Positions 1 through 48,029 of a stretch of 48,029 nt of DNA are shown one piece after another. The DNA is taken from positions 1 through 48,029 of the forward strand of contig WGAY01000042.1 in assembly GCA_015494585.1 (NCBI GenBank), read 5' to 3'. Position numbers and translations under genes: made by a program. This DNA is from Candidatus Omnitrophota bacterium (GTDB lineage Bacteria; Omnitrophota; Gorgyraeia; S143-82). How positions within the stretch are numbered: the stretch's first letter is position 1; the number at the start of each line of letters is the position of its first letter. Below the pieces are notes generated by a model. That model saw only the letters and a list, made by a program, of their open reading frames with translations, did no database searches and had not been told where the DNA came from.

Positions 1-19
1 AGATGTGTATAAGAGACAG
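1..19 (+). other. Nextera transposon mosaic-end adapter (artefact)
   Basis: The first 19 bases are exactly AGATGTGTATAAGAGACAG, the Tn5 mosaic end used in Nextera libraries. This is untrimmed library adapter and not genomic DNA. An apparent plus-strand reading frame beginning MYKRQ starts inside it and is an artefact. Confidence 0.97.
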
Positions 20-473
20 GTGCATGGCGCTCAGCAAGGGAAATGGCCTTCTCTATTAGGTCAACCTTTTGCTGGTAAAGGGCCAAAACGCCTGCCCATG
101 CCTCATTTACCCTCTCCTCGAGGTGTATCTTCCTGTTCCTCAGGGAAACAAAAAACAACTGCCAGGCAGTCAGGACAAAAACAGATAGAGAAACAATTGC
201 AAATAAAAGCGCCCTATCCATATTCCTCACCTCCTTGATAAAGAACAAAATAATAACCGCCGCAACCAAGATTATGCCAATAATCAATATCATATGAAGT
301 ATTCTAAACGGCAGCTTGCTATCCTTTTTACTGCTAATCTCTGCCAGGCTGTTAATAATCGCCTCTTTTTTGAGCTGGGATTCCACGATAGCCTGTTTTA
401 AGGTAGATGCCTGTTCAGGCGAGATCTTGCCCTTCATTAACATCTCATCTATTCGCCTTATCTCATCCTGCAT
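20..473 (-). CDS. LemA-like membrane protein with an N-terminal helical/TM extension, 3' truncated at contig end
   Basis: An open frame runs from ATG 473 off the left end with no stop; it is partial. The start follows a strong AGGAGG that overlaps the stop region of the upstream DUF2089 gene. The first ~40 residues are charged and helical (KGKISPEQA), followed by a TM segment at about residues 58-80. A second ATG lies in frame at 221 (residue 85), preceded by an excellent AAGGAGGTG. From there comes a second TM, then RKIHLEERVNEAWAGV and a helix resembling the start of LemA proteins (VEEAW, then a helix usually reading DLIPNLVE; here DLIEKAISLAE). Either this is a genuine fusion of a small membrane protein to LemA, or two products are made from nested starts, or a stop has been lost by an assembly error. 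LemA next to DUF2089 is a plausible envelope-stress type neighbourhood. Its molecular function is unknown. Confidence 0.6.
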
Positions 474-483
474 AGCCTTCCTC

Positions 484-843
484 CTATAATTCCTTTATCA
501 ATTTACCCGCCAGGTCAGCAGAGATATTACCCTTATCTACCTCATTTAAGATATAGCTGACCTCTCTCTCCCTGTGCTCCTCAACCAAGTCCCTTAGATG
601 GGCTATTACCCTGTCAAGACGCAGGCGCATAGTGGGATAGCTAACGCCGAGCCTTTTTGCCAGCTCCTTTATCTTACCATCGCAGAGGATAAACTCCTCT
701 ATCAACCTCTGGTCTTCGTAAGGCAAAAGGCTTAAGGCGCTGACAGAAAACATGCCCGAGATCTCTGTCCCGCAGTCCTGGCACTTGACTGCGCTAATCC
801 TGAGATTTCCATCACAAAACGGACATTTGTCTATCATTCTCAT
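484..843 (-). CDS. DUF2089 family zinc-ribbon/HTH protein
   Basis: This is a 119-residue protein of the usual DUF2089 length. The N-terminus is a zinc ribbon with two CxxC knuckles (CPFC at ~8-11, CQDC at ~21-24). The middle carries a sigma-factor-like helix-turn-helix (KELAKRLGVSYPTMRLRLDRV, residues ~60-80). The tail (KGNISADLAGKLI) resembles the short helix at the start of the next gene (KGKISPEQASTLK). The family is thought to act as DNA-binding regulators, but targets are not known. Start ATG 843 follows GAGGTGAGAAGGT; an alternative ATG two codons downstream is possible. It has its own candidate promoter at 864-891 and is followed after 10 bases by the LemA-like gene, so the pair is probably autoregulated as one operon (inference). 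Confidence 0.9.
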   Translation of the reverse strand: MRMIDKCPFCDGNLRISAVKCQDCGTEISGMFSVSALSLLPYEDQRLIEEFILCDGKIKELAKRLGVSYPTMRLRLDRVIAHLRDLVEEHREREVSYILNEVDKGNISADLAGKLIKEL

Positions 844-863
844 ACCTTCTCACCTCAACTGGA

Positions 864-891
864 AATATATCAAAAATTAAAGGAAAATCAA
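864..891 (-). promoter_or_regulatory. Candidate sigma-70 promoter for the DUF2089/LemA-like operon
   Basis: On the minus strand TTGATT (891-886) lies 16 bases from TATATT (869-864). The predicted start of transcription is about 14 bases before ATG 843. The spacing and position are good, but the flanks are AT-rich so chance matches are possible. Confidence 0.45.
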
Positions 892-965
892 GTTTTTATT
901 CATAAAAATTAAAATAAACGAGATTCGCTTTTAACTTTATTAAAATGGCCAGATTTGTTACCAAA

Positions 966-1991
966 CTAAACAAGTGGTGGCTGGCAGGAGTTCCGCACAA
1001 CTAATTCTGTATGCAGATATACCTTATGCGGGGCAACGTGAGACATATATATATGCCTGCCTTTTTTGTTTTCTATAATGCGGTGGAGCTCTTCAACTGC
1101 CTCCCTTGCCATCTCAAGCAAGGGTTGCTTGACAGTAGTCAGAGGCACAGGAGACTGTACAGCTGAAGGGCTATTGTCAAAGCCTACTACAGATATATCC
1201 CTGGGCACATTCAGTCCTTTCTCCTTTAATACAGAGACGACCTCTAATGCCATCTCATCACTGGCAACAAAGATTGCAGTCGGTCTTGGCCTGAGTTTCA
1301 GGAGCTTCTCCACTGCAACGCGTGCCGAGACCCTGGAGAAGTCTGCCTCTTGGATATATTCTGGCCGCAGTTCTATTCCTGCCTTGAGTATAGCCTCCTT
1401 ATAGCCTGTCAACCGATCGACTGCGGACTGGGTGTTGAGGTCTCCTGTAATGTGGGCTATCTTCGTATGGCCCAGGGAGATCAAGTACTCCACAGCCTCC
1501 TTGGCACCGCCCCTGTTGTCTATAGCAAAACAGTCCACGGGCAGGTCATCGACTACATTATTTATTACTACGGTTGGGATACCTCTTTCTATGGTATTTT
1601 TTAGACAATTGTACTGAGATATGATGTCTGCAAATATAACTCCTCCTGCGGCAATTGGCAAGGCCTCTCTCTCTCTTGTAGCCACATATAGAATCAAATC
1701 AAGTCCCAGGGCATCGCAGACTATTCCAACACCTCTTAATATTTCCACCGCATAATAAGAATAAAATACACCCTCGTAATGGGGAATAACCACTGCTATT
1801 GTCCTTGTAACCCCTCCTGCAAGTCTCTGGGCACTTACATTTGGATGATACTTTAGATCCCTTATTGCCTGTTCTACCTTTTGGCGAGTCTGTGGCCGCA
1901 CATTGGGATGTTTATTTATAACACGTGAGACAGTGGCCGGAGATACTCCAGCATACTTGGCAACATCAAAGATATTGACAGTAGACCTCAT
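966..1991 (-). CDS. LacI/GalR-family transcriptional regulator
   Basis: A 341-residue protein of standard LacI length. Residues ~6-52 form the LacI helix-turn-helix (VNIFDVAKYAGVSPATVSRV), followed by the hinge helix (SAQRLAGG) and a periplasmic-binding-protein-like core with the family signature SLGHTKIAHITGD (~residues 172-184) and VPRDISVVGFDNS. The family binds operators and responds to a sugar or nucleoside; the ligand cannot be told from sequence. ATG 1991 is the only plausible start because an in-frame TAA lies four codons upstream; no Shine-Dalgarno is visible. It begins 14 bases after the giant secretin gene stops, so it is probably the last gene of the pilus operon. That is an odd place for a catabolite-type regulator. 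Confidence 0.93.
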   Translation of the reverse strand: MRSTVNIFDVAKYAGVSPATVSRVINKHPNVRPQTRQKVEQAIRDLKYHPNVSAQRLAGGVTRTIAVVIPHYEGVFYSYYAVEILRGVGIVCDALGLDLILYVATREREALPIAAGGVIFADIISQYNCLKNTIERGIPTVVINNVVDDLPVDCFAIDNRGGAKEAVEYLISLGHTKIAHITGDLNTQSAVDRLTGYKEAILKAGIELRPEYIQEADFSRVSARVAVEKLLKLRPRPTAIFVASDEMALEVVSVLKEKGLNVPRDISVVGFDNSPSAVQSPVPLTTVKQPLLEMAREAVEELHRIIENKKGRHIYMSHVAPHKVYLHTELVVRNSCQPPLV

Positions 1992-2005
1992 AGCAGAAAT
2001 TTAGG

Positions 2006-5000
2006 TTACTCATCGTCTGTAACCAGGACATCTCCCTGTGAATCCATCACCGTCGCCGTAACGAAGATTAAGAGATTTCTCCTGTTTATACTATCAGTCT
2101 GTTTCTTAAACAAAGTCCCAAGCACAGGGATATCTCCCAGAAGTGGAACCTTGGTTAAGACCTTTGTTCGACTTTCCCTAATAAGTCCACCCAGTACAAC
2201 TGTATCCTGGTTATCCACCACAACATTTGTATTAAGATTACGAGAGGTAAATTTCGGTAATTTTACTCCACCTGTATACTCAAAATAATCAGCCACTGCA
2301 TCGCTTACCTCTGGAATGAGGCTGAGACTGATGGTCTTCATATCATCACCAACGCTAGGGGTTACATTGAGGATTATACCAATATCCCTCTTTATAAAGT
2401 CCGTAGGCACATTTTCATAACGGGTCTCACCGGCATCGTCATAATCCCCATCCCCATTAAGGTCGAACTGTACGATCTGAAATTCATATCTGGTAGGATA
2501 TATCCACTCATCCACAACCTTAATAGTCGCAGGCTGGTTATTCAAGGTGGTTACGCGCGGTGAAGACAGGGTACGTGTATTCTGACTCTGTTCAAGTGCA
2601 TGCAATACCGCCTCAAATTGAGGCTTTGTCAAAACTCCTTTATAGGTAAGGTTGAGGCCACTTGTGGCATTGGTGAAATCAGAAAAATTGACCCCACTAT
2701 TTTGGGCAAATCCCTGGGAGAATTGTCCCCCTTTTACATCTGTTGCCCAGTCTTCATTTGCTATCTTCCATTCAACCCCTAACTCAGAAAGGTCAGTAAT
2801 GTCCACCTCCAGAAATTTGGCCTCTATCAAGACCTGTACAGGTGCTACATCTAGATTCCAGAGTATCTCATCTATCTTTTTTATATTTGCAGGCGTGTTT
2901 GTAACTATCAATGTACCAGTACGTTCATCTAGGACCAGTTTGCTCCCAGAAGGCCAGTCGACTGCCTCTTCTAATATATCTTTTAGGGTCTTGACCTCGC
3001 TTACAGAGGCCCCACTGCCTAATTCCACACTACCTGAAGTGGAGTTGGAAAATTTGGTGTAAAGCCCTATTCCCTTGCTTAGATGATATACCTTGGTCTC
3101 AACTGGTTCCTTTTCCAGTTGATCCGGGGTAGTAATCCAGACGGCATCTTCGTCTATCTGGTATGTAAGATTATATGATTTCAAGAGATATTTCAGGGCA
3201 CTTTCCAGGGCCATATCTTTTACGTCTATGCTGACATTATACTCTTTAGAGAGGACAGAAGCAGAAGGTATGATATTAACTCCTGTTTGCTCAGCAAAAA
3301 ACTTCAGGACATCCACCAAAGGAACATCTTCAAAATTTGCACTAATCTTCTGCTGGAGTTTCTTCTTTATAGGAGGGAGATTCAATATTCTGCGCCTTTC
3401 CCTTTCCTCTTTCTTTATCTTCTTTGTCTTTAATGCGGTTGGAACTATCCCATCCTTCATCACATCCTTATACATCTTTTTGTCTTGTTCATCTAACTTT
3501 TTTTGTAATCTTTGTTTGTCGCGTGCAAAGATCTTTTCCTTCACGGCAAACAATTTTTGCTTGGCAATAGAATCATTGGGAAACAAAAATAGGATATTCT
3601 CATACACGGCTGCGGCAGATTCCAGCTTACCATCTCTCTCCAGTTTTTTGGCATCTTGATAGAGCTTATCCACAATTTTGTCTTTTAATTCCTGCGTCTC
3701 CTTTTCCCTATTTAATGCCTTTATATCCTTTTCCCTTTCCTTTATCAGGTCCAAATACTCACGAGCATATGGACTGTAATAAGAAATCTTGGCATCTTTT
3801 TCCCTGGAGATTACTTGAGAAAACAACTCTCGTGATTTGAGATAATTGCCAGAATTATAGGCTGTCTTTGCCTTTTCATAGACTTCTCGAATAGTTGGAT
3901 ATAATTTTTCCTCTATTTTTATCTGGTCTTGCTGGACTTGCTGCTCCCTTTTAAGCAGCATACGAGCTCTCTCTGCTAGTTTCTCAGCTTTGCTGTTTTC
4001 AGGATCTATTTCTAGTATATCTTCCGTTATATTCAAGACCTCCCCGTAATTGCCTTCGTAGAGATTTTCCTTTGCCTTTTCAATCATCTCTCGAATCAAG
4101 GTCTTTTTATTACTGCCATCATTTAACGCATCTATTCGCGCAATCCTTAAAGATTCCAAACGTTTTTCTATAAGTTTCCTTTTCTTCTCTTTCTCCTTTG
4201 CTACCACACGCTCTATCGAAGCAAGACGATCTTTAAAGGTCTCTATTTTCCTCTTCTGTCTAGGATTCATAAACTCTATATCCTGAGAAAGTGCCTTTAA
4301 TTTATCCTTTACCAAGGCAATCCTATCCCAGTTCTTCTCGGCTATCTTTAAAATAGATTCCAACTCGTTAAGTTTCAAATCAATTTCTCTTTCCTTCTGA
4401 ATACTGGATAGTGTCCATATCTCCTTTTTGACCTTTTCATCCAAAGAATCCATTCCATAAGAAAAGACTCTAGCCTTTGCGAGCATCTCTCTCTGCATCT
4501 CGTCCATCATGTGTTCGCGCGCTAGTCTATACTCTTCTTCCTTTTTTCTCCTTTCTGCTTCAAGCCTATCAAAATAGTCCTTTCTAGCCTTAACTATACG
4601 CCTCTTTAAAAGTTGGGCCTGTTTATTCTCTGGCTCTAATTGCAAGATTCTTTTAACGGCCTTCATTGCTGGAGAATACTTGCCTTTTTCAAGATAGTTA
4701 CTTGCCTCATTAAATAGAGCTGCAAGATATGCTTCATACTGCTCTTTGCCTTTGTTTTCTACATAGGCCCCTACTCTAGAAGATATATCCTTAATAACAT
4801 TCCTCCTAGCCTTGGCCTTTGTTTCAATAAACTTATCCAGCTGTGCCAAAGTCCATCTATGTTTCTCATCTAGGACATCCATTTGGGCATCAGATAGTCT
4901 CCTTATCTCCTTTGCAATCTTTGCATCCAAATCCTTATCGGGCTGTAATCTGCTCGCCAACCTTTCCACCTCTCTTTCTACCTTCTTCATAAAAGACTTA

Positions 5001-8000
5001 TGCTGTGCCTCCGCCAGTTTGTATTGCCTGTATTGCTGCTCAGATTTGTCCCGAATATACTTTTTGACCTCTGATGTTAAATCTATAAAACCATCCCTGT
5101 TTGCCTTTGCCTTGCCTTTTAGAAATTCATCCAGCTGTGCCAAAGTCCATCTATGTTTCTCATCTAAGACATCCATTTGGGCATCAGATAGTCTCCTTAT
5201 CTCCTTTACAATCTTTGCATCCAATGCATCATCGGGGCTCAGTCTCCTAGCCAACCTGTTTACTTCCTTTTCTACCTTCTTCATAAAGGCCTTGTGCTTA
5301 CTTTTTGCCAGTATATATTTCCTATATTGATCCCTGGCCTTACGAGACACAAAGCTTTTCACCTTTTTGTCTAATGCGTCATTAGAGAATAGCCTTGCCT
5401 GTTTCTTTAAAAAAGCATTCAATTTCTCCAGTGTCCATTTATGTTTCTTTTCTAGAAAACTGTATTGTTCCTCTGACTTTCGAGAAATATAATCGGCAAC
5501 TTTTGCATCCAATCCTGCACTGCGACTAAATAAGGAACCTTTTTCCTTAATCTCTCTATCTACCTGAGCCATTAATGTACTTTTCTCTTTTATTCCCTTG
5601 CGATAATCACTACCTAAATTTTTTGTCTTTTTAACAATCTTGTTGGTTGTCTCACCTGACTTTTCAACTTTATTACTCAACAATTTATGATTGTCCGACG
5701 TCTGTTTAGCTATTTTACCCTTCACCGTTTGTCTTAAAACAGTCTCGCTCGACTTCAGTGCTTGTTCTTTAGCTTCTTTCTTGTCTATTTCCTCTTGCAT
5801 AAGTAATATCAAATCTAGCAAATCTTTAGCTGTCTGATTATCAGGATCGTATTCCAATACTTTTTTACATAGCGCAACGGCCCTATCAAACTTTTGTTCA
5901 TCTAATAGACGCTGGGCCTGCAATAAAAGGCCTTCTATATCCGCTCCAAGCAAACCTTTCTGATACTCATACTCTTTATTCACATGATTCATTGTACGCA
6001 CGGCATTGGAAATTCTTCTCTTCTCTGCTGCATCATGTTCTATCTGATACAACAGTGACTTTTTTCTCCGTATCTCTGACTGCCATCTTTCCCTTGCCCT
6101 TCTATACAGGTCCATTAATTCCTGGTTCTTTGAATTAAGTCGCAGGCCCTCTCGTGCAAGTAGAAGCGCACTTTGATAGTCCCCAGCCCTTAATGCGCGA
6201 ATTCCCTGAGTAAGTTTTAAATCAGCATAGTATAAATTTTCGGCCTTCTCTATCTGCTTCAAAAAGCGTTTTGCTTCTTTGTTATCCCTATCTATATTAC
6301 GCAATATATCCTTAACAACAATCTTAGCACTGACAAAATCACTGTTTTGCAAATATATCTGAGCTGTCTTTAAGGCCTGCTGAACCTTATAAAACCTTAA
6401 TCTTTCTTCCATTTGATCCAAAATACTACGAAGCTTAGCGTTATCCTGACTGTCCTGCACAAATTGTCTTGCTGTATCTAGTTCCTTTCTAGCAGTGGAA
6501 AAATCATATATTTTCAGTGCACTTTTTGCCAATTCTATATGCTTATAAAAATTATATTTCTGTCGTATCCTCACTATCTTTTTTTTACAGAGAGCAAACT
6601 TAGACTTTATATCATCGGGAATAAAATTCATCAACTTCATATAAGCGTCTATTTTATTCAGATCCTCTTCCTCAACCGCACGGCACAGTTTTTTAAACAC
6701 TTCATGATAGTAATCCAGCTGCTGCTTTTCCTGAAAAGCCAATACCTGTTCATCCAGCTTACGCATATCAGTTGCAATTTTTTGTATCTCTTTCCTCATT
6801 TCTTCCAGAGTACGCTTATGTGCTATCTTATACAATTTTTCCTTTCTTTCCTCTTCTTTGAACCGATCCATAGCCTTTTCATATAACCTTTGAATGCGAG
6901 TATCACCCGGGAAATGACGTTTTGCATTTTTTGCTATACTTAAAGCCTTGCGCAGGTTTTCCAATCCACCTTTTTCCAACAAGGCTGTTATTTGGCCCAC
7001 ATAAGGCTTCACCAGAAGGCCTTTAAGGGTCTCTCTTAACTTCAGTAGAGTTTTTCTTTTATCCGGATATATCCTCATTAATTTCTTTATCTTCTCATCT
7101 GCCAAGATATATTCTCTATCCTCTAACAACTTATTTATCTCATCTACAGCTTTATCAAACTCAAAATCGTATTTTGCCTGTTTAACTTTTGTTAAATATT
7201 CCTTAATATAATTGTTATCTGGGTACAATCTAGATAATCTACTCAATAAATCAATAGCCTTATCGAATTCTCTTTTATCTAGATAAGCAGATACCTCTTT
7301 TATTTTGTTGTTGATGTACTCTCTTTCTCGTTGTTTCTCTTCTTCCTTTATCTTTTGTAGGCTTGACTCCAATCCAGCAAGGCTTCTCTTACCTTTGTTT
7401 GTAGGAATTACTAGCTCAGGTAAAGACTCTTCTTTTTTAGTAGTGGTTGTGGCGGTCTTTGCCACATTCGACACCTTATTTTTTGAGGGAATAGACAAAG
7501 ACTTTTCTGACGCTATCAATTTCACAAGTCTCTTGGCTGGAACAAAGCCGGGATCAATTTTCAATACCTCTCTAGCTAGTTTAAGGGCCTTGTCCATATC
7601 TCCCGCATAATAAGCATCTTGGGCATTATAGAAAATATTTAAACGCTCTATCTTTTTTCGCTTCTCCTCAAGTAATTTCTTTTCCCTTTCCTTTATACGT
7701 GCCCTTGCTTCAGCCAACAAAGCCTCAGCTTCTCTGGCATATTTACCACCCATGGAATCTTCTTTTATAACTTCAAGAAACCTTTCAATTGCATCTTCAT
7801 ACTGTCCTTTTCTATAGAATCGTTTACCCTGTTTTAATAATCTCGCCAATCTTCTACCATTGGTTCTTTCCTTAACATGTTTACTCTGTTCGGACCTTAT
7901 ATCCCTACTGCTAAAATTTTTCACAGGTTTGGCAGCTAGAGCCGTCTCTTTTTGCTTTTTATTAGGAAAAGACTCCCTCAATTCGCGTGTAGTTGCCTCC

Positions 8001-9007
8001 ACTATCGCGGTTGCCTTCCTTTGCCGTCCTGATTCTATCCTCTTTTCCCTCCCAATCGCCTCTTCGATCTTCTTAAGTTCATCCTCTAGTGCCTTCCTCA
8101 ATAAAAGTTCCTTGCGAAGTTTATCTCTCAAAGCCCTTTCTTCAGAAGTCAACTCATTATATCTCTCATCCAGCTGTGAGAGATCCTCTAAAGAAACACT
8201 TTCCCCTGTTCTTTCAGAAAGAGATCCCATCAATCTATTTTCCAGGAGTAAGATCTCCTCATTTATCCTTGCTATCTGGGTTTGTAACTTCAACCTCTCT
8301 GTAGAGAAATCATTGACCAGCTGCTCCTGTTCCTTTATTCTTTCCTCTAATTCACGGACCTGCTTCTCCTTTTCTTCTAGATACTTCCTCATTAAGAAGT
8401 CTTGTTGGTCCTTTATCTCCTTCAATTGGGATAGATATCGACTTATTCCTTCCTGGAGTGATAAAACTGCCACCTTAAATCTGGTTTTTAATAATTCGCT
8501 ATCTTGCGTAATCTTGTCTATATCGGGAGAGCTTTTTTCTTTAGACACGTAAACAGCAGATGTGTCCTGATTACTTCCCCCACTAACCAACAATGCCCTC
8601 GACTTTTCCAAGTATCTTTTCGCATACTGATGATTAGGCATATATTTCAAAACCCTACTAAAACACTCTACTGCTGTCGCATAATCCTGAGCCAAAAATG
8701 CCTGTTTGCCTTGCATATAAAGTGACTCTATATCTACTGAAGACTTATTCGGAGAAATGGAAACAGCAAGCTTTCTATCTATATCCAATAGATATCTTTT
8801 GGCTGTCTCATTAGAAGGGTCTTTCTTAAGTGCTAGTTCAAAGAAAGACTTTGCCTTTACCAACTCCCCACGATTATAGTAATCCTCTGCCTTAGACAGA
8901 TAATCCGCATCAGAATTATTAAATTCATAAGAAAAAACACATACAGGAGATATAAAAAACAATAATAACCCTAGCCCCCAAAAGAGCTTTCTCCAAGCTA
9001 TTTTCAC
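2006..9007 (-). CDS. Giant secretin (PilQ/GspD-type outer-membrane channel) with TPR and coiled-coil N-terminal region
   Basis: A 2,333-residue protein; secretins are usually 400-900 residues. An N-terminal signal peptide (MKIAWRKLFWGLGLLLFFIS) is followed by two TPR units (~33-135), a long coiled coil (~195-330), and then roughly ten more TPR-like motifs alternating with charged helical stretches (examples GQYEDAIERFLEVIKED, QKFDRAVALCKKVLEYDPDN, GNYGEVLNITEDILEIDPEN) to ~1,830. Residues ~1,190-1,420 contain a 98-residue repeat (core LSDAQMDVLDEKHRWTLAQL). The C-terminus is a complete secretin: STN/N0 domain (~1,885-1,955), Secretin_N (~1,960-2,060), and the secretin core (~2,130-2,320) with SSPRVTTLNNQPATI and VPLLGDIPVLGTLF. 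A calcium-loop-like insert DLNGDGDYDD sits at ~2,182. ATG 9007 overlaps the previous stop by four bases (ATGA), so it is translationally coupled to the PilP/GspC-like gene. It should form the outer-membrane gate of the pilus/secretion system; the TPR region probably spans or organises the periplasm (inference). Confidence 0.93.
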   Translation of the reverse strand: MKIAWRKLFWGLGLLLFFISPVCVFSYEFNNSDADYLSKAEDYYNRGELVKAKSFFELALKKDPSNETAKRYLLDIDRKLAVSISPNKSSVDIESLYMQGKQAFLAQDYATAVECFSRVLKYMPNHQYAKRYLEKSRALLVSGGSNQDTSAVYVSKEKSSPDIDKITQDSELLKTRFKVAVLSLQEGISRYLSQLKEIKDQQDFLMRKYLEEKEKQVRELEERIKEQEQLVNDFSTERLKLQTQIARINEEILLLENRLMGSLSERTGESVSLEDLSQLDERYNELTSEERALRDKLRKELLLRKALEDELKKIEEAIGREKRIESGRQRKATAIVEATTRELRESFPNKKQKETALAAKPVKNFSSRDIRSEQSKHVKERTNGRRLARLLKQGKRFYRKGQYEDAIERFLEVIKEDSMGGKYAREAEALLAEARARIKEREKKLLEEKRKKIERLNIFYNAQDAYYAGDMDKALKLAREVLKIDPGFVPAKRLVKLIASEKSLSIPSKNKVSNVAKTATTTTKKEESLPELVIPTNKGKRSLAGLESSLQKIKEEEKQREREYINNKIKEVSAYLDKREFDKAIDLLSRLSRLYPDNNYIKEYLTKVKQAKYDFEFDKAVDEINKLLEDREYILADEKIKKLMRIYPDKRKTLLKLRETLKGLLVKPYVGQITALLEKGGLENLRKALSIAKNAKRHFPGDTRIQRLYEKAMDRFKEEERKEKLYKIAHKRTLEEMRKEIQKIATDMRKLDEQVLAFQEKQQLDYYHEVFKKLCRAVEEEDLNKIDAYMKLMNFIPDDIKSKFALCKKKIVRIRQKYNFYKHIELAKSALKIYDFSTARKELDTARQFVQDSQDNAKLRSILDQMEERLRFYKVQQALKTAQIYLQNSDFVSAKIVVKDILRNIDRDNKEAKRFLKQIEKAENLYYADLKLTQGIRALRAGDYQSALLLAREGLRLNSKNQELMDLYRRARERWQSEIRRKKSLLYQIEHDAAEKRRISNAVRTMNHVNKEYEYQKGLLGADIEGLLLQAQRLLDEQKFDRAVALCKKVLEYDPDNQTAKDLLDLILLMQEEIDKKEAKEQALKSSETVLRQTVKGKIAKQTSDNHKLLSNKVEKSGETTNKIVKKTKNLGSDYRKGIKEKSTLMAQVDREIKEKGSLFSRSAGLDAKVADYISRKSEEQYSFLEKKHKWTLEKLNAFLKKQARLFSNDALDKKVKSFVSRKARDQYRKYILAKSKHKAFMKKVEKEVNRLARRLSPDDALDAKIVKEIRRLSDAQMDVLDEKHRWTLAQLDEFLKGKAKANRDGFIDLTSEVKKYIRDKSEQQYRQYKLAEAQHKSFMKKVEREVERLASRLQPDKDLDAKIAKEIRRLSDAQMDVLDEKHRWTLAQLDKFIETKAKARRNVIKDISSRVGAYVENKGKEQYEAYLAALFNEASNYLEKGKYSPAMKAVKRILQLEPENKQAQLLKRRIVKARKDYFDRLEAERRKKEEEYRLAREHMMDEMQREMLAKARVFSYGMDSLDEKVKKEIWTLSSIQKEREIDLKLNELESILKIAEKNWDRIALVKDKLKALSQDIEFMNPRQKRKIETFKDRLASIERVVAKEKEKKRKLIEKRLESLRIARIDALNDGSNKKTLIREMIEKAKENLYEGNYGEVLNITEDILEIDPENSKAEKLAERARMLLKREQQVQQDQIKIEEKLYPTIREVYEKAKTAYNSGNYLKSRELFSQVISREKDAKISYYSPYAREYLDLIKEREKDIKALNREKETQELKDKIVDKLYQDAKKLERDGKLESAAAVYENILFLFPNDSIAKQKLFAVKEKIFARDKQRLQKKLDEQDKKMYKDVMKDGIVPTALKTKKIKKEERERRRILNLPPIKKKLQQKISANFEDVPLVDVLKFFAEQTGVNIIPSASVLSKEYNVSIDVKDMALESALKYLLKSYNLTYQIDEDAVWITTPDQLEKEPVETKVYHLSKGIGLYTKFSNSTSGSVELGSGASVSEVKTLKDILEEAVDWPSGSKLVLDERTGTLIVTNTPANIKKIDEILWNLDVAPVQVLIEAKFLEVDITDLSELGVEWKIANEDWATDVKGGQFSQGFAQNSGVNFSDFTNATSGLNLTYKGVLTKPQFEAVLHALEQSQNTRTLSSPRVTTLNNQPATIKVVDEWIYPTRYEFQIVQFDLNGDGDYDDAGETRYENVPTDFIKRDIGIILNVTPSVGDDMKTISLSLIPEVSDAVADYFEYTGGVKLPKFTSRNLNTNVVVDNQDTVVLGGLIRESRTKVLTKVPLLGDIPVLGTLFKKQTDSINRRNLLIFVTATVMDSQGDVLVTDDE
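4835..4930. repeat. 96-bp near-identical direct repeat, copy 1 (within secretin gene)
   Basis: This copy matches 5129-5224 at 94 of 96 positions. The offset is 294 bases (98 codons), in frame. It encodes about residues 1,360-1,391 of the giant secretin, core AQMDVLDEKHRWTLAQL. Confidence 0.95.
5129..5224. repeat. 96-bp near-identical direct repeat, copy 2 (within secretin gene)
   Basis: Second copy of the repeat at 4835-4930, encoding about residues 1,262-1,293. A third, diverged protein-level copy (KHKWTLEKLNAFLKKQ) lies further towards the N-terminus. The DNA identity is higher than in the flanking repeat sequence, which suggests recent duplication or gene conversion. Confidence 0.95.
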
Positions 9008-9492
9008 TTAGACCCCCCAACTTTCAATGTAATCAGAGACAATCCCCCTTCTTTAGATAATACAACTGTATCCTCTGTTATGTCAAGGACCTTATACCCT
9101 TCCACAAAATCTCCCAATTTTAAAAACTTAGTCTTTTTGCTTTCTATCACATAGATAATAGCAACCTTATCCCCACCCCAGTCCATCATACCCTTATATA
9201 CAAACAAACCTTGCGCTTCTTGAGCTGTCTTTTTGGTTTCAACATCTACTTTCTCTACACCTACTTCCACTTCCTTTATTGGGACAAAAAATGGATTCCT
9301 CAAAGGAACCGAATAAATCTTATCAGAGACTACTAACTGCGGAACAGTTATAGGGATATAGCTGCAATTAAAATCTATTCTAGGTAAGGGATACCTTGAC
9401 ATTTCTATCAAACCTAAGAAAGTTCCTATAAAGATTAGGATATTCGCCGTGGATATCCAGCTATATTTTTTTATCGGTCTCAGCGGCTGCAT
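9004..9492 (-). CDS. PilP/GspC-like inner-membrane pilus/secretion protein
   Basis: A 162-residue protein with one N-terminal TM segment (~13-33, ANILIFIGTFLGLIEM) and a C-terminal beta domain (~90-158). The pattern KTKFLKLGDFVEGYKVLDITED followed by TVVLSKEGG is typical of the PilP / GspC homology-region fold. These proteins link the inner-membrane PilMNO (or GspLM) platform to the periplasmic N0 domain of the secretin, and the secretin gene follows directly with an ATGA overlap. It overlaps the upstream PilO-like gene by 32 bases. The PilP versus GspC assignment is not resolvable: PilP is usually a lipoprotein, and no lipobox is present here, which leans towards GspC topology. Confidence 0.75.
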   Translation of the reverse strand: MQPLRPIKKYSWISTANILIFIGTFLGLIEMSRYPLPRIDFNCSYIPITVPQLVVSDKIYSVPLRNPFFVPIKEVEVGVEKVDVETKKTAQEAQGLFVYKGMMDWGGDKVAIIYVIESKKTKFLKLGDFVEGYKVLDITEDTVVLSKEGGLSLITLKVGGSK

Positions 9493-10183
9493 TTTTTCTG
9501 GTCCTTAGTTTTCTTTCCAAATGCCCAACCATATCTGGATCTATTTTTATCGATAAGTTTATGAAAGGCCTATCATTCGAAACAACCTCCAATCCTTCAA
9601 TTAAAATAATAGGCTTGCGTTGCAAACTCTTTACAATCGCCAAAAGTCCCTTGAAATCTGTCATAATATCCATTACCATTAGATGGCGCCTTTCACTAAA
9701 ATCGAAGGAAACCTTATTTAGAGAGGTGTTTTTACCATCCACTACTTCCAACACACGTTTTATGGCCTCTAAATTATAAAGCAAGTATGCAATATCTGCT
9801 TCATCTGGCATCGCCACTGGAAATCCCAAATTCTCTGGAATTTTTTTATCTTTATATCTATCCACCACTGCCCTAACACTGCGCATAAAAAATAGGCCTG
9901 GAGAATCTTTATCCTTAGTGATTTCCCTTAAATCAGATAATAGCAATACCTGAGATTTAATATTGGAGCGTTCCTGTTCTACATCTGACAAATTCTCCTG
10001 TAATTTTTCAACAACATCCTCTGGCGAACATCCCCAATACTTTGACTTTGTACCTTCAAATCTTGACAGAGATATATTTAACCGCATATGCATATTGTAA
10101 GAGAAACCCACCAAAAATAACGAAAACAAAACTAAAACCAAGAAACCACCTTCCAATGTCCAGAATAAAACACTCCTTTTCAT
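9461..10183 (-). CDS. PilO-like pilus alignment-complex protein
   Basis: A 240-residue bitopic protein: short cytoplasmic N-terminus, one TM (~8-28, TLEGGFLVLVLFSLFLVGFS), a coiled-coil stretch (~58-85, VVEKLQENLSDVEQERSNIK), then an alpha/beta domain. This is PilO/GspM topology, and it sits exactly where PilO belongs: after PilM-PilN and before the PilP-like gene. The segment DFKGLLAIVKSLQRKPIILIEGLEV (about 180-205) matches the ferredoxin-like core found in PilO-type proteins. The primary sequence is divergent, so the call rests heavily on topology and gene order. It starts 4 bases inside the end of the PilM-PilN gene and overlaps the next gene by 32 bases. Confidence 0.7.
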   Translation of the reverse strand: MKRSVLFWTLEGGFLVLVLFSLFLVGFSYNMHMRLNISLSRFEGTKSKYWGCSPEDVVEKLQENLSDVEQERSNIKSQVLLLSDLREITKDKDSPGLFFMRSVRAVVDRYKDKKIPENLGFPVAMPDEADIAYLLYNLEAIKRVLEVVDGKNTSLNKVSFDFSERRHLMVMDIMTDFKGLLAIVKSLQRKPIILIEGLEVVSNDRPFINLSIKIDPDMVGHLERKLRTRKNAAAETDKKI

Positions 10184-11625
10184 TTTTCAAGCACCAATAA
10201 CATAGTTACTTTGTTATCAGAATCATATCTAGAATTTACTGCAGAAACTTTAGAAAATCTGCCGCTTTTCCTCAAATTTATTAACAAATCATTCAGATTA
10301 TCATAATTATCAGAAACTATTTGCAGAGAAAAAACCAACTGTTCAGCCTTATCTTGACCATCTTCTAATAATTTCGCTGAGACTGAAGATACAACCACTG
10401 AATCTAAGGATTCCATACAACTAGACAATATAGTAAAAAATTCCGGATAGAAATACTGAAGTGACATGGTCTTATTAAACAAAGATAATTCATTTACTAG
10501 TTCATCTCTCTTCTTCTTTAATCTAATCACCTTCCTTTTTATATTTTTGTAATCGGTAAGTTGAGTATTTACATACCCAATCAAATTCTTCACAGGAATT
10601 ATATCTTTTATACTCAGATATCCTGCACCAGAAATAAGTGAAAAGAGCAAAATAGATTGAAGCACATTATAAAAAATAGGTATGCGATACTCTATTTTTG
10701 ACTCAATGGGAATAATCCCATTTAATGTATTGAATTTATCTTTAGAAAACATCACGGCCAATCCAAAAGCCAATGCAAATTTTTCAATAGATCTAGTCTC
10801 GATTGACTGTTGGCGTAAAATAGACTCTACCGGGAAAGGTGTAGGCCTTAGGCCTAATTCCTTTTCAAAGAGCGCATCCCATTCTTCTTCTGGTTTGATA
10901 TCATCATTCACAAATAGATAAATCGCATCTATATCTTGACTTAATACTACATCACCTATTCTCCCCGAAAACTTTGCAAAATAGGATTCCAATAATTCCT
11001 TAATATCCCAAATCAAACTAACATTTCCATAACCTCTAGGCAATGTCCTTATCCAATCTCTCGAAGAATCTTCACCAATTATGATCAAATCCGTAAACCC
11101 ATGCGTACAAAGCAAGGCTATAGAAACCTTCTCTTTCTGGCGAATAGGCGTGGAAAATTCTAGCAACCTTATCAGATTATAGAAAGCAATGCTATAAGGT
11201 GTTATTCCCGAAGGAGAAGAAAGAGCACCATCCATTTTGGCGATCCATCTATCGACGACTTCCTCTCTAGCAGCAAAAATCAGTGCCTCTCGTTCTACAT
11301 CTCCATCCGTTCCTGTATCCAACAGATCGTAACTCCAATAAACTGAATGTTTGGGGAATGGAATATTTTTATCATATTCAAAATCTACTGCAAAGTCACA
11401 ATTCACACCCTCAGGGCAAAGCAACCGTACCTGCTTCATGAAAAACATATTACTTGGTAGGACTACATAAACAGGATATTGAGGTTTCCACAAATAGGCA
11501 TCTTCTAATGGAAGAGAGAAAGATTTTGTTACTTCTAGACTTCCATCGTTATCAAGTCTACATTCTAATATACCAAGCTCAGCACAGCAAACCTGTACTG
11601 CATAAAAACGGAATGTATAGGCCAC
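10180..11625 (-). CDS. PilM-PilN fusion (GspL-like) pilus platform protein
   Basis: A 481-residue protein with a cytoplasmic actin-like half (~1-300, including VSIALLCTHGFTDLIII and a second subdomain ending FALAFGLAVMF), a TM segment (~325-345, NVLQSILLFSLISGAGYLSI), a coiled coil (~355-385) and a PilN/GspL-like periplasmic ferredoxin fold. In most type IV pilus systems PilM and PilN are separate proteins; the joined order resembles GspL of type II secretion. It would anchor the ATPase-proximal platform. The start is GTG 11625, after GGGGGGT; a -10 box lies at 11647-11652 between it and RNase P RNA. It begins an overlapping four-gene series ending in the secretin. Confidence 0.78.
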   Translation of the reverse strand: MAYTFRFYAVQVCCAELGILECRLDNDGSLEVTKSFSLPLEDAYLWKPQYPVYVVLPSNMFFMKQVRLLCPEGVNCDFAVDFEYDKNIPFPKHSVYWSYDLLDTGTDGDVEREALIFAAREEVVDRWIAKMDGALSSPSGITPYSIAFYNLIRLLEFSTPIRQKEKVSIALLCTHGFTDLIIIGEDSSRDWIRTLPRGYGNVSLIWDIKELLESYFAKFSGRIGDVVLSQDIDAIYLFVNDDIKPEEEWDALFEKELGLRPTPFPVESILRQQSIETRSIEKFALAFGLAVMFSKDKFNTLNGIIPIESKIEYRIPIFYNVLQSILLFSLISGAGYLSIKDIIPVKNLIGYVNTQLTDYKNIKRKVIRLKKKRDELVNELSLFNKTMSLQYFYPEFFTILSSCMESLDSVVVSSVSAKLLEDGQDKAEQLVFSLQIVSDNYDNLNDLLINLRKSGRFSKVSAVNSRYDSDNKVTMLLVLEK

Positions 11626-11646
11626 CTATACACTACCCCCCAGTTG

Positions 11647-11652
11647 ATTATA
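11647..11652 (-). promoter_or_regulatory. Candidate -10 box for the pilM-secretin operon
   Basis: TATAAT on the minus strand (11652-11647), 21 bases before GTG 11625 and just past the RNase P RNA 3' end. No good -35 hexamer is present at 16-18 bases, where the RNase P P1 stem lies. No terminator separates it from RNase P RNA, so read-through is equally possible. Confidence 0.35.
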
Positions 11653-11671
11653 TTTTAACACAAAAACACAT

Positions 11672-11952
11672 CGCTTGGTAGGACAATAAGCCGAGTTCTG
11701 TTTAGGCGGCCATCCATCTAAAGACAGAATCACTCCTGTCTTTTAGCAGCCAACCCGAGGGATTATAGTCCGGGCCAGACTCCCTCCTACTTGGCATTGC
11801 TGCGGGTAGAGATTACCGCATTTAGCGGCTCTGATCCGGCCTGCCCTGTCAAACAGGACAGACGATGGGCGTTACCCACTACCCTGCCCTCTGCAGCTCG
11901 GACTTTCCTCTTGCCAATATTTAGGCAAGCGACCGCCTTATCCTACCAAGCG
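11672..11952 (-). ncRNA. rnpB: RNase P RNA (bacterial type A-like)
   Basis: The catalytic RNA of RNase P, which matures tRNA 5' ends. The conserved blocks are present in order on the minus strand: GAGGAAAGTCCGAGC, GCAGAGGGCAGGGTAGT with GGTAACGCCC, and ACAGAACTCGGCTTAT near the 3' end. The P1 helix is a perfect 12-bp pairing of CGCTTGGTAGGA (11952-11941) with TCCTACCAAGCG at the 3' end (from ~11684). At about 280 nt it is compact. Its 5' end overlaps the last codons and the stop of the RNase HI gene, so it must be processed from, or start within, that mRNA. No separate promoter was found. Confidence 0.95.
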
Positions 11953-12345
11953 AGATAGAGCAATCGCCTTCCGTGCTAAGGCATCAGCGGTCTTATTCCC
12001 TTCTCGTTTAATATGTTTTATCTCTAGGCTTGAAAAACTTGCAACAAGCTCTATTATTCTATTATATAAAATTTTTAATTTTTTGTCTTTTACTTTATAT
12101 TCCCCCGTTAGTTGTCTAACAAGCAATTCACTATCGCTATATATAACTATAGGAAATTTCCTCTTTGTTTTCAACTCATCAAGAGCTATTAACAAAGCAA
12201 CATATTCAGCAATATTGTTAGTTGCATTGCCAAGGAAAAAAGACATCTTGATAGCACCAGAACCTTTTTTAATGAAGATCCCACAGCCCGCCAGACCTGG
12301 ATTGCCCGAACAGGCACCGTCTACATATACCTCTATCATATCCAT
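11938..12345 (-). CDS. Ribonuclease HI family protein
   Basis: A 135-residue single-domain RNase H. The four carboxylates of the DEDD site are visible: D in YVDGACSGNPG (~9), E in NNIAEYVALL (~47), D in YSDSELLVRQL (~70) and D in GNKTADALARKA (~121). It cleaves RNA in RNA-DNA hybrids. There is no N-terminal hybrid-binding domain. The start ATG 12345 is followed two codons later by another ATG; a weak GGGA precedes it. The stop codon TAA (11940-11938) and the preceding codons coincide with the 5' strand of the RNase P P1 helix. It lies downstream of a zinc-ribbon coiled-coil gene, a pairing seen in other phyla, for instance mycobacteria. Confidence 0.93.
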   Translation of the reverse strand: MDMIEVYVDGACSGNPGLAGCGIFIKKGSGAIKMSFFLGNATNNIAEYVALLIALDELKTKRKFPIVIYSDSELLVRQLTGEYKVKDKKLKILYNRIIELVASFSSLEIKHIKREGNKTADALARKAIALSRLVG

Positions 12346-12412
12346 AACAATAATCCCGTTTAATTACTAATTGTGGCAAGATTTAGCATACAATTACAAC
12401 TGTAATTTCTTG

Positions 12413-13123
12413 CTATTCTTCCGCGTAATACAAAATAGAACCGCATCCTTCACAATATATAATCTTATTTCCCAGCATTAACTCATTTACAACCTGTGGA
12501 GGTAGGGACAGATAACAACCTGTACACACTCCTTTACTTGTAACCTTACACAGGGCCGTTCCTCCTCTGTGTTCCAAAATCCTTTCATAAATAGATAATA
12601 TATCCTGAGGAACTGCAGCCGCTATATCTTGTCTCTTCTCTTTTAATGAACCTATCTCTTTCTCCAATCTCTCCTGTTCAGCTATCAATTCACCTCTGCT
12701 TTTTTCCAAATCAGAAATCTCTCTTTCGATATCCATCCGTAGTTGCTCTTTCTTCTCCCTGGCAGCATCGAGCTCATCTAATAGCGCTAATATCTCATCT
12801 TCTAGGCTCGATATCTTCAATTTCATGCCTTCTATCTCTTCTTGAAGTGCAGAATACTCCTTATTAGTCTTAACCTGATACAATCTTGCCTGCAGAGAAT
12901 TAAGAGTATCCTCACACTTACCCATTTCCATTTCTTTTTCTTTATGCTGCAGGGCTAACTTCTCATATTCCTTAGAAAGGGCAGAGATTTCATTTCTCTT
13001 TTCTACGATCAGTTTTTCAATATTCTCTATTTTAGGTGGGATTTCATCAATAAGAGACTTTATCTCAAATATTTGTTTATCTATTTCCTGAAGAGGCAAG
13101 AGAGACTTTAATTCATCCAGCAT
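12413..13123 (-). CDS. C4-type zinc-ribbon coiled-coil protein (CT398-like)
   Basis: A 236-residue protein: a long helical hairpin/coiled coil (~8-180, heptads rich in E, K and L) followed by a C-terminal zinc ribbon (zf-RING_7 type) with CTGC (~202-205) and CEGC (~224-227). Homologues such as chlamydial CT398 bind nucleic-acid or export factors, but no general function is agreed. ATG 13123 is preferred because GGAGAGG sits 6 bases upstream. A longer frame from 13174 would begin inside the tRNA-Val gene and is rejected. It is 14 bases downstream of tRNA-Val and probably co-transcribed with the two tRNAs, RNase HI and RNase P RNA. Confidence 0.88.
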   Translation of the reverse strand: MLDELKSLLPLQEIDKQIFEIKSLIDEIPPKIENIEKLIVEKRNEISALSKEYEKLALQHKEKEMEMGKCEDTLNSLQARLYQVKTNKEYSALQEEIEGMKLKISSLEDEILALLDELDAAREKKEQLRMDIEREISDLEKSRGELIAEQERLEKEIGSLKEKRQDIAAAVPQDILSIYERILEHRGGTALCKVTSKGVCTGCYLSLPPQVVNELMLGNKIIYCEGCGSILYYAEE

Positions 13124-13137
13124 ATATTCCTCTCCTA

Positions 13138-13211
13138 TGGGCGATAGAGGACTTGAACCTCTGACCTTCCGCATGTGAAACGGACGCTCTAACCAACTGA
13201 GCTAATCGCCC
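13138..13211 (-). tRNA. tRNA-Val (anticodon CAC)
   Basis: A complete 74-nt cloverleaf: acceptor GGGCGAT/ATCGCCC with discriminator A, D arm GCTC...GAGC, anticodon stem TCCGT/GCGGA with loop TTCACAT (anticodon CAC), T arm AGAGG-TTCAAGT-CCTCT. CCA is not encoded. It reads GTG codons. Confidence 0.95.
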
Positions 13212-13243
13212 CTGTTAATCCGCTAGTATTCTAGTGTCAAAAA

Positions 13244-13316
13244 TGGGCCCACGAGGATTCGAACCTCGGACCAACTGATTATGAGTCAGCTGCTCTAACC
13301 GCTGAGCTATGGGCCC
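13244..13316 (-). tRNA. tRNA with anticodon CAT, most likely tRNA-Ile2 (lysidine-modified)
   Basis: A complete 73-nt cloverleaf: acceptor GGGCCCA/TGGGCCC, anticodon stem GCTGA/TCAGT, loop CTCATAA (anticodon CAT), T arm CGAGG-TTCGAAT-CCTCG, no encoded CCA. It lacks the initiator features (1:72 mismatch, GGG/CCC anticodon stem). The body resembles E. coli tRNA-Ile2 (GTTAGAGCAG, ACTCATAAT, TTGGTC) and has C4:G69 and C5:G68, which are identity elements for TilS. So it probably reads ATA, a codon common in this window. Elongator Met is the alternative. Confidence 0.85.
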
Positions 13317-13339
13317 AAATAGCATTTTACAATTTCGCT

Positions 13340-13368
13340 ATTTTATATAAAAACGCATAAATAGTCAA
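13340..13368 (-). promoter_or_regulatory. Strong sigma-70 promoter for the tRNA-Ile2/tRNA-Val/rnhA/rnpB unit
   Basis: TTGACT (13368-13363), a 17-base spacer, and TAAAAT (13345-13340) on the minus strand. Predicted initiation is ~17 bases before the tRNA-Ile2 5' end. This is one of the closest consensus matches in the window. Confidence 0.75.
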
Positions 13369-13388
13369 CTCTATTCAATAACTCAGGG

Positions 13389-14549
13389 TTATTTGCCCAT
13401 CCCTATCTTTTGGCTCATCTGAAAGAGTTTACCCTCTGTCTGAATAGAAGGCGCTATAATTATTTCTGTCAATTGCATTTCTCTTATATTCTTTGCACCG
13501 AGACTGCCCATCGATGTCTTAAGCGCACCGACAAGGTTCTGAGAACCGTCATCAACTCTAGCCGGGCCAAGTAGTATTTCCTCAAGACTTCCTGTTATGC
13601 CCACATATATCCTGGTTCCCCTTGGCAGATTAGAATGCGAAGTCGCCATCCCCCAGTGATAACCACGCCCAGGGGCTTCTTTTGCCCTTGCAAATGGTGA
13701 ACCAATCATAACCGCATCAGCCCCTGCAGCAAATGCCTTACAGACATCTCCCCCTGTTCGCATACCACCATCCGTAATAATAGGTACATATCTGCCAGTA
13801 CGACGATAAAAATAGTCTCGGGCAGCTGAGGTATCTATGGTTGCGGTAACCTGTGGGACACCTATACCAAGAACACCTCGTGTTGTACAGGCAGCACCAG
13901 GCCCCACTCCTACCAGGATACCACTGGCTCCAACCTCCATTAATCCCAAGGCAGTCTTGTAAGTAACGCAGTTGCCTATAATCACAGGTATTTTCATCAT
14001 CTTACAAAACTTTTCCAAATCAACTGCCTTATATGTAGAAGAGATATGCTTTACAGAAGTAACCGTACCCTGAACAACAAATATATCAGCCCCTGCCTCC
14101 TCTGCAATAGGGCCAAATCGTTCCGCATGTTGAGGAATACAACTGACAGCCGCAACTCCACCTTTCTCCTTTATCTCTTTTACCCGCCTAGCAATCAGAC
14201 CTTCCTTTATCGGCTCTCTATACATATTCTGTATCAACTCAGTGGCCTCTTCAGGCGTTGCCTGAGAAATCCTATCCAATATCTCATTTGGATCATCGTA
14301 TCTAGTCTGCACCCCATCTAAATTAAGAACTGCTAAACCACCGAGGCGACTCATTTCTAGGGCAAACCGCACATCAACAACACCATCCATAGCAGAGGCA
14401 ATAAAGGGTATTTTGAACCTTATTCCACCTAAATCAAAACTTATATCTACATCTTCAGGATTTATTGTCACCTCTCCCGGAACCAGGGCAACTTCGTCAA
14501 AACCATAACAACGCCTCGCCCGTCTGCCAATACCGATCCATTCACCCAT
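13389..14549 (-). CDS. guaB3: GuaB3-type IMP dehydrogenase family protein
   Basis: A 386-residue (beta/alpha)8 protein of the IMPDH/GMP reductase family without the CBS regulatory pair, matching the length of GuaB3. The catalytic loop GVGPGAACTTRGVLGIGVPQ (~222-241) keeps the active-site Cys. The flavin/phosphate region PIITDGGMRTGGDVCKAFAAGADAVMIGS and the N-terminal YGFDEVALVP (~15-24) are typical. IMPDH converts IMP to XMP with NAD in guanine nucleotide synthesis; cyanobacterial GuaB3 has been reported to have this activity. ATG 14549 follows AGGAGGT at good spacing. It is separated from the upstream gene by an intrinsic terminator, so it should have its own promoter, although none stands out. 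The tRNA promoter lies ~20 bases past its stop region. Confidence 0.88.
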   Translation of the reverse strand: MGEWIGIGRRARRCYGFDEVALVPGEVTINPEDVDISFDLGGIRFKIPFIASAMDGVVDVRFALEMSRLGGLAVLNLDGVQTRYDDPNEILDRISQATPEEATELIQNMYREPIKEGLIARRVKEIKEKGGVAAVSCIPQHAERFGPIAEEAGADIFVVQGTVTSVKHISSTYKAVDLEKFCKMMKIPVIIGNCVTYKTALGLMEVGASGILVGVGPGAACTTRGVLGIGVPQVTATIDTSAARDYFYRRTGRYVPIITDGGMRTGGDVCKAFAAGADAVMIGSPFARAKEAPGRGYHWGMATSHSNLPRGTRIYVGITGSLEEILLGPARVDDGSQNLVGALKTSMGSLGAKNIREMQLTEIIIAPSIQTEGKLFQMSQKIGMGK

Positions 14550-14586
14550 AACTACCTCCTAAAGGTTTAAATTGCACAATCTAGTA

Positions 14587-14620
14587 TAAAAAACAATCCT
14601 GATTCATAAATCAGGATTGT
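14587..14620 (-). terminator. Rho-independent terminator
   Basis: On the minus strand an 11-bp perfect stem ACAATCCTGAT/ATCAGGATTGT with a 6-base loop is followed by TTTTTAT. It ends the helicase/ParA/DUF4870 unit, about 30 bases after the DUF4870 stop. Confidence 0.88.
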
Positions 14621-14652
14621 CTTCCAGGAGTCCAAGCTTATAAGGTCTTAAA

Positions 14653-14967
14653 TTATAGCACAAACTTTTCTGCCAGGCTATCAATTCCCATCAACCTGCC
14701 TGTCTCTCCTGCCAGGGCAGATATCATACCAAAGACAGATAAAAGTCCAAATACCAATCTGGCCAGTACAGTAAACACAATTCCAATTACGGGTAGGGCA
14801 GAGATCGTCCAGATCAATGCCTCGAGTATAAACAGTACCAATCCTCTCTTAGCATGATAACGAATAAACTCATCTTCCTTTGCGTGAAAGGCCGACCATA
14901 TACTCAACGGGCCAAGATAGGCAAGCATAGCATATAATTTCGATTCTAGCTTTACAAAGTTTTCCAT
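14653..14967 (-). CDS. DUF4870-like small membrane protein
   Basis: A 104-residue protein with three hydrophobic segments (~10-27, ~41-62, ~65-86) and the family pattern of a small hydrophilic loop FHAKEDEFIRYHAKRGLVLF, resembling DUF4870/Tic20-like proteins in which the FxxxHxxR(Q/G) motif follows the first TM. The function is unknown. It is 11 bases downstream of the ParA fusion gene and is the last gene before a clear terminator, so it belongs to that operon. Confidence 0.75.
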   Translation of the reverse strand: MENFVKLESKLYAMLAYLGPLSIWSAFHAKEDEFIRYHAKRGLVLFILEALIWTISALPVIGIVFTVLARLVFGLLSVFGMISALAGETGRLMGIDSLAEKFVL

Positions 14968-14978
14968 AACACGCCCCC

Positions 14979-16094
14979 CTAACCTATGTTAAGCAGAGAA
15001 TCCAGCTCCCCATAGGGATTCTTTTCCTTCAAAGGATTATTTGGATCATCTACCCATTTACCATCTACCACAAACCTATACCTATATCTTCCAGGTGGTA
15101 AATTAATAGTCTTTACCCATACGCCATTCCTTTTTTCCAATTTTGCCTCATCACCCAAACGCCAGGCATTGAAATCACCTGCCACAAAGACCTCTTTAGC
15201 TTGTGGATCAGGAAATACAAACTCGACAATCCTTTCAGGCATATCACGACCTATATCCATACTCTTCTGCATTGATCTGGTTTCAATCCTATTCTCTGGT
15301 TTCCAATCACTATCCAGAGGTCTCGGTGGCTCTACCCTTGACAATAACTCCCTTGCCAGTGCAAGGTAATCCTTTGCACCTCTACAGTATTTATCATAGA
15401 AAAGGGCAGGTTTCCCATGACTAGCAGCTTCTCTTAATTTGACATTTATATGTATGATGGTCTTTGCAACCTTATCACCAAATCTTTCCCTTATAGAGTC
15501 CTGTACATGATAAGAATACTGAAGACGAGAATCAAACATAGTCATAAGTATACGATAATCCACATTATGATTCAGCCTCTCCCTTACCAGATTTATAATG
15601 TCCAAGAGCTGATTTACACCATTAAATGAAAAGAAGCTCATCTCTATAGGGATAAAGACTTCATTGGCTGCCCTTAATGCATTAACCGTCAAAAATCCAA
15701 GGTTCGGTGGACAATCTATTATCACATAATTGTAATCGGACTCCATCCTGGAAAGCACATCCCAGAGACGAGTTTCTCTCCCAATCTCATCCGCTAGTTC
15801 CTGCTCGAGAGTACTTAACAATATTCCAGAAGGGGCCAAATATAAATTTGGGCTTACCTCCTTTACAATCGCATCTATAGAGGCCCTGGCCTGAGAAAGA
15901 GACGAAAGGACATCATAAATGGAAAATTCCAAACTATCTGGATTAATTCCTAATCCCGTAGTTGCATGGGCCTGCGGATCGAAATCCACCACCAGAACCT
16001 TCTTTCCCATATGGGCAAGAGATGCCGCTAGATTTATGGTAGTCGTCGTCTTACCACATCCCCCCTTTTGATTGGCAATCGCCATCACATACAT
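14979..16094 (-). CDS. ParA/Soj-type ATPase fused to a C-terminal glycogen-binding (AMPK-beta/CBM48) domain
   Basis: A 371-residue protein. Residues 1-250 are a complete ParA/MinD-type ATPase: deviant Walker A KGGCGKTT with signature Lys10 and Lys15, Walker A' VVDFDPQAHATTGLG (~35-49), Walker B VIIDCPPNLG (~124-133). After a linker (~255-280) comes a beta-sandwich (~286-371) matching the AMPK-beta glycogen-binding module: AGDFNAW (Trp311), LPPGRYRYRFVVDGKWVDD (Trp347), NPYG. Both tryptophans that contact sugar in AMPK-beta are present; the sugar-contacting Lys is Arg here. ParA ATPases position chromosomes, plasmids or protein cargo on the nucleoid. No ParB gene is adjacent. The start is secure, with GGAGGGGG 6 bases upstream. 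The fusion suggests cargo containing alpha-glucan (inference), or the domain may be used for protein contacts only. Confidence 0.9.
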   Translation of the reverse strand: MYVMAIANQKGGCGKTTTTINLAASLAHMGKKVLVVDFDPQAHATTGLGINPDSLEFSIYDVLSSLSQARASIDAIVKEVSPNLYLAPSGILLSTLEQELADEIGRETRLWDVLSRMESDYNYVIIDCPPNLGFLTVNALRAANEVFIPIEMSFFSFNGVNQLLDIINLVRERLNHNVDYRILMTMFDSRLQYSYHVQDSIRERFGDKVAKTIIHINVKLREAASHGKPALFYDKYCRGAKDYLALARELLSRVEPPRPLDSDWKPENRIETRSMQKSMDIGRDMPERIVEFVFPDPQAKEVFVAGDFNAWRLGDEAKLEKRNGVWVKTINLPPGRYRYRFVVDGKWVDDPNNPLKEKNPYGELDSLLNIG

Positions 16095-16122
16095 AGTCCC
16101 CCTCCTTTAAAGAATCCTAAAG

Positions 16123-16761
16123 TTAAGTGCCCTCTATAAATCTTACCTTATCTATATAGATAGTACCCTTTGGGATAGAAACATTCCATTTATCAACGAT
16201 AAAACCTATCCTCTCTACATTATTCCACGACGTTATTTTAGGGACTTGATCAAGAGGTATTACAATCTCTTTCCAACCAGAATCTATTGAAGGTATCCCT
16301 ATTTCTCCTATTTCCCTGAAATTATTAACAAACTCCAGGCGTATACTATGATTCTTGCCAGAAGAAAAACGTACATCAAAGGCCAAGGCCTTAAATTTGG
16401 ATACATCCGCGCCTTTAAGAGAAAGATAATACTTCACAACTCCATTTGCCTGAGGATCAGAGAAATCAAAAGAAATCGCAACAGGCATCTTGTCGGATGC
16501 TACCAATAAAGATTCATTTGAAGCCTTGTCATGAAGCGGTGTGCCAGAATTATACAACATCCCACTCTTCCAACCCAGGATTAGTAGCAGAATCAAAACA
16601 ATATTTATCCCCAAAAGCAAGAGGTTAATATTAAAATATCTACCCACTATAGCTAATATCCTATTCCTCTCCAAAGGTCTTTGCTCTTTGTTAGTAAAAT
16701 AGGTGCGTGCTATTATATCAGCCACCCTTTTATTACCCATTGTATTTTTTTTATAACACAT
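16123..16761 (-). CDS. Membrane-anchored beta-sandwich protein (CBM11/CIA30-like fold), unknown role
   Basis: About 212 residues: a charged cytoplasmic N-terminus (~40 residues), one TM (~45-65, LLLLGINIVLILLLILGW) and an extracytoplasmic domain (~90-210). That domain has the galactose-binding-like pattern KALAFDVRFSSG, SGWKEIVIPLDQVPKI, and GTIYIDKVRF at the end, seen in CBM11- and CIA30-type domains. No enzyme motif is visible. The start is ambiguous: GTG 16767, ATG 16761 or ATG 16740; 16761 is chosen because AGGTGG lies just upstream. It is 28 bases upstream of the ParA-glycogen-binding gene, so two neighbours carry carbohydrate-binding-like folds. Confidence 0.6.
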   Translation of the reverse strand: MCYKKNTMGNKRVADIIARTYFTNKEQRPLERNRILAIVGRYFNINLLLLGINIVLILLLILGWKSGMLYNSGTPLHDKASNESLLVASDKMPVAISFDFSDPQANGVVKYYLSLKGADVSKFKALAFDVRFSSGKNHSIRLEFVNNFREIGEIGIPSIDSGWKEIVIPLDQVPKITSWNNVERIGFIVDKWNVSIPKGTIYIDKVRFIEGT

Positions 16762-16842
16762 AACCACCTAAGAGTCAATGGATTATATTTCAAATTGGAC
16801 CTTTATCATCAAAAAATCTAGCATCCTAATTGTCATAAAAGA

Positions 16843-18756
16843 TTAGGCCATTACCAACTCACGATAACCATCCCGTGGCAATTCGTCGATAAAGGAACTG
16901 TTCCGCGAAAAATAACCATTGAATCGATAGTCAAAACCAACTGACGGAGCAGTAATTATAAGATGTTTCTTAGCACGCGTCAAGGCAACATAAAACAGCC
17001 TGCGTTCTTCCTCAATGCCGCTATCTATCTTGAGGCTCTTTGAATGTGGAAACTGGCCATCCACAACTCCCATCACAAAGACGACCTGCCATTCAAGACC
17101 TTTGGCCTGATGGATAGTTGAAAGGACAATGCAATTCCTTTCTTCCAAAGAAAAACCCTTTCTAAAATTTTCAGTTATACCTATATCCGAAAACAAGGCC
17201 TCCAAGTCAGAGTAGCCTTTCAAGAACTCTAGAAGATAGATCAGATCCTCCTGGCGTTCTACATAGTCATCAAAATTGTCTCTTAGATAATCCCAATAAC
17301 CATTTTCGAGTACATATCTACAGGCATCATATAGTGATAGGTCTCTAATGCTGCAAAACATATCCTTTATCCTATCCACTGCCTTCTGTGCCTTCTTTGA
17401 CAAAGATCCAAATTTAACTGCCTCTATCTCAAAGATATCCCGGCCGCTAAAGGCCAAAAATAATTTCCTAGCAGTCTGTGGCCCTATCCCTGGATACATA
17501 CACAAAAGCCTTTGCCATGCAACTGCATCTTTAGGGTTGTACAATACCCTTAAATAGGCTAGGACATCCTTTATATGGGCCTGTTCAAAGAAACGAATCC
17601 CGCCCCGCATAATATAATCCAGACCCCTATGGGCAAGGGACAGCTCCAGTTTTGCAGAATGATAACTTGCCCTAAACAAAACAGCTATCTCGCTCGCAGG
17701 CACACCCTCATCCAAAAACAATTCTATCTGCTCGGCAATAAATCTAGCCTCATCCTCGGCAGATCCAAATCTAACCACCAGAGGATCCTCCCCCCTATCC
17801 TCAAAAACAGCCATTAATTGTTTCTGAAATCCGCGAACATTGTTTTCTATAGATGCATTTGCTAGATATACCACCTCAGGTGTAGAACGGTAATTTTTAT
17901 TCAAATAAAAGACCTTCGCATTCGGATACCTTTGGGGGAACGAAAGGATATTTTCAACCGTCGCTCCTCTAAAGGAGTAGATACTCTGTGCATCATCTCC
18001 TACTACAAGCAAATTGTTATGTGCAGAAGCAAGATAATCCACAATGCAGGCCTGCAACTTACTTGTGTCCTGATATTCATCTACCAATATATATCTAAAT
18101 TTCTCTCCATAGAAACAACGAATATCTGAAAAATCCCTTAACAATCTATAAGTCAGAAGCAATAAGTCATCAAAATCAACCAACCCAGCCTCTTTTTTCC
18201 TCTCGTAATAGAGGGAAAAGACATCCTTTATTGGATAGAAAAACTGAGCATACTCTTCAAAATCATTTCTCAGTATATCCTCCCAGGGAACCAGTGTATT
18301 GGCAGAGATACCTTTAAGATAAGAAAAAAATCCTGCATTCGGAAATGACTTTAGCTTATCTTTGTTTACATCCCTGATGCACTGGGCAAGAATGGCCTTA
18401 GTATCTTCGTCATCTATTATTACGTAATTTTGGGGATAACCCAAACGGGGAGCAAACTTTCTCAATATTCTATTGCATATATGATGAAACGTTCCACCCC
18501 ATATACTACTAGTAGAAAAATTAGAACCAAGCAGCTCATTTACTCTTGAAAGCATCTCTTTAGCGGCCTTAATGGTAAAGGTAAGCAAAAGTATCTCCGA
18601 AGGCTGAACACCCTTTCTTTCCAATAGATAGGCAACCCTATAAACAAGGGTACGTGTCTTGCCACTGCCTGCTCCGGCCAGGACAAGTGCATAGCCATCA
18701 GATTCAAAGACAACCTTAAGTTGTTCGTCATTTAGACTTGTTTCGTAATCTATCAT
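16843..18756 (-). CDS. UvrD/PcrA/Rep-like superfamily 1 DNA helicase
   Basis: A 637-residue SF1A helicase, somewhat shorter than UvrD (~720). Motif I is AGAGSGKTRT (~26-35), motif Ia is LLLTFTIKAAKEM, motif II is VDEYQDTS (~223-230), motif III is VVGDDAQSIYSFRGA, motif IV region FYLNKNYRST, motif V is VVLSTIHQAKGLEWQVVFV-like (~555-572), and motif VI is EEERRLFYVALTRAKKHL (~588-605). It unwinds DNA 3' to 5' in repair and replication restart. The C-terminus ends soon after motif VI, so the Tudor-like extension of UvrD/PcrA that contacts UvrB or RNA polymerase is absent. Upstream lies a 112-base gap after queH with no convincing promoter, so it could be the tail of the long upstream operon or have its own start. 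Confidence 0.93.
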   Translation of the reverse strand: MIDYETSLNDEQLKVVFESDGYALVLAGAGSGKTRTLVYRVAYLLERKGVQPSEILLLTFTIKAAKEMLSRVNELLGSNFSTSSIWGGTFHHICNRILRKFAPRLGYPQNYVIIDDEDTKAILAQCIRDVNKDKLKSFPNAGFFSYLKGISANTLVPWEDILRNDFEEYAQFFYPIKDVFSLYYERKKEAGLVDFDDLLLLTYRLLRDFSDIRCFYGEKFRYILVDEYQDTSKLQACIVDYLASAHNNLLVVGDDAQSIYSFRGATVENILSFPQRYPNAKVFYLNKNYRSTPEVVYLANASIENNVRGFQKQLMAVFEDRGEDPLVVRFGSAEDEARFIAEQIELFLDEGVPASEIAVLFRASYHSAKLELSLAHRGLDYIMRGGIRFFEQAHIKDVLAYLRVLYNPKDAVAWQRLLCMYPGIGPQTARKLFLAFSGRDIFEIEAVKFGSLSKKAQKAVDRIKDMFCSIRDLSLYDACRYVLENGYWDYLRDNFDDYVERQEDLIYLLEFLKGYSDLEALFSDIGITENFRKGFSLEERNCIVLSTIHQAKGLEWQVVFVMGVVDGQFPHSKSLKIDSGIEEERRLFYVALTRAKKHLIITAPSVGFDYRFNGYFSRNSSFIDELPRDGYRELVMA

Positions 18757-18869
18757 AATAGTAAGTCATTCTTTTCGTTGCCTTCAATTGCCCAACCTTT
18801 TTATCAAGCATGGGAAAAGGAGTATAGAGAGACCATACAATATTCTCGACGAAAAGTCCAGAAGATTAA

Positions 18870-19448
18870 TCAAATCCAGATTTTTTCATACTTGCCTCTC
18901 CTAAACAGGGCCCTTGCTCGCGCTGAAAAGGAATAGATGCAACCACACCACCTCTGCCTATACATCCCCAATCTCTTTGCCTCCTGATGGGCCCAGTCAA
19001 ATCCATCCCTAAAATCAAATGCCAGGTAAGATATTCCAACATCTCTAGCTATATCCTTCCCCAAACGGTTGATTTCCTGAGGATCCTGGTAGCGACTCAC
19101 CAACAGGGTAGTGGTAAAGTTCTTTATACCCAATTCGTGCGCCTTTTTTGCAGTATTTTCTAATCTTATGGCCCAGCATAAACTACACCTACTGGGCGAA
19201 TCAACTAACCTATCCCCCATGATTGAGAAAAAATCACTGGATGGAGAAGCATCATATACAAACTCAATCCCTTTATCAGAGCAATATCTCTCTAACTCCC
19301 TAAATCTAATCACCCTCTCCATCACTGGATAGATATTGGGATTATACCAATAACTCACCACATCATAACCCATATCAACAAGTCTGCGGTACGGATATAG
19401 CAAACATGGTGCGCAACAAGTATGAAGCAAGATCCTTTTGTCTTCCAT
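18870..19448 (-). CDS. queH: Epoxyqueuosine reductase QueH
   Basis: A 192-residue QueH (DUF208) protein that reduces epoxyqueuosine to queuosine in tRNA, the last step of the pathway. Diagnostic cysteines are all present: HTCCAPC near the N-terminus, SRCSLCWAIR (~85) and RWCGCIYS (~165), which together hold the 4Fe-4S cluster and the adjacent metal. ATG 19448 is chosen, 5 bases after the nth stop; an ATG eight codons earlier would lie inside nth. The gene ends a ten-gene operon. No other queuosine genes are in the window. Confidence 0.93.
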   Translation of the reverse strand: MEDKRILLHTCCAPCLLYPYRRLVDMGYDVVSYWYNPNIYPVMERVIRFRELERYCSDKGIEFVYDASPSSDFFSIMGDRLVDSPSRCSLCWAIRLENTAKKAHELGIKNFTTTLLVSRYQDPQEINRLGKDIARDVGISYLAFDFRDGFDWAHQEAKRLGMYRQRWCGCIYSFSARARALFRRGKYEKIWI

Positions 19449-19453
19449 TACAC

Positions 19454-20077
19454 CTATATCCTCTTTGCGCATAATCCATCTATAGGGCAGCGATCACAGC
19501 CAGGATTGCGTGCCTTGCATAAATACCTGCCGTGGAGAATAAGATAATTCGACATGCTACTCCATATCCGTTTAGGCCAGATTTTCATTAAATCCTTTTC
19601 TATTATCAAAGGCGATTGTTTATCAGAGAAGCCTATCCTATAGGAAAGTCGTCTTACATGGGTATCAACGGTAATTGCTGGCCGTCCAAACAATACAGAC
19701 AAAATAACATTGGCACTTTTGCGACCAACTCCTGGAAGAGATATCAGGGCCTTATAATCCGCAGGAATTCGCCCCCCAAAATCCTTACAGATAATCTTCG
19801 AGCTGGAAATTATATTTCGTGCCTTTGTCCTGAAAAGACCTATCTCACGTATAATCTCTTCTACCTCTGCCAGGGATGCCTCTGCCAAAGTGCAGGCATC
19901 AGGAAACTTAGAGAAAAGGACAGGCGTTACCATATTCACCTTCTTGTCCGTGGTCTGAGCAGATAGTATCACAGCGATGAGAAGCTCGAAATCTGAATGG
20001 TAAACCAGCTCTATCCGTGGCTTTCCATAATGTCTTGCTAGTCTACTGTGTATGGCTAATACCTTTTTCTTCTCCAT
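19454..20077 (-). CDS. nth: Endonuclease III (DNA glycosylase/AP lyase)
   Basis: A 207-residue protein of normal length. It has the HhH-GPD fold with hairpin LPGVGRKSANVIL (catalytic Lys), VDTHVRRLSYRIG (catalytic Asp) and the C-terminal 4Fe-4S loop CKARNPGCDRCPIDGLC (C-x6-C-x2-C-x5-C). It removes oxidised pyrimidines and nicks the strand in base-excision repair. ATG 20077 is preferred over TTG 20080. It starts 4 bases after the coaX stop and is followed by queH with a 5-base gap. Confidence 0.95.
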   Translation of the reverse strand: MEKKKVLAIHSRLARHYGKPRIELVYHSDFELLIAVILSAQTTDKKVNMVTPVLFSKFPDACTLAEASLAEVEEIIREIGLFRTKARNIISSSKIICKDFGGRIPADYKALISLPGVGRKSANVILSVLFGRPAITVDTHVRRLSYRIGFSDKQSPLIIEKDLMKIWPKRIWSSMSNYLILHGRYLCKARNPGCDRCPIDGLCAKRI

Positions 20078-20081
20078 CAAT

Positions 20082-20741
20082 CTAAATTAGATATTCTACT
20101 ATACAAGACATTCCCAACAACACCAAATCCCTTTCCAAAACATACTCCTTCTTTAGATAGCAAAGTAGGCCCTCTAGAAGACAGGCATCTCCACCTGTCA
20201 AGACAACAGACAAATTATCTCCTTTTATAAAGTCGAACATCCGAGTAATCGCAAAGTTTACTGCCCTATCTGTAGATATGGCATAATCAATTCCATCCAC
20301 AGCCTCATAAAAAACATCCCGGCCTAAGACAGCCCTTGCCAAATCGAACAAGCCCCTAATCCCAGGGAAAATCGCCCCTCCGCAATGAACCCCATCGCGA
20401 ACAATATCAATCGTAACAAAACTTCCCGCATCCACAATATAGGTATTCTTAAACCCCAGAATCTCAACCGAAGCCATACAGGCAAGGAGTCGATCTACTC
20501 CTAACAAAGATAGATCATACCTTGAAGGAAAAGGGATATCACTAGCAGAGATAAATTCAAAATTCCTTTGCCCCTTAAGTCTTTTTTGGACTTCGCCATC
20601 AACACAAGAGACAATAGCAACCTCCTCAGGTAACACCTTCGTAAAATCCTGCACAGGAAGCGAAACAACGTTCTCTATTCTAGCCTTTGAGACATATCTA
20701 GCATACTTTACCCTGGTGTGACCTATATCTATCAACAACAT
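20082..20741 (-). CDS. coaX: Type III pantothenate kinase (CoaX), divergent
   Basis: A 219-residue ASKHA-fold kinase, short for the family (usually ~255). Recognisable motifs: N-terminal LLIDIGHTRVKYA (family DxGNT), LLGVDRLLACMA (GxDR), VDAGSFVTIDIV (family DxGTATT) and GGAIFPGIRGLFDLARA. It phosphorylates pantothenate, the first step of CoA synthesis. Two positions depart from consensus: Asn to His in the phosphate-1 loop, and GTA to GSF in the second motif. Activity is therefore likely but not certain. The gene sits between the pseudopilin and nth in one operon. Confidence 0.85.
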   Translation of the reverse strand: MLLIDIGHTRVKYARYVSKARIENVVSLPVQDFTKVLPEEVAIVSCVDGEVQKRLKGQRNFEFISASDIPFPSRYDLSLLGVDRLLACMASVEILGFKNTYIVDAGSFVTIDIVRDGVHCGGAIFPGIRGLFDLARAVLGRDVFYEAVDGIDYAISTDRAVNFAITRMFDFIKGDNLSVVLTGGDACLLEGLLCYLKKEYVLERDLVLLGMSCIVEYLI

Positions 20742-20766
20742 GAGATTGGTTTGATTTTAGTGCGGA

Positions 20767-21168
20767 TCAATAGGTGCACGTATTCTCTATCTCTCCATTC
20801 CAGCCTATACCTATGGTATATAGCCCATAGACAGCCACAACATTTATCCTCTCAGCATAGCAAACATCAACAATATTGGTATTACCACTGTTACCAAGGT
20901 GAAATCTAAAAAATCTCGGTGATGTACCGGGGTCCTGGACATCTAGGGAATTCCAATCTGCATCTGAAGAAACAAGGGTTGCGTGTTCCGCATAGTACCT
21001 AATAATCGAGCGTCTTATATGTCCAAGCAGGCGTATCGCCTCCACCTGCCTGCCCCTCTCCATCAGCTTCGTATAGACCCCCTGGGCCAGAGAGGCCATT
21101 ATAGCTATAATAATAATAACCATTACCATCTCAAGCAAAGTAAAGGCCTCAAGCCCCTTCGACTGCAT
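20767..21168 (-). CDS. Type II secretion/type IV pilus pseudopilin
   Basis: A 133-residue prepilin-like protein. A short leader (MQSKGLEA) is followed by FTLLEMVMVIIIIAIMASLAQG, with Phe+1 and Glu+5 as in class III signal peptides, then a helical spine and a small globular domain with two cysteines near the C-terminus and one mid-domain (DVCYAER). The residue before the cleavage site is Ala rather than the usual Gly. ATG 21168 is used; GGAGAGG lies 8 bases upstream and the gene overlaps the end of dxs by 20 bases. It would be processed by a prepilin peptidase not found in this window. Its place inside a housekeeping operon, away from the pilus genes at both ends of the window, is unusual. Confidence 0.85.
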   Translation of the reverse strand: MQSKGLEAFTLLEMVMVIIIIAIMASLAQGVYTKLMERGRQVEAIRLLGHIRRSIIRYYAEHATLVSSDADWNSLDVQDPGTSPRFFRFHLGNSGNTNIVDVCYAERINVVAVYGLYTIGIGWNGEIENTCTY

Positions 21169-23005
21169 CAAATAGCCTCTCCTTTATCTGTTCATATCCC
21201 AACCCCACCTGACACAATAATTCTTCCCTGCTTCCATGGAGGATAAACTCATTTTCCACAGCAATACAGTCTACTTCAAAATGTCTCAATTCTGCTCGTA
21301 CAGCTTCCCCAAACCCTCCCCTAAGATACCCCTCCTCAAAGACAACAATCTTCTCTACGCCTTCGGCAGCAGATATTAGCCAATCGATATTCATTGGTGC
21401 TAAAAATAAGACATCTACCACCCGTACTGGTAGGTCGTTCTCCTTAACTATGTTGTACACATCATAAACAAGCGGCCCCACACAGAAGGCAGCCACCTTT
21501 GCTCCATCTCTATCATAAACGATTTGTCCTGTATGCTCAACAATAGAATGAATAGGACTAATCTCATCAGGTGGCAATTCTGCCCGTGGATAGCGCAGGG
21601 CTACAGGTACCTTATCTCTCCTTGCCTTCTCTATCGCCCACCTGAAACAGCTATGCATCATCGTCTCATCTCGAGGAGCCAGAAGCTGCATCTTCGGTAT
21701 AGGCCGAAGATAACAGATATCGAGCAACCCGTGATGCATTATCCCATCCCGTCCCACTAGGCCTGCCCTATCGATAGCAAAGACCACACCAACATCCTGA
21801 AGCGCTACGTCATTTACCATTTGGTCATATGATCTCTGCAAAAAGGTAGAGTAGATAGCAACCACTGGAATCTTGCCCGCACGCGCAAGACCAGCTGAAA
21901 AAGTAACCGCATGTTCCTCTGCTATGCCCACATCAAAGACCCTCTCCGGAAATCTCTCACGCAAGGGACGCAGTCCTGTTCCATCTAGCATTGCGGCAGT
22001 AATGGCCACAACATCTTTATCCTTCTTGAATATCTCGAGCATCACATCTGAAAAGGCGTTAGTAAACGTTTTGCCTCCTCTCTTCTCTACCTTGCCGGTA
22101 TCTATATCGAAATTGCCTATTCCATGGAACAATGTGGGCTGCTTTTCTGCAAATTTATATCCCTTGCCCTTCTGAGTAACCACATGCAGTAATTTAGGTC
22201 CTGGCAGGGGCCTTATTCTCTTTAAGGTCTGTATCAACAGATCAATATTATGCCCATCGATCGGACCAAAATACCTAAATCCCAGCTCCTCGAAGAGCCA
22301 TCCAGGGATAATCAATCCCTTCAGGGCCTCCTCTAGCCTCGCCCCTATCCTGGCAATGCTCTTTCCAGCCGGCAATCTTAACAAGGCATCTCTAATCTTA
22401 TTATGTATGCGATTGTATGCATCGGCTGATATTATGCGATTGACATAATTGCTCAAAGCACCTTGGACAGGAGAAATAGCCATATTATTGCTGTTGAGTA
22501 TGACTAATATATCCGTACCGCTATGACCAGCGTGATTAAGGGCCTCAAAACACATCCCACCACTCAAGGAACCATCTCCGATAATTGCCAGGACATTGTA
22601 GTCATCCCCATTTAAGTCCCTGGCAACTGCCATACCCATGGCAAGAGAGACAGCGGTTGAGCTGTGTCCCACCGTAAAAGGATCATACTCAGATTCAAAA
22701 TGGGAAGGGAAACCGCTTATCCCACCGTAACAGCGCAGTGTATCAAAGTTCCTGGCCCTACCAGTAAGCAGCTTATGTGCATAGGCCTGATGCCCTACAT
22801 CCCATATTATCTTGTCTTTAGGTGCATCATAGACATAGTGGATAGAAACCGCCAGCTCTACTGCCCCTAAAGAAGAGGCAAGATGCCCACCCCTCTTCGA
22901 GACAATCGATATTATCCTCTCCCTTATATCCTGGCACAGGTTACTAAGTTGCTCTATATCTAAGGGCTTTATATCTTTAGGAGAAACTATCTCATCAATC
23001 CTCAT
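21149..23005 (-). CDS. dxs: 1-deoxy-D-xylulose-5-phosphate synthase
   Basis: A 618-residue thiamine-diphosphate enzyme, first step of the MEP isoprenoid pathway (pyruvate + glyceraldehyde-3-phosphate). Visible signatures: SSLGAVELAVSIHYVYDAPKDKIIWDVGHQAYAHK-type N-terminal block, the ThDP motif GDGSLSGGMCFEALNHAG (~145-162), IDGHNIDLL, and the transketolase C-domain EEHAVTFSAGLA and FAIDRAGLVGRDGIMHHG. ATG 23005 is chosen by comparison with the family N-terminus; a longer frame from 23038 lies inside xseB. It overlaps xseB by 11 bases and the pseudopilin by 20. Confidence 0.96.
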   Translation of the reverse strand: MRIDEIVSPKDIKPLDIEQLSNLCQDIRERIISIVSKRGGHLASSLGAVELAVSIHYVYDAPKDKIIWDVGHQAYAHKLLTGRARNFDTLRCYGGISGFPSHFESEYDPFTVGHSSTAVSLAMGMAVARDLNGDDYNVLAIIGDGSLSGGMCFEALNHAGHSGTDILVILNSNNMAISPVQGALSNYVNRIISADAYNRIHNKIRDALLRLPAGKSIARIGARLEEALKGLIIPGWLFEELGFRYFGPIDGHNIDLLIQTLKRIRPLPGPKLLHVVTQKGKGYKFAEKQPTLFHGIGNFDIDTGKVEKRGGKTFTNAFSDVMLEIFKKDKDVVAITAAMLDGTGLRPLRERFPERVFDVGIAEEHAVTFSAGLARAGKIPVVAIYSTFLQRSYDQMVNDVALQDVGVVFAIDRAGLVGRDGIMHHGLLDICYLRPIPKMQLLAPRDETMMHSCFRWAIEKARRDKVPVALRYPRAELPPDEISPIHSIVEHTGQIVYDRDGAKVAAFCVGPLVYDVYNIVKENDLPVRVVDVLFLAPMNIDWLISAAEGVEKIVVFEEGYLRGGFGEAVRAELRHFEVDCIAVENEFILHGSREELLCQVGLGYEQIKERLFDAVEGA

Positions 23006-23237
23006 CTGAAAGGAAATCCTTCTTGGTAAAACTACCATCTAGTTCCTTCACCAACACCTCTATTTTCCCCTGAAGGTCCTCCAGTCTCTTCATACAGAGA
23101 CGATACAGGCCTATCCCCTTCTCATAGAGCTTTAGGGAATCTTCCAACCCTACCTCCCCTGTCTCCAGTTCTTCAACTATCTTCTCTAATTCCTCCAAGG
23201 CCTGTTCAAAAGAGAGAGCCCTGTTCTCCTGCTTCAT
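22995..23237 (-). CDS. xseB: Exodeoxyribonuclease VII small subunit
   Basis: An 80-residue helical-hairpin protein with the family pattern SFEQALEELEKIVEELETGEVGLEDSLKLYEKG (~9-41; the motif is E-x2-L-x2-I-V-x2-L-E-x-G). It binds the large subunit XseA to form the ssDNA exonuclease. Its start lies 32 bases inside the xseA 3' end, so translation is coupled, and its own end overlaps dxs by 11 bases. Confidence 0.95.
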   Translation of the reverse strand: MKQENRALSFEQALEELEKIVEELETGEVGLEDSLKLYEKGIGLYRLCMKRLEDLQGKIEVLVKELDGSFTKKDFLSDED

Positions 23238-24504
23238 AGATCACCTTCTTTTTATTACCATCACGCTTACCCATCCTAATTACACGCGCATCCACTTCAC
23301 CATCAGAGAAGCGTACTGCAATATCTTCACCTGGTTTGGCCAAACTGACAGAAGAAATAAGCCTATTATCCCTCCTCCTGCGCACAATACTGTAACCGCG
23401 CAAAAGTGTCTTTAATGGACTTAATACCTCTAATTTACCAGCCAGAGATTTTAAGTGCAACCGAGTTTTTTCCTCACACCTCGAAATGGAATTATTGGCC
23501 CTTTCAATAAGAGAATCCAGAACCTGCATATATTCATTTATCCTGTACTGTGGTTCAAAAAATGCCCTGGACCTGCGTATAGACTCCAACCTATAGATGA
23601 GGCTTTCCCATTGGTGAGAAAGCCTGCGATATAATCTATGGCCAAGATTCTCTATTCTTCTAACAATCTCTCTCTTGTCAGGTACAGCCATCTCTGCACC
23701 AGCCGAAGGCGTAGGTGCCCGCCTGTCAGCGACCAAATCCGATATAGTGACATCTATCTCATGACCAACCGCACTGATGACAGGGATATAAGAATTACTT
23801 ATCGCCCGTGCTACAATCTCCTCATTAAATGCCCACAGATCCTCTATGCTGCCCCCTCCCCTGCCAACAATCAGGACATCTACCTCATTCCTGAAAAATT
23901 CATTAAAAATCATTATTGCCTTTGCTATCTCCTCAGCTGCCCCCTCTCCTTGCACCTTGACTGGATATATGAGGATACCCACTCCGTCAAACCTACGCTT
24001 AAGGACATTGATTATATCCCGCACTGCCGCGCCAGTGGGAGAGGTAATCACCCCAACAACCCTAGGAAGAAATGGTAACTCTTGCTTTCGACTCTCATCA
24101 AATAGGCCTTCTTTTTCTAGTTTTTCCTTCAATTGTCTAAAGGCAAGTTCCAGGGCCCCTACACCCTTTGGCACTATTTCTTCTACATATATCTGATAAC
24201 GGCCTTCCCTTTCGTAAATATCCACCCTTGCACGACATATTATATGCATACCATGTTCTAACTCAAACTTCATCCCCTCACGAGCTGAACGAAACATCAC
24301 CGCTGAAACAGAGGCCGATTCATCTTTTAACACAAAATACATATGCCCTGAAGAGTGGACTTTAACCCTAGAGGCTTCACCCTCTACCCAAATAGTATCC
24401 GGGAAACTCGAACGCAACGCCTGGCGAACAAGTAGATTAAGCTCAGAGACAGATACTGTTATCCCCTCTTTGCCACCTAATCCAAATAAATCAATTTCTT
24501 CCAT
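23206..24504 (-). CDS. xseA: Exodeoxyribonuclease VII large subunit
   Basis: A 432-residue protein: N-terminal OB fold (~14-110, ITVSVSELNLLVRQAL, VEGEASRVKVHSSGHMYFVLKD), catalytic domain with LPRVVGVITSPTGAAVRDIINVL (~147-169), DVLIVGRGGGSIEDLWAFNEE, SAVGHEIDVTISDLVADRRAPTPSAGAE-type block, and a coiled-coil C-terminal region. It is the nuclease subunit of exonuclease VII. It overlaps ymdB upstream by 28 bases and xseB downstream by 32 bases. Confidence 0.96.
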   Translation of the reverse strand: MEEIDLFGLGGKEGITVSVSELNLLVRQALRSSFPDTIWVEGEASRVKVHSSGHMYFVLKDESASVSAVMFRSAREGMKFELEHGMHIICRARVDIYEREGRYQIYVEEIVPKGVGALELAFRQLKEKLEKEGLFDESRKQELPFLPRVVGVITSPTGAAVRDIINVLKRRFDGVGILIYPVKVQGEGAAEEIAKAIMIFNEFFRNEVDVLIVGRGGGSIEDLWAFNEEIVARAISNSYIPVISAVGHEIDVTISDLVADRRAPTPSAGAEMAVPDKREIVRRIENLGHRLYRRLSHQWESLIYRLESIRRSRAFFEPQYRINEYMQVLDSLIERANNSISRCEEKTRLHLKSLAGKLEVLSPLKTLLRGYSIVRRRRDNRLISSVSLAKPGEDIAVRFSDGEVDARVIRMGKRDGNKKKVIYEAGEQGSLF

Positions 24505-25280
24505 TGTTCAATAGAACATACCCTTTTCGACTCTAAATCTATATCAACAACCACTCCATTGAATTCTATTGGGGGCTCGGCTACAGGAAATCTCTGAGGG
24601 ATTCCCGCAACATATTTTCGCACTACATTATCCACTACCCTGCCAAGCACAGAGTATTGGGGTCCCACCATACCCACATCCGTAATATAGGCTGTTCCTT
24701 TCGGTAGGAGTTTAGCATCAGCCGTAGGGACATGAGTATGTGTGCCAAGTACAGCTGCAACCCTACCATCAAGGTAATATCCCATTGCTATCTTTTCGCT
24801 GGTAGCCTCAGCGTGGAAATCGACCAGTACAATATCGGTCTTTCCTTCCAATTCAGATAAAACCTCATCTGCCTTGCGAAAAGGGCAATCTACCGGCTGC
24901 ATAAAGACCCGTCCCAACAGGTTCAAAACCGCCACCCTGACTCCCCTCGTCGCTGCCCATATTATGTAGCCCTTTCCAGGTGCACCCGGGGGATAGTTAG
25001 CAGGCCTTATTATAAACGGAAACTCATCTATACGCCTTATAAAGTCCCTCTGTTTCCATACATGGTCACCCGTAGTAACCACATCTACACCACTGCGCCA
25101 CAGCTCGTTGGCTATCTTAACTGTAATCCCTGAACCATTTGCAAGATTCTCTCCATTGACGATTACCATATCAAGGCCCAACTCCTCCCGCCAACCAATG
25201 GCATACTTGCGGAAGGCTTCTAATGAATCCTTCCCTACCATGTCTCCTAGAAAAAGTAAGCGAAAGGCATTACTTTGCAT
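24477..25280 (-). CDS. ymdB: YmdB-family metallophosphoesterase
   Basis: A 267-residue protein of the YmdB/TIGR00282 family (2',3'-cyclic nucleotide phosphodiesterase in Bacillus). Metal-site motifs: FLGDMVGKD (~12-18), [21 protein letters not shown] and [10 protein letters not shown]. Where the family commonly has GNH, this protein reads TGDHVWKQ, an Asn-to-Asp change at a likely metal or phosphate ligand. It follows rny directly, the same gene order as in Bacillus, and YmdB there influences RNase Y-linked processes. ATG 25280 is used in preference to TTG 25286; it overlaps the rny stop region. Confidence 0.93.
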
Positions 25281-26835
25281 ACTCAATCGCCCTGGTCTCC
25301 CTTATCAAGATAACCTTTATCTGTCCTGGATATTCCATCTCTGCCTCTATCTTCTTCTTCACATCGTGGGCAAGCAGGGACAGAAGCTTATCGTCAACCT
25401 GACCAGGATCGGCTATAACCCTGACTTCACGGCCAGCCTGAATCGCATAGGCCTTTACAATACCCTTAAATGAAGTAGCTATCTCTTCTAGCTTCTGGAG
25501 ACGTTTTATATAGGTCTCAATCGTCTCGCGTCTGGCGCCCGGCCTAGCAGCACTTATAGCATCTGCTGCAGCCGCTAAAACCGCATATATCGAATTGTAG
25601 GCCTCTTCTTCGTGGTGGGCAGCGATTGCGTTAACCACTATATCCTTTTCTCCATATTTACGCGCCAACTCTGCCCCTATCAGGGCATGTGTACCCTCTA
25701 CGTCGTGGTCTACGGCCTTGCCTATATCGTGCAAGAGGCCAATACGATGGGCAAGGGCAAAGTCCAGACCTAATTCATTTGCCATAACTCCCATAATAAA
25801 TGCCACTTCCTTTGAATGTTGAAGGGCATTCTGCCCAAAACTCGTACGAAACTTCAACGTACCAATCAATTTCACCAGCTCAGGATGCAGCCCGTGTATC
25901 CCTGCATCAAACACCGCTCGTTCCCCTTCCTCCTTTATATTTTCCTCGACCTCTTTTTCAGCCTTTTCCACAACCTCCTCAATACGCGCTGGATGAATCC
26001 TGCCATCGCTGATAAGCTTTTGAAGTGAAATCCGGGCAATTTCCCTACGTACCGGATTAAATCCAGAGATAGTAACCACCTCTGGCGTATCATCTATAAT
26101 GATGTCCACACCTGTAGCCATCTCGAATGCACGGATATTTCTACCTTCACGCCCAATAATTCTGCCTTTCATCTCATCATTGGGTAGGTTGACAACACTT
26201 ATAGTACTGTCTATCGTCTCTTCAGCTGCATATTTTTGTATAGCCAGGGCAATAATCTCTTTTGCCTTTTTCTCTGACGTCTCCTGGATTTCCGTCTCAA
26301 GCTGACGCAACATCTTTGCCTTTTCCTCAAGGAGTTCCTGTTCTATACGATTAAGCAAAAGCTGTCTTGCCTCTTCCTGAGACATCCCCGAAACCTTTTG
26401 AAGTGCGGCCTTTTCCTCTTCTATAAGTCGCGAGAGTTCTTTTTCCCTCTGGGTAAGATTGCTTTCTCTTTCAACGACTTCCCTTTCCCTCTCCTCAACA
26501 ACCCTTTCTTTTGCCTCAAGGACATCCAGCCTGCGGTCTATATTCTCCTCTTTTTGAAGGAGACGTTGTTCAATCTTATTTAGCTCCTCACGGCGTCTCT
26601 TGGTTTCTTCCTCAAACTCGCTGCGCATGCGAAACAAGAGGTCCTTTACCTCTACCTCAGATTCGCGGCGCCTGGCTTGGGCATCCCGTTTAGCCTGCTC
26701 AATTATCTCCTGAGCCCGTCTTTCTGCGTTGTCTATCTGCCTCTTACTTTTTGCCTCATACGTCTTATAACCCACAAAAAAGGCAATAACAAAAGAAATC
26801 AATCCTACTAAAATCACCATAAGCAATCCATCCAT
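25270..26835 (-). CDS. rny: Ribonuclease Y
   Basis: A 521-residue membrane-anchored endoribonuclease that starts mRNA decay. The order is: N-terminal TM (~4-23), long coiled coil (~30-190), KH domain with [15 protein letters not shown] (~225-240), and an HD domain with [10 protein letters not shown] and [17 protein letters not shown] (~345-375; the HD metal residues are present), then [31 protein letters not shown]-type family block. ATG 26835 is chosen because AGGAGG lies 5 bases upstream; a GTG at 26841 abuts that site and is less likely. It lies 33 bases after the folate cyclo-ligase gene. Confidence 0.97.
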
Positions 26836-26868
26836 AGTCACCTCCTATGTCAGCTCTGCAAAGGAGGA

Positions 26869-27423
26869 TCAGGCAGATACAACGCGATGGACCTTCCTAT
26901 CGTAGGAACCAGAGGGAATGGAATCAAATACCTGACAGGAATAACATATACCTATGACAGGCACAGTTTCCGGTAGAGATAAAAGGAACCTATCGTAAAA
27001 CCCCCTGCCACGGCCCAATCTCCTACCAGAGAGATCAAAGGCCCTCCCCGGCACGATTACCAAATCCAACTCTTGAGTTGCAACCTTTTTTCTTTCAACG
27101 GGTTGCAAGACAGAAAACGGCCCGTAGGCAAGCTCTTCCGTAAGCTCACAAGGCAGGATATCAGATCCATCAACTACCGGAACCACCACTTTCTTCCCTA
27201 ACTTCCGTGCCTCTTCAATAATAGGCGTTGTATCTACCTCATCCTTCTTTGCAAGATAAACCATAATGACCTTTGCCCTTATAAACTCTTTCAAGAGCAC
27301 TATTAAATCCCTAATCTTGTTAGAGGCGCAGACCTTCGCCTCTTCAGTAAGCCCAGCAATACGCTTGCTTACCTCCTTTCTTATTGCCTGTTTTTGTTCA
27401 TCCAAATCCATCACCTTTAACAT
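26869..27423 (-). CDS. 5-formyltetrahydrofolate cyclo-ligase
   Basis: A 184-residue member of the YgfA/MTHFS family; it converts 5-formyl-THF to 5,10-methenyl-THF with ATP. The signature GRRLGRGRGFYDRFL (~130-144) is clear, as are the N-terminal KQAIRKEVSKR and the central DLVIVPGRAFD. It is the first gene of the ten-gene leftward operon and lies ~31 bases downstream of a predicted start of transcription. In enterobacteria 6S RNA precedes this gene; nothing resembling it was seen here. Confidence 0.93.
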   Translation of the reverse strand: MLKVMDLDEQKQAIRKEVSKRIAGLTEEAKVCASNKIRDLIVLLKEFIRAKVIMVYLAKKDEVDTTPIIEEARKLGKKVVVPVVDGSDILPCELTEELAYGPFSVLQPVERKKVATQELDLVIVPGRAFDLSGRRLGRGRGFYDRFLLSLPETVPVIGICYSCQVFDSIPSGSYDRKVHRVVSA

Positions 27424-27460
27424 AAATAAACTCCATCATCCGTAACCTATACTGTATAGA

Positions 27461-27490
27461 ATTATAGCACAAACATACTAAAGCCAAAAA
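27461..27490 (-). promoter_or_regulatory. Extended -10 promoter of the folate-rny-dxs-queH operon
   Basis: TATAAT at 27466-27461 on the minus strand is preceded by TGC (27469-27467), giving a perfect extended -10 (TGnTATAAT). The -35 region is weak (TTTTGG/TTGGCT around 27484-27490). Predicted leader ~31 nt to ATG 27423. Confidence 0.68.
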
Positions 27491-27554
27491 TAGTATTTGC
27501 CAACCTCCTCAGCCCTTTAGGAACTGTACTTACAAAACCATTTAACTCCAGATA

Positions 27555-27583
27555 TTGCCAATCTTAACATTAAGTGATAGAAT
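27555..27583 (+). promoter_or_regulatory. Promoter of the plus-strand glycosyltransferase-methyltransferase operon
   Basis: TTGCCA (27555-27560), a 17-base spacer, TAGAAT (27578-27583), with TGA giving an extended -10. Predicted initiation is at ~27590, so translation should start at ATG 27604 and not at GTG 27574, which would lie upstream of the transcript. Confidence 0.65.
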
Positions 27584-27603
27584 GCATACCAAAATCCTAT
27601 AGA

Positions 27604-28386
27604 ATGGAAAGACAGCAAAATATACACAACAAATCATATGGCCTTTCTATAGTGATACCTATGTACAACGAGGCCAGCAACTTAAGACCCCTAGTCTTAG
27701 AAATAGGGGAAACATTCAAGTCGCATCGTATCTACAAAGACAACCTAGAGATCATTATCATAGACGATGGCAGTAGCGATAACACCTTAGAAGAAGCTAG
27801 ATCACTACTTAAAAACCTACCTATTCTCAAGGTAATACGTCACAAAACTAGATACGGCCAGAGTGCTGCCCTCTATACCGGCATATCTAATGCCAAGTTC
27901 GATACAATTGTAACCATGGATGGAGATGGCCAAAATGATCCCAAAGATATTCCCAAACTAATAAAAGAATACATTAAATATAAAGAGCTCGGCTCTAAAA
28001 TAATGATAATAGGCAAAAGAGTCTATAGAAAGGACAAACTATCGCGAAAGCTGGCATCTTTAGTCGCTAATACCATCCGAAATCTATTGTTAAAAGACAG
28101 CACCCCGGATGTGGGCTGTGGCCTGAAGGTCTTTTCAAAAGAACTATTTCTGAATTTCCCATATTTCGATCATATGCATAGGTTCATATCAACGCTCGCA
28201 ATTCACTTAAATGCAGAGGTAATATCTATACCAGTACATCACAGACCAAGATTAAGCGGTAAAACAAAATATCGCACCTTTTCTAGAATGCTGGAAGGGA
28301 TAGTAGATCTCTTCGGCGTGTGGTGGCTGTTGAGCAGGTACAACCTGCCACAGGTAAAGGAGATAATCCCTAAAAATGAAGCTTGA
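27604..28386 (+). CDS. Dolichol-phosphate-mannose-synthase/ArnC-like glycosyltransferase (GT2)
   Basis: A 260-residue GT-A enzyme: LSIVIPMYNEASNLRPLV (~12-29), IIIIDDGSSDNT (~48-59), nucleotide/metal site TMDGDGQNDPKDI (DxD-like, ~105-117), and the DPM1-type tail FDHMHRFIST plus HHRPRLSGKTKYRT. Such enzymes transfer a sugar from a nucleotide donor to a polyprenyl phosphate at the inner membrane. It has no obvious C-terminal TM pair, unlike ArnC/GtrB, so it would act peripherally. ATG 27604 is chosen from the promoter position. It overlaps the next gene by 11 bases; the following LAB_N and ArnT-like genes complete a lipid-glycosylation trio. Confidence 0.92.
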   Translation: MERQQNIHNKSYGLSIVIPMYNEASNLRPLVLEIGETFKSHRIYKDNLEIIIIDDGSSDNTLEEARSLLKNLPILKVIRHKTRYGQSAALYTGISNAKFDTIVTMDGDGQNDPKDIPKLIKEYIKYKELGSKIMIIGKRVYRKDKLSRKLASLVANTIRNLLLKDSTPDVGCGLKVFSKELFLNFPYFDHMHRFISTLAIHLNAEVISIPVHHRPRLSGKTKYRTFSRMLEGIVDLFGVWWLLSRYNLPQVKEIIPKNEA

Positions 28387-28657
28387 CACTATATGGTTAA
28401 CTATTGGATTTCTCGGTCAAGGCATATTTTCTGCCAGGTTTATCCTACAATGGCTTTACAGCGAACGGGCTAGAAAAAGCGTCATCCCAATTGCATTTTG
28501 GTACCTCAGCCTTGGTGGGAGTATTTGTTTGCTACTCTATGCAATTCATAGAAGGGATCCAGTATTTATTGTTGGACAATCCTTTGGAATATTTATATAT
28601 TTGCGAAATCTTTATTTTATCCACAAACAAACAGAAAAAAATGAAGCAGATACTTAA
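28376..28657 (+). CDS. Lipid A biosynthesis N-terminal domain (LAB_N) membrane protein
   Basis: A 93-residue protein with three TM segments and the LAB_N pattern: GFLGQGIFSARFILQWLYSE (~11-30), SVIPIAFWYLSLGGS (~35-49), RRDPVFIVGQSFGIFIYLRN (~59-78). The domain is related to SWEET/PQ-loop half-transporters and is found beside polyprenyl-phosphate sugar transferases; a role in moving or presenting the lipid carrier is suspected, not proven. It overlaps the genes on both sides (11 and 17 bases), so the three are tightly coupled. Confidence 0.9.
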   Translation: MKLDTIWLTIGFLGQGIFSARFILQWLYSERARKSVIPIAFWYLSLGGSICLLLYAIHRRDPVFIVGQSFGIFIYLRNLYFIHKQTEKNEADT

Positions 28658-30272
28658 AAAAGCTGACTTTCTACTGTTATGGTCCAGTCTTGCAATATGC
28701 GCTCTGTTTTCCAGACCCCTTATGCCAATAGATGAAACCAGATATATATCCGTTGCCTGGGAGATGTTGACACACAAACATTTTCTAATCCCCATACTCA
28801 ATGGGACACTCTATGCACACAAACCACCCCTTTTATTCTGGCTTATAGACATAGCTTGGTCAATCTTCGGACCAGTGTTATGGATTGCAAGGCTCATACC
28901 AATGCTAATATCCCTGGCCGATCTTTTCCTCGTCCAATATCTAGCAAGGCAACTATGGCCAGATGCCTCTAATGTAGGTCATAGATCAACCTATCTTTTA
29001 TTGGCCATGCCACTATGGGCAATATGGAATACACTGGTAATGTTTGATATGCTGCTTATATTTTTCATCTTAATTGGCGCCATATCCATCGTAAGACTTG
29101 CCCAGGGGGAAAATGCAGGCCTATGGAACTACACCTTTATAGCCTTGGCTACAGCAGGCGGTATAATGACGAAAGGACCTGTCTTTCTTATACATATCAG
29201 TGCTATCATCATCGCATACATTCTCTCTTTTGGGAAAACTACAAAAGAAAAAACAAAAATAAAACTAAAACTAAAGGAGATCCTCCTATCCATCTTGGTC
29301 GGTACCATCCCTGTTATCCTATGGTTAGTAATTGCTATTAGCCATGCAAACAATGCTTATGCTACAGAAGTATTATGGCATCAAACAATTGGAAGGGCGA
29401 TGCATTCATTTGCCCATGCAAGACCATTCTGGTGGTACCTAGTCTTGTTACCACTCATCTTTTTCCCCTGGATATTCTCTAAGACACTCTGGATCCATCT
29501 TTTTAGTTCACAATTAGACAAAGGAGAACAATTCTCAAAGATATGGTTCCTTGCAACAATTATTATCTTTTCTATGATAAGCGGCAAACAAGGCTATTAT
29601 CTCCTACCATCATTTATCCCCTTTGCCCTATTTCTAAGTCGTCAATACGATAAAGACCCAAAAATGCTGTCCAATATGCCCTGGATAATATCTATCATCG
29701 TCCTTGCTTCATCTATAATGTTAACTGCGACTACGATTCTAACGCATATATACCTACAACGCCTTCCATTTGATTTACAGATAATAGTAAACCGCATATC
29801 AATCAGCGACTGGCTTATCTTTATACCTCTAGGTCTGATAGGTCTTTACGCAAGCAAAAAAACAAACGATAGTCCAAGACTTTCTGCCTACCTCATAATA
29901 GGAACAATAATTCTATTCCACATCGGAGCACTGCGCAATGTCTTAGCATTATATGACATATCATCCACCGCAAAACTACTAGGGCGATATCAAAGGGAAG
30001 GGATGGAAATAGCCATATGGCCTGGTAGATATGCCGGCCAATTTAGTTTTCTGGGAAAATTGAAGAAGCCCCTGACCGATATAGATGATAAAAAAGCCGC
30101 ATTAAAGTGGGCCCAAACACACAAAGAAGCAATAATTACAGCCATCTCAAAGGAAAAAGACAAATTATTCTACAAAACACCGCCATTGTTCACACAACCA
30201 TTTAGAGGAAAAAATATTTACATATGGAACACAACTGCTATAATAGATAAAGAGGGGAAACAATACCCGTAA
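28641..30272 (+). CDS. ArnT-like (GT83) integral-membrane glycosyltransferase
   Basis: A 543-residue GT-C protein with about 12 TM segments. The N-terminal acidic loop motif PIDETRYISVAWEM (~26-39; catalytic-type Asp/Glu) and HKPPLLFWLIDIAW are the hallmarks of ArnT/GT83 (PMT superfamily). It should transfer a sugar from polyprenyl phosphate to a lipid or glycan on the periplasmic face. A longer frame from 28404 lies within LAB_N and is rejected; ATG 28641 gives the standard N-terminus. The acceptor is unknown: lipid A genes are not in the window. Confidence 0.9.
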   Translation: MKQILKKADFLLLWSSLAICALFSRPLMPIDETRYISVAWEMLTHKHFLIPILNGTLYAHKPPLLFWLIDIAWSIFGPVLWIARLIPMLISLADLFLVQYLARQLWPDASNVGHRSTYLLLAMPLWAIWNTLVMFDMLLIFFILIGAISIVRLAQGENAGLWNYTFIALATAGGIMTKGPVFLIHISAIIIAYILSFGKTTKEKTKIKLKLKEILLSILVGTIPVILWLVIAISHANNAYATEVLWHQTIGRAMHSFAHARPFWWYLVLLPLIFFPWIFSKTLWIHLFSSQLDKGEQFSKIWFLATIIIFSMISGKQGYYLLPSFIPFALFLSRQYDKDPKMLSNMPWIISIIVLASSIMLTATTILTHIYLQRLPFDLQIIVNRISISDWLIFIPLGLIGLYASKKTNDSPRLSAYLIIGTIILFHIGALRNVLALYDISSTAKLLGRYQREGMEIAIWPGRYAGQFSFLGKLKKPLTDIDDKKAALKWAQTHKEAIITAISKEKDKLFYKTPPLFTQPFRGKNIYIWNTTAIIDKEGKQYP

Positions 30273-30275
30273 AAT

Positions 30276-31121
30276 ATGGACAAGCTATTTTTCAAAAAGA
30301 CATATCATATTATAGTCCAAAGAGTTTCAAAACAAAGACTACACCGTAGGCCTGAACCAGAATCTTCAATAGATGATCAAGAAATAATCAAGGGCAACCT
30401 TAATGATGGACTCAATGGCAGCCTGGCAGTAGTCTATGGCATTATCTCCACCATCTTAGACAGATACGATTTCGATAACCCCAGAAACGCCCTCGATATA
30501 GGTACAGGAACCGGCGTATTACTTGCCAAACTCGCTCAACTCTTTCCCGAAACCTCCTTTACAGGAATAGACATCTCTCAGGCTATGCTAGAAATAGCGC
30601 AAGAAACAACAAAGAAATATAAGAACATCTATCTCATGCTGTGTAACTTACATAACCTAAAGGCAACATTTGACGGGAAAACATTTGACCTCATTACCTG
30701 GTCATTGGGCCTACACCATCTAAAAAACAATGAAGAGGCCAGCAAAACAATCTCTATGCTTACAGATCTCCTATCTCCTCGCGGCAGGTTATTTATATTC
30801 GATATAGAACGACCAAAGACACTTTCTGGAGCAAGGTTCCTCGCAGATACCTTTAACAACAAATATGGCTATCCGTATTATCAAGATTCACTCAACTCAT
30901 ACCTTGCCGCCTTCTCCTATCAAGAAATGGAAGAAATAATAAAGGCTGCTTCTGTCAAGACCTATCTGCATAAACGCCCCTTTTTCATAAACATATTCCA
31001 ATATGTAATTATTCCTGGAGCAAGAATTAAACCTAAAGCCCAAAGACATAGACCAGAATTTCACTATCAGGGAAACCAGCTTTTCGACTATAAACTGCTA
31101 AAACTGGCATTTGGCCTGTAA
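30276..31121 (+). CDS. Class I SAM-dependent methyltransferase
   Basis: A 281-residue protein with a Rossmann methyltransferase core at ~65-190: motif I ALDIGTGTGVLLAKLA (~71-86), motif II FTGIDISQAMLEIA (~95-108), post-motif FDLITWSLGLHHLKN (~138-152) and GRLFIFDIERPK. Residues after ~200 form a family-specific C-terminal region of basic character. It starts 3 bases after the ArnT-like stop and so probably modifies the product of that pathway, or a linked lipid. The substrate cannot be read from the sequence. Confidence 0.88.
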   Translation: MDKLFFKKTYHIIVQRVSKQRLHRRPEPESSIDDQEIIKGNLNDGLNGSLAVVYGIISTILDRYDFDNPRNALDIGTGTGVLLAKLAQLFPETSFTGIDISQAMLEIAQETTKKYKNIYLMLCNLHNLKATFDGKTFDLITWSLGLHHLKNNEEASKTISMLTDLLSPRGRLFIFDIERPKTLSGARFLADTFNNKYGYPYYQDSLNSYLAAFSYQEMEEIIKAASVKTYLHKRPFFINIFQYVIIPGARIKPKAQRHRPEFHYQGNQLFDYKLLKLAFGL

Positions 31122-31179
31122 AACAAAAATGCCCAGAGGTCACAATACAGAACAGTGCAACATATAAAAAGGCCAAACC

Positions 31180-32757
31180 CTATAATCTACTATGGGCCGT
31201 CTCTATTATCTCTTTTAAGAAAGGATAATCCACCTTAACAAAGGCATTGATGAGTTGCTTAGTAAACCGGGAGTGTTCCTCATTCAATAGAATAGCCGCA
31301 AGGACATCATAATCCTGCACACCTATAGGCAGACCAAGTTCCTGGGAGACCACACCACAAAACCTCTCAAATGCATTTACGATATCCTCATATTTCACTT
31401 CTTCAGCGGGTTTGCCCATCAAATCATAAGTAAAAGGAAATGGCCGCCAGTAACGTATCGGCAGGATATACTTTACAGGATAGACAGGAAACACCTCGTC
31501 ATAATCCGGATGCATCTTTATCCCGTATTCCTCTGGCTTGAATCTCCATTCAGTCATAGGATATACTCCGGCAGGCTGGAGAAGCACACTATCCAGATAA
31601 GGCCTTATCTCCCGCAATCTTGCCAAGGTATTTGCCATTGATTCCTCTGTCTCACCTGGTAGAGGAAAGATAAAACTACCTATAGTAAATATTCCTGCCT
31701 CATGACATCGCCTAAGTGTATTTTTCAGGTTATCATAGGGATGGACTTTCTTTATGCTTTGCTGCATATTATCATCTAGCGTCTCTATCCCAAAGAACAA
31801 GGCCTCAACCCCGGCCTTTCTCAATAATTCGAAATCATCACTGCTGTTGACATCCAACCTCGAGAATCCAGAAAAGTGCAGGCCATACTTATAAAGGCCC
31901 CTGTTCATAATCTCCTCAGCAAACCTCGTCAAGGCCATAAAAGGAGGGGTAGAGTCGACTATCCTAAAATAACGCGCATTATATTCTTTGATCAAATATT
32001 CCAGCTCATCAACCGCCCTAGGGATATCCTTGGCAACTACATCTATACCGTAACTTGCAGGCCGCATACAAAACGGACAGGCAAACGGACAGGCCTCATT
32101 AGAAAGGGCAATAGGATATATCGGAAACTTCCCTCTTATGTTCTGATATATATCCTCTCCATAAAGGGGGAAGGGAAGGGAATTTATATTACTCAAGACC
32201 TTTTGATGCGTAAACTTTATCTTTCCTTCATAAAAACATATCACATTAGGAACCTCATAGATAGCAGATCCCCTGGCTATCAACTCTACCCCTTCATAGC
32301 CCAGACCATACATAACAGCATCTATATGCGGGGCTATCTTCAAAAGTCCCTCCCTTATCCTATCGGCACCCTGGCCTATAGCGTATATGGCTATATCCGG
32401 GACAAGCTCCTTTACACGCCTGGCCAGCTCAACGGAAAACTTAAAACCAGGCCCTCGCCAGAGATTTAAGAAAATAACATCAAAATCTCCCCTCGCTATA
32501 GACTGGGCCTCTTTCTCCAGGAGATCTAGATACTCTTTTGATTGATCTGTATCATAAAACTCCAGCCTCTCTACTTCCTGAGCAATGGCAGGAGGATAAG
32601 ACAGAAGGGTATATATATTAGCACCATCTCGAATCTCTACATACTTGCCAAGAGACTTCAGTATCCCAGCGATTACCGCAAATCTCTCATTAGGGATAAG
32701 ATCCGATAAGTCATTCGCCCTGCCCAAGAAATTATACACTAGAAACCTCTCAACCAC
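31180..32757 (-). CDS. B12-binding-fold radical SAM protein
   Basis: A 525-residue protein. The N-terminal ~170 residues look like a Rossmann B12-binding fold (FDVIFLNLWRGPGFKFSVELA, DAVMYGLGYEGVELIA) but lack the DxHxxG cobalt-ligand motif. The radical SAM core starts ~200 with SNEACPFACPFCMRPASYG (CxxxCxxC for the 4Fe-4S cluster), followed by FSGFSRLDV, ALFFGIETLDD and GSFIFPLPGETEES. The C-terminal ~120 residues are specific. The start is GTG 32757, with AGGGGGA upstream. It is transcribed away from the adenylating-enzyme gene. Related proteins methylate or rearrange lipids and antibiotics; the substrate here is unknown. Confidence 0.9.
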   Translation of the reverse strand: MVERFLVYNFLGRANDLSDLIPNERFAVIAGILKSLGKYVEIRDGANIYTLLSYPPAIAQEVERLEFYDTDQSKEYLDLLEKEAQSIARGDFDVIFLNLWRGPGFKFSVELARRVKELVPDIAIYAIGQGADRIREGLLKIAPHIDAVMYGLGYEGVELIARGSAIYEVPNVICFYEGKIKFTHQKVLSNINSLPFPLYGEDIYQNIRGKFPIYPIALSNEACPFACPFCMRPASYGIDVVAKDIPRAVDELEYLIKEYNARYFRIVDSTPPFMALTRFAEEIMNRGLYKYGLHFSGFSRLDVNSSDDFELLRKAGVEALFFGIETLDDNMQQSIKKVHPYDNLKNTLRRCHEAGIFTIGSFIFPLPGETEESMANTLARLREIRPYLDSVLLQPAGVYPMTEWRFKPEEYGIKMHPDYDEVFPVYPVKYILPIRYWRPFPFTYDLMGKPAEEVKYEDIVNAFERFCGVVSQELGLPIGVQDYDVLAAILLNEEHSRFTKQLINAFVKVDYPFLKEIIETAHSRL

Positions 32758-32774
32758 CTTCTCCCCCTTTTTGT

Positions 32775-32803
32775 TTGTAATTATATTATCACAATTGTAT
32801 AAT
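32775..32803 (+). promoter_or_regulatory. Promoter of the adenylating-enzyme/GNAT operon
   Basis: TTGTAA (32775-32780), a 17-base spacer, TATAAT (32798-32803). The predicted transcript starts ~14 bases before ATG 32824. It lies in the 66-base divergent gap shared with the radical SAM gene. Confidence 0.6.
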
Positions 32804-32823
32804 GAAGTAAAAAAAGAATTATT

Positions 32824-34350
32824 ATGGGATGGGGGTTATATTTTCTTCTCTATTACCTATCAGGACTCAGGTCAGCGCTGGCAATACTTGAGTTCGCATA
32901 TAGACACTATGGAAAAGATACATTTGCCGTAGATGTAGACGAAAATCGATCTATATCATACAAGGAATTATATGAACAGGCTTCCTTCATAAGCAGCAAT
33001 ATCATCTCAAAGGTAATATCTCAACACCAGCCTGTTGCCTTTATTGGCAAGAATTCTATAGATTATTTCTTAATCCGATGCGCATCTATTATTTCACAGA
33101 GGCCCTTCTTAGCACTACATCACCACTTGGACAGAGAAACCATATCGAATCTTCTGGCAAGCACCAATTGCAATCTTCTATTTTATTCCTCAAACATAGA
33201 TACCCATCAACTGCCCGAAGACAAAGACATTACAGTTTTAGATGTCCGTGCTAATTCCCCTATCAATATATCAAAAACACAGAATAAACATACCAACAGA
33301 CAAAACTATACCTATAACCTCAGCTCAGCTACTACTGCCAGGCAACCAAAGATAATAAAGATATCAGAAAGGGCATGGATAAACTCTCTATATAACTACA
33401 TTCGTATCCCTGAAAAGAAGGCCCGTAAAAAGACAAGCTTTCTCTGTATGCCTCCTTTCTCTGGCGCAGGTTCTGTTACGTTTCTCCCTATGCTCTTAAG
33501 CGGCGGGCGTTATATCATCACTAAGCAAACCCAACCATCCGACATATACCGAGTAATAGAGGAAGAAAGCATAGACACAACCTATATGCCACCCGCCTTT
33601 TTTTCACGCTTTATAGCATTTTGCAAACAGAAAGGATTGAGGCCTGCTTGTGAAATAATAGTGGGATCGGATAGGATTAATCCAAATGCCATAAAGACAG
33701 CCATCCAGGAAATAGATCTAAGGCTAACTGTATCCTATGGTATGGCGGAGGTCTTGCCTCCTCTTACCTCATACATCCCAAGCCAGCACGACAACTTCGA
33801 AAGGCTTTGTTCAGTAGGCAAGGTCAATCCTACGGCAAACATCCAACTTGATCTATCCCATAATATGAGTTTTAAAAATAAAGAGATTGGGCGTATCAAA
33901 GTAAAGGCCACTACTATGGCCGACGGCTATCACAATAATTCACTCCAAACAAAGAGAGCCTTTAGAGAAGGCTGGTTTCTTACAAATGACTTCGGTAGGT
34001 TCGATAAATATAACTACCTGCATATACTTGGCAGGGATATTGAGATATTAACCCTGAATGGCAGACAGTTTTTTTCAAAAGAGATAGAGGATGCGATTGC
34101 CGAAAAGCTGGAATATATACTAAATATGAGATGTATAGATAATAGCGAAGGGGATCTCACTATTTTTATCGAGGAAGACTCTCTGCTAGAAAGGGATAGG
34201 AATAAAACAGAGATAGCGCATATAATAAAAAGAATCGTCCAGAAGCAATTTTCAGTTGATTGTAGCGTGAAATTTATCGATAGCCTACCCACTACATTTG
34301 CAGGTAAAATAGACTTATTGGAACTCAAAAGGATTGCTTATGGAAGATAA
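32824..34350 (+). CDS. Divergent adenylate-forming (ANL superfamily, AMP-binding) enzyme
   Basis: A 508-residue ANL-family protein: RSISYKELYEQA (~40-51), the A3/P-loop region SSATTARQPK (~157-166; family SSGTTGxPK, so both glycines are Ala/Arg-shifted), A5 VSYGMAEV (family YGxTE), A7 GWFLTNDFGRFDKYNYLHILGRDIEILTLNG (~378-408) and A10 FAGKIDLLELKR with the catalytic-type Lys. The family activates carboxylates as acyl-AMP and passes them to CoA, a carrier protein or an amine. The weakened A3 and A5 motifs leave it open whether it still adenylates. No carrier-protein gene is adjacent. It overlaps the following GNAT gene by 11 bases, so the two are coupled. Confidence 0.85.
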   Translation: MGWGLYFLLYYLSGLRSALAILEFAYRHYGKDTFAVDVDENRSISYKELYEQASFISSNIISKVISQHQPVAFIGKNSIDYFLIRCASIISQRPFLALHHHLDRETISNLLASTNCNLLFYSSNIDTHQLPEDKDITVLDVRANSPINISKTQNKHTNRQNYTYNLSSATTARQPKIIKISERAWINSLYNYIRIPEKKARKKTSFLCMPPFSGAGSVTFLPMLLSGGRYIITKQTQPSDIYRVIEEESIDTTYMPPAFFSRFIAFCKQKGLRPACEIIVGSDRINPNAIKTAIQEIDLRLTVSYGMAEVLPPLTSYIPSQHDNFERLCSVGKVNPTANIQLDLSHNMSFKNKEIGRIKVKATTMADGYHNNSLQTKRAFREGWFLTNDFGRFDKYNYLHILGRDIEILTLNGRQFFSKEIEDAIAEKLEYILNMRCIDNSEGDLTIFIEEDSLLERDRNKTEIAHIIKRIVQKQFSVDCSVKFIDSLPTTFAGKIDLLELKRIAYGR

Positions 34351-35188
34351 GGCTCAAAACCAATACTCTGTTGAACGCCGAAACGCCATACGTATCCAGG
34401 AATGCTGGGCATACAAGACCAGCAAGCCCAAGGAATACAATATAAAGATAGCAGAAACCTTAGAAGAACTGACTATGGCATTTGAAATCATTGGGATAAA
34501 TACAAACAGGCTAGAGAATATGATACAATTTCTGCCTCATCACCTCATTCTATTGGGTCGTCACAAAGAGCAGCCTATTGCCCTATTATCAATGTATATA
34601 TCTTCCTCTTTCGGTCTGCCAATTTACAATCGCTATCCAGATATTGTTTCCGAGATAGAAAAAATATCGCACAAACCAGTAGAAATTTATTGCCTCCGAT
34701 TTATAAAAGATACAGAATACAAAGGCATCCTATTCGACCTTATGTCCATCGCCTGGTTTATTGCCGGTTTTTGCGGTGTAGATTGCGTAGTATTTTCAGA
34801 GCAAGTGAAGGGTTATCCGATACCTGAGTTATTAGAATTTTATAATCTCCAAAGGCATAACGATATATCTATAAACTACTACCCTGAATTCGAAGGAAAA
34901 TTTATAGAGCAAGAACGCAGACGTTTTGACGCAGATCTATACAAATTCTTCTCCAAGCAACAACTTATGGAAAGGGATATGATGAAGTGGCAGAGGACAA
35001 TATTTACCCCCTCTATATTGGCTTATTTTCTAAAAAATATGGAAATAGATAAGGAAAAATTGCGCAAGCTAATGTTTTATTATCCGTCCTGGGATTTTTC
35101 CACTATCTTATCTAGGGAACAGCTAAATATGCTGGGATATTCATTTCATAAACATGATCCGTATCCCGGCAAGCGTATATATCAATAA
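34340..35188 (+). CDS. Degenerate paralogue of the FeeM-like N-acyltransferase (GNAT fold)
   Basis: A 282-residue protein homologous along its whole length to the minus-strand neighbour at 35194-36090: VERRNAIRIQ / PERRSSIRVK, IKIAETLEELTMAFEII / VKLAETRDEFETAFRII, FDADLYKFFS / YDADLFSFFFS, and a shared tail (FTPSILAYF / MTPETLRYF, YYPSWDF / YYPYFDL). It has lost the strongly conserved segment HDSYVEQGYM (here IGINTNRLEN) and the ALPGT block, which suggests loss or change of catalysis. ATG 34340 is chosen, with AGGA 7 bases upstream. It is coupled to the adenylating enzyme and ends 5 bases from the convergent paralogue. It may be a partner or sensor subunit (inference). Confidence 0.72.
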   Translation: MEDKAQNQYSVERRNAIRIQECWAYKTSKPKEYNIKIAETLEELTMAFEIIGINTNRLENMIQFLPHHLILLGRHKEQPIALLSMYISSSFGLPIYNRYPDIVSEIEKISHKPVEIYCLRFIKDTEYKGILFDLMSIAWFIAGFCGVDCVVFSEQVKGYPIPELLEFYNLQRHNDISINYYPEFEGKFIEQERRRFDADLYKFFSKQQLMERDMMKWQRTIFTPSILAYFLKNMEIDKEKLRKLMFYYPSWDFSTILSREQLNMLGYSFHKHDPYPGKRIYQ

Positions 35189-35193
35189 AACTC

Positions 35194-36090
35194 TTACTTA
35201 CTTGTTAACGAAAACATCCAATTCAAATCAAAGTAAGGATAATAAGAGGCTATTAGCTTAAGTTCTTTCTTGGGGAGCTCATAGAACAACCCTGTTTTAT
35301 CGACAAAAAAATACCTCAATGTCTCGGGGGTCATTGGGGTACGGTTCCAAAATGATGTATTATCGGCAATGATATTTCTAGAAAAGAAGAATGAAAATAG
35401 ATCTGCATCGTAATCGTTCCAAAATGCATTTCTAGTAGAAAGTAATTCTTCTTTGTTTTCAGGGAATCTATTTCGCAATAACACAGCCGGCGCATCTCCA
35501 TCCAGGTTTTTATACATCCTAACATCACTGCTAACTTCAAACATACAGACATCCTGATAAAACTTCACGTGGTGAGGATTGACCGAGATTATAAGTTCTG
35601 TTACACCACAAAACTCTGCAAACGCTATCATCACATGGTAAAGGTTCATTGTAACATTTTTATTTCGGCACTTATTAGATATCGCCAGCCCGGCAACTTC
35701 TGCCATTCTCAATGACCCCTGACGAATCCTTTTAATCTCACCTGGAAATATATTCTCGCTTGGAAGACCCAATAAAGAATCTATAACCAAACTGATAGTA
35801 GCAACTACCTGTTTATCTTCCCGTGCAATAATAACCAATGTCCCTGGCAGGGCATTATACTTTGTAATCTTCAGTCCGCTTGGGTGTGGCTTCATATATC
35901 CCTGCTCTACATAAGAATCGTGGATTATTCGGAAAGCTGTCTCGAATTCATCCCTCGTCTCGGCAAGTTTCACATCCACGTTCATATTCATTCTTCTGTA
36001 GAGGGCACCCTTGACACGTATCGACGAACGACGTTCAGGTTTGTAATGCCGTCTTTTTAGTTCATCCTCATCTTCAATTCGAAAGGCCAT
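35194..36090 (-). CDS. FeeM-like N-acyl amino acid synthase family protein (GNAT fold)
   Basis: A 298-residue protein with the pattern of the FeeM-like acyltransferase family, related to LuxI-type autoinducer synthases: VKLAETRDEFETAFRIIHDSYVEQGYM (~38-64), YNALPGTLVIIAREDKQVVATISLVIDSLLGLP (~77-109), then MAEVAGLAISNKCRN. An Arg-rich PERRSSIR segment precedes the domain, and the C-terminal ~90 residues are shared with the plus-strand paralogue. FeeM joins acyl groups from acyl-carrier protein to an amino acid. The product here is unknown. It has a promoter at 36197-36226 and a long, purine-rich leader of ~100 nt with GGGAGG before ATG 36090. Confidence 0.75.
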   Translation of the reverse strand: MAFRIEDEDELKRRHYKPERRSSIRVKGALYRRMNMNVDVKLAETRDEFETAFRIIHDSYVEQGYMKPHPSGLKITKYNALPGTLVIIAREDKQVVATISLVIDSLLGLPSENIFPGEIKRIRQGSLRMAEVAGLAISNKCRNKNVTMNLYHVMIAFAEFCGVTELIISVNPHHVKFYQDVCMFEVSSDVRMYKNLDGDAPAVLLRNRFPENKEELLSTRNAFWNDYDADLFSFFFSRNIIADNTSFWNRTPMTPETLRYFFVDKTGLFYELPKKELKLIASYYPYFDLNWMFSLTSK

Positions 36091-36196
36091 AGTCAGTCAT
36101 ACCTCCCAAAAAACCTTTTATTTAATACCGATACCTCTCCTTTCCCAATTAAAAAATTCCGCTTTTCTTTCTATTCCTATTATTCATATTCATCTA

Positions 36197-36226
36197 ATTG
36201 TAGCATCTCTATTCGCTTTACAACAA
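36197..36226 (-). promoter_or_regulatory. Candidate promoter for the FeeM-like gene
   Basis: TTGTTG (36226-36221), an 18-base spacer, TACAAT (36202-36197) preceded by TGC (extended -10). It gives a leader of roughly 100 nt. The 219-base gap 36091-36309 holds this leader, this promoter and the tRNA promoter on the other strand; nothing else was recognised. Confidence 0.5.
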
Positions 36227-36270
36227 GGCCTATTCTATTTAAAATCCATATTTGCGAAATAAAAATATTA

Positions 36271-36299
36271 TTGTCCTGACCGGATTTTTAGTTTATATT
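36271..36299 (+). promoter_or_regulatory. Promoter of tRNA-Val(TAC)
   Basis: TTGTCC (36271-36276), a 17-base spacer, TATATT (36294-36299), ending 10 bases before the tRNA 5' end. Confidence 0.55.
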
Positions 36300-36309
36300 A
36301 TATAACCTT

Positions 36310-36383
36310 GGGCGGTTAGCTCAGTTGGTTAGAGCATCTGACTTACATTCAGAGGGTCAGGGGTTCGAGTCCTCTACCGCCCA
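36310..36383 (+). tRNA. tRNA-Val (anticodon TAC)
   Basis: A complete 74-nt cloverleaf: acceptor GGGCGGT/ACCGCCC with discriminator A, D arm GCTC...GAGC, anticodon stem TCTGA/TCAGA with loop CTTACAT (anticodon TAC), T arm AGGGG-TTCGAGT-CCTCT with one G-T wobble. CCA is not encoded. It is the wobble-reading partner of tRNA-Val(CAC) at 13138. Confidence 0.95.
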
Positions 36384-36397
36384 TTTGATTCCTTATT

Positions 36398-37192
36398 TTA
36401 ATCCCTTTGTCTGTTTATGTAATCAAGAAATCCCCCGTATGCAGAATCTCCCAATAGCTCCCTTATCCTGGCTACACGCTGGGTCAAGTAGGGATGTGTT
36501 CTAAAATAGGGAACAGGCCTTCTAGGAGAATGGTAGCGTTCTTCCTGATCCAGTCGTTTAAACAATGACAACATAGCCTCTGGATTGAACCCAGCCCGCC
36601 TCATATACACCACAGCCAACTTATCTGCCAAAAACTCATCTTCCTGAGAATAGGCAGAAAAAAGGGAGTTGAGTCCAAGTCCTATGGCCCTTTCCAAATC
36701 CTTATTGCCACTGGCAGCCGCACCCAGGGACAATGCCATTGCGGTATAACTGGCCTGCAACCGTTTAAGGCTGTGTTTGGCCGCTATATGCCCTACCTCA
36801 TGGGCCAGCACAGAGGCAAGTTCATCATCTGTCCTACAAAAGTCAACCAGTTCCCTGCTTATAAAGACATACCCACCTGGCAAAGAGACTGCATTTTTAC
36901 CCGGAAATTCGACCACCTTAAATTTATAAGAAATATCCGTCCTATCACTGGCTGCTGCTACTCTTTTCCCTATAGAATTAATCCTATCCTGAATGAATAA
37001 ATCTTCTACAGGTGGGAATTTCTTTAGAAATGCCTTGGCCAGCTTATCCCCTATCTGTAGTTCTTTTTCTACTGGATATAAGATAATATCGCTTCTCTTT
37101 GTGGCCAAACTGTATTCAGAGACCGCGCAACCATACATTAAAACAGAAAGGCAAAAAATACTCCCACTGCAAAACAGATTCAATCCACGCAT
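36398..37192 (-). CDS. M48-family metalloprotease, membrane-associated
   Basis: About 264 residues. The N-terminal hydrophobic segment ends in SVLMYGC, an imperfect lipobox, so it may be a lipoprotein or simply exported. The protease domain has SLPGGYVFISREL (~107-119), the zinc motif LAHEVGHIAAKH (~131-142) and SQEDEFLADKLAVVYM with the third ligand (~185-200). This is the M48C/BepA-like group involved in outer-membrane quality control. ATG 37192 is chosen; a longer frame from 37240 would overlap the M42 gene and hide the signal sequence. It is 16 bases downstream of that gene, and its 3' end faces tRNA-Val. Confidence 0.9.
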   Translation of the reverse strand: MRGLNLFCSGSIFCLSVLMYGCAVSEYSLATKRSDIILYPVEKELQIGDKLAKAFLKKFPPVEDLFIQDRINSIGKRVAAASDRTDISYKFKVVEFPGKNAVSLPGGYVFISRELVDFCRTDDELASVLAHEVGHIAAKHSLKRLQASYTAMALSLGAAASGNKDLERAIGLGLNSLFSAYSQEDEFLADKLAVVYMRRAGFNPEAMLSLFKRLDQEERYHSPRRPVPYFRTHPYLTQRVARIRELLGDSAYGGFLDYINRQRD

Positions 37193-37208
37193 GAGCAGTT
37201 TCCAGATC

Positions 37209-38264
37209 TCACGGGAAGACCCTCCAATCCTCACTCCCATCCAAACCCGCGATAAACTCAGCTAAAATACGAACCGTGTTCTCTAAGTCCGTAAAGTCAA
37301 CCATCTCCACCGGTGTGTGCATATACCGCAATGGTATACTAATCAATCCCGTACACACACCAGATCTAGTAATCTGTATACTGTTTGCATCGGTCCCTGT
37401 TGCCCTTGGGATCCCCTCAACCTGATATGGGATCTGCTTTTCATCGGCAACCCTTTTCACAGCCTCAAATAATACTGGATTAATGTTTGGCCCACGGGCA
37501 ATAACAGGGCCTTTGCCAAGTTTTATTTCACCTATCTTTTTCTCATCCACACCAGGATGGTCTGTGGCAAAGGTTACGTCTATTGCAATACCAATATCAG
37601 GGTCAATCCCATACGCGCTGGTCCTTGCCCCTCTTAGGCCTATCTCTTCTTGAACAGAAGCAACACCATACACTGCAACCTTTATCTCCCTATCCTTTAA
37701 TGATTCAAGGATACGCGCAACAACATATGCACCGGCACGGTCGTCTAATGCCTTGGAAACTATGCGATTATTCTCTATCTGCCAGAACTCAACATAGGGC
37801 ACTGCAACATCACCTATAGAAACCATTGAAAGCGCCTCATCTTTATTCCTTGCGCCGATGTCTATGTAAAGGCTATCTATCTTGGCACACTTGGAAAGCT
37901 CTTCCCTTTCCATCAAGTGTATTGGTTTCTTCCCAATGACACCTTTGACTATTCCTCTGCCTGTCTTTATCTTTACCCTTTGTCCAGGGATAAGGTTTGT
38001 ATCAATCCCCCCAATCGGGCCAAAATACAAAAATCCATCCTTGTCAATATATCTTATCATAAACCCGATTTCATCTATGTGGCCAGAGAGCATTATCTTC
38101 CTCTCTGCCGCTGGATTTAATACGGCAATGGTATTGCCGTGGACATCTGTCGTAATACTCGCAAAGCTCTTTACATAATCTGCCCATATCCTAGATACAT
38201 CTGCCTCATAGCCAGACGGGCCCGCCTCTATACACAATGCCTTGAGGAAATCTAACTTATCCAT
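37209..38264 (-). CDS. M42-family aminopeptidase (glutamyl aminopeptidase/FrvX-like)
   Basis: A 351-residue co-catalytic zinc aminopeptidase of normal length. Visible residues: LSGHIDEIGFMI (first zinc His, ~59-70), KALDDRAGAYV (bridging Asp), VQEEIGLRGA (catalytic Glu and ligand Glu), IAIDVTFATDHPG (Asp), and RYMHTPVEM near the C-terminus (last His). The family forms dodecameric peptide-trimming shells in the cytoplasm. ATG 38264 follows GGAGG at 6 bases. It is probably co-transcribed with the M48 gene. Confidence 0.95.
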   Translation of the reverse strand: MDKLDFLKALCIEAGPSGYEADVSRIWADYVKSFASITTDVHGNTIAVLNPAAERKIMLSGHIDEIGFMIRYIDKDGFLYFGPIGGIDTNLIPGQRVKIKTGRGIVKGVIGKKPIHLMEREELSKCAKIDSLYIDIGARNKDEALSMVSIGDVAVPYVEFWQIENNRIVSKALDDRAGAYVVARILESLKDREIKVAVYGVASVQEEIGLRGARTSAYGIDPDIGIAIDVTFATDHPGVDEKKIGEIKLGKGPVIARGPNINPVLFEAVKRVADEKQIPYQVEGIPRATGTDANSIQITRSGVCTGLISIPLRYMHTPVEMVDFTDLENTVRILAEFIAGLDGSEDWRVFP

Positions 38265-38332
38265 ACATATCCTCCATTTATATCAACCATATAATAGGCT
38301 CTTGCGCCCCCCTACTCTGCATCACTTCTGGC

Positions 38333-39898
38333 CTATGTTTTCCGTATCACCCTCTCCCACTCAAAGGCCACGATATTTCTCTTATCCCTATCTATCGTTA
38401 TTCCGACTAAATATATTGGCTTATTTTGCTTCTCGTATTTCTTATAATACTGCCTCTCTTTTATCTGCTTGATAGGGCTCTCTTCTGTGTTTACCTTTAT
38501 CTCAAAGATGTATATCTTATCTTTCATTATCATCGTTATATCTGCCCTGCCTATATTGGTTACGTCTTCTCCTCTTATCTCATAACCAAGGCTTTGCAAA
38601 TACGCATATATTACTGACGCATAATATCCTTCATATTGAGATATATCATTGCGCGTGTAGTTGTGGTAGGGGATGGAGGCCAATAATGCCTCTAACTCCT
38701 TCCGCAACCCATCCATATCACTTTGCTTCAGGCTTATGTGTATCTTTGAGCGCCTTTCTGTGTTCAGATTATTTGTCAGGTATTCTATCAATACCTTTGA
38801 TAAAGAGCTCCTGACCTCCTTATTCGGCAGGCGCAATAAATACTCTATCTCTTCTTCTTCGTTTATTATCTCCTCATCTATCGTCAGATACCCTGCCTGA
38901 AACAATATTGACTCTGGCAGGATGTTGTCTATGTCAAAGCTGTCTAATATCGTATCGCCTATCTTTAATCCCGCAATCTCTGGTATGTAAAAATCTCCTT
39001 TATCTATTATATCTATCAGAAATTTTGGCGTGCCAGTTGAGAACCAGTAAGGCTTGAACCTGAACTTTCCGCTATTAATTCCATTATCCACAAACAAAAG
39101 CAGGTCAAATGGGTTATAGACTAAATCGCCAAGGAAATTATACCCGTTATACCACTCCCTTACTTTATCAAAATCTACGCCATTTTCTCTGAAAACCTCG
39201 CCAAAGTATTCCTCTAATTCATCTTGGGTTATCCCTAATAGATTACCAAACTGTGCATAAAGTGTTATGTCTTTCAGATTATTCAACCCTGAAAATATAC
39301 CTGCCTTTGAGAATTTGGTTACTCCTGTAAGAAATGCAAAGCGGATGTAGGGATCGTTATTCTTTATCTCTGTATATAGCCGCCTTAAAATATCTCTGTT
39401 GCCCCTGGCTATCTCCATCTGGTCTATGTTGTCCAGTATCGGCTTATCGTATTCGTCTATTAATATTGCCACTTTTTGGTTATATTTTTCGTATGCCTTC
39501 TCTATCAAATCAGCAAAACACACTGCCACATCGTCATAATCAGGGTATTCTATCCCCATTGCCCTGCTATTTCGTTCAAGGTTTTGTCTTATCGTATTAA
39601 ACAACTCCTTTTCACTTCTTGCCCCCCCAAATGCTATATGTATTACAGGATGACTTGGGAAATCATACTTGTCGTAGATAGCAAGGCCTTTAAATAGCTC
39701 TTTTTTGCCTTGAAAAAGATACTTTAATGTGGACACGAACAGGCTTTTTCCAAACCTGCGCGGGCGGGAGAGAAAGGCATAATCCGTTGATGTTATCAAA
39801 TCATATAGATACTTCGTCTTATCTATGTAAAGATAATCCTCTTCCCTTATCTTTGCAAAATCTTGCACTCCTATGGGCAGTTTCACATGAGCCTTCAT
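38333..39898 (-). CDS. AAA-ATPase-like / PD-(D/E)XK nuclease-like protein (PF09820-PF08011 type)
   Basis: A 521-residue two-domain protein. Residues ~5-220 are the AAA-ATPase_like domain: LPIGVQDFAKIREEDYLYIDKT, P-loop variant SRPRRFGKSLFVSTL (~44-58) and AILIDEYDKPILD (Walker B, ~144-156). Residues ~420-510 form the PD-(D/E)XK-like domain, with GRADITMIMKDKIYIFEIKVN as the D...ExK core. The family occurs in many copies in some anaerobes and is suspected of being mobile or defence-linked, but its function is not known. TATAAT/TATAAA overlap at 39902-39912, so close to ATG 39898 that the message may be leaderless; no Shine-Dalgarno is seen. Confidence 0.92.
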   Translation of the reverse strand: MKAHVKLPIGVQDFAKIREEDYLYIDKTKYLYDLITSTDYAFLSRPRRFGKSLFVSTLKYLFQGKKELFKGLAIYDKYDFPSHPVIHIAFGGARSEKELFNTIRQNLERNSRAMGIEYPDYDDVAVCFADLIEKAYEKYNQKVAILIDEYDKPILDNIDQMEIARGNRDILRRLYTEIKNNDPYIRFAFLTGVTKFSKAGIFSGLNNLKDITLYAQFGNLLGITQDELEEYFGEVFRENGVDFDKVREWYNGYNFLGDLVYNPFDLLLFVDNGINSGKFRFKPYWFSTGTPKFLIDIIDKGDFYIPEIAGLKIGDTILDSFDIDNILPESILFQAGYLTIDEEIINEEEEIEYLLRLPNKEVRSSLSKVLIEYLTNNLNTERRSKIHISLKQSDMDGLRKELEALLASIPYHNYTRNDISQYEGYYASVIYAYLQSLGYEIRGEDVTNIGRADITMIMKDKIYIFEIKVNTEESPIKQIKERQYYKKYEKQNKPIYLVGITIDRDKRNIVAFEWERVIRKT

Positions 39899-39901
39899 AA
39901 T

Positions 39902-39912
39902 TTTATATTATA
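39902..39912 (-). promoter_or_regulatory. Candidate -10 region for a leaderless AAA/PD-(D/E)XK transcript
   Basis: Overlapping TATAAT (39912-39907) and TATAAA (39907-39902) lie 3-8 bases before ATG 39898; TTGTTT is a possible -35 for the second, at 16 bases. If used, translation would begin at or within a few bases of the transcript 5' end. Confidence 0.35.
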
Positions 39913-40007
39913 CAGCAAAAGATAAACAAGGCTTAACCAAAAATCCGGAATGCATACCATAATAGAATCCCATAGCATAAGACATTTTTGAGAGATTCTA
40001 CCAGTCT

Positions 40008-41288
40008 TTATGCATTCTCCCATCTCAGGCGAAGTAGACCATCAACTCCAATCCCAATACCAATGCCTGCCCATAGGATAAGAATACTGCCCTCGGAAAA
40101 GAACTCCGCAAGTAGAGAAGATATAAACATAGCCACAACAAACGCAAAATGTACGATAATCTCTATTATCCCGAACATCCTACCCATCATTCCCTCATCG
40201 GCTGTCTCATGGATTATTGTCTGGGACAACATCATTATTGGAGAGGCAGAAAGTCCCAATATAAATGCAATCACCCCAGCTATGCCAAACTTGTGCGGCA
40301 GGGGAAACCTCAGGGCAACCGCAAAAACAAATAAGAAAAACGAAAGCGCTATCAAAGACGAATATAGCATCTTAAACCTATCCATCTCTATACCTAACTT
40401 ACCCCACATAAGAGAACCCAGTAAAATTCCCATCCCCAAGAAAACGACCAACATCCCAAGGTCAGCTGTGGCTGAGCCAAGAGACTCCTGAATAAATACA
40501 ATCCCTGTAGCGTATATCCCTCCCAACAAACCCCAGAGCAAAAAGGATACACCGATCAATCTCTTTATCTCCCTGTTCTTACCAAGGTACTCAAAACCCT
40601 TTTTCACATCCGATATTATCCCCCCTCCAAACGTATATTTAAGTCCATTCACAATCACCCTGCCAATACCAAACGCCTCTTCCCTTATTGAAACCTGCCG
40701 CGGCTTGTAATTCCTGCCGATAAGGTAAATAGACACAGCTGATATCAAAAAGGTTGCAGCATCAACCAAAAAACCAAAGCGAATACCAAAGGACTGGACA
40801 AGTATACCCCCAAGTCCAAAACCAAACATAGCCGCAACCACTCCTGTAAGCGAGAGGAGAGAATTCGCTGGCAGGATTTCCTTTTCACCAACGATATTCG
40901 GCACAATAGACATCTTCGCAGGGACAAACAAACGAGTAATGGAAAAAGAAATAAATACCATAAGGTAAACCGGTAGGATAAGCCTGTGCGGCAGAATCAA
41001 TAATGGAATAGTAACAACCGTGATTGCCCGAATAAGGTCGCATATATACATAGTCTTGCGAAAATCAAGCCTGTCAACTGCAGCTGCTGCAAACGGGCCA
41101 ACCACAAATACAGGGACAATGGTAAAAAAGATAAGCTTTGCCATCTGAAACGACGAACCCGGCATCACAGAATACGCCCAGGCAATCAGAGCCATCTGAT
41201 TCAGCTTATCGCCAAATTGAGACACAACCTGAGATACCCACAACAGGAAAAAGTCTAGATTTTTGACTAATCTAAAGTATTCCCTCAT
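40008..41288 (-). CDS. MFS transporter (MFS_3/EntS-like)
   Basis: A 426-residue protein with about 12 TM segments. The start FFLLWVSQVVSQFGDKLNQMALIAW (~12-36) and the loop between TM2 and TM3 PFAAAAVDRLDFRKTMYICDL are typical of the MFS_3 exporter group, as is LFVPAKMSIVPNIVGEKEILPANSLLSL. The substrate is unknown; relatives export siderophores or drugs. ATG 41288 is preferred over 41312 because AGGGGC lies 7 bases upstream. It follows xerD by 65 bases on the same strand. Confidence 0.9.
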   Translation of the reverse strand: MREYFRLVKNLDFFLLWVSQVVSQFGDKLNQMALIAWAYSVMPGSSFQMAKLIFFTIVPVFVVGPFAAAAVDRLDFRKTMYICDLIRAITVVTIPLLILPHRLILPVYLMVFISFSITRLFVPAKMSIVPNIVGEKEILPANSLLSLTGVVAAMFGFGLGGILVQSFGIRFGFLVDAATFLISAVSIYLIGRNYKPRQVSIREEAFGIGRVIVNGLKYTFGGGIISDVKKGFEYLGKNREIKRLIGVSFLLWGLLGGIYATGIVFIQESLGSATADLGMLVVFLGMGILLGSLMWGKLGIEMDRFKMLYSSLIALSFFLFVFAVALRFPLPHKFGIAGVIAFILGLSASPIMMLSQTIIHETADEGMMGRMFGIIEIIVHFAFVVAMFISSLLAEFFSEGSILILWAGIGIGIGVDGLLRLRWENA

Positions 41289-41353
41289 AAAAAGCCCCTC
41301 TAATTCATCCAATTGTATAAGAAATTAATTAATTTGAGAACCGTATTTATTTT

Positions 41354-42241
41354 TCAGGCACGCGGATGGTATCTACTATGGACTCGGGATAGATGTCCTT
41401 TCTCTACATGTGTATATATCTGAGTAGTGGATATAGAGGCATGCCCTAGTAACTCTTGGACCACCCTTAGATCAGCTCCCCCTGCCATAAGGGCGGTGGC
41501 AAAACTATGCCTTAGTATATGAGGACCTCTGCCACGGCCCTCAGAACCCACTAACCTCAAATAGCGTTTGATTATTTTCCAAATAGTCTGCCTAGACAAG
41601 CGTTGTCCTCGATTATTCAGAAACAAAAAGCTATTTTTGTCTGAATTTTTATATTCACTGCGCTCTAGCTCTATATATTTTCTAACCAACACCTCTGCCC
41701 TTTTTCCAAACGGCACAATGCGTTCCTTATCACCCTTTCCCCTTATCTTGATAAATTTCCCTATAAAGTTTATATCACCTAACTCCAAGGTAGATACCTC
41801 TGAGGCCCTCAGACCAGAGGAAAATATCAACTCTATCAATGTAGCATCTCTGTATTTATTCCTCCTACCAGAAAGGGCAGAATCAATCATATTCTCTACA
41901 TCTCCTACTGAAACAACTCCTGGAAGCCTCTGCCCAAGCTTAAGTCCTAGAAAGCCATCTAGAGGATTAAAATCCACCTCTCTTTCCCTCAATAGAAACG
42001 AGTAAAAACCTCGGATAGAAGAAAGCGTTCTGTTTATAGACCTTTCTCTTCTCCCAATTCTTGTGAGATAGGAAATAAACGCAGGGATCTCTTTTTTATG
42101 GAAAGAAGAGATAGAAAGGCCTTCGCTTTCAAGGAAAGAAAAGAAAAGTTCCACATCCTTTCTATAGGCAATGATTGTATTATTACTTAATCCCCGTTCA
42201 ATCGATAGATAATCGCTATAGGCATCTACTAAATACTGCAT
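41354..42241 (-). CDS. xerD: Tyrosine recombinase XerD/XerC
   Basis: A 295-residue recombinase of exact Xer length. N-terminal SAM-like domain (~1-85, YLSIERGLSNNTIIAYRKDVE) and catalytic domain with all residues: R in SSGLRASEV, K in GKGDKERIVPF, HxxR in HILRHSFATAL, H in LLGHASISTTQIYTHV, and the nucleophile Tyr in IYTH. It resolves chromosome dimers at dif with a partner Xer. It overlaps the metallo-hydrolase gene by 13 bases and sits in a pilus-motor operon without phage genes, so it reads as the housekeeping recombinase rather than an integrase. XerC versus XerD is not settled by sequence alone. Confidence 0.92.
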   Translation of the reverse strand: MQYLVDAYSDYLSIERGLSNNTIIAYRKDVELFFSFLESEGLSISSFHKKEIPAFISYLTRIGRRERSINRTLSSIRGFYSFLLREREVDFNPLDGFLGLKLGQRLPGVVSVGDVENMIDSALSGRRNKYRDATLIELIFSSGLRASEVSTLELGDINFIGKFIKIRGKGDKERIVPFGKRAEVLVRKYIELERSEYKNSDKNSFLFLNNRGQRLSRQTIWKIIKRYLRLVGSEGRGRGPHILRHSFATALMAGGADLRVVQELLGHASISTTQIYTHVEKGHLSRVHSRYHPRA

Positions 42242-42837
42242 ATATATACATTTGTACGGCGTTCTTTGCCAATTGTACTGCTAAGGCCGTGGCCGGGATA
42301 GATGATAGTATCATCGGGAAATTCCAGAAGACGTTTTATAGAATCCATTATCTTCTCATAGTCCCCACCGGGTAGATCTGTTCTCCCTATAGAGCCGGCA
42401 AATAACGTATCTCCTGTAAAGAGAACATCTGCTATCTTCAGACAAACACTGCCCCCCGTATGTCCAGGAGTGTGCAGTACTTCTATCTCGATATCTCCCA
42501 CCTTTATGATCTCTCTATCAGATAGTATATGAGCTGCCTCTGGAGATACGATTTTTTGGCCGAACATTACAGAAAGATTCTTATCAGGACAAGTCAACAT
42601 ATCCATATCTCTCTTATGAATTGCAATATCTACTCCTTCAAAAAAGCAATTGCCAGCTATGTGATCAAAGTGGCCATGGGTATTGATAATCAACACCGGC
42701 CTAAGACCTCTATCCATTATAAAATCAAAGACCACTCGAGAGGCAGGATCAATAACTACTACCTCCGATTCACCACCGGCACTTATTATGTAGCTGTTTG
42801 TCTCAACTGGACCAGAATTGATAACTCTTATATCCAT
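42229..42837 (-). CDS. MBL-fold hydrolase (glyoxalase II-like)
   Basis: A 202-residue metallo-beta-lactamase-fold protein. Motifs: INTHGHFDHIAGN (HxHxDH, ~54-66), LHTPGHTGGSVC (third His), LFTGDTLFAGSIGRTDLPGGD (bridging Asp) and IIYPGHG (last His). This pattern is that of small glyoxalase II-like / YcbL-type thioester hydrolases. ATG 42837 is preferred because GGGGGA stands 8 bases upstream; ATG 42843 abuts that site. It follows the lipoprotein gene by 11 bases. Confidence 0.93.
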   Translation of the reverse strand: MDIRVINSGPVETNSYIISAGGESEVVVIDPASRVVFDFIMDRGLRPVLIINTHGHFDHIAGNCFFEGVDIAIHKRDMDMLTCPDKNLSVMFGQKIVSPEAAHILSDREIIKVGDIEIEVLHTPGHTGGSVCLKIADVLFTGDTLFAGSIGRTDLPGGDYEKIMDSIKRLLEFPDDTIIYPGHGLSSTIGKERRTNVYICSI

Positions 42838-42848
42838 GCCCATTCCCC

Positions 42849-43358
42849 CTACTCGATGTCCAGCTTATCCCATAGATCCTCTGGTTGTTTGCTGGGCCAA
42901 AACAAGAGGTCAAATTCTCGTCGTAGGGCATCGCTTTTATTTTTCAAAACGGTTAAAGGACTCTTAACTACCCTTGCCTTTTTTACCTCATCGTAAAGTT
43001 TCTTAAACCTGTTCATTATCTCTTGGAGTTTATCTTTTTTTTCTTTATATTCATCTGGGAAATAGTCATAGAGAATGATAAGATTATTCATTGCCTGTTC
43101 AAAACTCTCTTTGAGTCGCTTCCTACTATTGGAATCTATCGCTGATCTAAACTCATCCATCCATACCTTAACAAATACAAAATGGCGTTCATATGCTAAA
43201 CGTGGATTTACCTGAAAGTTTTTATTAGGTATAACTGTTTTTATCTTCTTATTTTGAGGTTTTCTAATGAACTTATCAGATATAGCTTTACAGCCAGCAG
43301 TCAAGAGAAAACACGGAGTCAAAAGGATCAAACCAATTTTTTTTAAGTTTTTGTACAT
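42849..43358 (-). CDS. Small lipoprotein in the pilus-motor operon, unknown function
   Basis: About 169 residues with a lipoprotein signal peptide (KKIGLILLTPCFLLTAGC; lipobox LTAGC, Cys ~22). The mature part is basic near the N-terminus and then helical, with a coiled-coil-like stretch (~105-140, EKKDKLQEIMNRFKKLYDEV). No known domain was recognised. ATG 43358 has a perfect GGAGG 8 bases upstream and starts 2 bases after the PilB stop. Its place suggests a pilotin or a pilus-assembly accessory lipoprotein (inference only). Confidence 0.75.
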   Translation of the reverse strand: MYKNLKKIGLILLTPCFLLTAGCKAISDKFIRKPQNKKIKTVIPNKNFQVNPRLAYERHFVFVKVWMDEFRSAIDSNSRKRLKESFEQAMNNLIILYDYFPDEYKEKKDKLQEIMNRFKKLYDEVKKARVVKSPLTVLKNKSDALRREFDLLFWPSKQPEDLWDKLDIE

Positions 43359-43360
43359 TA

Positions 43361-45046
43361 TCAATCCTCCGCTGTTACCCTCAAGACCTCCTCAAAAGTC
43401 GTCTTTCCCTCTAAAAACAGCTCGAATGTATTATCCCTAAGGGTCCTCATACCATGGTGCTTGATCGCATATTCCTTCAATTCATCTGAAGTGGCCCCTT
43501 TTAGCACTAGTAGTCTCAATTCATCGGTCATAGTAAGGGTCTCTATCGTAGCGATTCGCCCTTTATATCCGGTATTACGGCATTTATCACATCCCCTGCC
43601 TTTATAGAATACCATTCCTTCCGGATATGTGAAACCCTCTTTTTCAAAAACCTCTCTAGGTATCTCCACTATCTCTTTACAGTCCTCGCATATCCTGCGG
43701 CACAATCTCTGGGCCGATGTTAAGACCAGAGAAGATGCAACTAAAAACGGCTCAACCCCCATATCGATAAGCCTGGTAATGGCCCCTGCCGCATCATTGG
43801 TATGCAGAGTGCTCAAGACAAGGTGACCTGTCAAAGAGGCCTTCACTGCAATATCCGCTGTCTCAGAATCCCTTATCTCGCCGACCAACACTATATCAGG
43901 ACTCTGTCTCAGGATAGCCCTCAGCGCTGAGGCAAAGGTCAAACCTATATCATGATTGACCTGTATCTGCGTCAATCCTTCCACCTGATATTCTACTGGA
44001 TCTTCTACAGTGATTATATGGACCTCTGGCTTGTTTAGTTCCTGCAGTACAGAGTAAAGGGTAGTAGACTTACCGCTCCCAGTAGGTCCAGTAACCAATA
44101 TCAGTCCATAAGGCGCCTTTACCGCATTCTTAAACTCCTCCAAAGGCTGGGGCAAAAAACCTAGAGAGTCCAGCCCTACCTGTAAATTACTCTTATCCAA
44201 AACCCTCAATACAAACTTTTCTCCAAAGACTGTCGGCAATGAAGATACACGGAAATCTATCAGCTTACCTTTGTGTCTCATCCTAAAACGGCCGTCTTGG
44301 GGTATACGCCACTCCGTAATATCCATACCCGACATTATCTTCAACCTGGTCAACACTGCTGCTTGCTTATTCTTGGGTACCGTAAGTATATCCTGCAAGG
44401 TACCGTCTATCCTGTATCTAAGGCGGATACAGTCTTCCATAGGCTCTATGTGGATATCACTCGCTCTCTGGTTCAATCCCTCCTTTATCATAAGGTTTAC
44501 CATTCGTACTATCGGGCCCTGTTCACCCTCTTCAATCAGATTCACAGAAGACATAGCAGATTCATCAAAATCAATAACCGCCTCTACATCATCCGAATCG
44601 AGGCCGATATCATCACTTGGATTTTTCAATTTCGCCAACAGTGTATCTATATCCGGCGGGAAGGCCAGCACTGGAACTATTTCGCATCCAGTCATTGCGG
44701 AAAGCTCATCTCTTACCAATATATCCAGTACATCTGCCATAATAAGGGAAAGGCTGTGGCCTATTATACCTAGAGGGATAACCCTCTTTTCCCACATTAC
44801 CGGTAGAGGAACTACGTCGACATTTATCTTTTCTATCTTTATCTTGTTAACATCTATCCAACATAACTGCAGTTTATCCGAAATAATATCCATTAGGGTA
44901 ACCTTATCCACAGGCGTTTTTTCTATAATTACATCAAAGATATCCCTCTCCTCGGAAAGAGAGCGCACTTCGGCTGCCATAGACTCCCCGAATCGTTCCT
45001 GAAGTATCTCAAGAACCTTTCTTTTTATCAAATTCCTTCTAGCCAT
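43361..45046 (-). CDS. PilB/GspE-family assembly ATPase (second copy)
   Basis: A 561-residue secretion/pilus motor. N-terminal MshEN-like domain (~5-145), then the ATPase: Walker A LVTGPTGSGKSTTLYS (~317-332), Asp box VEDPVEYQVEGLTQIQVN, Walker B SPDIVLVGEIRDSETADIA, His box LSTLHTNDAAGAITRL, and a zinc C-loop with CRRICEDC and CDKCRNTGYKGR. It powers pilin polymerisation or type II secretion from the cytoplasmic face. It begins 9 bases after the first PilB stops; no Shine-Dalgarno is evident. Compared with its neighbour it is clearly paralogous, not a recent duplicate. Confidence 0.94.
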   Translation of the reverse strand: MARRNLIKRKVLEILQERFGESMAAEVRSLSEERDIFDVIIEKTPVDKVTLMDIISDKLQLCWIDVNKIKIEKINVDVVPLPVMWEKRVIPLGIIGHSLSLIMADVLDILVRDELSAMTGCEIVPVLAFPPDIDTLLAKLKNPSDDIGLDSDDVEAVIDFDESAMSSVNLIEEGEQGPIVRMVNLMIKEGLNQRASDIHIEPMEDCIRLRYRIDGTLQDILTVPKNKQAAVLTRLKIMSGMDITEWRIPQDGRFRMRHKGKLIDFRVSSLPTVFGEKFVLRVLDKSNLQVGLDSLGFLPQPLEEFKNAVKAPYGLILVTGPTGSGKSTTLYSVLQELNKPEVHIITVEDPVEYQVEGLTQIQVNHDIGLTFASALRAILRQSPDIVLVGEIRDSETADIAVKASLTGHLVLSTLHTNDAAGAITRLIDMGVEPFLVASSLVLTSAQRLCRRICEDCKEIVEIPREVFEKEGFTYPEGMVFYKGRGCDKCRNTGYKGRIATIETLTMTDELRLLVLKGATSDELKEYAIKHHGMRTLRDNTFELFLEGKTTFEEVLRVTAED

Positions 45047-45055
45047 AATAAAATA

Positions 45056-46750
45056 TTAAACGGTTATCCTGAAGACCTCTTCAATACTGGTCAAACCCAT
45101 CGCCGCCTTTTTAAGGGCATCATCACGCATTGGACGCATACCTTCATCTATTGCTGCATTTTTAATATCCGGCTCTTCTGCACCCTTTGCTATCATATTC
45201 CGTATAGTCTGAGTCATAAGCATAATTTCAGCTACATTCGTACGCCCCTTATAGCCAAGATTAAGGCATTTTTTACATCCAATAGGACGATAAAAGGTCT
45301 GTCCTACATATTCTTTAGGAATGCCTATATTATCTGCCATCTCCTCTGTCATCACATATGGCTCCTTACAGCTATCACATAGCTTCCGCAATAGCCTCTG
45401 GGCCATTATACCCACAACAGAGGCAGTTATCAGAAAAGGCTCAACTCCCATATTGCTCATACGCACGATTGCCCCTGGTGCTGTATTAGTATGGAGAGTT
45501 GTCAAGACCATATGACCTGTCAGGGCAGCCTTTATAGCGATATCCATTGTCTCAAAGTCGCGTATTTCGCCTATCAATATTATGTCCGGATCCTGTCTAA
45601 GGATAGACCTCAATGCCGAAGCAAATGTCAAACCAACATCCGGATTAACCTGCACCTGATTAATACCCCTAAGCTGATATTCTACTGGATCTTCTACAGT
45701 AATTATATTCTTCTCAGGAGAATCAATATAACGCAACACAGAATAAAGGGTAGTTGACTTCCCACTACCAGTCGGACCAGTCACAACAAACATACCATGC
45801 GGTCGCCTCACACACCTTTTTATTTTCTCAAGTGTATCATCAAAGAAACCAAGATTATCCAAATCAAGCATAACCGCACCCTTATCCAATATTCTCAAAC
45901 ATGCCTTTTCCCCAAACGTAGAGGGTACGATAGAGACACGGAAGTCAATAATCCTGCCCCCTATTTTCATCCGGAACTTTCCATCCTGAGTAAGCCTATG
46001 CTCAGATATATCCATCCTTCCAAGGACCTTTATTCTGGAAATAATCGCCTCATGCAAATGTCTAGGCGGAGAATCTACCTCCCTAAGGATGCCATCGACC
46101 CTATACCTAACGCGCATATGTTTCTCGAATGGTTCTATAAAAATATCGCTCGCCTTCAAATTTACTCCCATCTCAACAATTCTATTAACAGCCTTAACGG
46201 CCGGGGCCATCTTTTTTTCTATATCTTCTTCACTAGTTTGTTCCTCACTTCTTTCCGGAACTAATTCAATATCTTCCTCACTCAGGTCATCGAGTATATC
46301 ATGCAACTCTACACTACTATCTTCCGCATCTAGCGAAGACAATAGCCTTTGTAAATGAGCCTCTGATGTAAGACAAACCGCCACTTGTTTCTCTGTCCTG
46401 GCACGCACCTCATCTATTGCCATATAATTCCAAGGATCAACCACTGCCAACGTAAGTACGTCCCTGACTATAGAAACCGGACAAATCTTATATCTTTTCA
46501 TCATATCAAGTGGCAATATATCGAGCAGACCTGACGTATCCAACCTGGAAATATCAACGAACGGCAATCGCAATCCTTTGGCCAATACCATCGTCAAGAT
46601 CTCTTTATCTATAACTTTCATCTCAACGATAGCATCAAAAAAGTCCAGATTTTTCTGACGGGAAAAAGAGACTATCTTGGGGATAAGATCCCTAGATATA
46701 ATCTCCTCTTTTATTAATATCTCTACCAACTCTTCCTTAAGCCAGGCCAT
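45056..46750 (-). CDS. PilB/GspE-family assembly ATPase (first copy)
   Basis: A 564-residue ATPase with the same order: MshEN domain (~5-150), an acidic linker (~160-185, rich in E and D), then Walker A VVTGPTGSGKSTTLYS (~321-336), VEDPVEYQLRGINQVQVN, Walker B DPDIILIGEIRDFETMDIA, TTLHTNTAPGAIVRM and zinc C-loop LRKLCDSCKEP / CKKCLNLGYKGR. All catalytic residues are intact in both copies, so neither looks decayed. It overlaps the upstream N-domain gene by 14 bases. Confidence 0.94.
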   Translation of the reverse strand: MAWLKEELVEILIKEEIISRDLIPKIVSFSRQKNLDFFDAIVEMKVIDKEILTMVLAKGLRLPFVDISRLDTSGLLDILPLDMMKRYKICPVSIVRDVLTLAVVDPWNYMAIDEVRARTEKQVAVCLTSEAHLQRLLSSLDAEDSSVELHDILDDLSEEDIELVPERSEEQTSEEDIEKKMAPAVKAVNRIVEMGVNLKASDIFIEPFEKHMRVRYRVDGILREVDSPPRHLHEAIISRIKVLGRMDISEHRLTQDGKFRMKIGGRIIDFRVSIVPSTFGEKACLRILDKGAVMLDLDNLGFFDDTLEKIKRCVRRPHGMFVVTGPTGSGKSTTLYSVLRYIDSPEKNIITVEDPVEYQLRGINQVQVNPDVGLTFASALRSILRQDPDIILIGEIRDFETMDIAIKAALTGHMVLTTLHTNTAPGAIVRMSNMGVEPFLITASVVGIMAQRLLRKLCDSCKEPYVMTEEMADNIGIPKEYVGQTFYRPIGCKKCLNLGYKGRTNVAEIMLMTQTIRNMIAKGAEEPDIKNAAIDEGMRPMRDDALKKAAMGLTSIEEVFRITV

Positions 46751-47192
46751 ATTCTTCCTTATATCTATTTAGAACCTTTATTATCTCTGAAGGAGTTGCA
46801 ATAAAAGAAACCGTATCAAGTCCTGCCTCTTCCTTTATAAACAGTTCTATCTCTGAATTGAAGGGATCAGCAGTAGAAATGGTCACAACAGATTCTATTA
46901 TTTCAAGAGGGATAAACTGGTATTTTTCCATACCAAAGACAGGAAAGTTAACGAATAAGTCAAAATTGATTTCATATTTATTTAAAGGCACATAAGGGAG
47001 CTCATACTGGGCCATCAGGGCAAACATTATATCTTCCTCGGAAGCAAATCCCATTCTGACCAACAGCTGACCAGTAAATCCACCCTCTCTTTCTTTGAGG
47101 TCCAGGACTTCTTTTAATTGTTCAGGTGTGATTATTCCCTTATCAATCAGTATCTTGCCAAGTGGTTTATGGAGAATCCTCTTATAAAACAC
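46737..47192 (-). CDS. Stand-alone GspE/PilB N-terminal (MshEN) domain protein
   Basis: A 151-residue protein consisting only of the type II secretion ATPase N-domain: LGKILIDKGIITPEQLKEVLDLKEREGGFTGQLLVRMGF (~11-49; the pattern repeats as LG..L...G.I...QL). No ATPase follows in the same frame. MshEN domains of some ATPases bind cyclic di-GMP; whether this one does is untested. The start is GTG 47192 behind a run of seven G. It is the first gene of the pilus-motor operon and overlaps the first PilB by 14 bases. Confidence 0.85.
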   Translation of the reverse strand: MFYKRILHKPLGKILIDKGIITPEQLKEVLDLKEREGGFTGQLLVRMGFASEEDIMFALMAQYELPYVPLNKYEINFDLFVNFPVFGMEKYQFIPLEIIESVVTISTADPFNSEIELFIKEEAGLDTVSFIATPSEIIKVLNRYKEEYGLA

Positions 47193-47247
47193 CGCCCCCC
47201 CATATATTGTTTATTACGGATTATCTATACTCGGGTCTATCGTTTTA

Positions 47248-47276
47248 ATTTTAATCTATAGCCCACCTTTTTGCAA
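47248..47276 (-). promoter_or_regulatory. Promoter of the pilus-motor operon
   Basis: TTGCAA (47276-47271), a 17-base spacer, TAAAAT (47253-47248) on the minus strand; predicted leader ~50 nt to GTG 47192. No known riboswitch was recognised in that leader. Confidence 0.6.
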
Positions 47277-47295
47277 TACATATACTGATACAGAC

Positions 47296-48010
47296 CTACA
47301 TAGACCAAATAACCAGAGCAAATCCAAAGAACATCAAGGCCATAAGCAATTTAATCAACCCAAGATGTCGTTTCAGGAAATCAGACATCCTTTGGGAGCT
47401 CACACCCATAAGCCCCAGCACAAATACAGCAATAAGGGGCAAGATAAACATAATGTTGTAGAGAAGTAAATAGAGAATTGCCTTAAGCCTGGCAGATGGG
47501 TCCTTCATTATTATCGTAATAGTTGGCAGATATATCTGTCCAGTACAGGCCGACTCCAGCACGCTTACCAGCATGCCTACAATAAATGCAATAATTGACA
47601 ATCTAATCATACCTTCTTTCTCTTTCCTGCGCAGAAAAGCAAACACCTTATTAATCCTCTTCTTTATGCCCGAAGAAAGTTGCAAGATCTGAGACTTACT
47701 GTCTTTACCTTTAATATAGGAAAGAAAATCTATGAAGGCCACAACACCCAGGACCAGGCATAACAACGCCAGTGCCCCATAAAATAGACGGTTAAGAAGA
47801 TAGAAATAACGCAAGGAATAAATAATATTAAACAAACCCATTCCGATGAGTAAATAGGCAAGAAAAACTGCAAAGATATAGCTTACCCCAATAACTACCA
47901 TCTGCCTATGGGTATAATTATATACAGAGAGGAAAGAGATGAAAAAGATAATAACAGCAAACGCGCAGGGATTTATCCCGTCAAGCAATCCCCCGCCCAA
48001 TACCATAAAC
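47296..48010 (-). CDS. CcdA/DsbD-like transmembrane protein, 5' truncated at contig end
   Basis: A partial gene of ~238 genomic codons with six TM segments. Two conserved segments mark it as a DsbD/CcdA-type electron-transfer membrane domain: GLLDGINPCAFAVIIFFISF near the start and VSVLESACTGQIYLPTI in the middle, each with one redox Cys beside Pro or Gly. Such proteins carry reducing power across the inner membrane to periplasmic thiols. The true N-terminus lies beyond the contig; the apparent start MCIRDR is encoded by the adapter. It precedes the pilus-motor promoter by ~20 bases, so it belongs to a separate transcript. Confidence 0.82.
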
Positions 48011-48029
48011 CTGTCTCTTATACACATCT
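48011..48029 (-). other. Nextera transposon mosaic-end adapter (artefact)
   Basis: The last 19 bases are the exact reverse complement of the first 19 (CTGTCTCTTATACACATCT). Untrimmed adapter; it supplies the false N-terminus MCIRDR to the last gene. Confidence 0.97.

Follow-up and report, generated by a model that had tools for sequence, protein, structure and literature searches.

Background

ParA/MinD ATPases place DNA, carboxysomes, chemoreceptors and flagella in the cell. Among described systems, the closest to the protein presented here are the Soj/ParA ATPases of chromosomal ParABS, such as those of H. pylori and T. thermophilus, with which it shares the fold, the signature lysine of the deviant Walker A motif and the catalytic aspartate. 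It departs from them in carrying an additional C-terminal CBM48 domain, in the replacement of the core DNA-contact lysine or arginine, in an invariant basic residue two positions past the equivalent of K230, and in having no ParB neighbour. The McdA-McdB system likewise dedicates a ParA-type ATPase to a carbon-related cargo and links its gene to that of a partner, as is seen here, where activation by the partner is predicted; McdB, however, is a cargo adaptor, whereas in the fusion it is the ATPase that bears a cargo-type domain, and its partner often sits anchored in the membrane. The domain is of the same sequence type as the CBM48 of the AMPK beta-subunit and shares its contact residues, two tryptophans and a basic one, but it is attached to a ParA ATPase and is not part of a kinase. 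In BcsQ, too, a ParA/MinD-type ATPase is tied to a polysaccharide system, that of cellulose synthesis, although BcsQ has no carbohydrate-binding domain, lies among different neighbours, and sets an NCBIfam cut-off far above the score of the fusion. The phasins of PHB and polyphosphate granules (PhaM, PhaF and AlgP) share the theme of storage-granule positioning but show no homology to ParA; their contact with DNA is made by domains that are histone-like or similar (PMC13052382). Glycogen goes unnamed in a 2025 review of how bacteria position their organelles, which deals with carboxysomes, magnetosomes, PHB and polyphosphate.

Here we present ParA-CBM48, a ParA-type ATPase fused to a glycogen-binding domain, encoded in a 48,029-nucleotide stretch of DNA (the window) from a Candidatus Omnitrophota bacterium. 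Because this motor-type ATPase carries a glycogen-binding domain and lies beside a probable activating-partner gene, the locus suggests that the cell has a machine, as yet undescribed, for placing or tethering its stored glucan; no description of the fusion or of the partner pair was found in the literature searched, which lay mostly outside subscription journals and preprints. If this is true, a ParA with its own glucan-binding domain would mean that bacterial carbon stores can be actively placed or inherited, it would show a link to cargo that needs no adaptor, and a conserved pair of proteins in a large phylum, most of which is uncultivated, would gain a likely role.

The fusion protein

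An earlier note on this DNA had proposed that intact ParA motifs and an AMPK-beta/CBM48-like module lie in one frame, and they do. The gene (14979-16094, minus strand, ATG start) is a single open reading frame of 371 codons for amino acids, in which a Soj-type ParA core (residues 1-256; 15327-16094, minus strand) is joined by a disordered linker (residues 257-287; 15234-15326, minus strand) to a CBM48/AMPK-beta-type glycogen-binding domain (residues 288-371; 14982-15233, minus strand). The deviant Walker A motif KGGCGKTT occupies residues 10-17 (16044-16067, minus strand), where K10, G11, G12, G14, K15, T16 and T17 are invariant among homologues, and VVDFDPQ follows at residues 35-41. In Pfam, AAA_31 matches residues 2-178 (E=2e-57) and AMPK1_CBM (PF16561) matches residues 298-368 (E=1.7e-14, 54 bits against a cut-off of 26.8), with a further match to CBM_48 at E=2.7e-5. 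Searches with the sequence only paired residues 3-253 with ParA/Soj chains and residues 299-369 with AMPK-beta glycogen-binding domains, and in a profile comparison the tail matched AMPK-beta2 crystal structures at E=6e-14.

The predicted structure agrees with this layout. Two confident domains, with pLDDT mostly above 90, flank a linker whose residues 262-285 fall below 50, and the region around residues 280-371, whose fold the earlier note had singled out for checking, is modelled as a confident beta-sandwich at 288-370. The core superimposes on Soj/ParA structures with target-normalised TM-scores of 0.93-0.95, reaching 0.95 and 1.2 A rmsd for one Soj chain. By fold and motif the protein is a ParA/Soj ATPase, and by sequence its tail is an AMPK-beta-type CBM48. 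Linker length varies greatly among homologues: at three loci (L069, L071 and L068) it grows from about 25 to more than 100 residues and is charged and of low complexity.

Conservation of the glucan and ATPase sites

Conservation was counted over 67 distinct ParA-CBM48 homologues. The two tryptophans named earlier as sugar-contacting, W311 and W347, align with W100 and W133 of AMPK-beta; the first is invariant (67/67) and the position of the second is tryptophan in 66 of the 67. The position of AMPK-beta K126 holds arginine or lysine in 59 homologues and glutamine in the other 8, phenylalanine or tyrosine fills the L146 position in 65, and aspartate or asparagine the N150 position in 66, while the T148 position shows no conservation in this set. 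On the ATPase side, the signature lysine K10 and the aspartate D39 are kept in all 66 sequences that could be read there. Since contact and catalytic residues are kept across the homologues, these proteins appear to have a working glucan site and a working ATPase site.

Domains of the E-set/CBM48-like kind are sometimes without sugar binding, and loci with no glucan genes nearby are common in this family, so that the tail might be a protein-binding module unrelated to sugar, by which some other cargo is positioned. We consider this improbable, for both stacking tryptophans, together with a basic residue or glutamine at the K126 position, persist in nearly all 67 divergent sequences, and the linkage to GH57 genes described below also speaks against it.

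The DNA-binding surface tells a different story from the ATPase site. In H. pylori Soj (HpSoj), K227 is the core DNA-contact residue (PMC11229316). Its equivalent is arginine or lysine in the canonical comparators and non-basic in every member of the fusion family, mostly isoleucine, valine or phenylalanine. Elsewhere in the HpSoj basic patch (K199, K227, K230 and K247) the K230 equivalent is mostly retained, and two positions past it, at the equivalent of position 232, lysine or arginine is invariant in the family. DNA binding may then be altered or lost; being the usual basis of ParA positioning, it is uncertain for ParA-CBM48 because the K227 equivalent is non-basic throughout, and a nucleoid-based ratchet cannot be assumed, since the residue central to nucleoid contact in HpSoj is gone in every member.

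The same residue bears on the idea that this is an ordinary DNA-partition ParA that gained a domain by chance. Its Soj-type fold is what such a protein would have, but the loss of the core DNA-contact residue, the presence of a canonical ParA-ParB pair at another place in the genome, a distinct clade and the absence of an adjoining parB in the window make this reading very improbable, and on the last three grounds we rejected a role in plasmid or chromosome partition. The genome's only match to ParB_N lies on another contig beside its own ParA, in keeping with the earlier remark that no parB is adjacent. Membership of BcsQ was rejected as well (76.7 bits against an NCBIfam equivalog cut-off of 157.85), and no bcs gene was identified at the locus.

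Distribution and origin of the fusion

The fusion was sought in a sample of 285 Omnitrophota genomes, and full-length two-domain matches were found in many families. A profile search returned ParA-CBM48 in 196 of the 285 at E<=1e-85. Ten weaker or unusual matches were inspected; two proved to be ParA without CBM48 (the matches in G002 and G273) and in one the gene is broken by stops. Because this inspection struck out false matches, about 190 of 285 is a fair estimate, and the two-domain architecture that the earlier note had suggested looking for elsewhere is found not only in these genomes but also in Phycisphaerae (Planctomycetota) and in Candidatus Auribacter (Auribacterota). Recurring at this frequency in the phylum, ParA-CBM48 is no local oddity or chance joining. 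Candidate fusions also occur in single Zixibacteria and Rokubacteria bins, where the Walker-motif pattern was not recognised.

In a tree of the ParA cores, 64 fusions separate from 7 canonical ParA rows on a branch with 100/100 support, and the fusion clade joins proteins of Omnitrophota, Auribacter and Phycisphaerae. This split from canonical ParA fits one origin of the fusion.

Two oddities met in this survey can be recorded here. A 2641-aa reading frame that takes in ParA (L153) arises from masked bases and is not genuine. In genome G111 (L158:1492-2265) stop codons interrupt the fusion gene, and a motif-like partner gene persists upstream.

A probable partner encoded next door

Directly upstream of the fusion, at 16123-16767 on the minus strand, lies the gene for a predicted partner, a single-pass membrane protein with a cytosolic N-terminal motif and an extracytoplasmic CBM11-like beta-sandwich. 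The earlier note's description of a membrane-anchored CBM11-like fold holds: the best PDB matches of the beta-sandwich are CBM11 structures 1v0a and 6r31 (1v0a at E=1.1e-7), a relation at the level of fold and not of family membership, as the window's protein has no Pfam match. In the phylum as a whole, parA-CBM48 is directly preceded by the partner gene in 97 of 99 full-length cases, with a median gap of 28 bp, and in the remaining two the partner is on another contig. Many Omnitrophota also encode several further proteins per genome with the partner's CBM11-like domain and without the N-terminal motif region, so that the domain makes up an uncharacterised extracytoplasmic family.

The cytosolic motif VADIIARTYFTN (residues 15-26; 16690-16725, minus strand) is a predicted ParA-interaction helix, and residues 12-24 are helical in the AF2 model, at low pLDDT. 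Its pattern is [LI]Axx[YF][LF], seen as VADIIARTYF in the window and as IYEHLAKIYL or TQERLAETYF elsewhere. A search of 760 open reading frames from the examined loci for the motif followed by a transmembrane segment gave 26 matches, all 26 of which are the gene directly upstream of parA-CBM48, including proteins whose other parts share no BLAST similarity. The core motif occurs in 30 of 58 upstream and 9 of 58 downstream same-strand neighbours against 7 of 791 other genes; since the motif was first spotted by eye within the same data, p-values attached to it are descriptive. A motif matrix derived from one set was applied to loci of another scan, and in 13 of these, drawn in part from the same genomes, the upstream gene scored highest.

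In Phycisphaerae, Auribacter and deep Omnitrophota, where the membrane partner is missing, it is the downstream gene that often opens with a motif of equal core spacing (GKGLEDISYLFLSS, RNLREISHFFLSE and GRGISSIAHHFLSN). Some of the downstream motifs (GKGLEDI, GRGISSI and VRGLKDL) resemble ParB N-termini, for example GRGLASL of the ParB in the window's own genome. Residues 1-10 of H. pylori ParB bind the HpParA dimer, and N-terminal lysine and arginine residues are required for the stimulation of its ATPase (PMC11229316). The likeness of the downstream motifs to the ParA-activating N-terminus of ParB is a lead and does not establish membership. Among ten downstream proteins scanned, two were weakly similar to MinD-like proteins (CbiA, E=4e-4 and 0.04). 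No motif gene was detected beside the fusion in the f7 loci, some f2 loci and many Phycisphaerae.

Because a conserved cytosolic N-terminal motif occurs almost only beside ParA-CBM48, the neighbour looks like a ParA-activating partner, and the system probably has such a partner, encoded next door. On this point the earlier note is not supported: it had supposed that the ATPase could work without an adaptor, and the adjoining gene carries a motif such as a ParA-activating partner would have. A third component is possibly the small DUF4870/Tic20-like membrane protein encoded directly downstream of the fusion (14653-14967, minus strand), which has a sub-threshold match to DUF4870 and is a conserved neighbour, present in 13 of the examined loci.

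The extracytoplasmic placement predicted for the CBM11-like domain is not readily squared with a role confined to the cytosol, and it leads to the second of the rivals in rank, that ParA-CBM48 localises an envelope polysaccharide machine in the manner of BcsQ for cellulose: CBM48 would bind either a glucan in the making or an enzyme that handles glucan, and, beyond the inner membrane, the CBM11-like domain would work on a glycan that has been exported. BcsQ is structurally similar to the ParA core, and genes of an outer-membrane Alginate_exp-like porin cluster occur in 19 of the examined loci. The porin gene, however, is not always within the same gene run, the locus has no conserved gene for a synthase or an exporter, and GH57 enzymes, as a family, work on alpha-glucans, usually in the cytosol; we regard this reading as unlikely.

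Alpha-glucan gene context

GH57 enzymes act on alpha-glucan substrates. In 52 genomes, drawn from 7 families, a GH57 gene oriented like the fusion lies 0.9-3.9 kb upstream of it. A representative (L034) matches PF03065 (E=4.5e-69), and its alignment to solved GH57 structures spans almost the whole protein. The window has no GH57 gene upstream of the fusion, its place being filled in the window's own genus by a uvrD-like gene; the genome as a whole encodes three GH57 enzymes and a glycogen synthase, and gave no match to the GT35 glycogen phosphorylase. Glycogen synthase (GT5) is found in 269 of the 285 Omnitrophota genomes. The fusion is present in 3 of the 16 genomes without a GT5 match and in about 191 of the 269 with one (Fisher p=4e-5, kinship ignored), and this co-occurrence is weak evidence because the synthase is nearly universal in the phylum. 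The alpha-glucan link proposed earlier is supported by the conserved CBM residues, the GH57 linkage and the prevalence of glycogen synthase. One GT5 gene (L168:8666-10402, genome G000, contig C64) comes after the ATP synthase genes, and its product is extended at the N-terminus by a long stretch rich in lysine.

The same context nourishes the main rival to a positioning role, a glucan sensor, in which CBM48 would report the abundance of glycogen and the ATPase would toggle the membrane partner or the GH57 enzymes, a scheme comparable to the activation of MinD-like tyrosine kinases by the tails of membrane adaptors. AMPK-beta, the nearest relative of the CBM48 tail, acts as a glycogen sensor (PMC2642990); the operon shared with a GH57 enzyme and the cytosolic peptide borne by the membrane partner are also what a sensor might use. 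The fusion has no kinase, HTH or other output domain, however, and its core is Soj-type, of a family used for spatial organisation; a sensor is a possible reading that we hold to be rather doubtful.

Proposed mechanism

For ParA-CBM48 itself we prefer, at about an even chance, an ATP-switched tether or positioner for glucan, most likely glycogen, worked by the peptide of the partner. The ParA half would dimerise on ATP, so that the dimer presents two CBM48 domains, and these would grip the alpha-glucan directly, making the ATPase its own cargo adaptor. The short N-terminal peptide of the partner would then dock on the ParA dimer and probably trigger ATP hydrolysis and release, as ParB and McdB do. 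The two-domain architecture, its origin in a single clade, the kept sugar-contact and ATPase residues, the linked partner with its motif and the GH57 linkage are results of computation; glucan binding, the interaction between peptide and ATPase, the identity of the cargo, the dynamics and the positioning are inferred. That glycogen granules are the cargo, and that they are positioned or partitioned, is likewise a reading of this kind.

Since the partner has its anchor in the inner membrane in the window's genome and the large clade around it, glycogen would there be held, spaced or released relative to the envelope. A soluble protein would bear the same short peptide in Phycisphaerae, Auribacter and deep Omnitrophota, in some cases one like a degenerate MinD. 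Candidates for the second surface on which the system would work are the nucleoid, the membrane partner or the glucan itself. A broader proposal, which we put forward tentatively and at somewhat less than an even chance, is that Omnitrophota, Auribacterota and Phycisphaerae share a new and ancient class of ParA, a glucan-binding ATPase triggered by a ParB-like N-terminal peptide on interchangeable membrane-anchored or soluble partners, for which the cargo would be glycogen and not DNA, with the ratchet possibly using glycogen as its matrix too.

Elsewhere in the window, a gene at 2006-9007 on the minus strand encodes a 2333-aa protein in which, by reading of the sequence, many TPR-like and coiled stretches precede a C-terminal secretin-like region; this would be an unusually large secretin fusion, in line with the pilM/N/O-like genes at 9004-11625.
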